The position numbers were made by a program, and so were the translations under genes. A stretch of 56,207 nt of DNA from positions 1 to 56,207 of the forward strand of contig WGER01000030.1 in assembly GCA_015492645.1 (NCBI GenBank), given 5' to 3'. Shown here piece by piece: positions 1-56,207 of this stretch (positions are counted from its first letter, which is position 1; each line of letters opens with the position of its first letter). Below the pieces are notes generated by a model. It was not told the origin of the DNA. It did no database searches and was given only the letters and a program-made list of their open reading frames with translations. The DNA comes from Nitrospirota bacterium. GTDB taxonomy: Bacteria > Nitrospirota > Thermodesulfovibrionia > Thermodesulfovibrionales > JdFR-85.

Positions 1-1060
<1,060 letters not shown>

Positions 1061-1098
1061 GAAGCTGAAACTCAAATTTGGAGGGACCTGCTTTTCAG

Positions 1099-1110
1099 TT
1101 GTCAAAGAAC
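1099..1110 (-). promoter_or_regulatory. boxA antitermination site, promoter-proximal to 16S
   Basis: The minus strand reads GTTCTTTGACAA about 40 nt before the 16S 5' end. It matches the rRNA boxA element (NusB/NusE recruitment). It lies just downstream of rRNA promoter P2. Confidence 0.6.
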
Positions 1111-1134
1111 GGTATCATTACTACACACAAATAT

Positions 1135-1163
1135 ATTATATCATCAAAGGAGGGAAAAATCAA
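1135..1163 (-). promoter_or_regulatory. rRNA promoter P2
   Basis: Minus strand: TTGATT (1158-1163), 17-bp spacer, perfect TATAAT (1135-1140). Predicted start is near 1128, about 70 nt before the mature 16S end. Confidence 0.6.
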
Positions 1164-1360
1164 TACCCCGCGATACCTCCGGGTATGCGAGCATCTGAGG
1201 CTCTCAGACAAGTGGGTGCCTTGGTATATGCTTAGGCTTCCCCGCAGGCTTTTTAGGGCCTTTGGGGCGTGCACACCACATATACCGCTGGCTCCCTAAC
1301 TCTTCTTGTTCCCTCAGCTCTACACCCCTGATGAGGTATCGCGGAGAACTGTTGGCTTTG

Positions 1361-1373
1361 ATGTAAAGAACAA
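1361..1373 (-). promoter_or_regulatory. upstream boxA-like element
   Basis: The minus strand reads TTGTTCTTTACAT just downstream of P1, so each of the two rRNA promoters is followed by its own boxA-like element. Confidence 0.5.
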
Positions 1374-1390
1374 CTCAACCTTTCAACTTT

Positions 1391-1420
1391 ATCATATAAA
1401 TACATTTTACAGGATGTCAA
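1391..1420 (-). promoter_or_regulatory. rRNA promoter P1
   Basis: Minus strand: perfect TTGACA (1415-1420), 18-bp spacer, TATGAT (1391-1396). The region upstream (about 1430-1540) is A/T-rich with a poly-purine tract and could act as an UP element. The leader from about 1384 to 1061 holds P2 and both boxA sites. I see no gene in 1061-1550. Confidence 0.7.
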
Positions 1421-1550
1421 CTACTGGAAGATACTATAAAACAGATAAACAGAGAGATAAGGCGAGAAAAAAAAAGAAAAAGCATTCAGAATCAAGGCTA
1501 AACATTCTTTTTACCAACCGACAACTAGAATCTCTCTAAAAATAAGTGGA

Positions 1551-1584
1551 ATAAAAGAAAGGAGGAGGTGTCTACACCCCCTCC
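1551..1584 (-). terminator. Rho-independent terminator of the triheme cytochrome gene
   Basis: On the minus strand an 11-bp GC-rich stem (GGAGGGGGTGT with ACACCTCCTCC, dinucleotide AG at its tip) is followed by TTTCTTTTATT. It starts 17 nt after the cytochrome stop codon. Confidence 0.75.
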
Positions 1585-1601
1585 AAGGACCATATTGAAT
1601 A

Positions 1602-1937
1602 TTAACAACCCTTGATTACCTTCTTCTTTTTAATATGGCATTTCTTGCAGAACACGGGCTTAAATGCCTTCTGGCCATTGTGGCAGGCACCGCAGAACTT
1701 TCCGGCATTGATGTCCTTCATGGTGATCTTCTGGGCGCCCTTCTTCATCTGGAAGAGTTTCGGATGGCAGTCGTTACACTTCAGCCCCTTGTCAGCGTGC
1801 TTCTTCCCGTCAAAGATGACCTTCCCCACCTTTCCGTCCTTAAACTCTACTGTCTTGCCGGGTGGCACTGCCATGGTGGTCCCCACAAAGGCGGCTGCAA
1901 CAATCAGTACCAGCAAGAGAATAAGACCTCTCTTCAT
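1602..1937 (-). CDS. Periplasmic triheme c7-type cytochrome
   Basis: A 111-aa electron carrier with three CxxCH heme-binding motifs (CNDCH, CGACH, CKKCH). Extra His residues suitable as sixth ligands include FDGKKH before the first motif. The N-terminus is a signal peptide (MKRGL, a Leu/Val/Ala core, then TTMA before VPPG), so it acts in the periplasm. The segment ITMKDINAGKFCGACH is typical of the small triheme c7/nanowire-type family that passes electrons between the inner membrane and extracellular acceptors. I chose the ATG at 1937, with a GGGGGTGA Shine-Dalgarno site, over an in-frame start 21 nt upstream. It is a single-gene unit with its own terminator. The specific redox partner is not visible. 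Confidence 0.9.
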   Translation of the reverse strand: MKRGLILLLVLIVAAAFVGTTMAVPPGKTVEFKDGKVGKVIFDGKKHADKGLKCNDCHPKLFQMKKGAQKITMKDINAGKFCGACHNGQKAFKPVFCKKCHIKKKKVIKGC

Positions 1938-2004
1938 CTGTTCACCCCCTTTCCTCATGATGTGATAGGGCTACAAATGTAGCCACTTCTGGAACCTTCC
2001 TGGA

Positions 2005-2010
2005 ATTATA
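2005..2010 (-). promoter_or_regulatory. possible -10 element for the cytochrome gene
   Basis: A perfect TATAAT on the minus strand lies about 68 nt before the cytochrome start. No convincing -35 is present. Confidence 0.3.
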
Positions 2011-2133
2011 CAAATTCTATGCCAGCATCTGGAACAAAGGGAAATATTATCTATCGGTCTTGTATCAATCCCCATTTGAGAATCCCCTTCCCCAAAAAGT
2101 GACTACTAAATATACTAAAACTGGAAGATTATG

Positions 2134-2712
2134 TCAACCCCATCTTCTAAATAGGGAATGACCAACCCCTAACTGATCAAGGATCTTCCCAACCACAAAA
2201 TCTATCAACTCTTCTACCTTTTTTGGCCTGTGGTAGAACCCGATCACTGGGGGCACGATCCTCACACCTGCCCTGGCCAGTTTCAGCATATTCTCCAGAT
2301 GAATAACACTGAAGGGGGTCTCTCTGGGACAGAGGATAAGGGGTCTGCCCTCTTTAATCATCACATCGGCAGTCCTCTCTACAAGGCTATTGGCATAGCC
2401 ATGGGCTATACCTGAAAGGGTCTTCATACTACAGGGGGCGATCACCATCCCTGAGGAGAGAAAGGAACCACTGGCCATGGGTGCCCAGAGGTCGTCATCA
2501 CTGTATATTGTCACCTTTTCCCCGAATTTTTCCTGGACTGTAGAGCCTCCTTGATCATCATCAAGGTTCAGGCCGGTCTCCACTTTTATAATCTCTCTGG
2601 CTGTCTCTGTGATGATGAGATGGACCTCAGAGGACTCTGCAAGAACTTCCAATAATCTCAGACCAATAACAACACCTGTCGCCCCTGTGATGGCGAGGAT
2701 ATAACGTCTCAT
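2134..2712 (-). CDS. ubiX: UbiX-type flavin prenyltransferase
   Basis: A 192-aa flavoprotein-fold enzyme. The family joins a dimethylallyl group to FMN, making the prenylated-FMN cofactor for UbiD decarboxylases. The N-terminal ILAITGATGVVIGLRLLEVL is the nucleotide-binding start, MASGSFLSSGMVIAPCSMKTLSGIAHG is the conserved core, and RPLILCPRETPFSVIHLENMLKLARAG is the family signature. Its ATG overlaps the mlaC stop (ATGA), so it is translated with the mla operon although the pathways differ. The partner UbiD is not in the window, so whether the cofactor serves ubiquinone, menaquinone or aromatic metabolism cannot be told. Confidence 0.95.
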   Translation of the reverse strand: MRRYILAITGATGVVIGLRLLEVLAESSEVHLIITETAREIIKVETGLNLDDDQGGSTVQEKFGEKVTIYSDDDLWAPMASGSFLSSGMVIAPCSMKTLSGIAHGYANSLVERTADVMIKEGRPLILCPRETPFSVIHLENMLKLARAGVRIVPPVIGFYHRPKKVEELIDFVVGKILDQLGVGHSLFRRWG

Positions 2713-3299
2713 TCCTCAGCGACCTTTTGCCGGAGCAAACTTAGCAGACCTGAATATGACTCCCTTTGAATTATCTTATTAAACTGACTTCTGTAGTTTC
2801 TGACCAGGCTCACACCTTCTATAACCACATCATAGACCACCCACCTTCCTCTCTTCTGTAGCATCCTGTAGTAAATGGGAACTTCAGTACCCTGAGAGGT
2901 CTTCACAAGGGTCTTCACAATGGCATAACCATCCTTCACCCTCTCCTCAAGATAGAAGATCTCCTCATCTGTATATGCTTCTATTTTACTTATATAGGTC
3001 TTTTCAAGGAGTCTGGAAAAGAGAGCGACGAATTCTCTCCTCTCTTCAGGAGTACGTCTCCTCCAGTGAATGCCAAGTGCCCTTTTTGATACCTCTTCAA
3101 AATCAAAGACCCTCTCCACAGCATCCCTTATAGCCTTTCTCCTCTCCTTGGACCTTTCCGGACCCTTAAGTGAGGGGTCTTTCAGTATCTCTATCACGTT
3201 CTCCACCACCACCTTTAGGGTGGCCATGGGGGTATCCTCGGTGTGGGCGATACCGGTGAGAAAAACAACAATCACCACCAATGAAAGAATCGACCTCAC
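2709..3299 (-). CDS. mlaC: MlaC-type periplasmic phospholipid-binding protein
   Basis: A 196-aa exported protein. A signal peptide (hydrophobic ILSLVVIVVFLTGIAHT) is followed by the MlaC/Ttg2D domain, with the recognisable segments FDFEEVSKRALGIHWRRRTPEERREFVALFSRLLEKTYI and VKTLVKTSQGTEVPIYYRM. MlaC shuttles phospholipids between the outer-membrane MlaA site and the inner-membrane MlaFED complex. The start is GTG at 3299, overlapping the mlaA stop, with an AAGGAGG Shine-Dalgarno site inside the end of mlaA. Length is normal for the family. Confidence 0.92.
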   Translation of the reverse strand: MRSILSLVVIVVFLTGIAHTEDTPMATLKVVVENVIEILKDPSLKGPERSKERRKAIRDAVERVFDFEEVSKRALGIHWRRRTPEERREFVALFSRLLEKTYISKIEAYTDEEIFYLEERVKDGYAIVKTLVKTSQGTEVPIYYRMLQKRGRWVVYDVVIEGVSLVRNYRSQFNKIIQRESYSGLLSLLRQKVAEE

Positions 3300-4264
3300 C
3301 TCTGGACCTCCTTCCTCCTATTCTGGTGATAGGCGTCTTTTAATGCGGTGTAAGGGTCGAGGGCAGAGGCCTTGAGGGTCTCGTATTCACCTATCCTGAG
3401 GGATGTATTATTCAGATATCTGTAACTCTGTATTGCGAGGACCGTCTGCAGGTCTGAGATGTAATTCACTGGATCAATAAATGTATCAACCACCAGGCCA
3501 AAGAAGTCCCTGAGGTTTGATGGACCAAGGACTGGAAGCACCAGATAGGGCCCCTCCCTCATACCATATACCGCAAGGGTCTGACCGAAGTCCTCCTCCT
3601 CCGACTTCAGACCAAACTCAGTAGCCGGATCAGCAAGACCGGCAACACCTGCGGTGGTGTTCAGCAGGAATCGGAGGAGTTCCCTTGCTGCTCCGTCCAC
3701 CTTCCCTTGAAGCAGGGAGTTTACCATCCTCACTGGTGTGGTCAGATTGTGAAAGAGGTTCCTTACGGCCACTCTGAAGTCCTCAGGTATAACAAAGGAA
3801 TACCCCCTTGCAATCGGCTTTATCAGATAAAAGTAAAGTCTGTCGTTAAGCCAGAAGACCCTTCTATTAAGGTCCTCCAGAGGGTCCAAAGGCTCCTCCA
3901 CCTCATAGGACTCCAGAATGGTATCACCTGTCTCCTCTGTGGAATCAGCGGTCTTATTGTCAGGGTTATTCATGGCAATCTCTTCCGTACCATCCCACTC
4001 CACCTCCATATATACTACCTCCACTGCTTCGATGTATCTCTTTTTGTATACCCTCCGTGCTTCAGTCTGGGGAGGATAATCTGTCATATGTACTACCCCT
4101 TCTGCATCTGTCCAGAGAAAGATAGAACCATTTTTCACACCTACGAGGTGTGATTGTGTAGGGTCCTGTTTTGCCTCTACCAGAAGAGGTAGCCCTACTG
4201 CAAGCAGGAGGATTAAATGGAGGAGGACTCTCCGGTGAGACATCTGTTTGATAACCCTTATCAC
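3296..4264 (-). CDS. mlaA: MlaA (VacJ) with an N-terminal DUF4124 domain
   Basis: A 322-aa protein with three parts. First is a signal peptide. Second is a DUF4124-like segment near residues 45-75 (SIFLWTDAEGVVHMTDYPPQ). Third is the MlaA/VacJ domain from about residue 120 (EPLDPLEDLNRRVFWLNDRLYFY, later VLPVLGPSNLRDFFG). MlaA removes misplaced phospholipids from the outer leaflet of the outer membrane. Classical MlaA is a lipoprotein, but no lipobox cysteine follows the signal core here (PLLVEAKQ). The start is GTG 4264, overlapping the mlaD stop. An ATG at 4243 (MSHRR) is a real alternative. The VacJ assignment is firm. The DUF4124 fusion is read from motif similarity. Confidence 0.9.
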   Translation of the reverse strand: MIRVIKQMSHRRVLLHLILLLAVGLPLLVEAKQDPTQSHLVGVKNGSIFLWTDAEGVVHMTDYPPQTEARRVYKKRYIEAVEVVYMEVEWDGTEEIAMNNPDNKTADSTEETGDTILESYEVEEPLDPLEDLNRRVFWLNDRLYFYLIKPIARGYSFVIPEDFRVAVRNLFHNLTTPVRMVNSLLQGKVDGAARELLRFLLNTTAGVAGLADPATEFGLKSEEEDFGQTLAVYGMREGPYLVLPVLGPSNLRDFFGLVVDTFIDPVNYISDLQTVLAIQSYRYLNNTSLRIGEYETLKASALDPYTALKDAYHQNRRKEVQR

Positions 4265-4719
4265 TGCTGGACCTTCCCAAAGACAAACTTTGATATGATC
4301 TCTTCAATATCCACCGCCGACTCTGTCTCCCTGAGTGTCTCACCTTCTGCCACAAGGTCTTCTGAGCCTCCCGGGGTTATCTCAATATATTTCTCCCCAA
4401 TGAGCCCCTTTGTCTTTATAGAGACTATAGCATCCTTCTGGAGTTTCACCTTATGGTCAATAATCATCTCAACCCTTGCGAGGTAGTCTTCTGTGAGGGT
4501 AATCCTCTTTACCCTTCCCACCTGCACACCTGCTATCTCAACCGGGGCACCTGGTTTCAGTCCACCAACCTTCACAAATTCAGCATACACCCTGTATCCC
4601 CTCATCCCGAACAGTTCCATCTTTGCAAATCTAACCGAGATATATGCGAGCGAAAGGATCCCTACGAGCACAAACAACCCCACGAACACTTCCAGCCTTT
4701 TCATATCATCTCTATTCAA
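4261..4719 (-). CDS. mlaD: MlaD-type MCE-domain protein
   Basis: A 152-aa inner-membrane-anchored protein: one N-terminal transmembrane helix (about residues 10-28, VFVGLFVLVGILSLAYISV) and a single MCE domain (VGGLKPGAPVEIAGVQVGRVKRITL, then IGEKYIEITPGGSEDLV). MlaD hexamers form the lipid channel of the MlaFEDB complex in the periplasm. The size is that of a short, single-MCE MlaD. It overlaps mlaF upstream and mlaA downstream by 4 nt each, so expression is tightly coupled. Confidence 0.95.
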   Translation of the reverse strand: MNRDDMKRLEVFVGLFVLVGILSLAYISVRFAKMELFGMRGYRVYAEFVKVGGLKPGAPVEIAGVQVGRVKRITLTEDYLARVEMIIDHKVKLQKDAIVSIKTKGLIGEKYIEITPGGSEDLVAEGETLRETESAVDIEEIISKFVFGKVQQ

Positions 4720-5465
4720 GACTGTGTCTCCTGAAGTCCATATGGAGAGCCGGTTATGAAGGCCCTCACAAGGGGATGCCTTGACTTTGTTATCTCTTCT
4801 GGTGTCCCGAACTCGACAACTCTTCCCATGTCAAGCATTGCTACCTTGTCCACTATTGAAAAAACCTCCGGCACATCATGACTCACTATTACCCCTGTAA
4901 AATTGTACTTTTTATGTGTACTTTCTATCAACCTATGGATGGAGTTGAGAGTGATTGGATCAAGGCCTGTGGTGGGTTCATCAAAAAGGACTATAGAAGG
5001 CTCTGTCACAAGGGCCCTTGCCAACGCTGCCCTCTTCCGCATTCCACCACTCAGTTCTGCCGGGAACTTATGTTCGTGTCCCAGGAGCCCCACATCCTCA
5101 AGAACCTCCTCCACCTTCTGCCTCACCACCTGCTCATTGAGCCTCAGCCTTTCTCTCAGTGGAAAGGCGACATTATCAAAGATGCTCATGGAATCGAAGA
5201 GTGCCCCACCCTGAAATACCACCCCGAAACGCTCCCTCACCTTACACAGTTCCCTTGTACAAAATCTAACAATATCCAGACCCTCTATTACAATGCTTCC
5301 ACTGTCAGGTTTGTAAAGGCCCAGCATATGTTTCAGGAGCACGCTCTTTCCTACCCCACTTCTGCCCACTATTGCAACGAGTTCCCCCTTTTCTATCCTC
5401 AGGGTCACCCCCTTCAGGACCTCCTGTCCGTCCAGTGTCTTCCTTATATCTATTATCTCAATCAT
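4716..5465 (-). CDS. mlaF: MlaF-type ABC ATPase
   Basis: A 249-aa ABC ATPase. Walker A is GRSGVGKS (34-41), the signature is LSGGMRKRAALARAL (about 139), Walker B is IVLFDEPTTGLDP, and the switch His is in IVSHD. The GMRKR version of the signature is characteristic of MlaF/Ttg2A lipid transporters. It powers MlaE in the cytoplasm. It starts by stop-start overlap with mlaE. Confidence 0.96.
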   Translation of the reverse strand: MIEIIDIRKTLDGQEVLKGVTLRIEKGELVAIVGRSGVGKSVLLKHMLGLYKPDSGSIVIEGLDIVRFCTRELCKVRERFGVVFQGGALFDSMSIFDNVAFPLRERLRLNEQVVRQKVEEVLEDVGLLGHEHKFPAELSGGMRKRAALARALVTEPSIVLFDEPTTGLDPITLNSIHRLIESTHKKYNFTGVIVSHDVPEVFSIVDKVAMLDMGRVVEFGTPEEITKSRHPLVRAFITGSPYGLQETQS

Positions 5466-6232
5466 TATAGATAGAAGGTCCCTATAACATAGTCAGAAAC
5501 AAGTATAAGAACAGAAGAGAGAACGACCGCCTCTGTGGTGGCCCTGCTTACGCCCTCTGCTCCATGTCCTGCTGTGTAACCCTTCCAGCAGCATACCCAT
5601 GAGACTATCAGGCCAAAAAAGAGGGACTTAACTGTTCCGATACTTATGTCCTCTGTGGTAAGGAAGGTCTCTATCTGGGAGAAATAGGTACCTTTACTTA
5701 ATCCGAGTATCTTTACACCCACAACATATCCTGTATATATACCCACGAGATCAAAGATTCCACCTAAGAGGGGGAACACCAGGATAGCAGCCACTATATT
5801 CGGCACCACCAGATATTTCAAGGGGTTTAGGGCCATTGCAAGTATCGCATCTATCTGTTCGGTTATCTTCATTATCCCTATCTCTGCAGTGAGTGCAGAG
5901 CCTGCCCTGCCCGTCACCATCAGCGCAGAGAGCACGGGGCCCAGTTCCCTTATAAGGCTCAGTGCCACGGCTGGTCCGAGGAGGGCCTCAGATCCGAACT
6001 TTCTGAGGGTGTAAAAGACCTGCAGACTCAGGACCATACCTGTAAAGGCACCTGTAAGGACAATGACCATCAGTGACCTGTTCCCAAAGAACCTCACCTG
6101 TCTGAGGAAGACCTTGAACTTAAATGGCGGAGTGAAGATATGGTAGAGAGAGACCAGAAGAAAGATAAACATCCCGCCCATCTGTCTGAGCAAGTGGAGT
6201 GTACCGGAACCTATGGTCTGAAGGAAATTCAT
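5465..6232 (-). CDS. mlaE: MlaE-type ABC permease
   Basis: A 255-aa inner-membrane permease of the MlaE/TrnG family, with five or so hydrophobic segments and the family core VLSALMVTGRAGSALTAEIGIMKITEQIDAI (about 118-148). It is the first gene of mlaE-F-D-A-C-ubiX, which all overlap or abut. The order differs from E. coli: mlaA lies within the operon and mlaB (STAS) is absent. No Shine-Dalgarno site precedes the ATG. Instead TGTTAAAAT ends 6 nt before it, predicting a leaderless message. Confidence 0.95.
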   Translation of the reverse strand: MNFLQTIGSGTLHLLRQMGGMFIFLLVSLYHIFTPPFKFKVFLRQVRFFGNRSLMVIVLTGAFTGMVLSLQVFYTLRKFGSEALLGPAVALSLIRELGPVLSALMVTGRAGSALTAEIGIMKITEQIDAILAMALNPLKYLVVPNIVAAILVFPLLGGIFDLVGIYTGYVVGVKILGLSKGTYFSQIETFLTTEDISIGTVKSLFFGLIVSWVCCWKGYTAGHGAEGVSRATTEAVVLSSVLILVSDYVIGTFYL

Positions 6233-6238
6233 CTTCAG

Positions 6239-6247
6239 ATTTTAACA
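6239..6247 (-). promoter_or_regulatory. extended -10 promoter of the mla operon, probably leaderless
   Basis: The minus strand reads TGT-TAAAAT, 6 nt, then the mlaE ATG (6232). A start point about 7 nt after the -10 coincides with the ATG. No clear -35 and no Shine-Dalgarno site. Confidence 0.55.
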
Positions 6248-6307
6248 AATTACCACCTTCTTTCGCCCTCCTTCAGAAATGCTATTAGACTTTCGGTCGA
6301 TACAAGT

Positions 6308-6366
6308 GGCAGGATTTGTCAGATGGGCTGCTGGTTTGGACACAAATTAATGCGATGATTTTTATA
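6308..6366 (+). repeat. fragment of hairpin repeat family 2 (3' part)
   Basis: This matches the 3' end of the family copies at 18219-18411 and 28002-28152: an aggatttgtcag-like start, then GCTGCTGG and GACACAAATTAATGCGATG followed by TTTTAT. It lies immediately left of a miniature element, so the 6233-6591 gap consists of the mla promoter, this fragment and that element, with no gene. Confidence 0.5.
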
Positions 6367-6372
6367 TGCAAT

Positions 6373-6549
6373 TAGTGCTGTCCAAAATAACCTGCGATAG
6401 TATACACAGGCGGTGTGCCGAACAGCAGAGGTCAGATATCAGAGGTCAGAAGTCGGATTTTTCACTTAGTCTTCTGACCTCTGACTTCAGACTTCTGACC
6501 TCTGTTTTTTTGGCACACCGCCTCTGCCTCAACCCTATTTTGGTGTAAT
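6373..6549 (+). mobile_element. Hybrid miniature inverted-repeat element (family 1 ends, foreign core)
   Basis: The left end (CTGTCCAAAATAACCTGCG...GGCGGTGTGCC, from 6378) is nearly identical to the left ends at 16140 and 47830. The right part (GGCACACCGCCTCTGCCTCA...CTATTTTGG, 6512-6542) matches their right ends, but the terminal GGACAGATGTG is lost. The usual ~110-bp core is replaced by an inverted repeat built of AGAGGTCAGA units (arms about 6426-6458 and 6470-6504). No clear target duplication remains. The 60-codon open frame across it is an artefact of the repeat. Confidence 0.65.
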
Positions 6550-6591
6550 TTAAAAACCCGTTACAGGCCTGGCCAAAACCTGATGCCCTTA

Positions 6592-8844
6592 TCATCCACA
6601 CTTGGTATATCCACAGTTTCTACAGACCACACAGCCGCTTTCATGCTCAACCACTCCACCACACTCAGGACATGCCCCAAGCAGTGGACCCCTCTGCGGG
6701 ATATTCCCCTTTGAGCCGTTACCTCCCTTCTTCGTCATATAGAGTTCAAGGGCCTTACCTATTGCATCAGCGCAGGATGAGATCTTGCCACCCTTTGCCC
6801 AGGTCTGCTGGTGGCAGGAGATGCCCTTCAGTTGTTTGATGATCTCCTCTGGAGCGATGTTACATCTGAGGGCAAGGGAGACGAGTCTTCCTATCGCCTC
6901 GGACTGGCTTGCCGCACATCCGCCTGCCTTTCCCATATGATTGAAGACCTCAAAGGGCTGGCCCCTTTCATCTTCGTTCACTGTAACATAGAGGTTACCA
7001 CAACCTGTCTTCATTACCCTTGTGGTGCCCACCACCACCTCGGGCCTCTTTCTCGGGACGATCCTTTCCTCCATAGTATCAGAAGGGCCACGCGGTGCCG
7101 GGCTTCCGGCAGAAGACGACTCTACTGAGGCCCCCTTGCTGAGGACCTGCTGCTGTCTGGAACCATCTCTGTATACTGTGACCCCCTTACATCCCAGTTC
7201 ATAGGCAAGTAGATACACCCTCTCCACATCCTCCGGGGTTGCATGATTCGGGAAGTTCACCGTCTTGGAGACCGCATTGTCCACATACCTCTGAAAGGCC
7301 GCCTGCATCCTGATGTGTTCCTCAGGGGTGATATCATGGGCGGTGACAAAGAGGGCCTTCACATCATCGGGTACACCATCCACATCCCTTACGGATCCGG
7401 TCCTGGAGACCTCCTCCATCAGTTCCCTTGAGTAGAATCCCCTCTCACGGGCTATCCTCTCAAAGTGTGGATTGACCTCTAAGAGTCTGGTCCCTTCAAG
7501 GACATTCCTGACAAAGCAGACCGCAAAGAGGGGCTCAATCCCTGAAGAGCAACCCGCTATTATGCTGAGACTGCCGGTGGGGGCTATTGTGGTGACCGTT
7601 GCGTTTCTTACCCTGAAGGCCTGTCTGGCATAGATGCTCCTTGACCAGTTGGGAAATACCCCTCTCTCCTCAGCCAGTCTCGCCGATGCCTTCCGGGCCT
7701 CTTCTGATATGAACCTCATCACCTCCTCTGCAAGGGATAGCGCCTCAGGACTGTTGTAAGGAATGCCCAGTTGTATCAGCATGTCTGCCCAACCCATCAC
7801 CCCCAGGCCTATCTTCCTGTTCGCCTTTGTCATCTCCTCTATCTTCTTGAGGGGATACCTGTTCACATCAATCACATTGTCCAGGAAGTGCACTGCCTGA
7901 TGGACCCTCTCTCTGAGGTGTTCCCAGTCTATACCTCCACCCCTGACCATTTTTGCAAGGTTTATAGATCCCAGATTGCAGGACTCATAGGGCAGCAGTG
8001 GTTGCTCACCGCAGGGGTTAGTGCTTTCGATCTGACCCACCTCGGGTGTGGGGTTGCTATTGTTTATCCTGTCAAGAAATACTATGCCAGGTTCTCCATT
8101 CTTCCATGCCTGCCTGACTATCAGTTTGAAGACATCTCTGGCCCTGAGAGTACCCGTCACCCTGCCTGTCCTCGGGTTTACGAGGCGATACTCGGTGTCC
8201 TTTTTTACTGCCTCCATGAACTCTTCTGTAAGGGCCACAGAGATATTGAAGTTTGTAAACCTCTGGTTGTCATCCTTACAGGAGACAAACTCCAGTATGT
8301 CCGGGTGATCCACCCTCAGGATCCCCATATTGGCCCCCCTTCTTCTGCCACCCTGCTTTACCGCCTCTGTGGCCACATCAAACACCGTCATGAAGGAGAC
8401 AGGCCCGGAGGAGATCCCCTTTGTTGATCCCACCACATCGCCCTTCGGTCTGAGCCTCGAGAAACTGAACCCGGTTCCACCGCCGGACTTGTGAATTATG
8501 GCGGCATTCTTAACCGCCTCAAATATACCCTCCATAGAGTCCTCAACAGGCAGTACAAAACAGGCACTCAGTTGCCCCAGTTCTGTACCTGCATTCATAA
8601 GTGTGGGGCTGTTGGGGAGAAACTCCAGTGAGGTCATCAGGTCATAAAAGGCCTCTTCTGTCCGTTCTACCTCTGGATAGGATGCACCATAGAGGAGGTC
8701 TGCCTGTGCTATCGCCCTTGCAACCCTCCGGAACATCTCCTCAGGTGTCTCCACCACATTGCCCTCCTCGTCCTTCTTCAGATACCTCTTCTCAAGGACC
8801 TTGAGAGCGTTTTCTGAGAGTATGAGTCCTGTTTTGATAGACAT
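6592..8844 (-). CDS. nrdJ: B12-dependent (class II) ribonucleoside-diphosphate reductase
   Basis: A 750-aa enzyme that makes deoxyribonucleotides using adenosylcobalamin, so it works with or without oxygen. Visible: the family N-terminus [35 protein letters not shown], the active-site NPCGE (thiyl-radical Cys and flanking Asn/Glu) with [30 protein letters not shown], a TSCPD-type domain ([13 protein letters not shown]) and a C-terminal zinc-ribbon CPECG...[10 protein letters not shown] that carries the regenerating thiols. The start at 8844 has AAGGAGG at ideal spacing and gives the usual family N-terminus. The frame remains open to an ATG at 8952 with its own GAGGTGA, which would add 36 residues. 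No NrdR box was recognised. Confidence 0.95.
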
Positions 8845-8973
8845 AATAATACCTCCTTGAATAAGATTAATCCCCTTTTGATATCCCAAAGATATTTTTC
8901 TCTTTTCTGCTCGGGCACTCTGGTACCCTTCCTCTCTTTCATCTAATTGCATGGTTTCACCTCAAAAGGGCCT

Positions 8974-9120
8974 TCATTGATCCCTGTCCGACATCGCCTC
9001 TTCTTCTAAGGTCTTAATCACCTCTGAGAGGTCCCTCCTCTCAATCGGGCATAGCCTTGTGCAGAGGTATGGACACTCCAGACAGTTCATCCAGTCACCT
9101 ATCCCCTTACAATACTTCAT
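8974..9120 (-). CDS. 48-aa cysteine-rich ORF upstream of nrdJ
   Basis: ATG 9120 to TGA 8974 encodes a 48-aa peptide beginning MKYCKGIGDWMNCLECPYLC and continuing TRLCPIERRDLSEV. It has five Cys in the first 24 residues (4, 13, 16, 20, 24), a pattern suited to binding zinc or an iron-sulfur cluster. It starts about 12 nt after the predicted start point of a good promoter (9139-9166), lacks a Shine-Dalgarno site, and ends 21 nt before the upstream nrdJ start. It could be a small metal-binding protein or a regulatory leader peptide for nrdJ. I do not recognise a named family. Codon composition looks like its neighbours. Confidence 0.5.
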   Translation of the reverse strand: MKYCKGIGDWMNCLECPYLCTRLCPIERRDLSEVIKTLEEEAMSDRDQ

Positions 9121-9138
9121 TTAGTATGTGGCATTTAT

Positions 9139-9166
9139 ATTATACACAAAATATTGTATAAGTCAA
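9139..9166 (-). promoter_or_regulatory. promoter for the 48-aa ORF and nrdJ
   Basis: Minus strand: TTGACT (9161-9166), 16-bp spacer, perfect TATAAT (9139-9144). Predicted start is near 9132. No other promoter of this quality lies between here and nrdJ, so the two are probably co-transcribed. Confidence 0.6.
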
Positions 9167-9235
9167 GAGTAAAAATTGCTATCCACATCCTGTTGTAAAA
9201 GAAAGAAAAAGGCTGTGAAATCCCTGTTCTGAAAC

Positions 9236-9244
9236 TGTTAAAAT
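9236..9244 (+). promoter_or_regulatory. extended -10 promoter before the DUF72 gene, probably leaderless
   Basis: TGT-TAAAAT ends 7 nt before the ATG at 9252. No strong Shine-Dalgarno site is present (only AGGTAA close to the ATG). Confidence 0.45.
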
Positions 9245-9251
9245 CAGGTAA

Positions 9252-9983
9252 ATGCCTGAGGTGAGGATAGGCTGTAGCGGGTTCATGTATGACCACTGGA
9301 GGGGACCTTTCTATCCCCCTTCTCTCAGTAAACAGAAGTACCTCAATTTCTACACAGAGAGGTTCAACACCGTAGAGATGAATGTCACCTTCTACCGCCT
9401 TCCCCCGGAGAAGACCTTCCTGCACTGGTACACCCAGACACCTGAGGGCTTTTCTTTCTCTGTGAAGGGGAGCAGATTCATCACCCATATAAAGAGGTTG
9501 AAGGACCCTGAGGAGGCGCTCTCCCGATTTATGCAGAGGGCGATGAACCTGAGGGAGAAACTCTCTATAGTACTGTGGCAGTTTCCTCCTCAGTTCAAGG
9601 CAGACAGGGGTAGATTGAGGGAGTTTGTTAGTCTCTTTAAGGGATACAGGGTAAGGGCCACCTTTGAGTTCAGACACCAGAGTTGGATCAGCAGTGAGAC
9701 CACCAGGATACTGGAGGAGGCGGGATTTTCCTATTGTATGGCTGACTGGCCGGAATTCAATAGACAGTTGCCCCTCACCACCGACTATGTCTACATAAGG
9801 AGGCATGGACACGGTGGAAGTTATGATACCTGCTACAGCAGGGAAGAACTCAAGGCAGATGCAGAGATGATCAGGGACTACTTGAGAGATGGTATGGATG
9901 TGTATATCTACTTCAACAATGATGCCTACGGATATGCACCTCAGAATGCACAGACACTCAAAGAACTGCTGGGCACGGTATGA
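9252..9983 (+). CDS. DUF72 (YecE-like) protein
   Basis: A 243-aa TIM-barrel protein of the DUF72/YecE family. Family landmarks: the N-terminal VRIGCSGFMYDHWRGPFYP, NTVEMNVTFYRLP, FSFSVKGSRFITHIKRLKDP, LWQFPPQFKAD, TFEFRHQSW and the C-terminal VYIYFNNDAYGYAPQNAQTLKELL. The biochemical role of the family is not established. Its stop overlaps the polX start (ATGA), so the two are co-translated, a link worth noting because polX acts in DNA repair. Confidence 0.92.
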   Translation: MPEVRIGCSGFMYDHWRGPFYPPSLSKQKYLNFYTERFNTVEMNVTFYRLPPEKTFLHWYTQTPEGFSFSVKGSRFITHIKRLKDPEEALSRFMQRAMNLREKLSIVLWQFPPQFKADRGRLREFVSLFKGYRVRATFEFRHQSWISSETTRILEEAGFSYCMADWPEFNRQLPLTTDYVYIRRHGHGGSYDTCYSREELKADAEMIRDYLRDGMDVYIYFNNDAYGYAPQNAQTLKELLGTV

Positions 9984-11716
9984 AAAACAGAGAAATTGCA
10001 AAGGCCCTGAATACAATCGCCGATCTGCTCGAGATAAGGGGAGACAACCCCTTCAGGATAAGGGCCTACAGGAGGGCAGCACAGATCCTTGAGGACCTCC
10101 AGAGGTCTGTAGAGGAGATGTCTGACCAGGAATTGCTCTCACTGCCCGGAATCGGTAAGGACCTCCTTACCAAGATAAGGCAGTATCAGAGAGAGGGGAA
10201 GATGGAATTCTTAGAACAACTGAAGAGGGAGGTCCCTGAGGGGCTTACGGAACTGATGGCCGTGCCAGGGCTCGGGCCTGCAACCGCAAGGCTCATCTAT
10301 GAGCACCTTGGCATAAGGGATGTGGATGCCCTGGAGAGGGCAGCCATGGAGGGGGTACTCAGGGGTGTGCCAGGGATCAGGGAGAAGACAGAGAAGAACA
10401 TCCTGAAGGGTATCCAGATACTGAAGAGGACGAGAGTGAGAAGGCCCATAGGTATGGTGATGCCTCTGGCAGAAGAGATACTGGAGGCCCTGAGGGAGGT
10501 GAAGGGGGTGAAGAGATGTGCCATAGCCGGGAGCCTCCGGAGATGGAAGGAGACTATCAAGGATGTGGACATCCTCGCCTGTGCTGAAGATCCACAGAGA
10601 TTGATCAGGGCCTTTGTCAGTCTCCCATCAGTAGAGAGGGTCCTTGTTAGCGGCCCTGCCAAGACCTCGGTAATCCTGAGGGATGCCCTCCAGGTCGACC
10701 TGAGGATTGTTCAGGAAGACTCCTTCGGGTCAGCACTGCAGTACTTTACGGGATCCAAGGAGCATAATATCAGACTGAGGGAACTGGCACAGAGGAAGGG
10801 GCTGAAGGTGAATGAATACGGGGTCTACAGGTCAGACGGGACGAGGATAGGTGGTGAGACAGAGGAAGGGGTATACCAGGCCCTTGGCCTCCCCTTTATC
10901 CCTCCTGAATTGAGAGAGGACAGGGGCGAGATAGAGGCGGCCATGGATGGAAGACTCCCTGAACTGATCAGCATTGAGGATATCAGGGGTGACCTCCATA
11001 TACACTCAATATACAGTGATGGCAGAAACAGACTTGAAGAACTGGTGGAGGAGGCGATGAGGAGGGGGTATCAGTACATAGCCATAACAGACCACTCCAG
11101 GAGGCTTGCTATCGCTGGTGGACTTGATGAAGACAGAATCCTTGAACAGATCAGAGAGATTGATGCCCTGAACAAGAAACTGAACGGTTTCAGGGTCTTC
11201 TCTGGAGTGGAGGTGGATATAATGAACGATGGTAGACTCGACCTTCCTGAAGAGACCCTGAGCCGGCTTGACTTCGTGATAGCCTCCATCCACTCAGGCC
11301 TGAAGCAGTCATCAGAGATACTCACTATGAGGATACTGAAGGCGATTGGATCGTCCTATGTGCGGATGATAGGCCATCCTACAGGCAGACTGATGCCTGA
11401 CAGGGATGCCTGCGAGGTTGACCTTGAAACTGTATACAGGGAGGCATCAAGGACAGGCACGGCCCTGGAGATTAATGCCTTCCCGATGCGTCTTGACCTG
11501 AATGATACTGCTGCAAGGAGGGCGGCAGAGCATGGGGTGAAATTGATAATAAGCACAGATGCCCATCTGAAGGACCAGATGGGTTATATGAGATACGGAG
11601 TTGCCGTGGCAAGGAGGGCCTGGCTCAGAAAGGAGGATGTCCTTAACACCCTTACACTTCCGGAGTTTCAGAACTGGCTCAGAAACAGGAAGGCCCCGCA
11701 CTCTCTAATTTCCTAA
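9980..11716 (+). CDS. polX: DNA polymerase/3'-5' exonuclease PolX
   Basis: A 578-aa bacterial family X repair polymerase. Order: an N-terminal 8-kDa-type domain (residues 1-90) with helix-hairpin-helix segments (LLSLPGIGKDLLTKI; LMAVPGLGPATARLIYEHLGI), a palm domain with the nucleotidyltransferase motif GSLRRWKETIKDVDIL (catalytic DVD), then a C-terminal PHP domain from about residue 336 (GDLHIHSIYSDGRN, YIAITDHS, GVEVDIM, IGHPTGR, ISTDAH) that gives Mn-dependent exonuclease activity. The metal ligands of the PHP domain appear intact. It likely fills short gaps in base excision repair. Confidence 0.96.
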   Translation: MKNREIAKALNTIADLLEIRGDNPFRIRAYRRAAQILEDLQRSVEEMSDQELLSLPGIGKDLLTKIRQYQREGKMEFLEQLKREVPEGLTELMAVPGLGPATARLIYEHLGIRDVDALERAAMEGVLRGVPGIREKTEKNILKGIQILKRTRVRRPIGMVMPLAEEILEALREVKGVKRCAIAGSLRRWKETIKDVDILACAEDPQRLIRAFVSLPSVERVLVSGPAKTSVILRDALQVDLRIVQEDSFGSALQYFTGSKEHNIRLRELAQRKGLKVNEYGVYRSDGTRIGGETEEGVYQALGLPFIPPELREDRGEIEAAMDGRLPELISIEDIRGDLHIHSIYSDGRNRLEELVEEAMRRGYQYIAITDHSRRLAIAGGLDEDRILEQIREIDALNKKLNGFRVFSGVEVDIMNDGRLDLPEETLSRLDFVIASIHSGLKQSSEILTMRILKAIGSSYVRMIGHPTGRLMPDRDACEVDLETVYREASRTGTALEINAFPMRLDLNDTAARRAAEHGVKLIISTDAHLKDQMGYMRYGVAVARRAWLRKEDVLNTLTLPEFQNWLRNRKAPHSLIS

Positions 11717-11722
11717 ATTGCC

Positions 11723-11850
11723 AATAGGAATGGAGGGTTTTTACGGCAGGGACTCAGCCCTGAAAAATCTCTGATTTTTCAGGGGCCCCTGCCTCAAGAC
11801 AGGATTTATGCGACAGATTTGTTAGGCGGCAGTGCTGGTTCGGTTGGAGA
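11723..11850 (+). repeat. hairpin repeat family 2, copy 1
   Basis: It contains a perfect 12-bp stem, CCCTGAAAAATC (11758-11769) and GATTTTTCAGGG (11773-11784), with loop TCT. The stem is nested inside GGCAGGG/CCCTGCC. It is followed by the family tail CAAGACAGGATTTATGCGAC and GTTAGGCGGCAGTGCTGG. The polX-proximal hairpin could also serve as its terminator, but no T-tract follows. Confidence 0.65.
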
Positions 11851-11897
11851 TGTAGAAAGAACCTCTCAATATCTATTAGAATTACCATTGAGTTAAG

Positions 11898-12680
11898 ATG
11901 AACGAATCCATGAAGAGACATATCAAACTGATCCTGCAGTACGAGGGTACAAATTATGCAGGCTGGCAGAGACAACCTGCAGCCATTACCATCCAGTCAA
12001 TCCTTGAGGATGCTCTGGAGAGGTTGACAGGAGAGAAGACCAAGGTTATAGCCGCAGGCAGGACCGACAGCGGTGTCCATGCAATTGGGCAGGTGGCCTC
12101 CTTCAGGACATCTTCAGGACATTCACCAGAGGTCTTTCTGAGGGCACTGAACAGCATGCTCCCACCGGATGTAAGGGTCCTGAGCGTGGAAGAGGCGGAA
12201 GATGATTTTCATCCAAGGTACAGTGCAAGAGCAAAGAGGTACATCTATCTTGTAGACCTGTCACCTGTGCAGAGCCCCTTTCTCAGGAGATATGCCTACC
12301 ACCTGCCATTAAAACTCGATCTGGAGGCGATGAAGGAGGCGGCCATGTATTGCCTTGGCAGGAGGGACTTCAGGGCATTCCAGGCATCTGGCTGTGGTTC
12401 CCGCACCACAATACGGGAGGTCTATAAACTGGATATTGAGCAGCAGGAGGAGATCGACCTTCTCGGGTTCCACATAGAGGCATCCATTCTGAGATTCACA
12501 GTGGAGGCGAATGCCTTTCTGAGGTATATGGTAAGGACCATGGTGGGAACCCTCTTAGAGGTGGGTAGAGGCAAACTCACTCCTTATTCAGTACAACAGA
12601 TAATAGAAAGCAGGGACAGAACCTTGGCAGGTCCCACAGCCCCTCCTCATGGGCTGTTCCTTGAAAGGGTCTTTTATTAG
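11898..12680 (+). CDS. truA: tRNA pseudouridine(38-40) synthase TruA
   Basis: A 260-aa enzyme that isomerises U38-U40 in the tRNA anticodon arm. It begins KLILQYEGTNYAGWQRQP, carries the catalytic Asp in AAGRTDSGVHAIGQVASF, and has FHPRYSARAKRYIY, FRAFQASG and the C-terminal FLRYMVRTMVGTLLEVGRGK. All family landmarks and the length are normal. An ATG five codons in (MKRHIK) is an alternative start. The TAG stop overlaps the stop of the convergent DksA-like gene by 4 nt, leaving no room for a terminator between them. Confidence 0.96.
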   Translation: MNESMKRHIKLILQYEGTNYAGWQRQPAAITIQSILEDALERLTGEKTKVIAAGRTDSGVHAIGQVASFRTSSGHSPEVFLRALNSMLPPDVRVLSVEEAEDDFHPRYSARAKRYIYLVDLSPVQSPFLRRYAYHLPLKLDLEAMKEAAMYCLGRRDFRAFQASGCGSRTTIREVYKLDIEQQEEIDLLGFHIEASILRFTVEANAFLRYMVRTMVGTLLEVGRGKLTPYSVQQIIESRDRTLAGPTAPPHGLFLERVFY

Positions 12681-13093
12681 TACTCTTCCTCCTTGAACTC
12701 TTCCATCTTTTCCCTCTTTTCCATACACTCCACGCAGTATATGGCAAAGGGGATCACTTTCAGTCTCTCCTCACTTATCTCTGAACCACAATCCTCACAG
12801 ATACCATACGTCCCCTCTTCTATTTTCCGGAGTGCCTCATCTATCCTTTCAAGTGTCTTCTTGTGTTCAGACAGTTTTCTGAGGTTTATATCCTCACTGA
12901 GATCAACCACAGACCAGTCCCCATCGTCAAGGGCGGTCTCTACCAGTTGTTTGTTCTCACCCCTGATGAATTTGCCAATCTCAGACTTCGCCTCTGCAAG
13001 GATCTGCTTCCTTTTCTGCAAGAGGAGTCTTTTGAGAAAGTCCTTCCTCTCACTCTCTGAATCCCTATCTTTATCCTTCTTTTGTCTCTTCAT
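12677..13093 (-). CDS. DksA/TraR-family zinc-finger protein
   Basis: A 138-aa protein with a long charged helical region (FLKRLLLQKRKQILAEAKSEIGKFIRG) and a C-terminal four-Cys zinc finger (GICEDCGSEIS...CVECMEKREK). DksA-type proteins bind in the RNA polymerase secondary channel and tune rRNA and stress promoters. The fold's coiled-coil tip Asp residues cannot be assigned with certainty. The ATG at 13093, behind GAGGAAAAGG, is preferred to a TTG at 13135. It starts inside the 3' end of the upstream 52-codon ORF. Alternative: a plain TraR/YocK-like protein. Confidence 0.85.
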   Translation of the reverse strand: MKRQKKDKDRDSESERKDFLKRLLLQKRKQILAEAKSEIGKFIRGENKQLVETALDDGDWSVVDLSEDINLRKLSEHKKTLERIDEALRKIEEGTYGICEDCGSEISEERLKVIPFAIYCVECMEKREKMEEFKEEEY

Positions 13094-13229
13094 CAGCCTT
13101 TTCCTCTTTCTTATCCTCTTCTTTATAAACCTCAATAATGCTCCTCACCTTGATCCCTGCAGCCTTAAGTGCCTTCTGGATATCCGGTAGTTTCGCATCC
13201 TCAACCTTCACCATAAAGTTTGCCTTCAT
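13071..13229 (-). CDS. 52-aa ORF between frr and the DksA-like gene
   Basis: ATG 13229 (Shine-Dalgarno GGAGGTG, 5 nt away) to TAA 13071. The peptide begins MKANFMVKVEDAKLPDIQKA, continues LKAAGIKVRSIIEVYKEED and ends in a Lys/Glu-rich tail. The first two thirds read like a short beta-alpha-beta fold (ACT- or ferredoxin-like), but I recognise no family. It begins 2 nt after the frr stop codon ends (13231) and overlaps the DksA-like start by 23 nt, so it is likely translated as part of the rpsB operon. Confidence 0.65.
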   Translation of the reverse strand: MKANFMVKVEDAKLPDIQKALKAAGIKVRSIIEVYKEEDKKEEKADEETKEG

Positions 13230-13230
13230 C

Positions 13231-13788
13231 TCACACCTCCATGATCTCCTTCTCTTTCTTTTCTAAGATTTCGTCTATCTTCTTTATGTATGAGTCTGTT
13301 ACATCCTGTATCTCCTCCAGCGATCTTCTCAATTCATCCTCGCTTATCGCCTTCTCCTTCTCCAACCTCTTCAGTTCCTCGTTAATCTCCCTTCTTATAT
13401 TTCTGACAGCCACTCTCGCCTCTTCAGCCCTCTTTCTCACCACCTTCACCAGTTGCTTTCTCCTCTCTTCTGTGAGGGGTGGTATATGGAGTCTGATTAT
13501 CTTACCATCATTGGTAGGGGTCAGACCAAGATCGGATTCCATTATAGCCCTCTCTATTACCGGGATCATCTTCTGCTCCCAGGGCTGGATGGTGATCATC
13601 CTGGGATCAGGCACTGACAGTGCTGCAACCTGATTCAATGGTGTTGGAGTGCCATAATACTCAACCACTATACTATCCAGCAGTGACAGGGATGCCCTGC
13701 CGGTCCTGATACCCGCAAAGTCCTTTTTCAATACCTCAACAGATTTCTCCATCTTTTCCTTCGCCTTCTTCTTGATCTCCTTTTGCAT
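13231..13788 (-). CDS. frr: Ribosome recycling factor
   Basis: A 185-aa RRF of normal length. With EF-G it splits the post-termination ribosome. Landmarks: [78 protein letters not shown] and the coiled-coil [19 protein letters not shown]. It lies in the conserved order rpsB-tsf-pyrH-frr. Confidence 0.98.
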
Positions 13789-13798
13789 CTTGCCCTCC

Positions 13799-15109
<1,311 letters not shown>

Positions 15110-15113
<4 letters not shown>

Positions 15114-15898
15114 TCAACAACCTCCTCCTTTTCTATTTCACTGGTTATCTCTTCCGTGGCCTCTTCAGCCTTCTCCTTTTCCTCGAGGGCGGCCTCTTCC
15201 TCTATCTTCTTCTGGAGCATCGCCTTGCCCTCGAGGATTGCATCTGCCATCTTGGAAGTCAAAAGCCTTATTGCCCTGATGGCATCATCATTGCCTGGAA
15301 TCACATAGTCTATAAGGTCAGGGTCACAGTTTGTATCCACGATCGCCACAATCGGGATGTTCAGTTTCCTTGCCTCATTGACTGCTATGTACTCCTTCTT
15401 GGGGTCCACTATGTAGACAGCCCCGGGTAACCCTGGCATCTCCTTTATGCCACCCAGGTTTCTCTGGAGTTTCATTCTCATTTTCTCCAGTTTTGATGCC
15501 TCCTTTTTGGTGATCTTTTCATAAAGGCCCTCCTCTTTCATCCTCTCCAGTCGTTTGAGTTTCTCTATGCTCCTCTGGATAGTGGAAAAGTTGGTGAGCA
15601 TTCCACCAAGCCATCTGTGGTTTACATAGAAGACCCCAGCCCTTTCAGCCTCCTCCTTTATGGAGTCCTGGGCCTGTTTCTTGGTCCCCACAAAGAGCAC
15701 ATGTTGACCTGAGGCCGCCACATCACGCATGAAATTATAGGCATCCTCTACGCCCTTCAGTGTCTTCTGCAGGTCAATAATATAGATGCCGTTTCTCTCT
15801 CCGAAGATGTACTTCTTCATCTTCGGGTTCCACCTCCGGACCTGATGCCCGAAATGGACACCTGCCTCCAGGAGTTCCTTCATGGTTACCACTGCCAT
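15110..15898 (-). CDS. rpsB: 30S ribosomal protein S2
   Basis: A 262-aa S2: [111 protein letters not shown], and a Glu-rich acidic tail. It has a strong AAGGAGG site, a promoter about 120 nt upstream, and a structured leader, unlike many first genes here. Confidence 0.98.
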
Positions 15899-15900
15899 CT

Positions 15901-16015
15901 CTTACCTCCTTAAAATGGGTTTTCGGGTCTCAAGACCCTCCTCGACCCCGACCATTGAACCCATACAGGGACCCCTCAATGGCCATAGTAAGGGGTCTGA
16001 GTAGTTACAATAATG
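15901..16015 (-). promoter_or_regulatory. Structured 5' leader of rpsB, possible autoregulatory element
   Basis: On the minus strand a hairpin GACCCCT/AGGGGTC (plus 15991-15997 with 15970-15976) comes first. A long-range stem ATGGGTT/AACCCAT (15958-15964 with 15915-15921) then encloses GGGTC-ttga-GACCC (15925-15938). It ends just before the Shine-Dalgarno site. S2 leaders in several bacteria bind S2 to repress rpsB-tsf. I infer the same type of control from position only. Confidence 0.4.
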
Positions 16016-16021
16016 CCTTCA

Positions 16022-16051
16022 AATATAACATGGTTTCCATCTCTTTTGCAA
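16022..16051 (-). promoter_or_regulatory. rpsB promoter
   Basis: Minus strand: TTGCAA (16046-16051), 18 bp, TATATT (16022-16027) with an extended -10 TGT just upstream. Predicted start is near 16015. The rest of the 15899-16377 gap is non-coding sequence up to the miniature element at 16140. Confidence 0.45.
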
Positions 16052-16139
16052 CGTTGTAGATTGACTTTAGGCCAAAGCCTGAGAAGGCTGTAGTGCTAAT
16101 GGACAAATTCGTTTATTTCTCTCTGGTCCTCTTTGATAT

Positions 16140-16359
16140 CACTGCTGTCCAAAATAACCTGCGATAGTATACACAGGCGGTGTGCCGAAGAAACAGAATT
16201 CAGGACACCTTTGAAAATAAACTCTTTCATGTTGCCTTACTCATGGACTGACACTCTGAACCTGAGTGTACTGAACAGGTCAGTCTACTTTAAGATTGTC
16301 CATTAATTGTGTTTCTGAGGCATACCGCCTGTGCCTCAATCCTATTTTGGACAGATGTG
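16140..16359 (+). mobile_element. Miniature inverted-repeat element, family 1, copy B (220 bp)
   Basis: The ends are CACTGCTGTCCAAAATA and TATTTTGGACAGATGTG. They are inverted repeats and extend imperfectly inward for about 80 bp (GGCGGTGTGCC/GGCATACCGCC; GAAACAGAATT/AATTGTGTTTC). It is flanked by a perfect 9-bp duplication CTTTGATAT (16131-16139 and 16360-16368). It has no coding capacity. Core and ends are about 95% identical to the copy at 47830. The whole RNA or single strand could fold as one long hairpin. Confidence 0.9.
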
Positions 16360-16362
16360 CTT

Positions 16363-16371
16363 TGATATAAT
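16363..16371 (+). promoter_or_regulatory. extended -10 promoter of thiE, probably leaderless
   Basis: TGA-TATAAT ends 6 nt before the thiE ATG (16378). It sits at the junction of the element's target duplication, so any -35 contact falls inside the inserted element. No Shine-Dalgarno site. Confidence 0.55.
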
Positions 16372-16377
16372 AAAATT

Positions 16378-16989
16378 ATGCTTTTCGGCGGGTTATGCCT
16401 GATAACTGACAGGAGACTCTCCAGCCTGCCAATGGAAGAGGCGGTCAAGAGGGCTCTGGATGGTGGGGTGAGGTGGATACAGTACAGGGAAAAGGAACTG
16501 TCCAGAAGAGAGATCTATTTTACTGCGGAGAGACTGAGAAAGCTCACTGAAGAGTATGGTGCAGTTTTTGTGGTCAATGATCACTTAGATATTGCCATGG
16601 CAGTGGATGCGGACGGTGTCCATTTAGGACAGGATGACCTGCTCCTTGAAGGAGCCAGGAGGGTCTACAATCGTATTATAGGGATATCTACACACAATAC
16701 CACACAGGCCAGGGACGCAGAAGATGGCGGGGCCGATTATATCGGGTTTGGCCCTGTATTTTCAACAACCACAAAGGAAGGAGCACTCAGTCCTCGAGGG
16801 CTTGAAAGGTTGAGGGAGGTGGTTGAGGCTGTCCTGGTACCTGTTGTTGCCATCGGTGGTATAAATCTTGAAAACCTCTCAGATGTCCTTCAGACAGGTG
16901 TGCAGGCAGTTGCTGTCGCCTCAGCAATCCTTTCCTCTCCAGATATATACAAGACATCACGAGAATTTGTTAATATTATAAATAGATGA
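16378..16989 (+). CDS. thiE: Thiamine phosphate synthase
   Basis: A 203-aa TIM barrel that couples HMP-pyrophosphate to thiazole phosphate. It has LCLITDRRL, VRWIQYREKELS, VFVVNDHLDIAMAVDADGVHLGQDDL, IGISTHNTTQARDAEDGGADYIGFGPVFSTTTKEG and VPVVAIGGINLEN, all hallmarks with the phosphate-binding Gly-rich end. No other thi gene is nearby. Its 3' end overlaps the next radical SAM gene by 4 nt. Confidence 0.96.
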   Translation: MLFGGLCLITDRRLSSLPMEEAVKRALDGGVRWIQYREKELSRREIYFTAERLRKLTEEYGAVFVVNDHLDIAMAVDADGVHLGQDDLLLEGARRVYNRIIGISTHNTTQARDAEDGGADYIGFGPVFSTTTKEGALSPRGLERLREVVEAVLVPVVAIGGINLENLSDVLQTGVQAVAVASAILSSPDIYKTSREFVNIINR

Positions 16990-17921
16990 TGAGATATAAC
17001 TCCTTTGGGACATACCTGAAGAGAGTCTTCGGGAGTAGAGTCTACAAGGTAAATGTAGATGCCGGTTTCACCTGTCCTAACAGGGATGGCACCGTGGGGT
17101 ATGGTGGTTGCATATACTGTAACAATGACAGTTTCAGACCATCTGCCTGCAGGTCTGTGAAACCTCTTAGAGAGCAGATAAGAGAGGGTATTTCGTATAT
17201 AAAGAGGAGGTACTCTGCGGACAGATTCATTGTTTATTTCCAGCCCTATACTAATACCTATGCCCCTGTAGACAGGCTCAGAGAACTCTACCTGACAGCA
17301 CTTGAAGAACCATCTGTAGTGGGCCTTGCCATAGGTACAAGACCCGACTGTATAGACGAGGAAAAGTTACAATTTCTTGAGTCACTCGCCCAGAGATACT
17401 TCATACTTGTTGAATATGGGCTGCAGTCCATATATGATGAGACCCTGAGATTTATAAACAGGGGACATGACTATGCCACCTTCCTCCGTGCACTGGAGGC
17501 GACAAGGGACAGAGGGATCCACATAGGGGCTCATATAATCGTGGGATTTCCTACAGAGACCCGTGAGCAGATGCTCCATATGGCAGAGGTGATATCCGAG
17601 TTACCAATTGGTTTCCTCAAGATCCATCAACTGCAGGTAGTGAAGGATACATTACTTGAGAGGATTTACAGAGAGACCCCATTTCACATCTTTGATTATG
17701 AAGAATATCTGGAATTCCTGGTAGAATTCCTTGAAAGGCTATCTCCACAGATCGTCATCCAGAGGCTCTTTGCCACTGCCCCAGATGAGATACTCATTGC
17801 CCCTAAGTGGGGTAAACATAGACAGGAGATACTCAGGGATGTGGAGAGATACCTGGAAGAGAGAGACACCTATCAGGGCAGGCTCTACAAACCTCCGTTA
17901 ATAAAATCAGTCAACCATTGA
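16986..17921 (+). CDS. TIGR01212/YhcC-type radical SAM protein
   Basis: A 311-aa radical SAM protein starting YNSFGTYLKRVFGSRVYKVNVDAGFTCPNRDG. The iron-sulfur Cys spacing is CPNRDGTVGYGGCIYC (Cx11Cx2C), the wider spacing typical of the TIGR01212/YhcC branch. Other blocks are FIVYFQPYTNTYAP, GLAIGTRPDCI, VEYGLQSI and HIIVGFPTET. The substrate of the family is not established. Coupled by overlap to thiE, though no thiamine role is implied. Confidence 0.9.
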   Translation: MMRYNSFGTYLKRVFGSRVYKVNVDAGFTCPNRDGTVGYGGCIYCNNDSFRPSACRSVKPLREQIREGISYIKRRYSADRFIVYFQPYTNTYAPVDRLRELYLTALEEPSVVGLAIGTRPDCIDEEKLQFLESLAQRYFILVEYGLQSIYDETLRFINRGHDYATFLRALEATRDRGIHIGAHIIVGFPTETREQMLHMAEVISELPIGFLKIHQLQVVKDTLLERIYRETPFHIFDYEEYLEFLVEFLERLSPQIVIQRLFATAPDEILIAPKWGKHRQEILRDVERYLEERDTYQGRLYKPPLIKSVNH

Positions 17922-17938
17922 AAAGGATTATGATCCCC

Positions 17939-18157
17939 TCAGTAAATCAACCTTATCCCTGCATAGTAGCAGCAACACTCATTGTCAAGGTCGTTTATAA
18001 ATAACCTCTCCTCTCCGTCTTCAAAGAGGATCTTCACGAATGAAAACCCACCCTCCATTACTGAGTGTTTCTCCTCAATCACCACACCCTCTCCCCAGTA
18101 ATGGTATCTTATATGTTTGACCCTGTCACCCACCCTGAGGTAAAGTCTACGCTGCAT
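17939..18157 (-). CDS. DUF3553-like small protein
   Basis: A 72-aa protein with a small beta-barrel pattern: YLRVGDRVKHIRYHYWGEGVVIE, then VKILFEDGEERLFINDLDNE. It resembles the DUF3553 module found at the C-terminus of UvrD/PcrA helicases and as stand-alone proteins in anaerobes. An unusual C-terminus has three consecutive Cys (ECCCYY). It is convergent with the radical SAM gene. The ATG is 5 nt after an extended -10, so probably leaderless. Confidence 0.75.
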   Translation of the reverse strand: MQRRLYLRVGDRVKHIRYHYWGEGVVIEEKHSVMEGGFSFVKILFEDGEERLFINDLDNECCCYYAGIRLIY

Positions 18158-18162
18158 TCTAA

Positions 18163-18171
18163 ATTATACCA
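18163..18171 (-). promoter_or_regulatory. extended -10 promoter of the DUF3553-like gene, probably leaderless
   Basis: The minus strand reads TGG-TATAAT, 5 nt (TTAGA), then the ATG at 18157. No Shine-Dalgarno site. Confidence 0.55.
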
Positions 18172-18218
18172 TAGAAGATTCTATAAAATACCCTCTCCAC
18201 TTTGCCTCTCGAATGAGC

Positions 18219-18411
18219 GTTAGAAATGGCTGTTTTTGTCAGCAGGGTCTCCCAAAATCAGAGATTTTGGATGGCTGAGGGACTCAGGCCCTGAAAACTC
18301 TACGATTTTTCAGGGATCCCCGCCTCAAAACAGGATTTATGTGACAGATTTGTCAGGCGGGCAGTGCTGGCTCTGCCACAAATTAATGCAATGGATTTTA
18401 TTACATAAGGT
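18219..18411 (+). repeat. hairpin repeat family 2, copy 2 (with an extra hairpin)
   Basis: It starts GTTAGAAATGGCTGTTTTT. It carries an extra hairpin CCAAAATC-aga-GATTTTGG (18252-18270), then the family hairpin (CCCTGAAAA...TTTTTCAGGG), the tail CAAAACAGGATTTATG, the GGCGGGCAGTGCTGGCTCTG block and ACAAATTAATGCAATGG with TTTTATTACA. It fills most of the gap 18158-18525. No gene is seen there. Confidence 0.7.
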
Positions 18412-18482
18412 TGCAACCTTCTTCTTACATTAGACACTCTTTTGAGTAAATTCTAATGGCAATTGAGGATAATTAATCGGTC

Positions 18483-18513
18483 TTGGTTTCACCCTGTAGA
18501 CATCGGGTATAAT
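18483..18513 (+). promoter_or_regulatory. candidate promoter of the glycan export operon
   Basis: TTGGTT (18483-18488), 19 bp, perfect TATAAT (18508-18513). The predicted start is only about 6 nt before the ATG at 18526, giving a very short leader. Confidence 0.4.
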
Positions 18514-18525
18514 AATTATTGCCTT

Positions 18526-19359
18526 ATGAACACGGTCGCCACTCAGATACTGAATGGACTGGTGGTTTCTCCCTACAGGGTGATAAAGAACTTCTATGCC
18601 TATCGCCATCTTATGGCTCAGATGGTGATGAGGGATATTAAAGGCAGGTTTGCAGGTTCGATGGGAGGCATTATATGGAACTTTGTCCACCCAGTGGTAA
18701 TGTTACTGGTATATCTCTTTGTCTTTATCCATATATTCAAACTGAGGATTGGCTCGGCCGGCTCATCCATGTCAGCGGTCTTCTTGATGTCCGGCCTCTT
18801 CCCATGGATCATCCTCGCAGAGGGGCTACTGAGGGGAACCCTCTCTCCTGTGGAGAATGCTAACCTCATCCAGAAGACATCCTTCCCTACAGAGATACTA
18901 CCAGCCAAGTCAGTGATAGCACCCTTCCTGAGCCATGGGATAGCCCTGCTGTTACTCGCACTGTACAGGACGGCAGACCTGAGGTCCGTACAATTGGTTC
19001 TGTTTCTCCCTGTGGTTGTAATCCTCCAGGTATTCTTCACAGTGGGTCTCTCTTTCATAACATCCACTCTAACCGTCTTCTTCCGCGATGCAATCCAGTT
19101 GGTACAGATTGCTATAAACTTCTGGATATTTCTCACTCCTATTCTTTATCCAGAGTCTATGCTGCCGACATGGGCAAAGAAGGTGATGATCTTCAACCCG
19201 CTATATCCATTGATATCCCTGTATCAGGGGCTGTTTTTAGAGGGCGGTATAGCAAACTGGTCTTTTCTTCTGCTATCCATCTTCTGGTCATCTGCATTTT
19301 TTACTATTGGATCATTTCTCTTCAGTAAACTGAAGTATGAGTTTGCCGACTGGCTATGA
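18526..19359 (+). CDS. wzm: Wzm-type ABC-2 permease for polysaccharide export
   Basis: A 277-aa inner-membrane permease with about six hydrophobic segments and the family N-terminus LMAQMVMRDIKGRFAGSMGGIIWNFVHPVVMLLVY. With the next gene it forms an O-antigen/teichoic-acid-type exporter that moves lipid-linked glycan across the inner membrane. The ATG at 18526 (MNTVATQ) is preferred. A TTG at 18463 would add 21 poorly conserved residues. First gene of a tightly overlapping cluster to 27925. Confidence 0.92.
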   Translation: MNTVATQILNGLVVSPYRVIKNFYAYRHLMAQMVMRDIKGRFAGSMGGIIWNFVHPVVMLLVYLFVFIHIFKLRIGSAGSSMSAVFLMSGLFPWIILAEGLLRGTLSPVENANLIQKTSFPTEILPAKSVIAPFLSHGIALLLLALYRTADLRSVQLVLFLPVVVILQVFFTVGLSFITSTLTVFFRDAIQLVQIAINFWIFLTPILYPESMLPTWAKKVMIFNPLYPLISLYQGLFLEGGIANWSFLLLSIFWSSAFFTIGSFLFSKLKYEFADWL

Positions 19360-20576
19360 ATGCTATAGAGGTAAGAAATCTGAAGAAGATATACCGGCTC
19401 TATAATTCGCCTACTGAAAGGCTGAAGGAGATATTTTTGCGAAAGCCTTTCCATACACCTTTTGTTGCATTGGATGGGGTGAGTTTCACTGTGCCTCAGG
19501 GAGAGACTCTCGGTATTATAGGAGAAAATGGAGCAGGAAAAAGCACTCTCCTGAAGATTCTTGCGAGGACCCTTAAGCCTACCAGCGGTGAGGTTAAGAT
19601 AAATGGAAGAGTTGCAGCACTTCTGGAACTCGGGGCAGGCTTTAACCCTGAACTGACTGGAGAAGAGAATATCTATCTGAATGCCTATCTGCTCGGACTT
19701 ACCAAAGAGGAGATTAACAGGAGGAAAGATGAGATCATTGACTTTTCAGAATTGGGTGATTTTATAAAGAGACCTGTGAAGACCTATTCATCTGGCATGT
19801 ATGTGAGGCTTGCCTTCTCCATTGCCACCTGTGTTGACCCTGACATATTGATTGTGGATGAGGCCCTCGCAGTAGGAGATCAGTACTTCCAGAAGAAGTG
19901 TATCGATAAGATGATGGAGTTCAAAAGGAGTGGAAAGACGATCATCTTCTGTAGCCATGCCCTGTATCTCGTGCAGGAACTCTGTACCAAGACAATCTGG
20001 TTACACGAAGGCAAAATTGAAAAATCCGGCAGTACAGCAAAGGTCATAAATGCCTATAATGACTGGATAAGGGAGAAGAAATCCGGGTTCAAAATCTCTA
20101 CCACCAACCCTCTACAGGGCAATGGAGATTCAGAAAAGATGGTCTGGATAGATGACCTTAAGGTGGTTGATAAAGAGGGGAAAGAGAGGGAGTTTTTTAA
20201 AACAGGCGATTCAATCTCACTCAAGTTGAGGGTTGGCACCCATGAGGATAACAACTATCAAGGACATATCGGCATTGGTATTAACCGGAATGATGAGGAA
20301 CCGATCTTCGGTGTAACTACAAAGATGGACGGCCTCGAACCTATAGAATTTCGTAATGGTCAGGAGATCCATCTAACATTTCCAAAAATTTCACTATTAA
20401 ATGGTCAGTACTACATAATTGTAGCCTTTACTGATGAACATGCCTTATATCCCTATGATATTAAAAAAACAAAGATGTTTACTATAGAAAACCTGAATGG
20501 AGAACTCGGCATTGTCAGAATAGAACACCATTGGCATCTACCATACAGAAGAGAGTTCGAGAAAAAAACAATATGA
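19356..20576 (+). CDS. wzt: Wzt-type ABC ATPase with C-terminal carbohydrate-binding domain
   Basis: A 406-aa protein. The ABC domain (1-235) has Walker A GENGAGKST (56-64), the polysaccharide-exporter signature YSSGMYVRLAFSIA and Walker B ILIVDEALAVGD. A C-terminal beta-sandwich (about 260-400, FKTGDSISLKLRVGTH, FGVTTKMDG, LLNGQYYIIVAF) is the Wzt_C type, which in characterised systems recognises a modified non-reducing end of the glycan. This implies a capped polymer. Methyltransferases downstream could supply the cap (inference). Confidence 0.93.
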   Translation: MNAIEVRNLKKIYRLYNSPTERLKEIFLRKPFHTPFVALDGVSFTVPQGETLGIIGENGAGKSTLLKILARTLKPTSGEVKINGRVAALLELGAGFNPELTGEENIYLNAYLLGLTKEEINRRKDEIIDFSELGDFIKRPVKTYSSGMYVRLAFSIATCVDPDILIVDEALAVGDQYFQKKCIDKMMEFKRSGKTIIFCSHALYLVQELCTKTIWLHEGKIEKSGSTAKVINAYNDWIREKKSGFKISTTNPLQGNGDSEKMVWIDDLKVVDKEGKEREFFKTGDSISLKLRVGTHEDNNYQGHIGIGINRNDEEPIFGVTTKMDGLEPIEFRNGQEIHLTFPKISLLNGQYYIIVAFTDEHALYPYDIKKTKMFTIENLNGELGIVRIEHHWHLPYRREFEKKTI

Positions 20577-21622
20577 AGATATGCTATCTGCTTGAATCCA
20601 CTGACCTCTGTGGAGGGGTAAGGGTCGTATTTGATCAGGCACGCGCTCTGAAAAAACGGGGCCATCGGGTGACTGTAATATCCAAAAGAGGTGAACATGG
20701 TTGGTACCCCTATGAGATAGATGTTCAGTACAGTGAGGACCTCTCTGAATTAAAAAACAGAGAGTTTGATGTGCTTATTGCTACCTTCTGGACCACTGTA
20801 AAGGACTTACTGTTATTTGATACTCCTATAAAATTTCATCTCACCCAGGGACTCGAATTTCTCTTTGAGGAATACTCCCCGATAAAAAGGGAGATTGAAG
20901 AGGTTTACAGGCTACCTATTCCAAAAATAACCATCGGGCAATGGATATCAAGACAGTTAAAGGACTCTCTTGGAGAAGACAATGTCAGGATATATACGGT
21001 TGGACAGATAGTGGATACTGACCTGTTCAGGCCCCCGTCCTTTTTAAAGAGGCTCGAGAGACGCCTGAAAGGTGATGCATTCTCTTTACTCCTTCCAGGT
21101 CCCTATGAGTGCTCCGTTAAAGGAGTCAAATATGCTCTGCAGGCTGTACAGATCGTAAGAGAAAGGGGACTTGCGGTCCATCTGAAAAGGCTTTCCATTA
21201 CGGGCATGTCTGCGGAGGAGGGATCAATAACAGAGATAAACGAGTATTACACAGGGCTCTCTCCTCTGGAGGTTGTCAGAATATATCAGGAGTCCGACAT
21301 ATTCCTGGCCCCATCTCTGCCAGAGGAGGGGTTTGGATTACCCTTTGCTGAGGCACTCTCAACAGGTCTGCCTGCTGTAGCAACCGAGATACCTTCATTT
21401 CTGAGTTTCGATGAAAGGGGGGATTATGCGTATTTTGTACCGGAGAGAGACCCTGAAGCAATGGCAGAGGGAATAATAAAAATAATAAATGACAGAGGAC
21501 TGAGGAGAAAACTGAGTAAGAGAGGCAGGGAGGTAGTTAGAAAATTTCGGGCCGATGAGGTGGCGTTAAGAATAGAACAGGCCATTCAAGAAGAGATGAG
21601 ATGTTCAGGTCTGAAGAACTGA
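20573..21622 (+). CDS. GT4-family glycosyltransferase
   Basis: A 349-aa GT-B enzyme starting MKICYLLESTDLCGGVRVVFDQA, with the GT4 donor-site motif PEEGFGLPFAEALSTGLPAVAT (E-x7-E) near residue 265. The ATG overlaps the wzt stop (ATGA). The first half (WPYEID..., LTQGLEFLFEEY) resembles rhamnan-type GT4 enzymes, but donor and linkage cannot be read from sequence. Confidence 0.88.
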   Translation: MKICYLLESTDLCGGVRVVFDQARALKKRGHRVTVISKRGEHGWYPYEIDVQYSEDLSELKNREFDVLIATFWTTVKDLLLFDTPIKFHLTQGLEFLFEEYSPIKREIEEVYRLPIPKITIGQWISRQLKDSLGEDNVRIYTVGQIVDTDLFRPPSFLKRLERRLKGDAFSLLLPGPYECSVKGVKYALQAVQIVRERGLAVHLKRLSITGMSAEEGSITEINEYYTGLSPLEVVRIYQESDIFLAPSLPEEGFGLPFAEALSTGLPAVATEIPSFLSFDERGDYAYFVPERDPEAMAEGIIKIINDRGLRRKLSKRGREVVRKFRADEVALRIEQAIQEEMRCSGLKN

Positions 21623-22524
21623 GAAGGTCTCTCTACTATTTCTTTTATTTGCCGTTATGGAGCCTCGGTATAAAGAACAGGATCATTGAGAACAGGATAC
21701 TGAAGATTCTCAAGACCGAGGTCCATTTATTGAGAGAGGGGACAAGACAGTTGCTGAGTTATAAAAACCCCCAGAAAGGGCCTGAGGAGTCAGAGGTTGA
21801 AGAAATAGTTTATAAATCTTTAATGGTGAAGATAACAAGGGACAGCGATGCATACAGTTGTCTTGGGATGAAGAAGAGAAGGATGAAAAGATATTTTAGA
21901 ATAGAGGGTATAGAAAACCTTGAAGAGTGCTTTAACAGAGGCCGTCCCTTAATCATCCTAACTGGTCATTATGGGAGTTTCTTCATCCCTCCCATCTTTT
22001 TCTGGTATCTCGGCTACCCTGTTTATCCAGTGGCCAGAAGCGTTGACAGATCTCCTGCCACTCCATTATCAACTCGAATATATCTAACCCTTAATTACAA
22101 ATTTGCAGAGAGGAGATTCCCGGCCCGTTATATTTATACAAACTTCTCTGGTTTTATCGATAGAACTGTGATAGAGGTTATGAGAAACAAGAAGATACTC
22201 TGGACCGCTATTGACATTCCCGAAAGGCTCTATCCCTACAAGAGAATTCCTGTAAAACTATTTGGAAGGCCCTCTTCTTTGCCTGCAGGTATTGTTCAAT
22301 GGGGTATAAAAAAGAGGGCCCTCTTTACCACAGCATGGTGCAGGATCAATATCAGTGGAGGATCAACAGTCAGGGTAATTACAATTGACAAAGAGATAGA
22401 TAATGATCATCCAGAAGAGGTTCTTCAGATTTATGCTGATAGGTTAACAGATCGGGTCTTCAATGAACCATGGCAATGGATGGGACTCCCCATCGTATCC
22501 CAGTATGAGGAGAGACAGGAGTGA
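21601..22524 (+). CDS. LpxL/HtrB-like acyltransferase homologue with altered active site
   Basis: A 307-aa protein aligning in layout with lysophospholipid/lipid A acyltransferases: RPLIILTGHYGSFF (117-128), YPVYPVARSVDRSP, ILWTAIDIPE, IPVKLFGRPSSLPAGIVQWGIKKRALFTTAWCRI. The family dyad is H-x4-E. Here His123 is present but the Glu position is Phe128. Either another residue acts as the acid, or the protein has lost acyl transfer and binds lipid-linked substrate. The N-terminal hydrophobic stretch (YYFFYLPLWSLGI) could be a membrane association. It overlaps both neighbours. Confidence 0.75.
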   Translation: MFRSEELRRSLYYFFYLPLWSLGIKNRIIENRILKILKTEVHLLREGTRQLLSYKNPQKGPEESEVEEIVYKSLMVKITRDSDAYSCLGMKKRRMKRYFRIEGIENLEECFNRGRPLIILTGHYGSFFIPPIFFWYLGYPVYPVARSVDRSPATPLSTRIYLTLNYKFAERRFPARYIYTNFSGFIDRTVIEVMRNKKILWTAIDIPERLYPYKRIPVKLFGRPSSLPAGIVQWGIKKRALFTTAWCRINISGGSTVRVITIDKEIDNDHPEEVLQIYADRLTDRVFNEPWQWMGLPIVSQYEERQE

Positions 22525-23696
22525 TGAAAGAGGTGACCACAATAACAAAAATCAACCCATCCTATCAACATTCAGAGGAACTCGCACTCTGTTTAAAACT
22601 GTTCAAGAGGGCCTTCAGAGAATCTCAACTGCATATACTTTCAGATGAAACGGATATAAGGGGTTTCATCATGGATAGAATCAGAGACCTTCCGGAGTAT
22701 ATTCTACTGGTTAAAGAACCGGCGGTTTTGGTGGCAGAAAACACATTAAAGGAACTCAGATGGGTGATGGATAACCATCCTCATATTGATTGTGTAATCC
22801 CTCTTGAGGTTATGCATTACAGTGAAGAGCCCGCCGCTGAATATTACACCATGAGAGGATTTCAAAGATTCACTGCCCATCATATTAAAAGGGAGAGAAG
22901 AATTGTGCCTTATGATGGAAGAGAGCCATTCATGTTCATGATAAGAAAGAACGTCTATATGTCTGGGCATCTATCTGGTGATGTCTTCGCTTCGCCGAAA
23001 CAACTCGATCCCGAAAGGGTCTGCATTTCAATGAATACCTTTATCCATCCCTTTGTTAACTACTACGAAGAAAGCAGGGAGGAGATGCTCGAGATGTTAC
23101 CAGAGGATATAAATTCAGTAATCGATATAGGTTGTGCGAGAGGGAAATTTGGTGAACTGTTAAAAAGAAGAAAGGGCTACAGAGTGATAGGCGTTGAGAA
23201 GAACCCAATAGAAGCAGAAAAGGCAAAAAACCGTCTTGACGGTGTCATTACTGGAGATTTTCTTGAGGTTTCTATAATCGAGAAGTTTGACTGTGCCACA
23301 TGTCTTGACACCTTAGAACATGTCCCTGATACAGAGAAGTTCCTTAAAAAGATAGGGGAAATATTGAGACCAGGTGGCTATCTCTTACTTAGCATACCAA
23401 ATATTGGACACTGGTCAGTAGTAGAAGACCTCCTTGCTGGTAGATGGGACTATACACCCGCAGGAACATTATGCATCACCCACTTTAGATTTTTCACTAA
23501 AAGGAGTATAGAAGAGTTCCTGAAGGAAACCGGATTTGAAATACTACGGATTAGACCCATCAGGTCAGAACTGAAAAGGGATATCCTCTCTGTACTGGAT
23601 CTGCTTAAGGGACGCTTAGAGATAGATGAAGAAAGCCTTTCTACTTTGTGTTATCATATATTATCAAGAAAGACAGGGAGGCAGGATGAAACATAA
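22524..23696 (+). CDS. SAM-dependent methyltransferase with N-terminal glycosyltransferase-like region
   Basis: A 390-aa protein. The first ~170 residues read like part of a GT-A fold (LPEYILLVKEPAVLVAENTLKELRWVMDNHPHIDCVIPLE), without an obvious DxD. A class I methyltransferase follows (VIDIGCARGKFGELLKRRKGYRVIGVEKN, DCATCLDTLEHVPDTEKFLKKIGEILRPGGYLLLSIPN), matching the Methyltransf_11/23 type near SAM-binding glycan methylases. The start is ATG 22524 in TGATG overlap with the previous stop. Likely modifies the exported glycan or its precursor (inference). Confidence 0.82.
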   Translation: MKEVTTITKINPSYQHSEELALCLKLFKRAFRESQLHILSDETDIRGFIMDRIRDLPEYILLVKEPAVLVAENTLKELRWVMDNHPHIDCVIPLEVMHYSEEPAAEYYTMRGFQRFTAHHIKRERRIVPYDGREPFMFMIRKNVYMSGHLSGDVFASPKQLDPERVCISMNTFIHPFVNYYEESREEMLEMLPEDINSVIDIGCARGKFGELLKRRKGYRVIGVEKNPIEAEKAKNRLDGVITGDFLEVSIIEKFDCATCLDTLEHVPDTEKFLKKIGEILRPGGYLLLSIPNIGHWSVVEDLLAGRWDYTPAGTLCITHFRFFTKRSIEEFLKETGFEILRIRPIRSELKRDILSVLDLLKGRLEIDEESLSTLCYHILSRKTGRQDET

Positions 23697-25068
23697 AGTG
23701 ATTTTTTCCTTTCATACAAATGACCATGAGTATAATATGGGTATAGGTTTCCTCTCTTCTCTGTTAAGACAGAGGGGGATAGAATGTGAGGTGGTGATTT
23801 ATAGAGAAATAGAGGAAAAGGGTATTGTTGATTCACCAGACGAGGTGGCAAAAAAAATACTTGACCATTCACCTACAATAGCAGCCTTCTCTGTTATGAC
23901 CTTCAACTGGCATCGTGTAGAGAGGGTTATACAACTTCTTCGTAAAGAATATGGATACGATGGGCTGATTCTTGTAGGTGGTTACCATGCCATACTTGCA
24001 CCTGAAGAGGTGCTTTCCTGTCAAGAGGTTGATGCCGTATGTATCGGCGAAGGAGAGAAGCCCTTTCTGGAAGTGATCGAGCACTATGATGAGATTCTGA
24101 ATGGTGGTATACCGGATATAAAGGGGATAGTTTTTAACAGGGATGGTCTCCAGAGAATGGATGCAGAAAGATGGTTGATTGAGAATCTGGAGGATTATCC
24201 CTATATGGATTATGATATCTTTGAAAGGGAGGGAGGAAGGCCCCTGTCAGAGAAGTTTATCGGCACTCTCTCAATTGGTGGAATATTTTCTCTTGCAGTG
24301 ATTACAGGCAGAGGCTGTCCCTACAGGTGTACATACTGCAGTAACAGCGCACTGCTCGATTACTATGGGGGGCCAAAGAGATTTGTACGAAGGTACAGCC
24401 CTGAAGTGGCAGCCCGAAATATCAAAGGCATTATAGATAAGTACAGACCAGAGTTTATAGAGTTCCTGGATGAAACCTTTACACTTAATAAGAGGTGGGT
24501 CCTTGAATTTTGCGATTTCTATCAGCAACTGATAAACACCCCCTTTGCAATTATGACCAGGATAGACAGGATTGATGAAGAGACGATCGCCCGGCTCGCA
24601 GAGACAGGATTAAGGGTCGTATTCTTCGGGATTGAGTCAGGAGATGAACAGTACAGGTTCCAATATCTGAACCGTAAGATGCGAGACACCACTATAAAGG
24701 AAGGAGCAAGGCTCCTGAAAAAATACGGAATATTGCTTGTAACATTCAACATGTTCGGGATGCCCTTTGAGAATAGAGAGACTATAAAAAAGACATTTGA
24801 TCTGAACCTTGAGATTGAACCAGACGCAGCCATCCCCTTTATATATCAGCCCTTCCCTAAAACAGAACTGGCAAAGATGGCCTATGACAATAAGATGGTA
24901 CTGCCCAGGAATGAAGACAGGTGGGACTACTGCAGTCTCTCTCTTGACACTCCCGAATTGCCCGCCTCCTATGTATCAGAGGTGGTAGAAAAATTCAAAG
25001 AAAGATTTACAAATCCTGAAAGGATTGAAAGGTTCTATTCAAAACTCAAGGGTTATATTCAGAGATAA
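23686..25068 (+). CDS. B12-binding-domain radical SAM protein
   Basis: A 460-aa protein. The N-terminal cobalamin-binding-like Rossmann domain (1-150; GIGFLSSLLRQRGIECEVVIY, LILVGGYHAILAPEEVLSCQEVDAVCIGEGE) lacks the classic DxHxxG motif. A radical SAM domain follows, with CPYRCTYC (Cx3Cx2C), GIESGDEQYRFQYLNRKM and a C-terminal helical part. Such enzymes often methylate unreactive carbons or rearrange lipids, so this may build an unusual sugar or lipid group. The start at 23686 has GGGAGG and overlaps the previous gene. Confidence 0.88.
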   Translation: MKHKVIFSFHTNDHEYNMGIGFLSSLLRQRGIECEVVIYREIEEKGIVDSPDEVAKKILDHSPTIAAFSVMTFNWHRVERVIQLLRKEYGYDGLILVGGYHAILAPEEVLSCQEVDAVCIGEGEKPFLEVIEHYDEILNGGIPDIKGIVFNRDGLQRMDAERWLIENLEDYPYMDYDIFEREGGRPLSEKFIGTLSIGGIFSLAVITGRGCPYRCTYCSNSALLDYYGGPKRFVRRYSPEVAARNIKGIIDKYRPEFIEFLDETFTLNKRWVLEFCDFYQQLINTPFAIMTRIDRIDEETIARLAETGLRVVFFGIESGDEQYRFQYLNRKMRDTTIKEGARLLKKYGILLVTFNMFGMPFENRETIKKTFDLNLEIEPDAAIPFIYQPFPKTELAKMAYDNKMVLPRNEDRWDYCSLSLDTPELPASYVSEVVEKFKERFTNPERIERFYSKLKGYIQR

Positions 25069-26138
25069 TGTCGGTCTCTGTTATTATTGTCAATTACTTC
25101 TCATCTGAATCTCTCACCAGGGCCATCTCCTCATTAATCAATGAACATACAATAAAGGAGATATATGTAGTCGATAACTCGGCCTCAGTGCGAGAGAGAC
25201 AGCATCTGGAACAACTCTCTGGTTGTGACAGGCTAAACTTGCTTTTTAACGAAAAAAACGAAGGGTTTGCCAGGGCCTGCAACAGGGCCTTCAGGCTATC
25301 AGAAGGAGAGTATATATTCCTTCTCAACCCCGATGCATATGTACTGCCAGGCTGTATAAAGAGGTTATACCATTTTATGGAGTCTGAACCAACTGCTGCC
25401 GCAGCCTCTCCCCGTCTCTACTGGGATGATAATCAGGAGTACCTCTTTTCCTTTCATCCACTTCTCACTCCCATGACATTCCTCATGTTGATGCTGTCAG
25501 CCCGCATAAGGGTCTTTGGTAAACTGTACTCTCTATATATAAGGTCCAGGAATCTCAAACTCTGGACCGCTAAAGACCCTCTTGAGGTCGACAATCTATC
25601 AGGAGGCACAGTAATGCTCAGGAGATCCGTTCTTGGAAAGGAAATATTTGACGAGAGATTCTTCCTCTTCTACGAGGACACCGATCTCTTTTATAGATTG
25701 AAAAGGGATGGGTACAGAGTATTTGTAATACCTGATGCCGTTGCTGTACATTCCTATCATCACAGCAGAGAGAAGTCAGCACTCATGTCCGCCTCTCTCG
25801 CACTTTATATGGAGAAACACCTGCGGAAGAGCCCTTTAATAAGACCAGATCATTTCCCGAGAAATTCTTGCACACCTTCAGGTCTCAGGGATTATGGCTC
25901 CTGGAAATCACCTCCCACCTTTGAGGTGCCTGAGGATCTTAAAGATGATTATCTCTTTGAATGGAGTCCTAATCCCATCTTTATACCCTCAGTAGGTTAT
26001 TTTGGAAGAGGAGACCTCTTGTCATTTTCTGACCAGATATGGAATCTTATTGACATAGGTGTTTACTACTGCAGATTTACCAGTCCATCAAGGAGGTTTA
26101 CCTCCTATGAAACCTTGAGATGGAGGAAAGTACAATAG
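25068..26138 (+). CDS. GT2-family glycosyltransferase (rhamnosyltransferase-like)
   Basis: A 356-aa GT-A enzyme: VSVIIVNYFSSESLTRAISSL, KNEGFARACNRAFRLSEGEYIFLLNPDAYVLPG (NPD as the DxD variant), VDNLSGGTVMLRRSVLGKEIFDERFFLFYEDTDLFYRLKRDGYRV and VHSYHHS. This is the layout of WbbL-like dTDP-rhamnosyltransferases. The donor is not proven. A ~100-residue extension follows the catalytic domain. It overlaps its neighbours. Confidence 0.9.
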   Translation: MSVSVIIVNYFSSESLTRAISSLINEHTIKEIYVVDNSASVRERQHLEQLSGCDRLNLLFNEKNEGFARACNRAFRLSEGEYIFLLNPDAYVLPGCIKRLYHFMESEPTAAAASPRLYWDDNQEYLFSFHPLLTPMTFLMLMLSARIRVFGKLYSLYIRSRNLKLWTAKDPLEVDNLSGGTVMLRRSVLGKEIFDERFFLFYEDTDLFYRLKRDGYRVFVIPDAVAVHSYHHSREKSALMSASLALYMEKHLRKSPLIRPDHFPRNSCTPSGLRDYGSWKSPPTFEVPEDLKDDYLFEWSPNPIFIPSVGYFGRGDLLSFSDQIWNLIDIGVYYCRFTSPSRRFTSYETLRWRKVQ

Positions 26139-27925
26139 AGATGATAACGGAACTGAAAAAATTTCCCCCGCCCTTTAACTTCTATAGGTTTATCCTAAAA
26201 TCAGACCACTTTCACTTCGGCCTCTGGCCGGAGAACTGTCCCGACCTTTCGATGGAGGATGCCCAACACCAGATGTTTGAGTTTCTGGTCTCCTTCTTTC
26301 CTGAGCCTCCTGCCACAGTGCTGGATGTTGGTTGCGGGCTCGGATACTCTGCCTCTCTCCTTGCAGCAAAGGGATACAGGGTCGTGGCTATCGATACAGT
26401 AAACGAATTTATAGAATATGCGAACAAGAAATATGGCACCGAAGGGGTTACCTTCAGAGTTGCCCACTTTCTCAGCAGCACCGATGATGAGATCTTCAGA
26501 GAGGCCCACTATGATGTTGTTCTCTTTCAGGAATCAACACAGTACCTTTCACCCCTTGACAGTGTATTCAAAAAGGCAAGGTGGTTGCTCAAAGAAAAGG
26601 GCCTGCTGGTTATCGGTGATGAGGTATGCTATGACCTCCGGATCAGAGGAGAAACAGCAGTCCATCCTCAGAAGGACTATATTATAGGGTTCTCAGAGAA
26701 TGGCTTCAGGATTATGGAAAATATCGATCTCACAGAAAGGGTTATCAAGACCTGTGATTTTATAATTGAATCCTTTGAGAAGAGATTTAATGAAATAGTA
26801 TCTTATCTTGTGGATAAAGAGGCAGCAGAAAGACTCAGTTTTTATATCCGGGGATGGAAGAATCAAAAGATATGGTATTCTGAGAGGAAGATGGGGTACG
26901 AAGTCTTTGTGGCAAAGAGAGATAAGTATTTTATAAGGTCTTATTCTGAGGGTGATGAGGAACAGATTCTACCGATGTTCAGAGAGGTCTTCAGGACTCA
27001 AAGGACACTGGAACACTGGTACTGGAAGTTCAGAGACAACCCCTACGGTTCCCACAGGATAGCCGTAACCTTCTCGGAAGATGGCAGACTGGTTGCCCAT
27101 TATGCAGGTTATCCGGTCCCCTTTTACTTTACTGAAGGGAAAACAAGGGAGTTCATCTCCTATCAGATAGGTGACACAATGACCCATCCGAGTGTAAGGA
27201 GGATAGGGCTCGGGAAAACCGGAATACTCGCCAGGACCGCAAACTACTTTTATGCGAGGTTCTGTAGGGATATCGTTCCCCTTTTCTATGGCTTCAATAC
27301 AGGCCATATCAGAGAACTTGGCAAGAGGTATCTCGGTTATGTTTATATCGATCCTATACCATATTGGATATTAGACCTCCCGAATAAGAGACTAAGACCT
27401 CTCACCTTCCTTCAGAGGTTTCTCTCTGGATTCAGGGTGGCTCAAGTAGAATACACTGATTCAGGATGGGATAAATTCTTCGATCGTGTAAGAGACTCCT
27501 ATGTGCTTCTTGTCCGAAGAGATGCACGATATGTGAAATGGAGATATCTGGATTGTCCTGACAGGCTCCACAGGGTATTTGCGGTCTACAAGAGGGGTCG
27601 GATTGTGGGCTGGGCGGTCTTTTCACGGAGACAGGAGAGGCTCATCTGGGGAGACGCCCTCTTTGACAGGAAACACCCGGAGGCCATCTCTATACTCCTT
27701 GCTGAGGTTTTAAATTATCCTGAGTTCAATGGAGTTACCTCTATAGAGGGATGGTTCTCGATGCATCCCTCCTGGTGGTCTGAATGGCTAAAGAATCTCG
27801 GATTTATCCTTACAAAGGAGCCAAACAATCTCTATCCCGGATTTCGGATCTTTTCAGAAGAGATAACACTTGAGATCCTTGCAAAGTATTTCTATTTCAC
27901 AATGGGAGACAGCGACCTTTTTTGA
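26120..27925 (+). CDS. Methyltransferase-GNAT acetyltransferase fusion
   Basis: A 601-aa two-domain protein. Residues about 40-270 are a class I SAM methyltransferase (ATVLDVGCGLGYSASLLAAKGYRVVAIDTVNEFIEYANKKYG, YDVVLFQESTQYLSPLDSVFKKARWLLKEKGLLVIGDE). From about residue 275 a GNAT-type N-acetyltransferase begins (YFIRSYSEGDEEQILPMFREVF, HWYWKFRDNPYG, GDTMTHPSVRRIGLGKTGILARTANYF), with a second half resembling the tandem-GNAT fold. It could methylate and acylate one amino sugar. It is last in the glycan operon. The ATG overlaps the GT2 stop by 19 nt. Confidence 0.85.
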   Translation: MEESTIEMITELKKFPPPFNFYRFILKSDHFHFGLWPENCPDLSMEDAQHQMFEFLVSFFPEPPATVLDVGCGLGYSASLLAAKGYRVVAIDTVNEFIEYANKKYGTEGVTFRVAHFLSSTDDEIFREAHYDVVLFQESTQYLSPLDSVFKKARWLLKEKGLLVIGDEVCYDLRIRGETAVHPQKDYIIGFSENGFRIMENIDLTERVIKTCDFIIESFEKRFNEIVSYLVDKEAAERLSFYIRGWKNQKIWYSERKMGYEVFVAKRDKYFIRSYSEGDEEQILPMFREVFRTQRTLEHWYWKFRDNPYGSHRIAVTFSEDGRLVAHYAGYPVPFYFTEGKTREFISYQIGDTMTHPSVRRIGLGKTGILARTANYFYARFCRDIVPLFYGFNTGHIRELGKRYLGYVYIDPIPYWILDLPNKRLRPLTFLQRFLSGFRVAQVEYTDSGWDKFFDRVRDSYVLLVRRDARYVKWRYLDCPDRLHRVFAVYKRGRIVGWAVFSRRQERLIWGDALFDRKHPEAISILLAEVLNYPEFNGVTSIEGWFSMHPSWWSEWLKNLGFILTKEPNNLYPGFRIFSEEITLEILAKYFYFTMGDSDLF

Positions 27926-28001
27926 TTTTCTTTTAAATTAATTATTAAACAAAGTAAAGTTAGGAATTCTCAATACCTTGCTGACTATCCTTGATTTACC
28001 C

Positions 28002-28152
28002 ATAGAAATAATTGTTTTTGCAGGATGAATTCAGCCCTGAAAAATCTTTGATCTTTCAGGGCATCCCTGCTTCAAAACAGAATTTAGGCAACAGTATTTA
28101 TTAGACGGTCAGTGCTGGCTCTGACACAAATTATGCGATGGATTTTATTACA
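28002..28152 (+). repeat. hairpin repeat family 2, copy 3
   Basis: It starts ATAGAAATAATTGTTTTTGC and carries the hairpin CCCTGAAAAATCtttGATCTTTCAGGG, CAAAACAGAATTTAGGC, GACGGTCAGTGCTGGCTCTG and ACAAATTATGCGATGG with TTTTATTACA. The rest of the 27926-28274 gap is A/T-rich spacer and a short GAGGCTACCGCCTC-type inverted repeat near 28186. No gene or strong terminator. Confidence 0.65.
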
Positions 28153-28274
28153 GAGGTGTAACCCTATTCAGTTATAACACAGGAGGCTACCGCCTCAGCA
28201 TTAAAGATATCGCTAAATTTGATGCCTCATCAGCACTGTCGCCTCTGTATAGATGTTCACCTGTCGATAGAAAA

Positions 28275-30476
<2,202 letters not shown>

Positions 30477-30593
30477 TTAAATTAAAGTTGAATCGCCTGA
30501 TGGCTAAAGACGTTCAGATCATGGGTGACTTCACCAAAATACTTGGCTATATGTTATAATTACAATATATTACAATTTATTCATCCTACTAAT

Positions 30594-30608
30594 TAAGAGT
30601 AACTCTTA
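30594..30608. promoter_or_regulatory. 15-bp palindrome, candidate PerR/Fur-type operator
   Basis: TAAGAGT-A-ACTCTTA is a perfect 7-1-7 inverted repeat, the geometry of Fur/PerR boxes, located between katG and the PerR-like gene. It lies 13-27 nt upstream of a TATCAT hexamer (30621-30626) that could be the regulator's -10, so binding would block it. It is about 130 bp from the katG start. Confidence 0.6.
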
Positions 30609-30636
30609 TTTGTTGAATTTTATCATAAAAAAATAT

Positions 30637-31074
30637 ATGAAGTCAAGCAAAAAAATAAAGAGAGAAGAATTCATCCGGATATGTAAGTTACATGGGCTAA
30701 AGATTACTCCTCAAAGGATGGCTATTTACGAAGAGGTAACAGGATCTTCTGGTCACCCTTCAGCCGAGATAATTTACAGAAAGATAAAAAGGAAGTATCC
30801 CGGGATCTCTTTTGATACAGTCAACAGGACCCTTTTAACATTTTCTGATATCGGTCTACTACAGATTGTTGAAGGGTATGGAGAACCCAAACGGTTTGAC
30901 GCCAATACACAAGATCATCACCACTTTAGATGTCTAAGATGTGGCTCAATCATTGATGTTTATCATAAAAGATATGATGAATTGGAGATACCAGCGGAAA
31001 TTGAAACCCACCATAAGGTCATACGAAAAAGGGTGGTTCTGGAGGGCATCTGTAAACAATGCAGAGAGAGGTGA
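30637..31074 (+). CDS. Fur-family regulator, PerR-like
   Basis: A 145-aa regulator: winged helix (GLKITPQRMAIYEEVTGSSGHPSAEIIYRKIKRKYPGISFDTVNRTLLTFSDIGLLQIVEG) and a metal-binding dimer domain with RFDANTQDHHHFRCLRCGSIIDV and EGICKQC. Two CxxC pairs (CLRC, CKQC) form the structural zinc site. The Asp in RFD and the DHHH cluster match the peroxide-sensing site of PerR rather than Fur. Divergent katG supports this. The start is ATG 30637. A TTG at 30610 would add nine residues. Confidence 0.88.
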   Translation: MKSSKKIKREEFIRICKLHGLKITPQRMAIYEEVTGSSGHPSAEIIYRKIKRKYPGISFDTVNRTLLTFSDIGLLQIVEGYGEPKRFDANTQDHHHFRCLRCGSIIDVYHKRYDELEIPAEIETHHKVIRKRVVLEGICKQCRER

Positions 31075-31090
31075 CGGGAAAACAATCGGT

Positions 31091-31966
31091 TTATCGGTCC
31101 CTCCACCTGTACTGTTTCCATACGGTGCTGTGAAGTCTGAAGGTCCTGATGGAGTTTTTAAGGTCTGCCCCTACAATGTTTATCTTTCTTAGATCTGCCT
31201 CTCCAAGGCCCTTCTGGGCACAATAATTGAGATATCCAACTTTTGAGAAGTCCACCCCCATAACCTCACAGGCTATCCGGTCAGCAGCGAGAGGATCAGT
31301 GCTTGATATGGCAACACCAACATGTATGGGGTCTCCAAAGGTCGGTCCATCCCCTTCCATGCCTTCAAATCCATCTATCACAGCCAGGTCAGGCCATGTA
31401 TGTGCTCCAATTTCGGCTATGTTTTTATTTATCTGTCTAATACCCTGATGTACCTTGACCTTGTCATGGAGATAAACTGCACCCATTGCCACATTTTTTA
31501 TTGAGAGGGTAACGACAACTGTGTCATGGGTTTTTAATTTCGCTGCAGAGATGAGGAAATTTCTCCTGTCAAGTAAAAGGGCCGACACCCTTACTTTAAA
31601 GGGTCTTCCATTTTTGTCCCAGATGGTCAATTCTTCAAAGGGTCCATTATTTAGATCAATCAGGCTTATGTTGTACTCTTCCAATAACTTATAGTAACCA
31701 AAATTTCTATATCCTTCCGTTGTTTTTCCTGCTGCTGCCTCTGCAATGATTACAGTGTCTCTGTGAAAACCCTTGAGAAAATCCAATATGCCTCTGAGGT
31801 GGTCAATATGTGTTGCTGCTAAGGGTATAGAGGTAGAGACGAGATTCGGTTTAATTATCACCCGGCGGTTACCAAGTGAATTTTTTATTTCATCAGAGAT
31901 CAGTTCAAGTGACTTTCTGATATTTTCTCTTCTGTCTTCACCTCTTATAAGGGCTACTCGTACCAT
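31091..31966 (-). CDS. DUF362 protein
   Basis: A 291-aa protein of the DUF362 family: RVIIKPNLVSTSIPLAATHIDHLRGILDFL, VIIAEAAAGKTTEGYRNFGYYKLLEEY, LISAAKLKTHDTVVVTLSIKNVAMGAVY, DLAVIDGFEGMEGDGPTFGDPIHVGVAISSTDPLAADRIACEVMG. The 4Fe-4S ferredoxin domain often fused to this family is absent. Function unknown. Only 16 nt separate its stop from that of the convergent perR. A TATAAT ends 8 nt before the ATG, with no Shine-Dalgarno site. Confidence 0.88.
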   Translation of the reverse strand: MVRVALIRGEDRRENIRKSLELISDEIKNSLGNRRVIIKPNLVSTSIPLAATHIDHLRGILDFLKGFHRDTVIIAEAAAGKTTEGYRNFGYYKLLEEYNISLIDLNNGPFEELTIWDKNGRPFKVRVSALLLDRRNFLISAAKLKTHDTVVVTLSIKNVAMGAVYLHDKVKVHQGIRQINKNIAEIGAHTWPDLAVIDGFEGMEGDGPTFGDPIHVGVAISSTDPLAADRIACEVMGVDFSKVGYLNYCAQKGLGEADLRKINIVGADLKNSIRTFRLHSTVWKQYRWRDR

Positions 31967-31974
31967 GTATTTTT

Positions 31975-31980
31975 ATTATA
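31975..31980 (-). promoter_or_regulatory. -10 element of the DUF362 gene, probably leaderless
   Basis: A perfect TATAAT on the minus strand, 8 nt, then the ATG at 31966. No Shine-Dalgarno site. Confidence 0.45.
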
Positions 31981-32092
31981 CACTCAACCATACAGTAGCC
32001 CGTGCATCCACATGTTAGCCTTTTCAAGTTCGTTTAAAGCAGGACATCCTCTTCACAGTAATTTCAAATTTCTTTCACAATATCTTCAAAAG

Positions 32093-32120
32093 TTGTAATT
32101 ATCATATAACCAGATAATAT
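32093..32120 (+). promoter_or_regulatory. weak promoter candidate for the Spy-like gene
   Basis: TTGTAA (32093-32098), 16 bp, TAATAT (32115-32120). A small hairpin GGCTGC-ctt-GCAGCC follows before the strong Shine-Dalgarno site. Confidence 0.3.
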
Positions 32121-32161
32121 GGCTGCCTTGCAGCCGGAAGATTTTAAAAGGAGGTGCTTCT

Positions 32162-32545
32162 ATGAAGAGGTTGGCGGTATTTCTAACAGTACTGACTGTT
32201 GTTGCCACAGTGGGGCTGGCTTCGGCCCACTGGTGGGGTGGTGCAGGGACCTGGGGTATGGGTCCGGGCTGGATGATGGGATATGGGGCTGGGTTCTGTG
32301 GTGGTCCTGGTGCATGTTTTGGTCCCTATGGTTATGACCAGAAGTTCTTAGAGGAGACCCGTGAATTAAGGAAGCAACTCAATGACAAGAGGTTTGAGTA
32401 TTTTGAGGCACTGAGGGACCCCAACACAACTCCGGAGACGATCGAGAAACTGGAAAAGGAGATCTACGACCTGCAGCAGAAACTCTATGCCAAGGCTCCT
32501 CGCAGGGGATATAGGGGATTTGGAGGGCCCTGCTGGACCTATTGA
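32162..32545 (+). CDS. Small secreted Spy/ZraP-like protein
   Basis: A 127-aa protein: signal peptide (MKRLAVFLTVLTVVATVGLASA), a Gly/Trp/Met-rich low-complexity stretch (HWWGGAGTWGMGPGWMMG), then a helical part (FLEETRELRKQLNDKRFEYFEALRDPNTTPETIEKLEKEIYDLQQKL) and a Gly-rich end. The helical half has the layout of periplasmic Spy/CpxP/ZraP chaperones and metal-stress proteins. Similarity is only by pattern. The strong AAAAGGAGGTG site suggests high expression. His, Met and Cys near the N-terminus could bind metal. Confidence 0.75.
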   Translation: MKRLAVFLTVLTVVATVGLASAHWWGGAGTWGMGPGWMMGYGAGFCGGPGACFGPYGYDQKFLEETRELRKQLNDKRFEYFEALRDPNTTPETIEKLEKEIYDLQQKLYAKAPRRGYRGFGGPCWTY

Positions 32546-32553
32546 GAATCCTG

Positions 32554-32573
32554 AGGGCCCTTCCATGGGCCCT
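32554..32573. terminator. hairpin between the Spy-like gene and yedF
   Basis: AGGGCCC-ttccat-GGGCCCT, a 7-bp GC stem. It lies 8 nt after the Spy-like stop and touches the yedF stop codon. The T-tract is weak, so it may act poorly as an intrinsic terminator in either direction. Confidence 0.45.
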
Positions 32574-33166
32574 TATCCTATCCATACTGTCCTGAGGGCT
32601 TTCATCCCCTCCACGATATGATTGGTGGTTCCCCTGTAGCCCACTTTTAGTTCTGATTCGAGATTGTAGTGCTTCAGACAGGTACCACAGGAAAAGATCT
32701 CTACACCCATGGATTCGATATCCTTCAGGATAGGTATCATCTCCTCATCCACGGTTGTCAACCTCACCCCTGCATTGAGAAAGAAGATGCTTCTTGGTAA
32801 TTCCCGTGTTACCTTCATTGTCTCAAAGAATGCCTTCATCAGTGTACGACCGAGCCCTTCTTCTTTACCCATTGTGTCGGTGGCCACTATGAGGAAGTAG
32901 TCCTTCTGAGAGGGAGACTCTCTATGTTCCTCTTCTGCATCCAGAGGAGCACAGGTATAACCCTTCACAATCCTTACACGCCAGTGGTTATCCTCCATTC
33001 TGCTCTCTGCATGAAGACCATTTTTCCTGGCAAATCTTGAGAGATTCTTGACAGATGCCTCATTATCTACAAGGAGTTCTACAACACCTTCTGTTATCTT
33101 TGAGAGCGCCTCTTCTGCCATAATAACAGGCTTTGGACAGGGTTTCCCCCGCGCATCTATTAACAT
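32573..33166 (-). CDS. yedF: YedF-family selenium metabolism protein
   Basis: A 197-aa protein with a TusA/SirA-like N-terminal domain (IDARGKPCPKPVIMAEEALSKI, conserved CPKP) and a C-terminal DsrE-like domain (YFLIVATDTMGKEEGLGRTLMKAFFETM, IFFLNAGVRLTTVDEEMIPILKDIESMGVEIFSCGTCLKHY). This two-domain layout is the YedF selenium-metabolism family. It often accompanies selD/selU, which are not in this window. No in-frame TGA readthrough was seen in neighbouring genes. Shine-Dalgarno GGAGG, promoter at 33192. Confidence 0.9.
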   Translation of the reverse strand: MLIDARGKPCPKPVIMAEEALSKITEGVVELLVDNEASVKNLSRFARKNGLHAESRMEDNHWRVRIVKGYTCAPLDAEEEHRESPSQKDYFLIVATDTMGKEEGLGRTLMKAFFETMKVTRELPRSIFFLNAGVRLTTVDEEMIPILKDIESMGVEIFSCGTCLKHYNLESELKVGYRGTTNHIVEGMKALRTVWIG

Positions 33167-33191
33167 TTTTTACCTCCAGGGGTTTTAGAAA

Positions 33192-33221
33192 AGTATAATA
33201 TAGAAAAATACGAAAATTCAA
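33192..33221 (-). promoter_or_regulatory. yedF promoter
   Basis: Minus strand: ATTCAA on the plus strand (TTGAAT, 33216-33221), 18 bp, TATACT (33192-33197). Start near 33185, about 20 nt before the ATG. Confidence 0.5.
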
Positions 33222-33263
33222 ATAGTATTTGCCTATTGAGAATGTTCCATTTATAGATGAACT

Positions 33264-33486
33264 CATATCTGTCCAAATAGGTGCAACAGGCAGGCGGCAT
33301 GCCTCAGAAACAGAATTAATGGACAGGATTTAAGGGAGGCTAACCTTTTTATGAGGCATTGTCTTTTTTTAAAGTAAGTCAAATGCTCTGGCAGGAAGAA
33401 AACCTTATTTTTCAAAGGTGTCCTAAATTCTGTTTCTTGGCATACCGCCTGCGTTCATCTGTCACAGATTATTTTGGACAGCAGAG
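33264..33486 (-). mobile_element. Miniature inverted-repeat element, family 1, copy D (223 bp, inverted orientation)
   Basis: Read on the minus strand it begins CTCTGCTGTCCAAAATAAT and contains GGCGGTATGCCAAGAAACAG and the GGACACCTTTGAAAAATAA core block. It ends with GGACAGATATG. It is flanked by a perfect 9-bp duplication AGATGAACT (33255-33263 and 33487-33495). It is the most diverged intact copy. With the repeat at 33597 it fills the 33167-33653 gap. The 67-codon frame inside is not a gene. Confidence 0.88.
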
Positions 33487-33596
33487 AGATGAACTATGGA
33501 TTGTATGTGAGTGTAGTGGCTATCTCGCCCTCTTAAGAGCGGATTTATATGATGAATCCTGAGTGTATTCTCCCCCCCCTTATCAGGTTTAAGGGC

Positions 33597-33630
33597 AAGA
33601 TCTGTCGCATAAATCCAGTTTTGAGGCTGA
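33597..33630 (-). repeat. fragment of hairpin repeat family 2
   Basis: On the minus strand it reads CCTCAAAACTGGATTTATG and then CGACAGATCTT, matching the central block of copy 1 (CCTCAAGACAGGATTTATG, CGACAGATTTG). Confidence 0.5.
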
Positions 33631-33653
33631 ACTAAATGGAGTGCAGGAGGAAT

Positions 33654-34004
33654 TTACAGGAGGTTACATGCCTCTAATATCTGTTTTTTGTGATGTTCCA
33701 CTATAAAATCAGGGGTGCCCCATGCCTTTGCCATGGATGCGAGTTCCTCTACAGCCTTACATATCCCCTCTTTATGAGGGCGGTTATAGTCACAGTTGAC
33801 CCTGTCAAAAATGAGTTTGACCATGTTTATCGCACTCTTTCTCACCTCTTCATCAGTTGGTGTTTTCCCGAGTTTCTCTTTCGCATGAGCGATACTCTCC
33901 TTCTGGGCATGATAAAAGCACTCAATTATGAGATCACGTAGTTTCTCCGGTGTGAGCCCCTTTAAGGCTTCCTCTGGTATATTCCACAGTTTCGCCTCTG
34001 ACAT
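33654..34004 (-). CDS. Unrecognised 116-aa protein
   Basis: I do not recognise a family. The protein is helical and soluble, with no signal peptide: NIPEEALKGLTPEKLRDLIIECFYHAQKESIAHAKEKLGKTPTDEEV, then VKLIFDRVNCDYNRPHKEGICKAVEELASMAKAWGTPDFIVEHHKKQI. Two Cys (in RVNCDY and EGICKAV) and a C-terminal EACNLL could be metal or redox sites. Shine-Dalgarno GGGAGGT is 4 nt before the ATG, supporting a real gene. It is transcribed away from the pilus locus. Confidence 0.8.
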   Translation of the reverse strand: MSEAKLWNIPEEALKGLTPEKLRDLIIECFYHAQKESIAHAKEKLGKTPTDEEVRKSAINMVKLIFDRVNCDYNRPHKEGICKAVEELASMAKAWGTPDFIVEHHKKQILEACNLL

Positions 34005-34133
34005 GTCTACCTCCCATTTTATATTTTTTATGTTTCAATAATTATAAATTATAGTTTATCTTAATTTCAAGGACCCGTTAGTCCCTGAATTTATCGGCAT
34101 GAATCGAAGAGGTTCGTAATTTGATTGCGACAC

Positions 34134-34163
34134 TTGGTTTTGTAAAGAGGGCTCAGGTATAAT
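34134..34163 (+). promoter_or_regulatory. promoter of the MshN-like gene, leaderless
   Basis: TTGGTT (34134-34139), 18 bp, perfect TATAAT (34158-34163), then 6 nt to the ATG at 34170. The start point falls on the ATG. No Shine-Dalgarno site. Confidence 0.6.
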
Positions 34164-34169
34164 TTTTCT

Positions 34170-35249
34170 ATGAGTAAACTCCTTCAGTTGCTCACGAAGG
34201 CGCGGGGGCCTTCAGGGAAGAGGAGGGTCTCGCCCCTTATTGAATTCACACATAAGAGAAAGAAGAGGAGGTTAACCCCTCTTTTTTTTATCGCTATACT
34301 TTCTGCAATTGCGATTGCAGGAGGCCTGACTGTGGTAATCTTGCTTCCAGAGCCTGAACAGGGGCCGGTTGAGGTCAAAGTGGCCAAATTGCATACTGAG
34401 GACAAGCAAAAGGAGGCCCCGCCTCTCACCCATCACAGAAACATCCCGGTCAGGGAGGAGAAACAGGTCAGCCTCATGACGGTAAAGCCACAAGAGAAAA
34501 AAGATCTCCCCAGTACAAAACCAAGGTCCCCGGACCTCAAAAGGGAGGAACCCTCTGAAACCAGACCCCTTGATAGGTTAGAGAGTGATACCTCCACTCA
34601 GACCATACCGGTTGGCTCTTCCGGTAAGGGATCTCAAGGCACCCCTCCTCCAAAAAGAAATCCCGATATCAAGAACAGACAATCACTCCGCAGGTATCTC
34701 TACAGGATCGATGAATATGAAAGGTCAGGCGATATTGAAGAGGCGATTAAGACTCTCAAGGAGGCCCTCGATCTCAAACCCATGGATCCGAAACTCCTGA
34801 ACAAATTGGCCTCCCTGTATATCAGGATTGATCAATGTGGTAAAGCGGAGCAGTATCTTGAAAGGGCGCTTGAGGCTAATCCCAACTATGTGAACGCCCT
34901 GATAAACCTTTCTATCTGTGAACAAAAAAGTGGTGACACAGACACGGCAGAGACAACACTACAAAGGGCCTTCCATCTCGCCCCACAGAATGCCTATCTT
35001 AACTACAATATGGGTGTATTTTATGAGAAAAAAGGTGACACAGAAAAGGCATACAGGTTCTATCTGAGGGCAGCCCAGTTGGGTGAAGACAGCATTGAGG
35101 CCTTTGCAAAAGTGGCTATGGCCAGGATAGAACTGAAAAGGGGGAATCCCATGAAGGTATATGAATTGTGTAGAGAGGTGGTCAACTCAGGGACTTCACC
35201 TGAGAGGGCCAGAAAGGAGGCAGAGAGGCTATTAGGGTTGATAAAGTAG
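34170..35249 (+). CDS. MshN-like TPR protein
   Basis: A 359-aa protein: a short basic cytoplasmic start, one transmembrane helix (about 37-60, TPLFFIAILSAIAIAGGLTVVIL), a Pro/Lys/Glu-rich linker, then TPR repeats from about 170 (RRYLYRIDEYERSGDIEEAIKTLKEALDLKPMDPKLLNKLASLYI..., YVNALINLSICEQKSGDTDTAETTLQRA). This is the architecture of MshN in MSHA loci. It is on the opposite strand, convergent with the mshM-like gene. The two stop codons abut with no gap (35247-35249, 35250-35252). Confidence 0.75.
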   Translation: MSKLLQLLTKARGPSGKRRVSPLIEFTHKRKKRRLTPLFFIAILSAIAIAGGLTVVILLPEPEQGPVEVKVAKLHTEDKQKEAPPLTHHRNIPVREEKQVSLMTVKPQEKKDLPSTKPRSPDLKREEPSETRPLDRLESDTSTQTIPVGSSGKGSQGTPPPKRNPDIKNRQSLRRYLYRIDEYERSGDIEEAIKTLKEALDLKPMDPKLLNKLASLYIRIDQCGKAEQYLERALEANPNYVNALINLSICEQKSGDTDTAETTLQRAFHLAPQNAYLNYNMGVFYEKKGDTEKAYRFYLRAAQLGEDSIEAFAKVAMARIELKRGNPMKVYELCREVVNSGTSPERARKEAERLLGLIK

Positions 35250-36470
35250 TTACTCTGTAAACACCCTTACGGTCTTCTCTGATATCCAGGCATTCTGATC
35301 GTCGAAGACCTCGACTCTGTACCACCTTATACCCTCATTGTCGGTTGCCACTGCTGTGGTCTTAAGTCTTGTCCCCCTTCTTACCGTACCAATCTTTTCT
35401 GAATCAATACCGGGTGCGACCCTGAGATTGGCCTCCCAGGCAGTCACAACCAGATACTCCGATGGTCCCTTAGGTGACTGTTCTTCCTCACCTGTGGCGA
35501 GATCCTGAGGTTGTGGTGACTCAACATTATTGGCTACTCCTTTATTAAGGGAATCCTCTATGGAGTTGAATAGACCTATCTCAGAGAGTCCGAATAACAG
35601 GAGGACCGCCAGCATAACAACCACAGAGACCACGATCGGGACCGGACTGATCTTCCTGTCCATCTCTTCTGGATTTAGTGTCTTCACCGCCTCCTTTATA
35701 TGGGCCTTCTGTACCACCTTGGCATCATCCATATAGGCACACATCAGGGCCCTGAGTCCGAGTATATTTATCAATCTTGGATTCCCCTCTGTATGTCTGT
35801 ATATCTCCCTTACAGCGGCATCAGAAAACCTGAGAAAGGTCTTACCTGCCTTAAGCAGCCTGAAGTTTATATACTCGCCGGTCTCCTGTCTGCTCAGGTG
35901 TTTTAGACGTACCTTGGTGGATATCCTCTGGTTCAGTTGTCTCAACAGCGGAGACCTCAACTTCTGTTCCAGTTCAGGCTGACCAACCAGGACAATCTGG
36001 AGGAGTTTTTCTTTATCGGTCTCGAGGTTGCTGAGGAGTCTCAGTTCTTCCAGTGTCTCGGTGGGAAGATTCTGGGCCTCATCCACCACGATAATCACCT
36101 TTCTGCCCTCCTGGACATTGCCTATCAGGACATCCCTGAATCCCCTCAAGAGTTCATTTTTATTGCCAGCAGCAATATCAAGCCCCAGTTCATCCAGCAC
36201 AGCAGACAGGAACTCCTCCGGTGACAGCCGAGGAGTCAGCACAAGCGCCACCTTTGCCTTTTCGGCCCATTCCCTTATAAAGACATTCAGCAGGGTGGTC
36301 TTACCCGTGCCCGGCTCACCCACTATCACACAGAAGCCTTCTGCCTGCTCCATGGAATACTCGAGTGCCTTCAGGGCGAGGTTATGTGACTCAGAGGGAA
36401 AGAAGTACTTTGGATCGGGTGTAAGCCTGAAGGGGTCTTCCTTGAGTCCATAGTAGTCAAGGAAGTTCAT
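35250..36470 (-). CDS. mshM: MshM/ExeA-like AAA ATPase with SH3 domain
   Basis: A 406-aa protein starting FLDYYGLKEDPFRLTPDPKYFFPSESH. Walker A is GEPGTGKTT (51-59), Walker B VIIVVDEAQNL, followed by HLSRQETGEYINFRL and IYRHTEGNPRLINILG. One transmembrane helix is near 275-297. A C-terminal bacterial SH3 domain (TAWEANLRVAPGIDSEKIGTVRRGTRL, WYRVEV) may bind peptidoglycan. ExeA/MshM proteins open the cell wall for secretin assembly. Shine-Dalgarno GGGAGGG. Last gene of the pilus operon. Confidence 0.9.
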   Translation of the reverse strand: MNFLDYYGLKEDPFRLTPDPKYFFPSESHNLALKALEYSMEQAEGFCVIVGEPGTGKTTLLNVFIREWAEKAKVALVLTPRLSPEEFLSAVLDELGLDIAAGNKNELLRGFRDVLIGNVQEGRKVIIVVDEAQNLPTETLEELRLLSNLETDKEKLLQIVLVGQPELEQKLRSPLLRQLNQRISTKVRLKHLSRQETGEYINFRLLKAGKTFLRFSDAAVREIYRHTEGNPRLINILGLRALMCAYMDDAKVVQKAHIKEAVKTLNPEEMDRKISPVPIVVSVVVMLAVLLLFGLSEIGLFNSIEDSLNKGVANNVESPQPQDLATGEEEQSPKGPSEYLVVTAWEANLRVAPGIDSEKIGTVRRGTRLKTTAVATDNEGIRWYRVEVFDDQNAWISEKTVRVFTE

Positions 36471-36471
36471 G

Positions 36472-37689
36472 TTACCCTCCCATCCCTATCTTTGAGACAA
36501 GGTCATAGACAGGTATAAGAAGACCGAGTATCACGAGTATAAAGAACAATCCCAATATAACTATCACAATCGGTTCAAGGAGTTTGCCGATCTTCTGACT
36601 GATATCCTCCAGTCTGTTAATGAAGTACTCTGAAAGAAAGGAAAACTGTTCATCAAGGGCCCCTGTCTGCTCACCCACATGGACCATCCTGACCAACATC
36701 AATGGAAAGACATCATGTCTCCGGAGGGCCTCTGAGATGGTATCACCTGCCATCACATCATCCCTTACTGCCAGTACCGCCTCCTTTGCATATTCATTCC
36801 CAAGCACCTCCGAGACTATCTCAAAGACCCTGTCTATACCTATACCTGCCACTAAGAGTATCCTCATCTGTTCAGAAAATATGGCAAGTATCTTATTATG
36901 TACTATCAGTTTAATCAGGGGCAGTTTCAGTTTTGCCCTGTCAAACCTGAGTCTCAACCTCCGGTTCCTCTTCAGGAGTTTGTACAGGACAAACAGACCC
37001 ACCGGCACAGAGAGGATCCACAACCAGTTGTTCTTCGTAAACTCGCTCACACCCATTATCACCCTTGTGAGAAGTGGCAGTGCAAGGTTCAACTCCCTGA
37101 AGAGGTTCGCAAGTTTGGGTAATACATACACGAGCCAGAATATCATTGCAGACAGGGTGGCCACGATGGTAAAGATTGGATATATGAGTGACCTCTTTAC
37201 TGCTGATGCAAGGGACTCAATCCTCTGTAGATGCTCAGAGATGTCCTTCAGACTCTGGTCAAGACGGCCCGTCTCCTCACCGACCCTAACAAGCCTGATA
37301 AAGATGTCAGGGAACACGTCTCGGTGGGCCTCTACCGCCTCTGACAGGGTTGCCCCCATCTGGACCATCTTGGAGATGGCAACTATCTTCTCCCTGAAGT
37401 ATTTATTCTCTGTGGTCGAGGCTATATCCTGAAGGGCAGTCAGAAGGGGAATGCCTGCCCTCAGCATCACCGATAGGTTATTGGAGAACTCAATGATATC
37501 CTTTCTCTTTACCCTGCCCCTCAGGAGGGCTTTCGTCCGGGCCATCCATGGACTGAGTCTCCTGATCTGAATCGGATAAAGACCAGCCCCCCTTATGGAC
37601 GACTCTATTGCCGAGACCTCCGTGCCTTCCACCACACCCTTCACCACCCTGCCCATCTCATCAACCGCCCTGTACCTGAAATAAGGCAT
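36472..37689 (-). CDS. mshG: MshG/GspF-type inner-membrane platform protein
   Basis: A 405-aa polytopic protein with two T2SSF repeats (FSNNLSVMLRAGIPLLTALQDIA; FSEQMRILLVAGIGIDRVFEIVSEVLGNE) and three transmembrane helices (about 170, 220, 375), including PIVIVILGLFFILVILGLLIPVYDLVSKIG. It couples the ATPase to pilin polymerisation. It begins 1 nt after the mshE stop codon. GspF, PilC and MshG are close relatives; operon content decides for MshG. Confidence 0.93.
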   Translation of the reverse strand: MPYFRYRAVDEMGRVVKGVVEGTEVSAIESSIRGAGLYPIQIRRLSPWMARTKALLRGRVKRKDIIEFSNNLSVMLRAGIPLLTALQDIASTTENKYFREKIVAISKMVQMGATLSEAVEAHRDVFPDIFIRLVRVGEETGRLDQSLKDISEHLQRIESLASAVKRSLIYPIFTIVATLSAMIFWLVYVLPKLANLFRELNLALPLLTRVIMGVSEFTKNNWLWILSVPVGLFVLYKLLKRNRRLRLRFDRAKLKLPLIKLIVHNKILAIFSEQMRILLVAGIGIDRVFEIVSEVLGNEYAKEAVLAVRDDVMAGDTISEALRRHDVFPLMLVRMVHVGEQTGALDEQFSFLSEYFINRLEDISQKIGKLLEPIVIVILGLFFILVILGLLIPVYDLVSKIGMGG

Positions 37690-37690
37690 A

Positions 37691-39340
37691 TCAGCCCACC
37701 ACCCTTATCACCTCTTCCACTGTGGTTATCCCCTTTTTCACCTTCTCCATCCCGTCCTCAATCAAGAGTCTCATACCTGACTGTACAGCCCTTGACTGTA
37801 TCTCTCCTGCGGGTGCCCTGCTGTAGATAAGGTCTTTGACCTCTCCATCTATCATAAGGAGTTCTCCAATGGCGGTCCTCCCCATGTACCCTGTAAGACC
37901 GCAGAATTCACACCCCTCTCCCCTGTAAACCCTTTCAGGGATCTCCTCCACCCCTGAGAATCTCAATCTACTCGCCTGCTCATCAGTTACAACCGTCTCG
38001 GTCTTGCAGTAGGGACATATCTTCCTCACAAGCCTCTGGGAGAGCACTGCAAGCAGAGACGAGGAAAGGAGTGTGCTGTCAACACCAAGGTCAAGAAGCC
38101 TGGGCACAGCAGTAACCGCATCATTTGTATGAAGGGTGCTCAGTACAAGGTGTCCTGTGATTGATGCCCTCACAGCAATGGTAGCCGTCTCCTGATCCCT
38201 TATCTCTCCTATCAACATCACATCAGGATCCTGTCGCATAAAGTTTCTGCCTGCTATCGCAAAGTCATATCCTGCCTTCAGGTTGACCTCCGTCTGCTTT
38301 ATCAAACTGATCCTGTATTCAACTGGGTCCTCCACTGTTATCACATTCTTCTCAAGGAGGTCGATCTCCCTCAATGCAGCATATAGGGTGGTTGTCTTTC
38401 CACTGCCGGTTGGTCCTGTTATGAGAATAATACCGTATGGCTTGGAGAAGAGGTATCTCAACTTCTTTGTCTCATCTGGTTCAAAACCCAGTCTCTCAAG
38501 TCTCAGAAGCGGGAGGGCACCCAGTAGTATCCTTATCACAACGTTCTCTCCATATATGGTAGGCACTGTAGAGACCCTCATGTCATAGTACCTGCCGAGA
38601 AAGGGGTACCTGAAAGAACCATCCTGTGGGAGTCTCTGTTCTGCAATATCCAGTTCAGACATCACCTTTATCTTTGATACCACACCAGAATGGGCCCTTC
38701 TTGGGAAACAGAAGGCGTGATGAAGCACACCGTCCACCCTGTAGAAGACATGGACACTCTCAGGTGATGGAGTTATATGTATATCTGTGGCGTTCTTTCT
38801 GATCCCATCCATAAGGATCAGTTCTGTGAGGGTTGATATATGAGTTGCCGTAACCTCATTCTTCAGTCTCTCAATCGTTTTGTCAAGGTTCTTCTGGATA
38901 GGATTTTCAAGAAAGAAGTATGCCTTCTCCTTTACGTCGTAAAAGGCCTCTGCATCAACCAGACATACCTTCACCGGAAGTCTCGTCAGCCTTGAAACAG
39001 TATCAATTGCCATTATATTGTTAGGGTCAATAACACCAATGTGGAACTGTCCATCCTTTATCTCGATCGGGATAAACTCTCCTCTGTCTGCCACATCTTT
39101 TGGTACCATCCTGAGTGCATCCTCTGAGACAGGGTGTTCCCTCAGGTCTATATAGGCAATACCGTACTGTTCGGCAAGCACCTCGCTTATCTCCTTGGAG
39201 GTAACAAAGCCCAGGCTGACAAGGGTCTCGCCAAGGAACTTTCCTGTAACCCTCTGCTGAGAGAGTGCAACCCTTACATGCTTCTCTGTAAGAAGCCCCT
39301 TCTCCCTCAGCAGTTCTCCTATCTTCTTTCTCTTAGACAC
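37691..39340 (-). CDS. mshE: MshE/GspE-type assembly ATPase
   Basis: A 549-aa hexameric ATPase: N1 domain (IGELLREKGLLTEKHVRVALSQQ), which in MshE binds cyclic di-GMP (the RLGE...-type motif is only loosely matched), Walker A GPTGSGKTT (309-317), Asp box TVEDPVEY, Walker B DVMLIGEIRDQETA, His box TGHLVLSTLHTNDA, and a four-Cys zinc site (CPYC...CEFC). GTG start 39340 overlaps the mshL stop. Confidence 0.93.
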   Translation of the reverse strand: MSKRKKIGELLREKGLLTEKHVRVALSQQRVTGKFLGETLVSLGFVTSKEISEVLAEQYGIAYIDLREHPVSEDALRMVPKDVADRGEFIPIEIKDGQFHIGVIDPNNIMAIDTVSRLTRLPVKVCLVDAEAFYDVKEKAYFFLENPIQKNLDKTIERLKNEVTATHISTLTELILMDGIRKNATDIHITPSPESVHVFYRVDGVLHHAFCFPRRAHSGVVSKIKVMSELDIAEQRLPQDGSFRYPFLGRYYDMRVSTVPTIYGENVVIRILLGALPLLRLERLGFEPDETKKLRYLFSKPYGIILITGPTGSGKTTTLYAALREIDLLEKNVITVEDPVEYRISLIKQTEVNLKAGYDFAIAGRNFMRQDPDVMLIGEIRDQETATIAVRASITGHLVLSTLHTNDAVTAVPRLLDLGVDSTLLSSSLLAVLSQRLVRKICPYCKTETVVTDEQASRLRFSGVEEIPERVYRGEGCEFCGLTGYMGRTAIGELLMIDGEVKDLIYSRAPAGEIQSRAVQSGMRLLIEDGMEKVKKGITTVEEVIRVVG

Positions 39341-40877
39341 CTTCCCTCAGGGTTAACACAGTGGGTTTCAACATTATCACCAGTTCTGTCCTCGCCTTCT
39401 GTTTGCTATGACTCTTGAAGATCGATCCTATCAGAGGGAGTCTGCCGAGGAAGGGGACCTGATTGTCTCTGGTCTCCTCTTTGGTGGAGATTAGTCCACC
39501 TATGACCACCATCTCTCCATCCCTCACCTTCACTGTGGTGCTCAGTTCTCTGAGGTCAACAGTCGGCAGGGTGAGTTCAATCCTGTTCTGTCCGACCTCT
39601 CCCAGTTGTCTCCTCTCAAGGCCCACCAGTTCGGATATAATCGGCGTGATTGTCATGGAGACAGTGCCATCCTGATGTATATAGGGTGCTATCCCGATAA
39701 TTATACCTGAAAGTATGCTCTCCGTCTCAGTGGAGAAGGTGACCTGGGTACCGGCAGCGGTCGCCGCAGTGGTGGTTGTGGTCTGTACCCTTGATATGAT
39801 GTCTGTACTCCTGCCGACTGTAAGGAGCGCTGTCTGGCCGTTCATGAGATTAACCCTTGGATTTGACAGGACCCTCACCTCTCCCATCTCTTCAAGTGCC
39901 CTCAGAAGGGCATTAAAGTTAAACTTTGTTATTGAGAGTTCGATATTCGGCTCCTCAGACTTTACTATCTCAGCAAAGTTGTTAAATTTTGCCCTGAACC
40001 CGTAGGTGAGATTACCGAGGCTGTCCCAGTTTATTCCGTATCTCAACCCCTCCTTCAGCCTCACCTCAACAATCCTCGCCTCTATCACCACCTGTCTGTT
40101 AAGAACCGCCTTCAGTTTTTCTATGTACTCCTGCACCCTCTTTAACTGGCCCTTTGTGCCAGTCACCACTATTGTGCCTGTCATCCTGTTGATGCTGAAG
40201 GACCCCTTTGGCGAGGCAGGGTCCTTGTCCTGAAGGATCTGCTCAAGGCCCTTCTCAATGGCCGTCCAGATATCCATCGTTCTTTCGGAAGAATTCCCGC
40301 TCAGAGAAACCTTCCCCTTTATCTGAGATGTCTCTGTGCCGGTTGTGCCGAGGATGTCACCTCCTACTTCTATACTGTATCTCTGTACCACAGGGGTATG
40401 GCCGAATTCAAAGACCCTGGTATCAGTGGCCTTTACATAGAGCACATTGCCCTTTATCTCGTAAAAATAATCTGTAGATGAGATAATGATCTCGATCGAT
40501 TCCCTGGCCGAAACGTTTCTGAGGGAGATGGTCACCTTCGTTTCAGGGTCAACCCCCCTCTGGAGGACAAGATTCAGGTCCACTGCATCAGCAATAGAAC
40601 GGAGGACGTCCCTCAGAGGGGCCCCGCTGACCGATATACTTACAGGCTCATTCAATGGCGAGAGACCCTCCTCTGCGGGGATAAACACGGGCTCTGAGAC
40701 AACCACCTTCTCACCAAAACCCTGTTCAGAGCCGGATGGAGGTAGGGCAGGGGCCGGTGGAGGAGCGGTCTCGACCTCCTCTCTCACAACCTCCCTCTCC
40801 TTTATACCCGCACAGGAGAGCAGTATAACTGCCATAATCAAGTAGAATCCAGAGTAAAGGGTTCTTTTGAGTTTCAT
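39333..40877 (-). CDS. mshL: MshL-type secretin lipoprotein
   Basis: A 514-aa outer-membrane secretin. A lipoprotein signal (MAVILLSCAG) precedes an N-domain (ISVSGAPLRDVLRSIADAVDLNLVLQRGVDPETKVTISLRNVSARESIEIII). The secretin domain follows (QVVIEARIVEVRL, RVLSNPRVNLMNGQTALLTVG, VRDGEMVVIGGLISTKEETRDNQVPFLGRLPLIGSIFKS). It forms the pilus exit pore. The length is short, like MshL rather than GspD. Shine-Dalgarno GGAGGTTA. Confidence 0.94.
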   Translation of the reverse strand: MKLKRTLYSGFYLIMAVILLSCAGIKEREVVREEVETAPPPAPALPPSGSEQGFGEKVVVSEPVFIPAEEGLSPLNEPVSISVSGAPLRDVLRSIADAVDLNLVLQRGVDPETKVTISLRNVSARESIEIIISSTDYFYEIKGNVLYVKATDTRVFEFGHTPVVQRYSIEVGGDILGTTGTETSQIKGKVSLSGNSSERTMDIWTAIEKGLEQILQDKDPASPKGSFSINRMTGTIVVTGTKGQLKRVQEYIEKLKAVLNRQVVIEARIVEVRLKEGLRYGINWDSLGNLTYGFRAKFNNFAEIVKSEEPNIELSITKFNFNALLRALEEMGEVRVLSNPRVNLMNGQTALLTVGRSTDIISRVQTTTTTAATAAGTQVTFSTETESILSGIIIGIAPYIHQDGTVSMTITPIISELVGLERRQLGEVGQNRIELTLPTVDLRELSTTVKVRDGEMVVIGGLISTKEETRDNQVPFLGRLPLIGSIFKSHSKQKARTELVIMLKPTVLTLREGV

Positions 40878-40878
40878 A

Positions 40879-41349
40879 TTAACCTCCAGTCTTTATAAAG
40901 ACCTTCCTTTTATCATCACCCTTCTGTAGTACCACATAGTTCTCCCCAATCTCTCTTACCAGGTACTCATCAATTGTATCCCCTTCCTTGACTGTGATAC
41001 CGTTTAACACAGCCAGTCTCTTTTTTCTACTCACCACAACCAGTTTGAGGTCCCATTCAGGAGGTCTCTTTTCTATTACTGTCTTCCCTTCCTTTCTCTC
41101 CTTTACCACTGCCATAACCCTCTTTACAATAGCAAAGGGGTCTTTAACAAAGGAAGGCACTTCAAGGGTGGGTGGTTCTGGTATCTCAGGAACCTCTCTC
41201 ACCTCTGAGATGTATTTATAGAGTCTCCTCTCTTCCTCCGAGACCATCCTCTCCTTCACAATACTCCGGCTGAGGAGAAATGAGAGGACCATCAATAAAG
41301 GGGGCAGAAGAAGCAGAACTGTGGTCTTAAGTAACTCCAGACCTCTCAT
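40879..41349 (-). CDS. MshK/PilP-like pilus assembly protein
   Basis: A 156-aa protein: one transmembrane helix (LLKTTVLLLLPPLLMVLSFLL), a Pro/Glu linker (EVREVPEIPEPPTLEVPSF) and a small C-terminal beta domain (WDLKLVVVSRKKRLAVLNGITVKEGDTIDEYLVREIGENYVVLQKGDDKRKVFI) of the PilP/GspC/MshK type that links the inner-membrane complex to the secretin. The ATG at 41349 with GGAGGAT is preferred to a start 24 nt upstream. Confidence 0.8.
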   Translation of the reverse strand: MRGLELLKTTVLLLLPPLLMVLSFLLSRSIVKERMVSEEERRLYKYISEVREVPEIPEPPTLEVPSFVKDPFAIVKRVMAVVKERKEGKTVIEKRPPEWDLKLVVVSRKKRLAVLNGITVKEGDTIDEYLVREIGENYVVLQKGDDKRKVFIKTGG

Positions 41350-41350
41350 A

Positions 41351-41884
41351 TCATCCTCCACTGCTGAGACCACCCTGCAATAGGGGCGTCAGGAGATATC
41401 CCTTTATAGTACACTGCAGTGAGTCCCTGGATGGCGAGGCCTCCACTATTATACTTTCATAGTAAAAAAGGGGGTAGGAGTTGAACCTGAGCCTCTGTAG
41501 CACCTTTAGTAGATTGAGAAACTCCTCAGTACGATAGGTTATTGTAACCGGCATCTTTACTGTATCGTCTTCCCTTACAAAACCATGTAGCCCCATTGAC
41601 AGTCCAGGCATGAGCCTGATCTGATCGACTCTCTGCAGAATCGCCTCCTCTGCTGATGTATTCACCGGAACCATCACAGATGCCTTCTGTATATTCCCTC
41701 TTATCCTCTCTATCTCCTTTAACATATACTCCCTCTTGCCGGCAATCACCTGGAGCATGGTCCTGTACTCACTCAGCAACTCTGTCTCATATATCACAAT
41801 TGTGGTGAGCCCTATCAGCGCAGAGACAATTACCCCAATTAACAGATAAAGGATGAGTTTCTTCTTGATTATATAGAAATACAT
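41351..41884 (-). CDS. mshJ: MshJ/PilO-like protein
   Basis: A 177-aa protein: N-terminal transmembrane helix (IIKKKLILYLLIGVIVSALIGLTTIVIY), a coiled-coil (YRTMLQVIAGKREYMLKEIERIRGNIQKA) and a PilO-like ferredoxin fold (MPGLSMGLHGFVREDDTVKMPVTITYRTEEFLNLLKVLQRL). The ATG at 41884 is 1 nt after the stop of the PilM-PilN fusion. It partners PilN in the alignment complex. Confidence 0.85.
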   Translation of the reverse strand: MYFYIIKKKLILYLLIGVIVSALIGLTTIVIYETELLSEYRTMLQVIAGKREYMLKEIERIRGNIQKASVMVPVNTSAEEAILQRVDQIRLMPGLSMGLHGFVREDDTVKMPVTITYRTEEFLNLLKVLQRLRFNSYPLFYYESIIVEASPSRDSLQCTIKGYLLTPLLQGGLSSGG

Positions 41885-41885
41885 C

Positions 41886-43274
41886 CTATCGCATCTCCTC
41901 AAGTGTCCCTGCAATGATAAAAGTCCCCTCATCCAGCCTGAAGGTCTCACCACTTATCTTTATGCCTGTGCTGCTGAGAGACTCCATGAAGGCCCTTAAG
42001 GTCCTCTGCCTTTGCAGGAGACCCTCTCCGTCTACCCTTCCCTTTATAGTAAATGAGAGGCTGTTCATCTGACGTTCAACCTTTACCTGGTCAATTGTGA
42101 TGCCAGATGCTGTCTCCGAGACCTTTATAAAGAACTCTGCCGGAGAGGTCTCTCTCATCAACGACTGAAGGGTCTGGATCTTCTCCTCATAACCCTTCCA
42201 CTTCTGAAACTCTCTCTGATATACGGCATTTATCTGCCGTATATCAGACACCTCCCCCCTCAACATATTGATGGAGTCTCTTACAGTCTTCAACTCATTC
42301 AGTTTCACAGGCAAAACAGCCACAAGAAATGCTGAAAGGACCGCCATGAGCAGGCTGGATACAGTGAGATACCGGTTGACATTTCTGTAGAATCGGTAAT
42401 CCCCTGGCAGGAACATCTTCTCCTGTGGGACCCCCCTCCTGAGGAGAGGGCTCAGAAGGGATGCCCTCCTTTTCAGTGTTGTCGCAATGGGGAGGATATA
42501 CTCTACCATGTCGGTAGCCTTAAGGGACTGTGAAAACTCAACAGAGGGAGTTACAAGACTGCTGAGGGGTATAACTGGTAATGTTGAAAGGTCCTCTGAG
42601 ACCTCCTGCTGTCCCACGAGATATACCACCTCAGGCACAAGACCAAGCCTCTGCCTGGAGTAGTTGACTGTCATATTTATGCTCTGTATGTCCGAGTCGT
42701 CCAACCAGAGAGGAGAACCACGGAGTCTCCTTAAAAGATAGAGAACACCTCTGTAACAGAGGAGCACAGCCCTGTCTTCCGCCCTCCGGAAAACAAACAG
42801 GGAAGGGGTGTCAACCTCTGGAATGAGGTTGAGAAGGGGCAGGTAATTTGGGATCAGGGCCTCCACCTTTTTGCCGAATCCCAGAAAGATGTGTAGATAT
42901 CTGTCCACAGAGGCCCTCGGTATCGCAAAGACCAGGACCTCTGTCTGGGGCTGCGCCTCTGTGAGTTTCTGACCGGTGATGAAATATGAGTAAAGCCATT
43001 CTGATACATCAGGATTCTGGGCGTGGAGTTCCCTTTCTATCAGCAGTTGTAGTGCCTTACCCCTTGCCGGTGGCAGTACAAAGGTGTCCTGGAACAGGTC
43101 TGGAAAGTGTATGTTCAGGTAAAATTCCCTGTTTTTTTCTGATCTCAGGTAGTCTTCAACCCCCTGCTCCTGTATATTGAACACCTCTTCCACAATGGTC
43201 TTTCCACCCCTCTGCTTGGTGTACACGACCTTGAGGGAACCATTTTCAATACTTATACCCACCCTATGGCCCAT
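41886..43274 (-). CDS. mshI: MshI-type PilM-PilN fusion
   Basis: A 462-aa fusion. Residues 1-290 resemble the cytoplasmic actin-like PilM/GspL-N fold (HRVGISIENGSLKVVYT, ERELHAQNPDVSEWLYSYFI, LIPNYLPLLNLIPEVDTPSLFVFRRAEDRAVLLCYRG). A transmembrane helix at about 302-322 and a PilN periplasmic part follow (LNELKTVRDSINMLRGEVSDIRQINAVYQREFQKW, ITIDQVKVERQMNSLSFTIKG). In canonical type IV pili these are separate proteins. It overlaps the transposase-like gene upstream by 11 nt. Confidence 0.88.
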   Translation of the reverse strand: MGHRVGISIENGSLKVVYTKQRGGKTIVEEVFNIQEQGVEDYLRSEKNREFYLNIHFPDLFQDTFVLPPARGKALQLLIERELHAQNPDVSEWLYSYFITGQKLTEAQPQTEVLVFAIPRASVDRYLHIFLGFGKKVEALIPNYLPLLNLIPEVDTPSLFVFRRAEDRAVLLCYRGVLYLLRRLRGSPLWLDDSDIQSINMTVNYSRQRLGLVPEVVYLVGQQEVSEDLSTLPVIPLSSLVTPSVEFSQSLKATDMVEYILPIATTLKRRASLLSPLLRRGVPQEKMFLPGDYRFYRNVNRYLTVSSLLMAVLSAFLVAVLPVKLNELKTVRDSINMLRGEVSDIRQINAVYQREFQKWKGYEEKIQTLQSLMRETSPAEFFIKVSETASGITIDQVKVERQMNSLSFTIKGRVDGEGLLQRQRTLRAFMESLSSTGIKISGETFRLDEGTFIIAGTLEEMR

Positions 43275-44211
43275 ACCTCTGCCTCAATCTCTCAAGAAGC
43301 CTCCTGTAGGTCTCTGAGAGGTCACTGTCAGATGCCATACGTAATTCAAATCTCCTGCATGCCTGAGCCACTGCTGCATAGTCCATTCCATACAGCCTGC
43401 CTATCTCTTTGAGTGTAAGAGGTGTAAGGCTCTTAAGCATATAAAGGCTCAACTGCCTCAGTCCATTACCCCTCTTTCTGAGAAAGATCTCCTCCCTGCT
43501 GATTGAAAATTCTGAAATAATTACATTGTATATCTCTTCTGGTGTATACCTTATTAAATCTCTGTAACGGTCCTCAGGTAGAATATTATCTGAGATGAGT
43601 CTGTTAATAAACCCCCTGTCTCCGAGAATAACCCCCCTGTGGGCAGCCCTGAAGGGTTCAAATCCGGAGACCTCGCCCAGCAACCTCTTATATCTGCTTC
43701 TGGCCCTCTTGAGGCTTCTGTCAAGTCTATGAAGGACTTCTCTGTATCTGAGCCCCTCTATTGTTTTCTCACACCCCATGTAGTCACCATAACTGCTCCA
43801 GGGGTAGGCATCAATATCTACCACAAGTTTCTCCTTCAGGGGCACCAGATGTATGTATGCGGTAAGCAGAAGGAGATATCTTTCAGGCTCTATCACCAGA
43901 GACCTGTATCTGCCCTGAAATATACTCCCCTTTATCCTGTATTTATTCCTGAACCAGTTTGCGTAGGCTGAATTGAGATAATGCATCCCCTCCGAGATAT
44001 TTGGCAGAGGCGTCCTTACAAGCAGGTGATACCCCTTCGGTGTCAGACAGTAGGCATAACAGAGGAATGAGTACTTCTGGAGTGTCTCTTTCAGTTTCTT
44101 CATAAAGACCATTCTGTCTTTATCCTCTTTGAATATCTCCTCCTCTCTATGCCCCCTTACAAGGAGATAGTAAAAGGCGTCACTGCAGACTACTCTTAAG
44201 GGCCTTGCCAT
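43264..44211 (-). CDS. REP-associated tyrosine transposase-like protein with eroded HUH motif
   Basis: A 315-aa RAYT-type protein: MARPLRVVCSDAFYYLLVRGHREEEIFKEDKDR, YCLTPKGYHLLVRTPLPNISEGMHYLNSAYANWF, KGSIFQGRYRSLVIEPERYLLLLTAYIHLVPLKEKLV. The usual PNHYHLLV becomes PKGYHLLV, so the first His of the HUH metal site is Gly60. The Tyr of YIHL (119) is kept. The C-terminal part (about 250-300) ends in a DnaA-C/HTH-like segment (LTLKEIGRLYGMDYAAVAQACRRFE). It is the first gene of the pilus operon, with its own leaderless-type promoter. Probably not an active transposase; perhaps a co-opted DNA-binding regulator. Confidence 0.85.
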   Translation of the reverse strand: MARPLRVVCSDAFYYLLVRGHREEEIFKEDKDRMVFMKKLKETLQKYSFLCYAYCLTPKGYHLLVRTPLPNISEGMHYLNSAYANWFRNKYRIKGSIFQGRYRSLVIEPERYLLLLTAYIHLVPLKEKLVVDIDAYPWSSYGDYMGCEKTIEGLRYREVLHRLDRSLKRARSRYKRLLGEVSGFEPFRAAHRGVILGDRGFINRLISDNILPEDRYRDLIRYTPEEIYNVIISEFSISREEIFLRKRGNGLRQLSLYMLKSLTPLTLKEIGRLYGMDYAAVAQACRRFELRMASDSDLSETYRRLLERLRQRYGP

Positions 44212-44217
44212 GCCAAA

Positions 44218-44226
44218 ATTTTAACA
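44218..44226 (-). promoter_or_regulatory. extended -10 promoter of the transposase-like gene and pilus operon
   Basis: The minus strand reads TGT-TAAAAT, 6 nt, then the ATG at 44211, the same arrangement as before mlaE. No Shine-Dalgarno site. Confidence 0.55.
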
Positions 44227-44399
44227 TATTTTTCATTAAATGTCAAATGTTTAGACCAGACCCCACGATAAAAAACCTTTTAATTCAAATCAATTATTAA
44301 TCTAAAAGAAATTTTTGATTAAGAAATATAAATTATCGCTTTAGAAAATCAGAGATTTTTATAAAGACTCACGGAGACTCCCACCTGTTCTCCATGAAC

Positions 44400-44408
44400 T
44401 GATATAAT
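44400..44408 (+). promoter_or_regulatory. extended -10 promoter of the TMTC-like gene, probably leaderless
   Basis: TGA-TATAAT, 8 nt, then the ATG at 44417. No Shine-Dalgarno site and no good -35. The region to the left (44227-44399) holds A/T-rich sequence and a small AAAATCagaGATTTTT hairpin resembling repeat family 2. Confidence 0.55.
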
Positions 44409-44416
44409 GAATAGTT

Positions 44417-46588
44417 ATGTCTCGCAAGAAAAAGAAAGCACAGAGTCCAGAGGAAAAAGGGGGGATGTATCTGTATGCCACCCTGTTTGTCTTCCTTGCA
44501 ATATTTCTCTCCTATTCACCGGCCCTTAATGGACCCTGGGCACTTGACGATATAGTCGTTAATCGGAGTTTGAGTATAGATGACCTCTCCAGTATTGCCG
44601 GGTACAGGAGCATCTCCATGCTCAGTTTCAGGTTGAATCAGACAATAGGTGGTCTGAACCCCCTTGCATACCGTATTGTTAACCTCATTATCCATGGTAT
44701 AAACTCACTGCTGCTTCTGTGGCTGTCCCACCTCACACTGAGGCGTTTTGATTTAGATCGGAGAGTCGTCTTCTCCGCATCAGTACTCATCTCGGTTACA
44801 TTTGCACTCCATCCGCTCAATATAAATGCGGTCACCTATATTGTACAGAGGATGGCATCCCTTGCATGTATGTTTGTCCTCCTGGCCCTGATCTCCTACT
44901 ACTATGCAGTCACCTCTAAAAGTTTATTTATGAAGGCACCTCTGTATACCCTTTCCCTCTCCTTTATGCTCTTGGGAGTACTGTCAAAGGAAAACGCGAT
45001 TGTAGCCCCTCTGCTTATACTCCTTTATGACTGTTTCTTTATCAGTGCCTCTGATCAGAGAAGGGCCTTCCTCAGGAGGGCCCTTATTGCCCTGATTATC
45101 GGGGGTGCTGCCATTTCTATCTCATTCTTTATGCTTGGCCTTGGAGATACCCTCAAACAACTGCTTTCGATCTTTACGGAGAAGTTCAACGTCCCTGTGG
45201 AGCAGTATCCATGGGTTGCTACTGATGCATTCTGGAGCCCAAAGGAACACATCCTCACCGAGTTCAGGGTCATCTGCAGATACCTGTTCCTCATACTCCT
45301 TCCGCTGCCAGGACTGCTGGTTTTCGACTACTGGGGATATCCCATCTCAAAGGGATTTCTTGACCCACCCCATACACTCCTGGCCTTTTTAATCATATTG
45401 ATAATCCTCATCTCCTCAATCCTCTTCCATAAAAGGGTCCCCCTCCTTTCCTTCGGGTTACTCTGGTACTTCCTTTCTATCTCACTCGAGAGTTTTATAG
45501 CCATAGGCTCTGATATCTACTTTGAACACCGCAACTATCTACCCCTTACAGGACTCCTGCTCGGTCTTGTCTCATACCTCGTAATGAGATTCCTGAAGAG
45601 TCCAAGTTATCCAAAGGCATGGACAGCGGCCATCATATTGAGCCTCCTTCTGGGTGGCCTCACCTTTCAGAGGAATCTCACTTACAGGGACTCCTCCACT
45701 CTCTGGATGGATACCCTCAAGAAGGCACCGTCAAATATCAGGGCAATGGTGGCCCTGGGTAATTACTATCTCAGCAGGACGGAGTTTGAGAGTGCCAGGA
45801 CCTATTACAGGAAGGCGATTCAGGAGAGTGCAAAACTGAGAAAACCCACCTTTTTTACATCAGCCGCCTTCTCACTCGGTATGATTAACCTCTATACTGG
45901 AGACACAGGCGTCACAGAGGGTCTGCTTACACTCATGGAGAGGACCACTGTCGATAATGTATTCTACAGGACATTGAAGGGTTTTTACCTCATGCAGAAA
46001 AACAGGTTACAGATGGCTATAAAGGAACTCAAACTGGCACTCCAGATGCCATCGAGGGATGTCGAGAAGGCATCTATTCTGACCCTCCTTGGCGATGCAT
46101 ATCTGAGAAGAGGCGATCACCGGCGTGCAGAGTCCTACTATATGGAGGCACTAAAACTGGTCCCGGGGCATGCACCAGCATACTACGGCATTGCCCAGAT
46201 CAGGCTGAGGGAGAGGAAACCATCAGAGGCGAAGAGGATGCTTGAGATGGCGAGGGAGTCCGATCCTGACAACCCCCTTGTCCTGGCAGACCTTGCTGAG
46301 GTCCTGCTTCTCAAGGGCAGACTGCAGGAGGCCGAGAAACTTGCCAGACAGGCACTTCTTCATTCACCCCCTTTCAGGAACCCCTATCTCACGATGGGTA
46401 ACATCCTTGTATATGAGGGAAAAGAAGAAGAGGCTGAAAGGTACTACAGGATGGCCGTTCAGAGAGGTGCATCCCGGAGGACGGTCCTGCTCGGGATGGC
46501 AAGGTCCTACTATCTCAGAGGAGACATAAAAAAGGCAGAGGAGATTCTGAAGGAGGTGCAGGGTGCGGGTACTCCTGATAACAAATGA
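44417..46588 (+). CDS. TMTC-like polytopic GT-C protein with TPR repeats
   Basis: A 723-aa protein. Residues 18-420 hold about ten hydrophobic helices. The first luminal loop has an acidic pair (WALDDIVV), followed by AYRIVNLIIHGINSLLLLWL and FALHPLNINAVTYIVQRMASLACMFVLLALISYYYA. These resemble the TMTC/PMT-like GT-C family (DUF1736 type). At least seven TPR repeats follow (AMVALGNYYLSRTEFESARTYYRKAI, ILTLLGDAYLRRGDHRRAESYYMEALKLVPGHAPAYYGIAQI). GT-C/TPR proteins transfer lipid-linked mannose to proteins in eukaryotes. Here a protein or pilin glycosylation role is inference from its divergent position to the pilus operon. Confidence 0.85.
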   Translation: MSRKKKKAQSPEEKGGMYLYATLFVFLAIFLSYSPALNGPWALDDIVVNRSLSIDDLSSIAGYRSISMLSFRLNQTIGGLNPLAYRIVNLIIHGINSLLLLWLSHLTLRRFDLDRRVVFSASVLISVTFALHPLNINAVTYIVQRMASLACMFVLLALISYYYAVTSKSLFMKAPLYTLSLSFMLLGVLSKENAIVAPLLILLYDCFFISASDQRRAFLRRALIALIIGGAAISISFFMLGLGDTLKQLLSIFTEKFNVPVEQYPWVATDAFWSPKEHILTEFRVICRYLFLILLPLPGLLVFDYWGYPISKGFLDPPHTLLAFLIILIILISSILFHKRVPLLSFGLLWYFLSISLESFIAIGSDIYFEHRNYLPLTGLLLGLVSYLVMRFLKSPSYPKAWTAAIILSLLLGGLTFQRNLTYRDSSTLWMDTLKKAPSNIRAMVALGNYYLSRTEFESARTYYRKAIQESAKLRKPTFFTSAAFSLGMINLYTGDTGVTEGLLTLMERTTVDNVFYRTLKGFYLMQKNRLQMAIKELKLALQMPSRDVEKASILTLLGDAYLRRGDHRRAESYYMEALKLVPGHAPAYYGIAQIRLRERKPSEAKRMLEMARESDPDNPLVLADLAEVLLLKGRLQEAEKLARQALLHSPPFRNPYLTMGNILVYEGKEEEAERYYRMAVQRGASRRTVLLGMARSYYLRGDIKKAEEILKEVQGAGTPDNK

Positions 46589-47819
46589 CATCATAGGTGA
46601 CACAGTTGCAGGCCCTGGTATAAGATACAGGGAGATTGCAGACCGTCTGGCCAGGAGTGGTTATACAGTTACTGTCCTCGGAAAGAGCCCCCGATTTAAA
46701 GAACCCCCTCTATTCCATTACGACACCCTCTCTACAAAAAGCATCCTGAAATATACAGGATCTTCAGAGAAGATAATAATAAGAGGTGGTGGCCCTCTTA
46801 TCACACTCCTCGTCTGTCTCCTCGGGGCAAGAAAAGACCTGATAGCAGACCTCTACACATTCACCCACTTTGAGGTCCCCCACCTTAGGGGTGCAAACCC
46901 CTACGAAAGGGTCCTCTTCAGACTCAGACAGATCTTCCATCCCCACAAAATGAAGGTCTATGCAGGGGTCTTTCCCAAGTTCTGGGTGGCAAATCCGAGA
47001 CAGGAGACCTTCCTGAAGGGTCTCCTCTATGCCGCTTCTGCGGACCTCTCCCGGAAGTCCATCTACATTGTCCCCTTCGGATACCCCTCCAGAAGGCCAC
47101 AGAAGAGGAAAAAGGTCCTGAGGGGCGTTGTGAAGGGTATTGAGGAGGATGATTTCCTTCTGATATGGGGGGGAGGTATATGGGACTGGCTCGATCCTCT
47201 CACCCTTATTAAGGCGATGAGGACCATCTGGCAGGAGAACAAAAAGGTGAAACTCTACTTTATGGGAACGAGGGCACCCTCGGGTTACATCCCATCCAGG
47301 GCAAAGGAGACGATGGTATTGTCTGAGGAATTAGGGATAAGGGACAGAAATGTCTTCTTTAACCCTGACTGGGTACCCTATGAAGAACGTACAGAGTATC
47401 TACTTGAGGCTGATGCAGGCATAACCCTCCATCCATTGTCTCTTGAGACAGAGTTCTCCTTCAGGACCAGGAACCTCGATTACCTTTACTGTGGACTGCC
47501 AATGATACATACCGATGGAGACGTATGGGCTGAAATAATCAGGGAGAAAGAACTCGGTATCGTCGTCCCCCCTTCCGACACTGAAGCAGTTACAGCAGCC
47601 ATCACAAGACTGTACCAGGACCAGTCTTTGACCAGAAAGATAAAGAGAAATCTCGATGCCCTCTTTGATGAATTCACATGGGACAGGATAATGGAGACCG
47701 TGGTGGATTCTCTCCAGGAAGAGGCCGTTCCAGAAGGTTTCATTAATGTGATGATGAGTCTGTTGAAGGAGTATTCTGTCTTTTCCCTTAAACTGCCCCT
47801 TTCACCCTTTTTACGATAA
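46563..47819 (+). CDS. GT4-like glycosyltransferase
   Basis: A 418-aa GT-B protein: VLLITNDIIGDTVAGPGIRYREIADRLARSGYTVTVLG, then DFLLIWGGGIWDWLDPLTLIKAMRTIW and EADAGITLHPLSLETEFSFRTRNLDYLYCGLPMIHTDGDVWAEII. The last part is the acceptor/donor loop of GT4-like enzymes that use the E-x-D variation. GTG start 46563 within the previous gene, with GGAGGTGC. Its TAA (47817-47819) was originally 1 nt from the convergent gene's stop; a miniature element now separates them. Confidence 0.85.
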   Translation: MRVLLITNDIIGDTVAGPGIRYREIADRLARSGYTVTVLGKSPRFKEPPLFHYDTLSTKSILKYTGSSEKIIIRGGGPLITLLVCLLGARKDLIADLYTFTHFEVPHLRGANPYERVLFRLRQIFHPHKMKVYAGVFPKFWVANPRQETFLKGLLYAASADLSRKSIYIVPFGYPSRRPQKRKKVLRGVVKGIEEDDFLLIWGGGIWDWLDPLTLIKAMRTIWQENKKVKLYFMGTRAPSGYIPSRAKETMVLSEELGIRDRNVFFNPDWVPYEERTEYLLEADAGITLHPLSLETEFSFRTRNLDYLYCGLPMIHTDGDVWAEIIREKELGIVVPPSDTEAVTAAITRLYQDQSLTRKIKRNLDALFDEFTWDRIMETVVDSLQEEAVPEGFINVMMSLLKEYSVFSLKLPLSPFLR

Positions 47820-47829
47820 ATCACATCCT

Positions 47830-48051
47830 CACTGCTGTCCAAAATAACCTGCGATAGTATACACAGGCGGTGTGCCGAAGAAACAGAATTCAGGACACCT
47901 TTGAAAATAAACTCTTTCAAACTGCCTATACTACTGGACTGACACTCTGGACCTGAGTGTACTGAACAGGTTAGTCTACTTTAAAATTTGTCCGTTAATT
48001 GTGTTTCTGAGGCATACCGCCTGTGCCTCAATCCTATTTTGGACAGATGTG
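47830..48051 (+). mobile_element. Miniature inverted-repeat element, family 1, copy C (222 bp)
   Basis: The ends are CACTGCTGTCCAAAATA and TATTTTGGACAGATGTG. It is flanked by a perfect 9-bp duplication TCACATCCT (47821-47829 and 48052-48060). The right duplication copy is the last 9 nt of the convergent glycosyltransferase gene, including its TGA stop. The sequence is nearly the same as the copy at 16140, implying recent spread. No coding capacity. Confidence 0.92.
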
Positions 48052-49821
48052 TCACATCCTGATAGCAAACCTGCCATCCTCAGAGAGGTTGGGACTGTAG
48101 TATGGATCTCCATCAGAGAGGACCTCTCTCCACCTCTTTAAAAATTCTTCCCGTTCATCTTCTAATACCTCGGTCTCTTCACCCTCATAAAGAAAGGACG
48201 CCTCTGGGTCATAGAGGATGTAGTAGTTTCTCTGCCTCAATCTGAGACAGAGGTCAACCTCCCTGTAGTGATTAAACCCCCTCTCAAAGCCCCCTGCCTC
48301 CAGGAAGGTCTCACGCCTCAGGGCAATACAGTGTGTCACCGCAGAGACATTCCTCCTGTATTTGAGAAACCCGTTGTATCCAGGTGAATCCTGAGGCAGG
48401 CCGGCATGAAGATGTACCAATCTCCCGTCCCTGTTTATATACACCCCTGCTGACAGGACCGTTCCGTCCGTCCGGATGAGCCTTCCACCGACTGCACCTA
48501 TCTCATGCCTCTGCTGTAAAGGGGCCACCAGTGTCTCAAGCCATCGCCCTGTGATCACCCTTATCGGGTTTCTCATAAAGATCAAAATCCGAGCATGCAC
48601 TGAAGAGACAATACTGTTGATTATTTCGGTCTCACTGCCCCTTTCTGCCCTTATCACCTCGATACCATCCCATCCCTTTTCCATTTTCTCATCTGTGGCG
48701 ATCACCTTAACAATGAGGCCTTCGGAGGATGTGTTCTCATTTATAGAACGGACACACCCCTCGGTCATCGCTGTGTCATACAACTCAGGCAGGACCACGA
48801 TACAGACCTCTGGTCTGTCCTTAAGGAGGAATCTCACCCTGTAATACCCCTTTGTCTCTCCTGCCTCAACCAGGGCATCCCAGCCCCTTCTCAGGCATGC
48901 ATCCCTGAGGGCCTTCTCTGCCGAGACATATGCATAGGGCTTTGCCTCTGAATCCATAGAGGAGGAGCCTCTGGTGACCCTCCAGTGGTAAAGGACCTTC
49001 GGGATGTGTACAATCCTGTCTGTCTGTTCGGTAATCCTCAGAAACAGGTCATAGTCCTGAGAACCCTCAAATCCCTCACGAAAACCTCCAACTCTGTCGA
49101 GGAGTTCTCTCCTCACCACAGCAAGATGGCAGAGATAGTTCTGAGAGAGGAGGAGGTCCGGGGACCAGTCGGGCTTGAAGAAGGGATGCACCCTCTCACC
49201 CTCAGGGGTAACAATATCCCTGTCAGAGTAAAGAAGATCCACATCAGGCATCCTGTTTATCGCCTTCACAACCTCATACAGGGCAAAGGGGGCAATGAGG
49301 TCGTCGTGATCAACAAAGGCAACAAAGTCACCTCTTGCAAGACTGAGGGCCTCATTTGAGTTGCCCGCAATCCCCCTGTTGTCTTTAAGGAATCTGACCC
49401 TTATCTTTGCAGGATACCCTTCAGCATATCTCTTTATAATCTCCCCAACCCTCTCATCCGTGGATGCATTGGCGAGGCAGAGTTCCCAGTACGGATAGGT
49501 CTGTGCCAAGACAGACCGTACCATCTCTTCAAACACCTCCAGATCAGGATTGAACACAGGTGTTACCACACTTATAAGGGGCCTTAACCGCAGGGTCTCT
49601 GAATCCCTCCTCTGCCTTTTCAGATCAGAGGGGGTGGGTTCATTTACCTGTATCCATCTCTGGTAGGGGTCTGAACTTCCGACTGGTGGTCTGAATTCCT
49701 GAAGGACCCTCCTGAGCAACCCTCCCATTCCCTCCCTCTTTGCGTAATCGGCAGTCTTTAAGAAAAGGGTGTAAAACCCTTCCCTCTTCACCCTCTCAAT
49801 TATGTGTCTCACCGACCTCAC
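48052..49821 (-). CDS. Two-domain GT2 glycosyltransferase
   Basis: A 589-aa protein with two GT-A domains. The first (about 85-310) has PLISVVTPVFNPDLEVFEEMVRSVLAQTYPYWELCLANAST, GIAGNSNEALSLARGDFVAFVDHDDLIAPFALYEV (DHDD) and GSQDYDLFLRI. The second (about 335-560) has RPEVCIVVLPELYDTAMTEGCVRSI, VAPLQQRHEIGAVGGRLIRTDG and FERGFNHYREVDLCLRLRQR. It is probably a glycan chain-elongating enzyme. It overlaps the 1353-aa gene by 26 nt. The insertion at its 3' end left the reading frame intact. Confidence 0.9.
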   Translation of the reverse strand: MRSVRHIIERVKREGFYTLFLKTADYAKREGMGGLLRRVLQEFRPPVGSSDPYQRWIQVNEPTPSDLKRQRRDSETLRLRPLISVVTPVFNPDLEVFEEMVRSVLAQTYPYWELCLANASTDERVGEIIKRYAEGYPAKIRVRFLKDNRGIAGNSNEALSLARGDFVAFVDHDDLIAPFALYEVVKAINRMPDVDLLYSDRDIVTPEGERVHPFFKPDWSPDLLLSQNYLCHLAVVRRELLDRVGGFREGFEGSQDYDLFLRITEQTDRIVHIPKVLYHWRVTRGSSSMDSEAKPYAYVSAEKALRDACLRRGWDALVEAGETKGYYRVRFLLKDRPEVCIVVLPELYDTAMTEGCVRSINENTSSEGLIVKVIATDEKMEKGWDGIEVIRAERGSETEIINSIVSSVHARILIFMRNPIRVITGRWLETLVAPLQQRHEIGAVGGRLIRTDGTVLSAGVYINRDGRLVHLHAGLPQDSPGYNGFLKYRRNVSAVTHCIALRRETFLEAGGFERGFNHYREVDLCLRLRQRNYYILYDPEASFLYEGEETEVLEDEREEFLKRWREVLSDGDPYYSPNLSEDGRFAIRM

Positions 49822-52800
49822 TTTCCCCTATTCTTTCCCTCACCACCGAAAGCATCCTTTCCCCGAACCTCTCAATGGTAAACTCCTTATAGAACCTCTC
49901 CCTGGCCTTCCGTCCCAGTTTGTCCCGTTCTTCTCGGTTTTTGTAGAGATAGAGTATCCTGTCGGCGATGGCATCTGCGTCTTCCACTGGCACCAGAAAC
50001 CCCTCCTCCGCATCTCTTATCATCTCCGATATCCCACCCACATCAGTGGACACTATCGGTCTGCCTGCAGACATCGCCTCCATAATCGTCACCGGGAAGA
50101 CCTCGTCCCTGGAGGAACAGACAAACAGGTCGGCCATCTGGAGGTAGTCCACGATCCTCTCGTGGGGCACCTCTCCCACAAACCTGATATTCTTCATACC
50201 TGATATCCTCTTCTGGAATCTGTCATAAAAAACCCTGCCTTCAGAATTGTCAAGCCTTCTGCCTATAAAATAGACCTCTGTCTTCTCCTGGACATCATCA
50301 GGTAACCTCCGGAGGGCATCCAGCAGTATATCCTGTCCCTTTCTCGGTTCTATGCTCCCCACATGAAGTATCACAAACCTGTCGTCTCCGGACCTTCTGT
50401 CTCTATCCTCAAACTCAACGGGCATGGTTCCATAGGGGATGATCCTGAAGTTCTCATCCCTGCTGAACCTCTCATACAGCGAGAGGGTGGCCCTGCAGGG
50501 AAAGACTATCTCATCTGCCATAGAGAAGGCCCCCTGTATCCTTTTATCCCTTTCCACCATCTGCTGCCCTGCCCTGGATTCATGCACCATCCATATCACT
50601 GGTAAACCGATCTCCTTTGCAGTAAAGACCATGGGCCACATAAAAACGGTATTTATCAGCACAAGATCGAAATTACCAATAACCCTCTTTGCCTCAAAGG
50701 GCGGTTCATCCAGTATGGTTGAGTCCACCATTACAGGTATCTCCTCTGCCCGGTATCTGTCAAGGAGATCACCTTCAAAGGGTGAGAGGACCATAACGAA
50801 GTAGCTCCTCTGCCTGAGGTATCTGGCGAGTTGGAAGAGCAGTATTGGTGCACCGCTCAGGCTCAGATCGTGGGATACGAGGAGTATATCTCTGGCGTTA
50901 AGAAACCTCTCCTGCTGTCTGCCTGCCTGGAGGTGGTAGTGACCTCTCCCCTCTTCATAGACAAGAAACTTCATATTCTCTGGAAAAAAGGGATCATGAC
51001 TCAGGTAATCACCCCACCTTTTCAGGATATACACATCCGACTTATCCCTCTTGAGCCCTTTCTGCCTCAGTGAGAGATGACCGATATGTCTCAGCGACAC
51101 GAAGGGTGTATAGATGAGTTCGTATCCCCTCTCTATCAACCTGAAACAGAAGTCAACATCAGAATGCATTATCGGCACATTCTTACAGTCAAAACCGCCC
51201 ACCTCAAAAAACACCTTTCTGGGTACCATCATACAGGCCCCTGACAGGAGCATTACGTTTCTTTCAGCCTGTATGAGATTAAAGTAGGCGCAGGAGTCCT
51301 TTGGATAACAGTGAAAGGCGGTGCCGACGAGCCCCCTCACCCCTGTCACCATACCGGCATACTGAATGGTGTCATTCTCATAGAACAGTTTCGGAGAGAC
51401 ACCTCCCACATTGCCCTTCTCAAATACCTGTACCATCTCCTCCAGCCACCCCCCATCCATAACCTCTACATCATCATTCAGAAATAACAGGAACTCCCCT
51501 GAGGATGCCTCTGCCCCTTCATTACACTTGAGGGAGAAGTTGAACTCCCTGTCAAACCTCAGACACCTGACATTCTGCTGCCCACTGTACCTCCTCTCTA
51601 TCTCCCGGGCAAGTTGAGAATTCGTCACCACAATTATCTCGTAGTCCGGATACAGGGTCTTCTGGAGTATCCTGTCAAGGCAGTTGAATATACACTGGCT
51701 GTTGTCAGTGGGGATGATTATAGAGACCCCCGGGTACCTCCTCAGGTTGAACCTGACCCTGTTGGAGCAGGGATACTCCATCACCTCTGCATCATAGCCC
51801 CTCCTCTTCACGGCATCCCTCAGTGCCTGTAGATTGGTCTCACGGGCAAAGGGTTTCTCCCCTGCCGCGGCTGAACCACTGATCACCCTCCAGTGATAGA
51901 GGACCTTCGGTATGTGCCTGATCTGGGAGGTCTTCTCCATCGCTCTCAGGGCGAGGTCATAGTCCTGTGAGTAGTCAAACTCTGACCTGAACCCCCCCAG
52001 TTCCTCCAGCAACTGCCTCCTGTAGACAGTGAGATGACCAATGTACATGTAAGAGAACATCAGGTGAGGACTCCAGTCGGGCTTAAAAAAGACCTCAAAC
52101 CTCTTTTCACCTTCAGGGGTCTCCTCTATCCGGTCCTCATCTGAGTAGATGAGATCGGTCTCTGGCTCTCTGTTGAGTAATTTAACCACTTCAAAGAGGG
52201 CGTGGGGGGCGAGTTTGTCGTCGTGGTCAAGGAGTGCCACAAAATCTCCTGTACACATGGAGAGGGCCTGGTTGGATGCATAGGAGATACCCCTGTTCTG
52301 AGTCCCGAAGGAGACCCTGATCCTGCTATCCCTGTCCTGCCATTGCCTGAGACACTGAAGGGTCTCCTCTGACTCTGATCCATCATCGTAGAGGCAGAGT
52401 TCCCAGTTGGGATAGTACTGCCCCTTCACTGACTCAATACACTGGTTGAGCCACCTTGCCTCCACATTGTAAACAGGCACCAGGATTGAGATCTTCGGCC
52501 TGTACTGAAATCCCTCAATCTCCCTCTTCACCTCATCAGGGTCATACCTCTCATTCTCTTCTATCCACTGTTGATAGAGGGCATCCTTTGCCTCTGAAAG
52601 GGCCACCGGCTTTCTGAAGTACCTCCTTCCGTGAAAGAGGTAAAGGAAGAGATACCTGATAAAAGTTGAAAAACCCCTCTGCCTCAGGATATCAATCCCC
52701 TTCTTAAGGTCTATCCTCAGAGAAGCAATAAAATCGGCGAGTTTTCTCCTGCCCTTCTTAATAAAGGAGGTAAACCCCTCTGTGAGGAGCACCCGGATGG

Positions 52801-53857
52801 CCTTTATCAGAAGGTCATAGAGACCTCTTCTTCTGGTTCCAGGAGGCAGGACCCTCTCCCTCAGAACCCTGTATCTGACGAGCAACTTCCATCCGAGGGT
52901 CTCTGTAATGGTGTTGATCTCACTTTCAAGGGTTCCTATCCGTTGCTGTAGACTGTAGATAAGACCATCTCTCTCCCTTATCTCTGACTGCAACTGCAAT
53001 ATTTCTCTGTCTTTGTGAGCGATAACCTCTCTGAAGTACCCCCTTTCCCTCTCAAGTCTGTTGATCTCACCAAGGAGGTACTCCTTCTCTGAAAGGAGTG
53101 CCCACCTTGAGTTTACGACCTCTTTCACAAACTCGGGGGGGATCAGATGCCAGTATCTCCTGATTATCTTCATCGTCTCCCTCTTTACCATATCCTCGTC
53201 TGCCCAGTTTATCTGCTCCTGGCGGCTCCACTGGTAGTATCTGGCAGTGATTTTTTTGATATGATGGAAGGGATACCTCTGGGCTGACCGGATCAAAAAG
53301 TCCCAGTCCTCATACATACAAAGGGTCTCATCAAAGCCCCCTATCTCATCCCAGAGGTCTTTTCTGAATATCACGGAGTTGAAGGGTATGAAGTTGGTAA
53401 TTAAGAGCATCTCCCGTGAGAAATCCACTGAAAAGACCCTCCTGTCCACTGTCATATACTCTGAGCGTTCAGGGTCATATCTCTGGATGAGCATCTCCGT
53501 GTCGGTATAGGCCACCTGATATTCAGCCCCCTCCAATGCATTCATGATTGTCTCCACATGTTCAGGATATATCTCGTCGTCATCATCAAGAAACCCTATG
53601 TACTGTCCGGTCGCCCCTGATACCCCGATGTTAGCAGCAGGTGCCCGTCCCCTGTTCTCCTGGAGTTTGATATAGTTCAGCCTTATGTCACCCAGGATCT
53701 CTCTCACCTCTTCAAGTGGAACCTCCTCCCCTCCATCGTTCACAATCACCACCTCAAGGGGTCTGTAGGTCTGGGAGGCTATACTCCTGAGGGCCCTCTT
53801 GAGGAACACGGGTCTGTCCTTTGTCCTAACAATTATGGATACCAGTGGCCGTCCCAT
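49796..53857 (-). CDS. Four-domain giant glycosyltransferase (GT2-GT2-GT2-GT4)
   Basis: A 1353-aa single frame. Residues 3-250 are a GT2 (PLVSIIVRTKDRPVFLKRALRSIASQTY, GFLDDDDEIYPEH). At 258-325 there is a coiled coil (LERERGYFREVIAHKDREILQLQSEIRERD). From about 452 comes a second GT2 (KISILVPVYNVEARWLNQCIESVKGQYY, VALLDHDDKLAPHALFEVV), and from about 705 a third (GVSIIIPTDNSQCIFNCLDRILQ, LLFLNDDVEVMDGGWL). From about 990 there is a GT4 (ILLVSHDLSLSGAPILLFQLARYL, VGSIEPRKGQDILLDALRRL, DEVFPVTIMEAMSAGRPIVSTDVGG). It could assemble a multi-sugar unit alone. Possible short promoter (TAAAAT/TATAAG) just upstream; no Shine-Dalgarno site. Confidence 0.92.
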   Translation of the reverse strand: MGRPLVSIIVRTKDRPVFLKRALRSIASQTYRPLEVVIVNDGGEEVPLEEVREILGDIRLNYIKLQENRGRAPAANIGVSGATGQYIGFLDDDDEIYPEHVETIMNALEGAEYQVAYTDTEMLIQRYDPERSEYMTVDRRVFSVDFSREMLLITNFIPFNSVIFRKDLWDEIGGFDETLCMYEDWDFLIRSAQRYPFHHIKKITARYYQWSRQEQINWADEDMVKRETMKIIRRYWHLIPPEFVKEVVNSRWALLSEKEYLLGEINRLERERGYFREVIAHKDREILQLQSEIRERDGLIYSLQQRIGTLESEINTITETLGWKLLVRYRVLRERVLPPGTRRRGLYDLLIKAIRVLLTEGFTSFIKKGRRKLADFIASLRIDLKKGIDILRQRGFSTFIRYLFLYLFHGRRYFRKPVALSEAKDALYQQWIEENERYDPDEVKREIEGFQYRPKISILVPVYNVEARWLNQCIESVKGQYYPNWELCLYDDGSESEETLQCLRQWQDRDSRIRVSFGTQNRGISYASNQALSMCTGDFVALLDHDDKLAPHALFEVVKLLNREPETDLIYSDEDRIEETPEGEKRFEVFFKPDWSPHLMFSYMYIGHLTVYRRQLLEELGGFRSEFDYSQDYDLALRAMEKTSQIRHIPKVLYHWRVISGSAAAGEKPFARETNLQALRDAVKRRGYDAEVMEYPCSNRVRFNLRRYPGVSIIIPTDNSQCIFNCLDRILQKTLYPDYEIIVVTNSQLAREIERRYSGQQNVRCLRFDREFNFSLKCNEGAEASSGEFLLFLNDDVEVMDGGWLEEMVQVFEKGNVGGVSPKLFYENDTIQYAGMVTGVRGLVGTAFHCYPKDSCAYFNLIQAERNVMLLSGACMMVPRKVFFEVGGFDCKNVPIMHSDVDFCFRLIERGYELIYTPFVSLRHIGHLSLRQKGLKRDKSDVYILKRWGDYLSHDPFFPENMKFLVYEEGRGHYHLQAGRQQERFLNARDILLVSHDLSLSGAPILLFQLARYLRQRSYFVMVLSPFEGDLLDRYRAEEIPVMVDSTILDEPPFEAKRVIGNFDLVLINTVFMWPMVFTAKEIGLPVIWMVHESRAGQQMVERDKRIQGAFSMADEIVFPCRATLSLYERFSRDENFRIIPYGTMPVEFEDRDRRSGDDRFVILHVGSIEPRKGQDILLDALRRLPDDVQEKTEVYFIGRRLDNSEGRVFYDRFQKRISGMKNIRFVGEVPHERIVDYLQMADLFVCSSRDEVFPVTIMEAMSAGRPIVSTDVGGISEMIRDAEEGFLVPVEDADAIADRILYLYKNREERDKLGRKARERFYKEFTIERFGERMLSVVRERIGESEVGETHN

Positions 53858-53940
53858 AGACTTATAATTTTATTTTAACTGACTCGAAAATCGCACGCAC
53901 TAATGTAAACCCGAATTTGCCGATTTTAATTAAGACTCTG

Positions 53941-54001
53941 GAAGGCAGGGGATCCCCATAAAATCTTTGACTTTGTAAGGACTAACAGTCATTTCTATCG
54001 G
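53941..54001 (-). repeat. diverged copy of hairpin repeat family 2, inverted orientation
   Basis: On the minus strand it reads ATAGAAATGACTGTTAG, GTCAAAGATTTTATGGGGATC and CCCTGCCTTC, which follows the order of copies 1-3, with the inner stem degraded. It lies between the 1353-aa gene and the coiled-coil gene. Confidence 0.45.
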
Positions 54002-54046
54002 GCAAATTAAGGGATACCAAATGACCCTGGAGGATAAATACATCCA

Positions 54047-54688
54047 CTATATAACCACGACATCCAGTTCCTCGGCCTTCTCCTCTGCCCTCTCAGTCCT
54101 CTCCCTGCCTATCACAACCCCTATCACCTCCGCCTCAAGCCCCCTCCTCAGGACCTCCGCCCTCTTCGAGGCCCTCTCCACATCCTCCACATCCACCTTC
54201 ACCGACGCCTCCACAGCCAGAATCACCTCCCTGCCACTCCTCAGCCTCCCCCTCGCTACCAGATCCACCAAAAGGGCATCGTTCTTCTCTTCCTCACTGA
54301 TTAGACCCCTGTCAACAGCATCCTCAAGCCACTCCGCCAGTGCCTCAAAACTCACAGTCCTGCACCTCCTGATAAGCCTTCCCAGATAGGCAGGTGCCCT
54401 CTCCCTTATTGTCCTCTCAAAGTCACTCCCCTTCAAGGCCGCCACATCCTGCTTCAACACCGCCACATCCTGCTTCAATACCTCTATGTCCCTTTCCATC
54501 TTGTCAACCCTCTTTTCCATCCGCCCAAATCTCTTTTCCATCTGCTCGAACCTCTGGGGAAGTCTAAGGAGTTCCTCGGTGAGTATAAGGCGGCGGAGTT
54601 CCTCAAGCCACTCGGGCCTCTGTCTCAGGATCCTGAGTACGTCCTGAAAGGTCCTGACCTCTGTGTCATTCTTCTTTACAGAAGGCAT
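54047..54688 (-). CDS. Coiled-coil protein with nuclease-like C-terminus (DUF3782-like)
   Basis: A 213-aa protein: a helical start, a heptad coiled coil at about 45-85 with repeated RMEKRVDKMERDIEVLKQDVAVLKQDVAALKG, then a region with the layout of a PD-(D/E)xK fold (FEALAEWLEDAVDRGLISEEEKNDALLVDLVARGRLRSGREVILAVEASVKVDVEDVERASKRAEVLR). The Lys of the motif is uncertain (VEAS instead of VEVK). Codons are noticeably G/C-rich, unlike neighbours, suggesting transfer. The family resembles DUF3782-type proteins of unknown function. It has a leaderless-type promoter. Confidence 0.75.
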   Translation of the reverse strand: MPSVKKNDTEVRTFQDVLRILRQRPEWLEELRRLILTEELLRLPQRFEQMEKRFGRMEKRVDKMERDIEVLKQDVAVLKQDVAALKGSDFERTIRERAPAYLGRLIRRCRTVSFEALAEWLEDAVDRGLISEEEKNDALLVDLVARGRLRSGREVILAVEASVKVDVEDVERASKRAEVLRRGLEAEVIGVVIGRERTERAEEKAEELDVVVI

Positions 54689-54693
54689 ACCTA

Positions 54694-54702
54694 ATTATAA
54701 CA
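54694..54702 (-). promoter_or_regulatory. extended -10 promoter of the coiled-coil gene, probably leaderless
   Basis: The minus strand reads TGT-TATAAT, 5 nt (TAGGT), then the ATG at 54688. Confidence 0.55.
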
Positions 54703-54855
54703 GAAACCTGAACCCTCAGACACTTCCATTGTCCATTCAGGTTCTTTTCCCTCATCGCCAAAGGAGCGAGGCAATCTTTTGAGATGGTGAAAGGCGAGAG
54801 CACGAGCCGGACATTCTAATCAACAGTGTAAAGGAATTGAGACCAGAGGGCTATA

Positions 54856-54883
54856 GCAATCTCAATCCTCTTAATGAGATTGC
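54856..54883. repeat. GCAATCTC palindrome (REP-like hairpin)
   Basis: GCAATCTC-(12 nt)-GAGATTGC, an 8-bp perfect stem. A related GAGGCAATCTTTTGAGAT lies at about 54769. GAGATTGC-type palindromes are dispersed REP-like repeats in many bacteria. It lies downstream of the parvulin gene, where no T-tract makes it a terminator. Confidence 0.5.
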
Positions 54884-54906
54884 CGCACTTTATATTGCCT
54901 CTCCTC

Positions 54907-55830
54907 CTATTTCACCTGCTCTGGGGAGGTCTGAGGGGTGCCACTTTCCTGGGAGAATATTCTGTCGTAATAAATCTCCACCCCCGCCTCCTCCATCGCC
55001 CTGTCAATCAACTCCTTCACCTTAGCCTTTCTGAAGTCCTCGTGGAGTTTCTTTCTGATTCTCTCCCTTACCCTCTCCAAGGGTAACACCTCGGCAGGCT
55101 TTTTATCCTCTACCTTTATTATATGAAAACCGTACCTTGTCTCAACGACATCACTTATCTGACCCGGCTCAAGAGAGAAGGCGGTATCCTCAAAGGGTTT
55201 CACCATCCTGCCACGGCTGAAGTATCCCAGGTCTCCTCCCCTGTCCTTTGTACCCGGATCCTCGGAATACTCCTTAGCGAGTTTCTCGAAGTTCTCTCCG
55301 GCCCTGAGCCTCTGGAGCAACTCCTCTGCCCTCTTCCTCGCCTCCTCTTTCTGTGCATCAGGTGCATCCTTCGGAACCCTTATCAATATATGTCTCGCCC
55401 TCACCTTCTCCGGCACAGTGTACTCATCTTTATGCGCCTTATAGTACTCCTGTATATCCCTGTCCGTGATATTTATCATCTTATCCACCTTGTAGGAGAT
55501 GTACTCCCTTGCAAGAAAGTCATTAACCACCATCTGGAGTTTCTCTTTTATTTTAGGGTCCCTGTCAAGCCCCTCCTTTCTGGCCTTCTCAGCAAGCACC
55601 ATACCCTGCACCAGTCTCAGTAGGAGTTTTGACTTCTTCTTTGGGTTCTTCTTTATCGCCTCCCGAACCGGCTCCGGATAACCATTAATAATCCTCTCAA
55701 GGGTTTCAACTGTGATCTCTCTTTCTCCTATCTTTGCCACCACACGATTATCTTTCTCCTGTGAGCCAGCAACAAAAACAGGCACCAGAAGGCAGATTAA
55801 GGCTATCCCCCATACTCTTTCTTTACCCAT
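54907..55830 (-). CDS. Periplasmic parvulin-type peptidyl-prolyl isomerase (SurA/PpiC-like)
   Basis: A 307-aa exported chaperone. A signal peptide (WGIALICLLVPVFVAGS) is followed by a SurA-N-like helical region (VVAKIGEREITVETLERIING, LLLRLVQGMVLAEKARKEGLDRDPKI). The parvulin domain follows (VRARHILIRVPKDAPDAQKEEARKRAEELLQRLRAGENFEKLAKEYSEDPGTKDRGGDLGYFSRGRMVKPFEDTAFSLEPGQISDVVETRYGFHIIKVEDKKP), ending with a helical tail. It assists folding of exported proteins. It starts 14 nt after the truncated upstream gene, without a Shine-Dalgarno site. Confidence 0.93.
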   Translation of the reverse strand: MGKERVWGIALICLLVPVFVAGSQEKDNRVVAKIGEREITVETLERIINGYPEPVREAIKKNPKKKSKLLLRLVQGMVLAEKARKEGLDRDPKIKEKLQMVVNDFLAREYISYKVDKMINITDRDIQEYYKAHKDEYTVPEKVRARHILIRVPKDAPDAQKEEARKRAEELLQRLRAGENFEKLAKEYSEDPGTKDRGGDLGYFSRGRMVKPFEDTAFSLEPGQISDVVETRYGFHIIKVEDKKPAEVLPLERVRERIRKKLHEDFRKAKVKELIDRAMEEAGVEIYYDRIFSQESGTPQTSPEQVK

Positions 55831-55844
55831 TATCGTTGACTTTT

Positions 55845-56207
55845 TTACTTCGGGACAAAACTTAAGGTTATTTTGAGTTGAGATTCACCGGAAATATCAA
55901 AAACCCCGATATAATAACAACCCGCTTCTGGAGTTGACAAATAGATCCGTTCATATGGAGTGTTGCGATCTATCTCAAAATAATACCCATTTACCCCTGA
56001 TTTGATCTCTCCTTTTCTTGCCTGTAACCATACTTTCTCAGTGGGCACCACCCCGTCACACACCGAGCCTGAGTACCTCACAATCATGTCAGCATCGCCC
56101 TGCTCTCCGGGTGGATAATAATCCATGCCCACCTGAACATAGTAATTGTTGGCCTCAAGGTCCACTGGAAAGATGAAGTAGAAGTACTTGGGCGAAGGCT
56201 GTCTTAA
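55845..56207 (-). CDS. Secreted protein, 5' end outside window
   Basis: An open frame runs from the right window edge to TAA at 55845, giving 120 residues of the C-terminus. The visible part has beta-strand character: PKYFYFIFPVDLEANNYYVQVGMDYYPPGEQGDADMIV, then VWLQARKGEIKSGVNGYYFEIDRNTPYERIYLSTPEAGCYYIGVFDISGESQLKITLSF. This looks like an extracellular beta-sandwich (PPC-like or similar) domain. No family is firmly recognised. An in-frame GTG at 56165 is unlikely to be the start because the conserved-looking frame continues upstream. Confidence 0.7.
   Translation of the reverse strand, partial: LRQPSPKYFYFIFPVDLEANNYYVQVGMDYYPPGEQGDADMIVRYSGSVCDGVVPTEKVWLQARKGEIKSGVNGYYFEIDRNTPYERIYLSTPEAGCYYIGVFDISGESQLKITLSFVPK

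Follow-up and report, generated by a model that had tools for sequence, protein, structure and literature searches.

An eroded TIRYT-type transposase gene at the head of a putative MSHA-like pilus operon: a probable immobilized relic and possible autoregulator

Organization of the locus

We analyzed a 56,207-nucleotide stretch of a Nitrospirota genome (here called the window), in which an uninterrupted open reading frame (ORF) of 315 codons precedes a gene cluster that, judged by its sequence, encodes a putative type IV, MSHA-like pilus. The names of the operon genes follow the preliminary description of this DNA and are backed by the presence of a secretin and an MshEN-type ATPase and by the gene order, the G and M genes having been named from sequence and order only. 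The features considered below are the following, in window coordinates.

35250..41953, minus strand: other operon genes, namely, J, K, L (secretin), E (ATPase with MshEN domain), a G-like gene, and an M-like ATPase gene (Pfam, gene order)
41886..43274, minus strand: mshI-like gene, the first of the operon's pilus genes (synteny with operons in genomes G001, G002, G004, and G006)
43264..43274, minus strand: 11-nt overlap between the 3' end of the transposase gene and the start of mshI, with no right TIR nearby
43264..44211, minus strand: ORF of a TIRYT/RAYT-type Y1 transposase, catalytically eroded, 315 amino acids (Pfam, AlphaFold2 model)
43351..43542, minus strand: codons 224 to 287, DnaA-domain-IV-like helix-turn-helix (HTH) (Pfam, structure; identity typical of the family)
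43843..43845, minus strand: codon 123, Val replacing the metal-ligand Asn of the Y---NP motif (Asn in 48/49 and 33/33 homologues)
43855..43857, minus strand: codon 119, Tyr kept at the nucleophile position (homologue alignment)
44026..44034, minus strand: codons 60 to 62, GYH replacing HUH (His at codon 60 in 49/49 and 33/33 homologues)
44218..44223, minus strand: predicted -10 box, TAAAAT, with TG upstream, ending 6 nt before the ATG
44241..44246, minus strand: predicted -35 box, TTGACA, coinciding with the inner TIR end (consensus match)
44241..44264, minus strand: left TIR, GGGGTCTGGTCTAAACATTTGACA, matching the TIR of relatives at 22/24 positions and present as a single genome copy at up to 3 mismatches

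The ORF scored above the Pfam cutoffs for both Y1_Tnp (29.1 bits, cutoff of 23) and Bac_DnaA_C (36.8 bits, cutoff of 31.5), and the 2.43-Mb genome has no other Y1_Tnp match; with the NCBIfam model REP_Tyr_transpos, it reached 46.5 bits, under the cutoff of 80. An AlphaFold2 model built from an alignment of 34 sequences (mean pLDDT, 90.7) had the Escherichia coli RAYT/TnpAREP protein (4er8) as its top PDB match, and its C terminus was matched by structures of DnaA domain IV. By domain and fold, the protein belongs to the Y1 (HUH) superfamily, RAYT/TnpAREP class 2, and the Bac_DnaA_C-type HTH at its C terminus is the one found in TnpAREP subclass 2.1.2, that is, the TIRYTs. The RAYT framework, the HTH-like C terminus, the intact 315-codon frame, and the 11-nt overlap with mshI, all claimed in the preliminary description, were thus recovered. 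The gene has a GC3 of 0.53, and its base composition resembles that of its neighbors.

Erosion of the catalytic site

Residue conservation was judged from two sets of homologues, 49 of the same phylum and 33 obtained in a wider search. In these enzymes, the metal is held by the two His residues of HUH and by the Asn located four residues past the catalytic Tyr (PMC6006769). Both motifs, HUH and Y---NP, are broken in the window protein, so that two of its three predicted metal ligands are missing (H60G and N123V), the change at H60 being found in no other homologue of either set. The eroded HUH had been noticed before, and the damage proved to be wider: H15Y and N59K alter residues that are His and Asn, respectively, in 49/49 phylum homologues, N21H replaces an Asn present in 48/49, and M57T is a further change at a nearly invariant position, with at least 10 near-invariant positions altered relative to the phylum set. 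Tyr119, His62, Trp138, Ser140, and the fold glycines have been retained. Because two of the three metal ligands are lost, we strongly infer that cleavage has been lost too, as the preliminary description had predicted.

Terminal inverted repeats and origin of the element

In 11 of the 12 close relatives inspected, the homologous ORF lies between inverted copies of GGGGTCAGGTCTCAACATTTGACA, the start of which (GGGGTCAG) fits the motif GGGGWSAS published for the TIRs of TIRYTs (PMC3733652). In the window, the motif reads GGGGTCTG, one base off. The left TIR is as near to the consensus as those of presumably active elements, and 200 shuffles of the window gave no chance match better than 18/24. 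Near the 3' end of the transposase gene and the start of mshI, no right TIR was found, the best candidate (15/24) being at chance level, and a search of the source genome at up to 3 mismatches yielded no second copy. Genomes G005, G007, G014, G015, and G016 had from 7 to 22 TIR matches each, mostly as inverted pairs.

The flanking TIRs, the fit to GGGGWSAS, and the combination of a Y1 core with Bac_DnaA_C, which is the architecture of subclass 2.1.2 in the 2018 survey of Y1 proteins (PMC6006769), indicate a TIRYT origin and not that of a classical REP-bound RAYT. The transposase is therefore better called a TIRYT (RAYT subclass 2.1.2). It shares with TIRYTs/TIRtrons (PMC3733652) and with subclass 2.1.2 (PMC6006769) the domain architecture, a left TIR, and a low copy number, but it differs from them in lacking the right TIR, in its broken HUH and Y---NP motifs, and in being fused to a pilus operon. 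Since only the left TIR is present, the gene is a derivative of a TIRYT element and not a complete one. Classical RAYTs have no HTH and are active on REPs, whereas the window protein has one; compared with the E. coli RAYT, it has this extra domain, has lost metal ligands, and is not accompanied by REP-type repeats, no hairpin having been found near the gene.

The closest homologues are 42 to 48% identical; they come from three genomes belonging to the same family as the source genome and from metagenome-assembled genomes labeled Scalindua, Omnitrophica, Cloacimonadota, Atribacteria, Desulfobacterota or Deltaproteobacteria, and Aminicenantes. This patchy spread suggests mobility. The window element itself looks immobilized, with its right TIR missing and its catalytic residues gone. 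An alternative active site that keeps the transposase working could draw on the retained Tyr119 and His62 and on the predicted intact fold, but the loss of two of three metal ligands, together with the lack of a right TIR and of further TIR copies in the genome, makes this very improbable in our view.

In G005, G014, G015, and G016 (e.g., L161, L162, L163, and L164), the TIR of the TIRYT also recurs in many short inverted pairs, the two copies being separated by a few tens to about 150 bases. These pairs are MITE-like derivatives of the element; in neither G014 nor G016 was a close TIRYT homologue detected.

A promoter built on the TIR

Upstream of the transposase gene, we found the site TTGACA-17-TAAAAT, which agrees with the consensus at 11/12 positions (a match to the consensus rather than a mapped start) and is the only strong promoter-like site of the window just ahead of the operon. 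The earlier claim that transposase and mshI share a promoter is thereby supported as a prediction. Since the -10 box ends 6 nt before the ATG, a leaderless transcript is implied, and since the -35 box lies inside the TIR, it would be covered by any protein that binds there.

In relatives, the layout consists of TTGAC(A/G) at the end of the TIR and a TAnnnT hexamer ending 6 to 9 nt before the ATG; a script ranked it as the best site for 9 of 14 relatives, and inspection by eye added L055 and L090. Given that relatives have this layout in common, the promoter is an ancestral feature of the element, and this inherited promoter probably now serves the mshIJKLEGM operon. The conserved position of the -35 box within the TIR also suggests a built-in autoregulation of TIRYT elements: in such a model of the family, the TIR overlaps the promoter, so that binding to the TIR should repress the transposase. 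This layout, in which the left TIR ends inward with the -35 box and the mRNA should be leaderless, is conserved in the relatives L084 to L095.

Insertion elements can supply promoters to adjacent genes from their ends. The window differs from such cases in that the promoter belongs to the transposase itself, whose gene, dead yet intact, is read through.

Genomic context in relatives

In the genome of the same genus (G001), mshI-J-K-L-E is conserved (51 to 83% identity), and upstream of mshI are prepilin-like genes and no transposase. The preliminary description proposed to look for orthologues in front of mshI in related genomes; they were absent from this genome and from the other seven relatives examined (0/8), among which the genes upstream of mshI vary. 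Conversely, mshI was not detected in G005, G007, and G015, the holders of the closest homologues, where the neighbors are a murJ-like gene or a helicase-like gene and others unrelated to pili. Close homologues with an intact HUH thus sit at loci unrelated to mshI, and both observations that the preliminary description had named as counterevidence were made. The transposase-mshI arrangement was found in one species only, without the conservation in place across species that marks domesticated transposases.

That the gene is an old regulator of this type of pilus, part of the mshI operon across the group, is compatible with its operon position and its overlap with mshI, but such a long-standing partnership is extremely improbable, and can be set aside, given that the mshI operons of the eight relatives examined (the same genus included) do without the gene and that intact-HUH homologues lie at unrelated loci in genomes with no detectable mshI. 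As none of these relatives has the transposase at mshI, the insertion is specific to the lineage as far as sampled, and a co-option confined to the source lineage is compatible with its absence from the mshI operons of relatives.

Divergence of the domains and selection

We expressed the identity of each domain relative to the mean identity within the clade, with bootstrap intervals. The catalytic domain of the window protein retained 0.745 of the family identity (0.66 to 0.83) and the linker 0.54 (0.40 to 0.69), while the HTH retained 0.958 (0.84 to 1.07). The difference between HTH and catalytic domain had a bootstrap P of 0.003, the fast evolution of the HTH in the family limiting the power of this comparison. 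On a fixed tree, the window branch was 0.93 for the catalytic domain versus 0.14 to 0.33 for most relatives, and 0.70 for the HTH, an ordinary value.

A simulation of drift matching the catalytic loss gave an expectation of ca. 4.7 nonsense hits, with none in only 1 of 200 runs; the ORF has no stops, in agreement with the earlier statement that selection has kept the frame. Omega was 0.065 on the window branch versus 0.076 elsewhere, with a neutral branch length of ca. 15 to 18 substitutions per codon, which means saturation. Codon models rejected neutrality for the whole window branch, which includes time as an active element. Some of the purifying selection along the branch predates the loss, and with synonymous sites saturated and active time included, codon models cannot date the loss of catalysis. 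The uneven retention of the domains and the open frame would favor purifying selection after mobility was lost. We read these data as a relaxation of catalysis in a protein whose frame and HTH were kept, and the retention of the HTH fits a DNA-binding role. Of the role proposed at the outset, DNA binding is partly supported, the erosion being confined to catalytic domain and linker; the hairpins proposed as targets (see below) are not supported.

Two other histories would leave an open frame. In one, the element was recently inactivated and is a future pseudogene, open for want of time. Its occurrence in a single species and a left TIR still at 22/24 would agree with this, but the many altered near-invariant positions, the long terminal branch of the catalytic domain, and the ca. 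4.7 stops that drift of that size should have produced make it improbable. In the other, the protein is idle, and translational coupling holds the frame open: ribosomes finishing the transposase would start mshI, whose ribosome-binding site lies inside the gene, so that stops are disfavored. The 11-nt overlap, an AGG-rich stretch before the mshI ATG, the one strong promoter-like site upstream, and the heavy erosion of catalytic domain and linker are all in keeping with an idle protein. Coupling could keep the frame, but it would not explain the retention of the HTH, since a passive relic should erode equally across its domains (0.958 versus 0.745 here, with the limit on power given above). We consider such an idle protein rather unlikely.

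Proposed explanation

We propose that a TIRYT element, a single Y1 transposase gene between TIRs, landed just upstream of mshI in the source lineage. Loss of the right TIR would then have brought the transposase gene and mshI together, and transposition would no longer be possible. The element's own promoter, its -35 box lying at the inner edge of the left TIR, would now transcribe the transposase together with mshIJKLEGM. We hold this part, an immobilized relic with a captured promoter, to be very probable. The dead protein would still fold and bind DNA through its HTH, probably at the retained TIR, from where it would repress or tune the promoter of itself and of the pilus genes. A role of the dead transposase as autoregulator of its promoter and of the pilus operon is put forward tentatively. 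Relic, captured promoter, and autoregulator combined make up the most likely explanation, with about an even chance of being right.

A more specific version is somewhat doubtful, namely, that the dead TIRYT and the remaining TIR form a repressor-operator pair autoregulating the type IV (MSHA-like) pilus operon; we would be equally hesitant to say that this pair was built on the ancestral layout, with the -35 box in the TIR, through which elements of the family already control their own transposase. Autoregulation via the retained TIR is perhaps the most economical function for a dead transposase, and the left TIR could have been retained simply for the -35 box that it holds. The roles of the TIRs and of the DnaA-like domain in TIRYT proteins have been left open in the literature consulted (PMC6006769). 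The family is ordinary, and its window member is an unusual relic, specific to its lineage and possibly co-opted.

If true, this would be an HUH transposase turned transcription regulator, with the presumed binding site of its ancestor still in place. The outcome is analogous to that of the TldR proteins, dead regulators of flagellin genes derived from TnpB (PMC13418256), where a transposon protein has likewise become the regulator of a surface-appendage gene. TldRs belong to another protein family and are RNA guided; the likeness drawn here is one of outcome.

Hairpin repeat and other features of the window

As candidate targets, DnaA boxes were rejected, the window having 48 matches at one mismatch versus 41 expected, which is the chance level; the published TIR consensus is unlike a DnaA box (PMC6006769). 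The hairpin repeats, suggested previously as possible binding sites, were rejected as well, being unlinked to the gene or to its homologues across genomes. Hairpins occur in the window at 11758, 18289, and 28035, the nearest being 15 kb from the transposase. The repeat, with 46 matches in the source genome, is absent from the three genomes holding the closest transposase homologues, no hairpin palindromes were found in the regions examined around Y1 transposase genes, and the repeat and the TIR have no sequence in common. Its palindromes number 19 in the source genome and 0 in G001; three genomes of another genus, all without a close transposase homologue, have 9 to 18. It is thus an unrelated repeat.

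This dispersed intergenic repeat, of ca. 75 to 115 nt, lies at 11715 to 11830, 18278 to 18360, and 28014 to 28108 and forms a near-perfect hairpin with a GAAAAATCnnnGATTTTTC core and a conserved box, CTCAARACAGGATTTATG. No Rfam family matched it at the gathering threshold. Its outer arms covary in pairs (CCCTG/CAGGG, CCATG/CATGG, and CCCCG/CGGGG). At 6426 to 6497, there is a further inverted repeat, imperfect and with arms of 27 nt (CAGAGGTCAGATATCAGAGGTCAGAAG), which is separate from this family. Toward the contig end, a 6S RNA gene (1161 to 1350, minus strand; Rfam gathering threshold) lies ca. 100 nt from a 16S rRNA gene on the same strand (1 to 1060).
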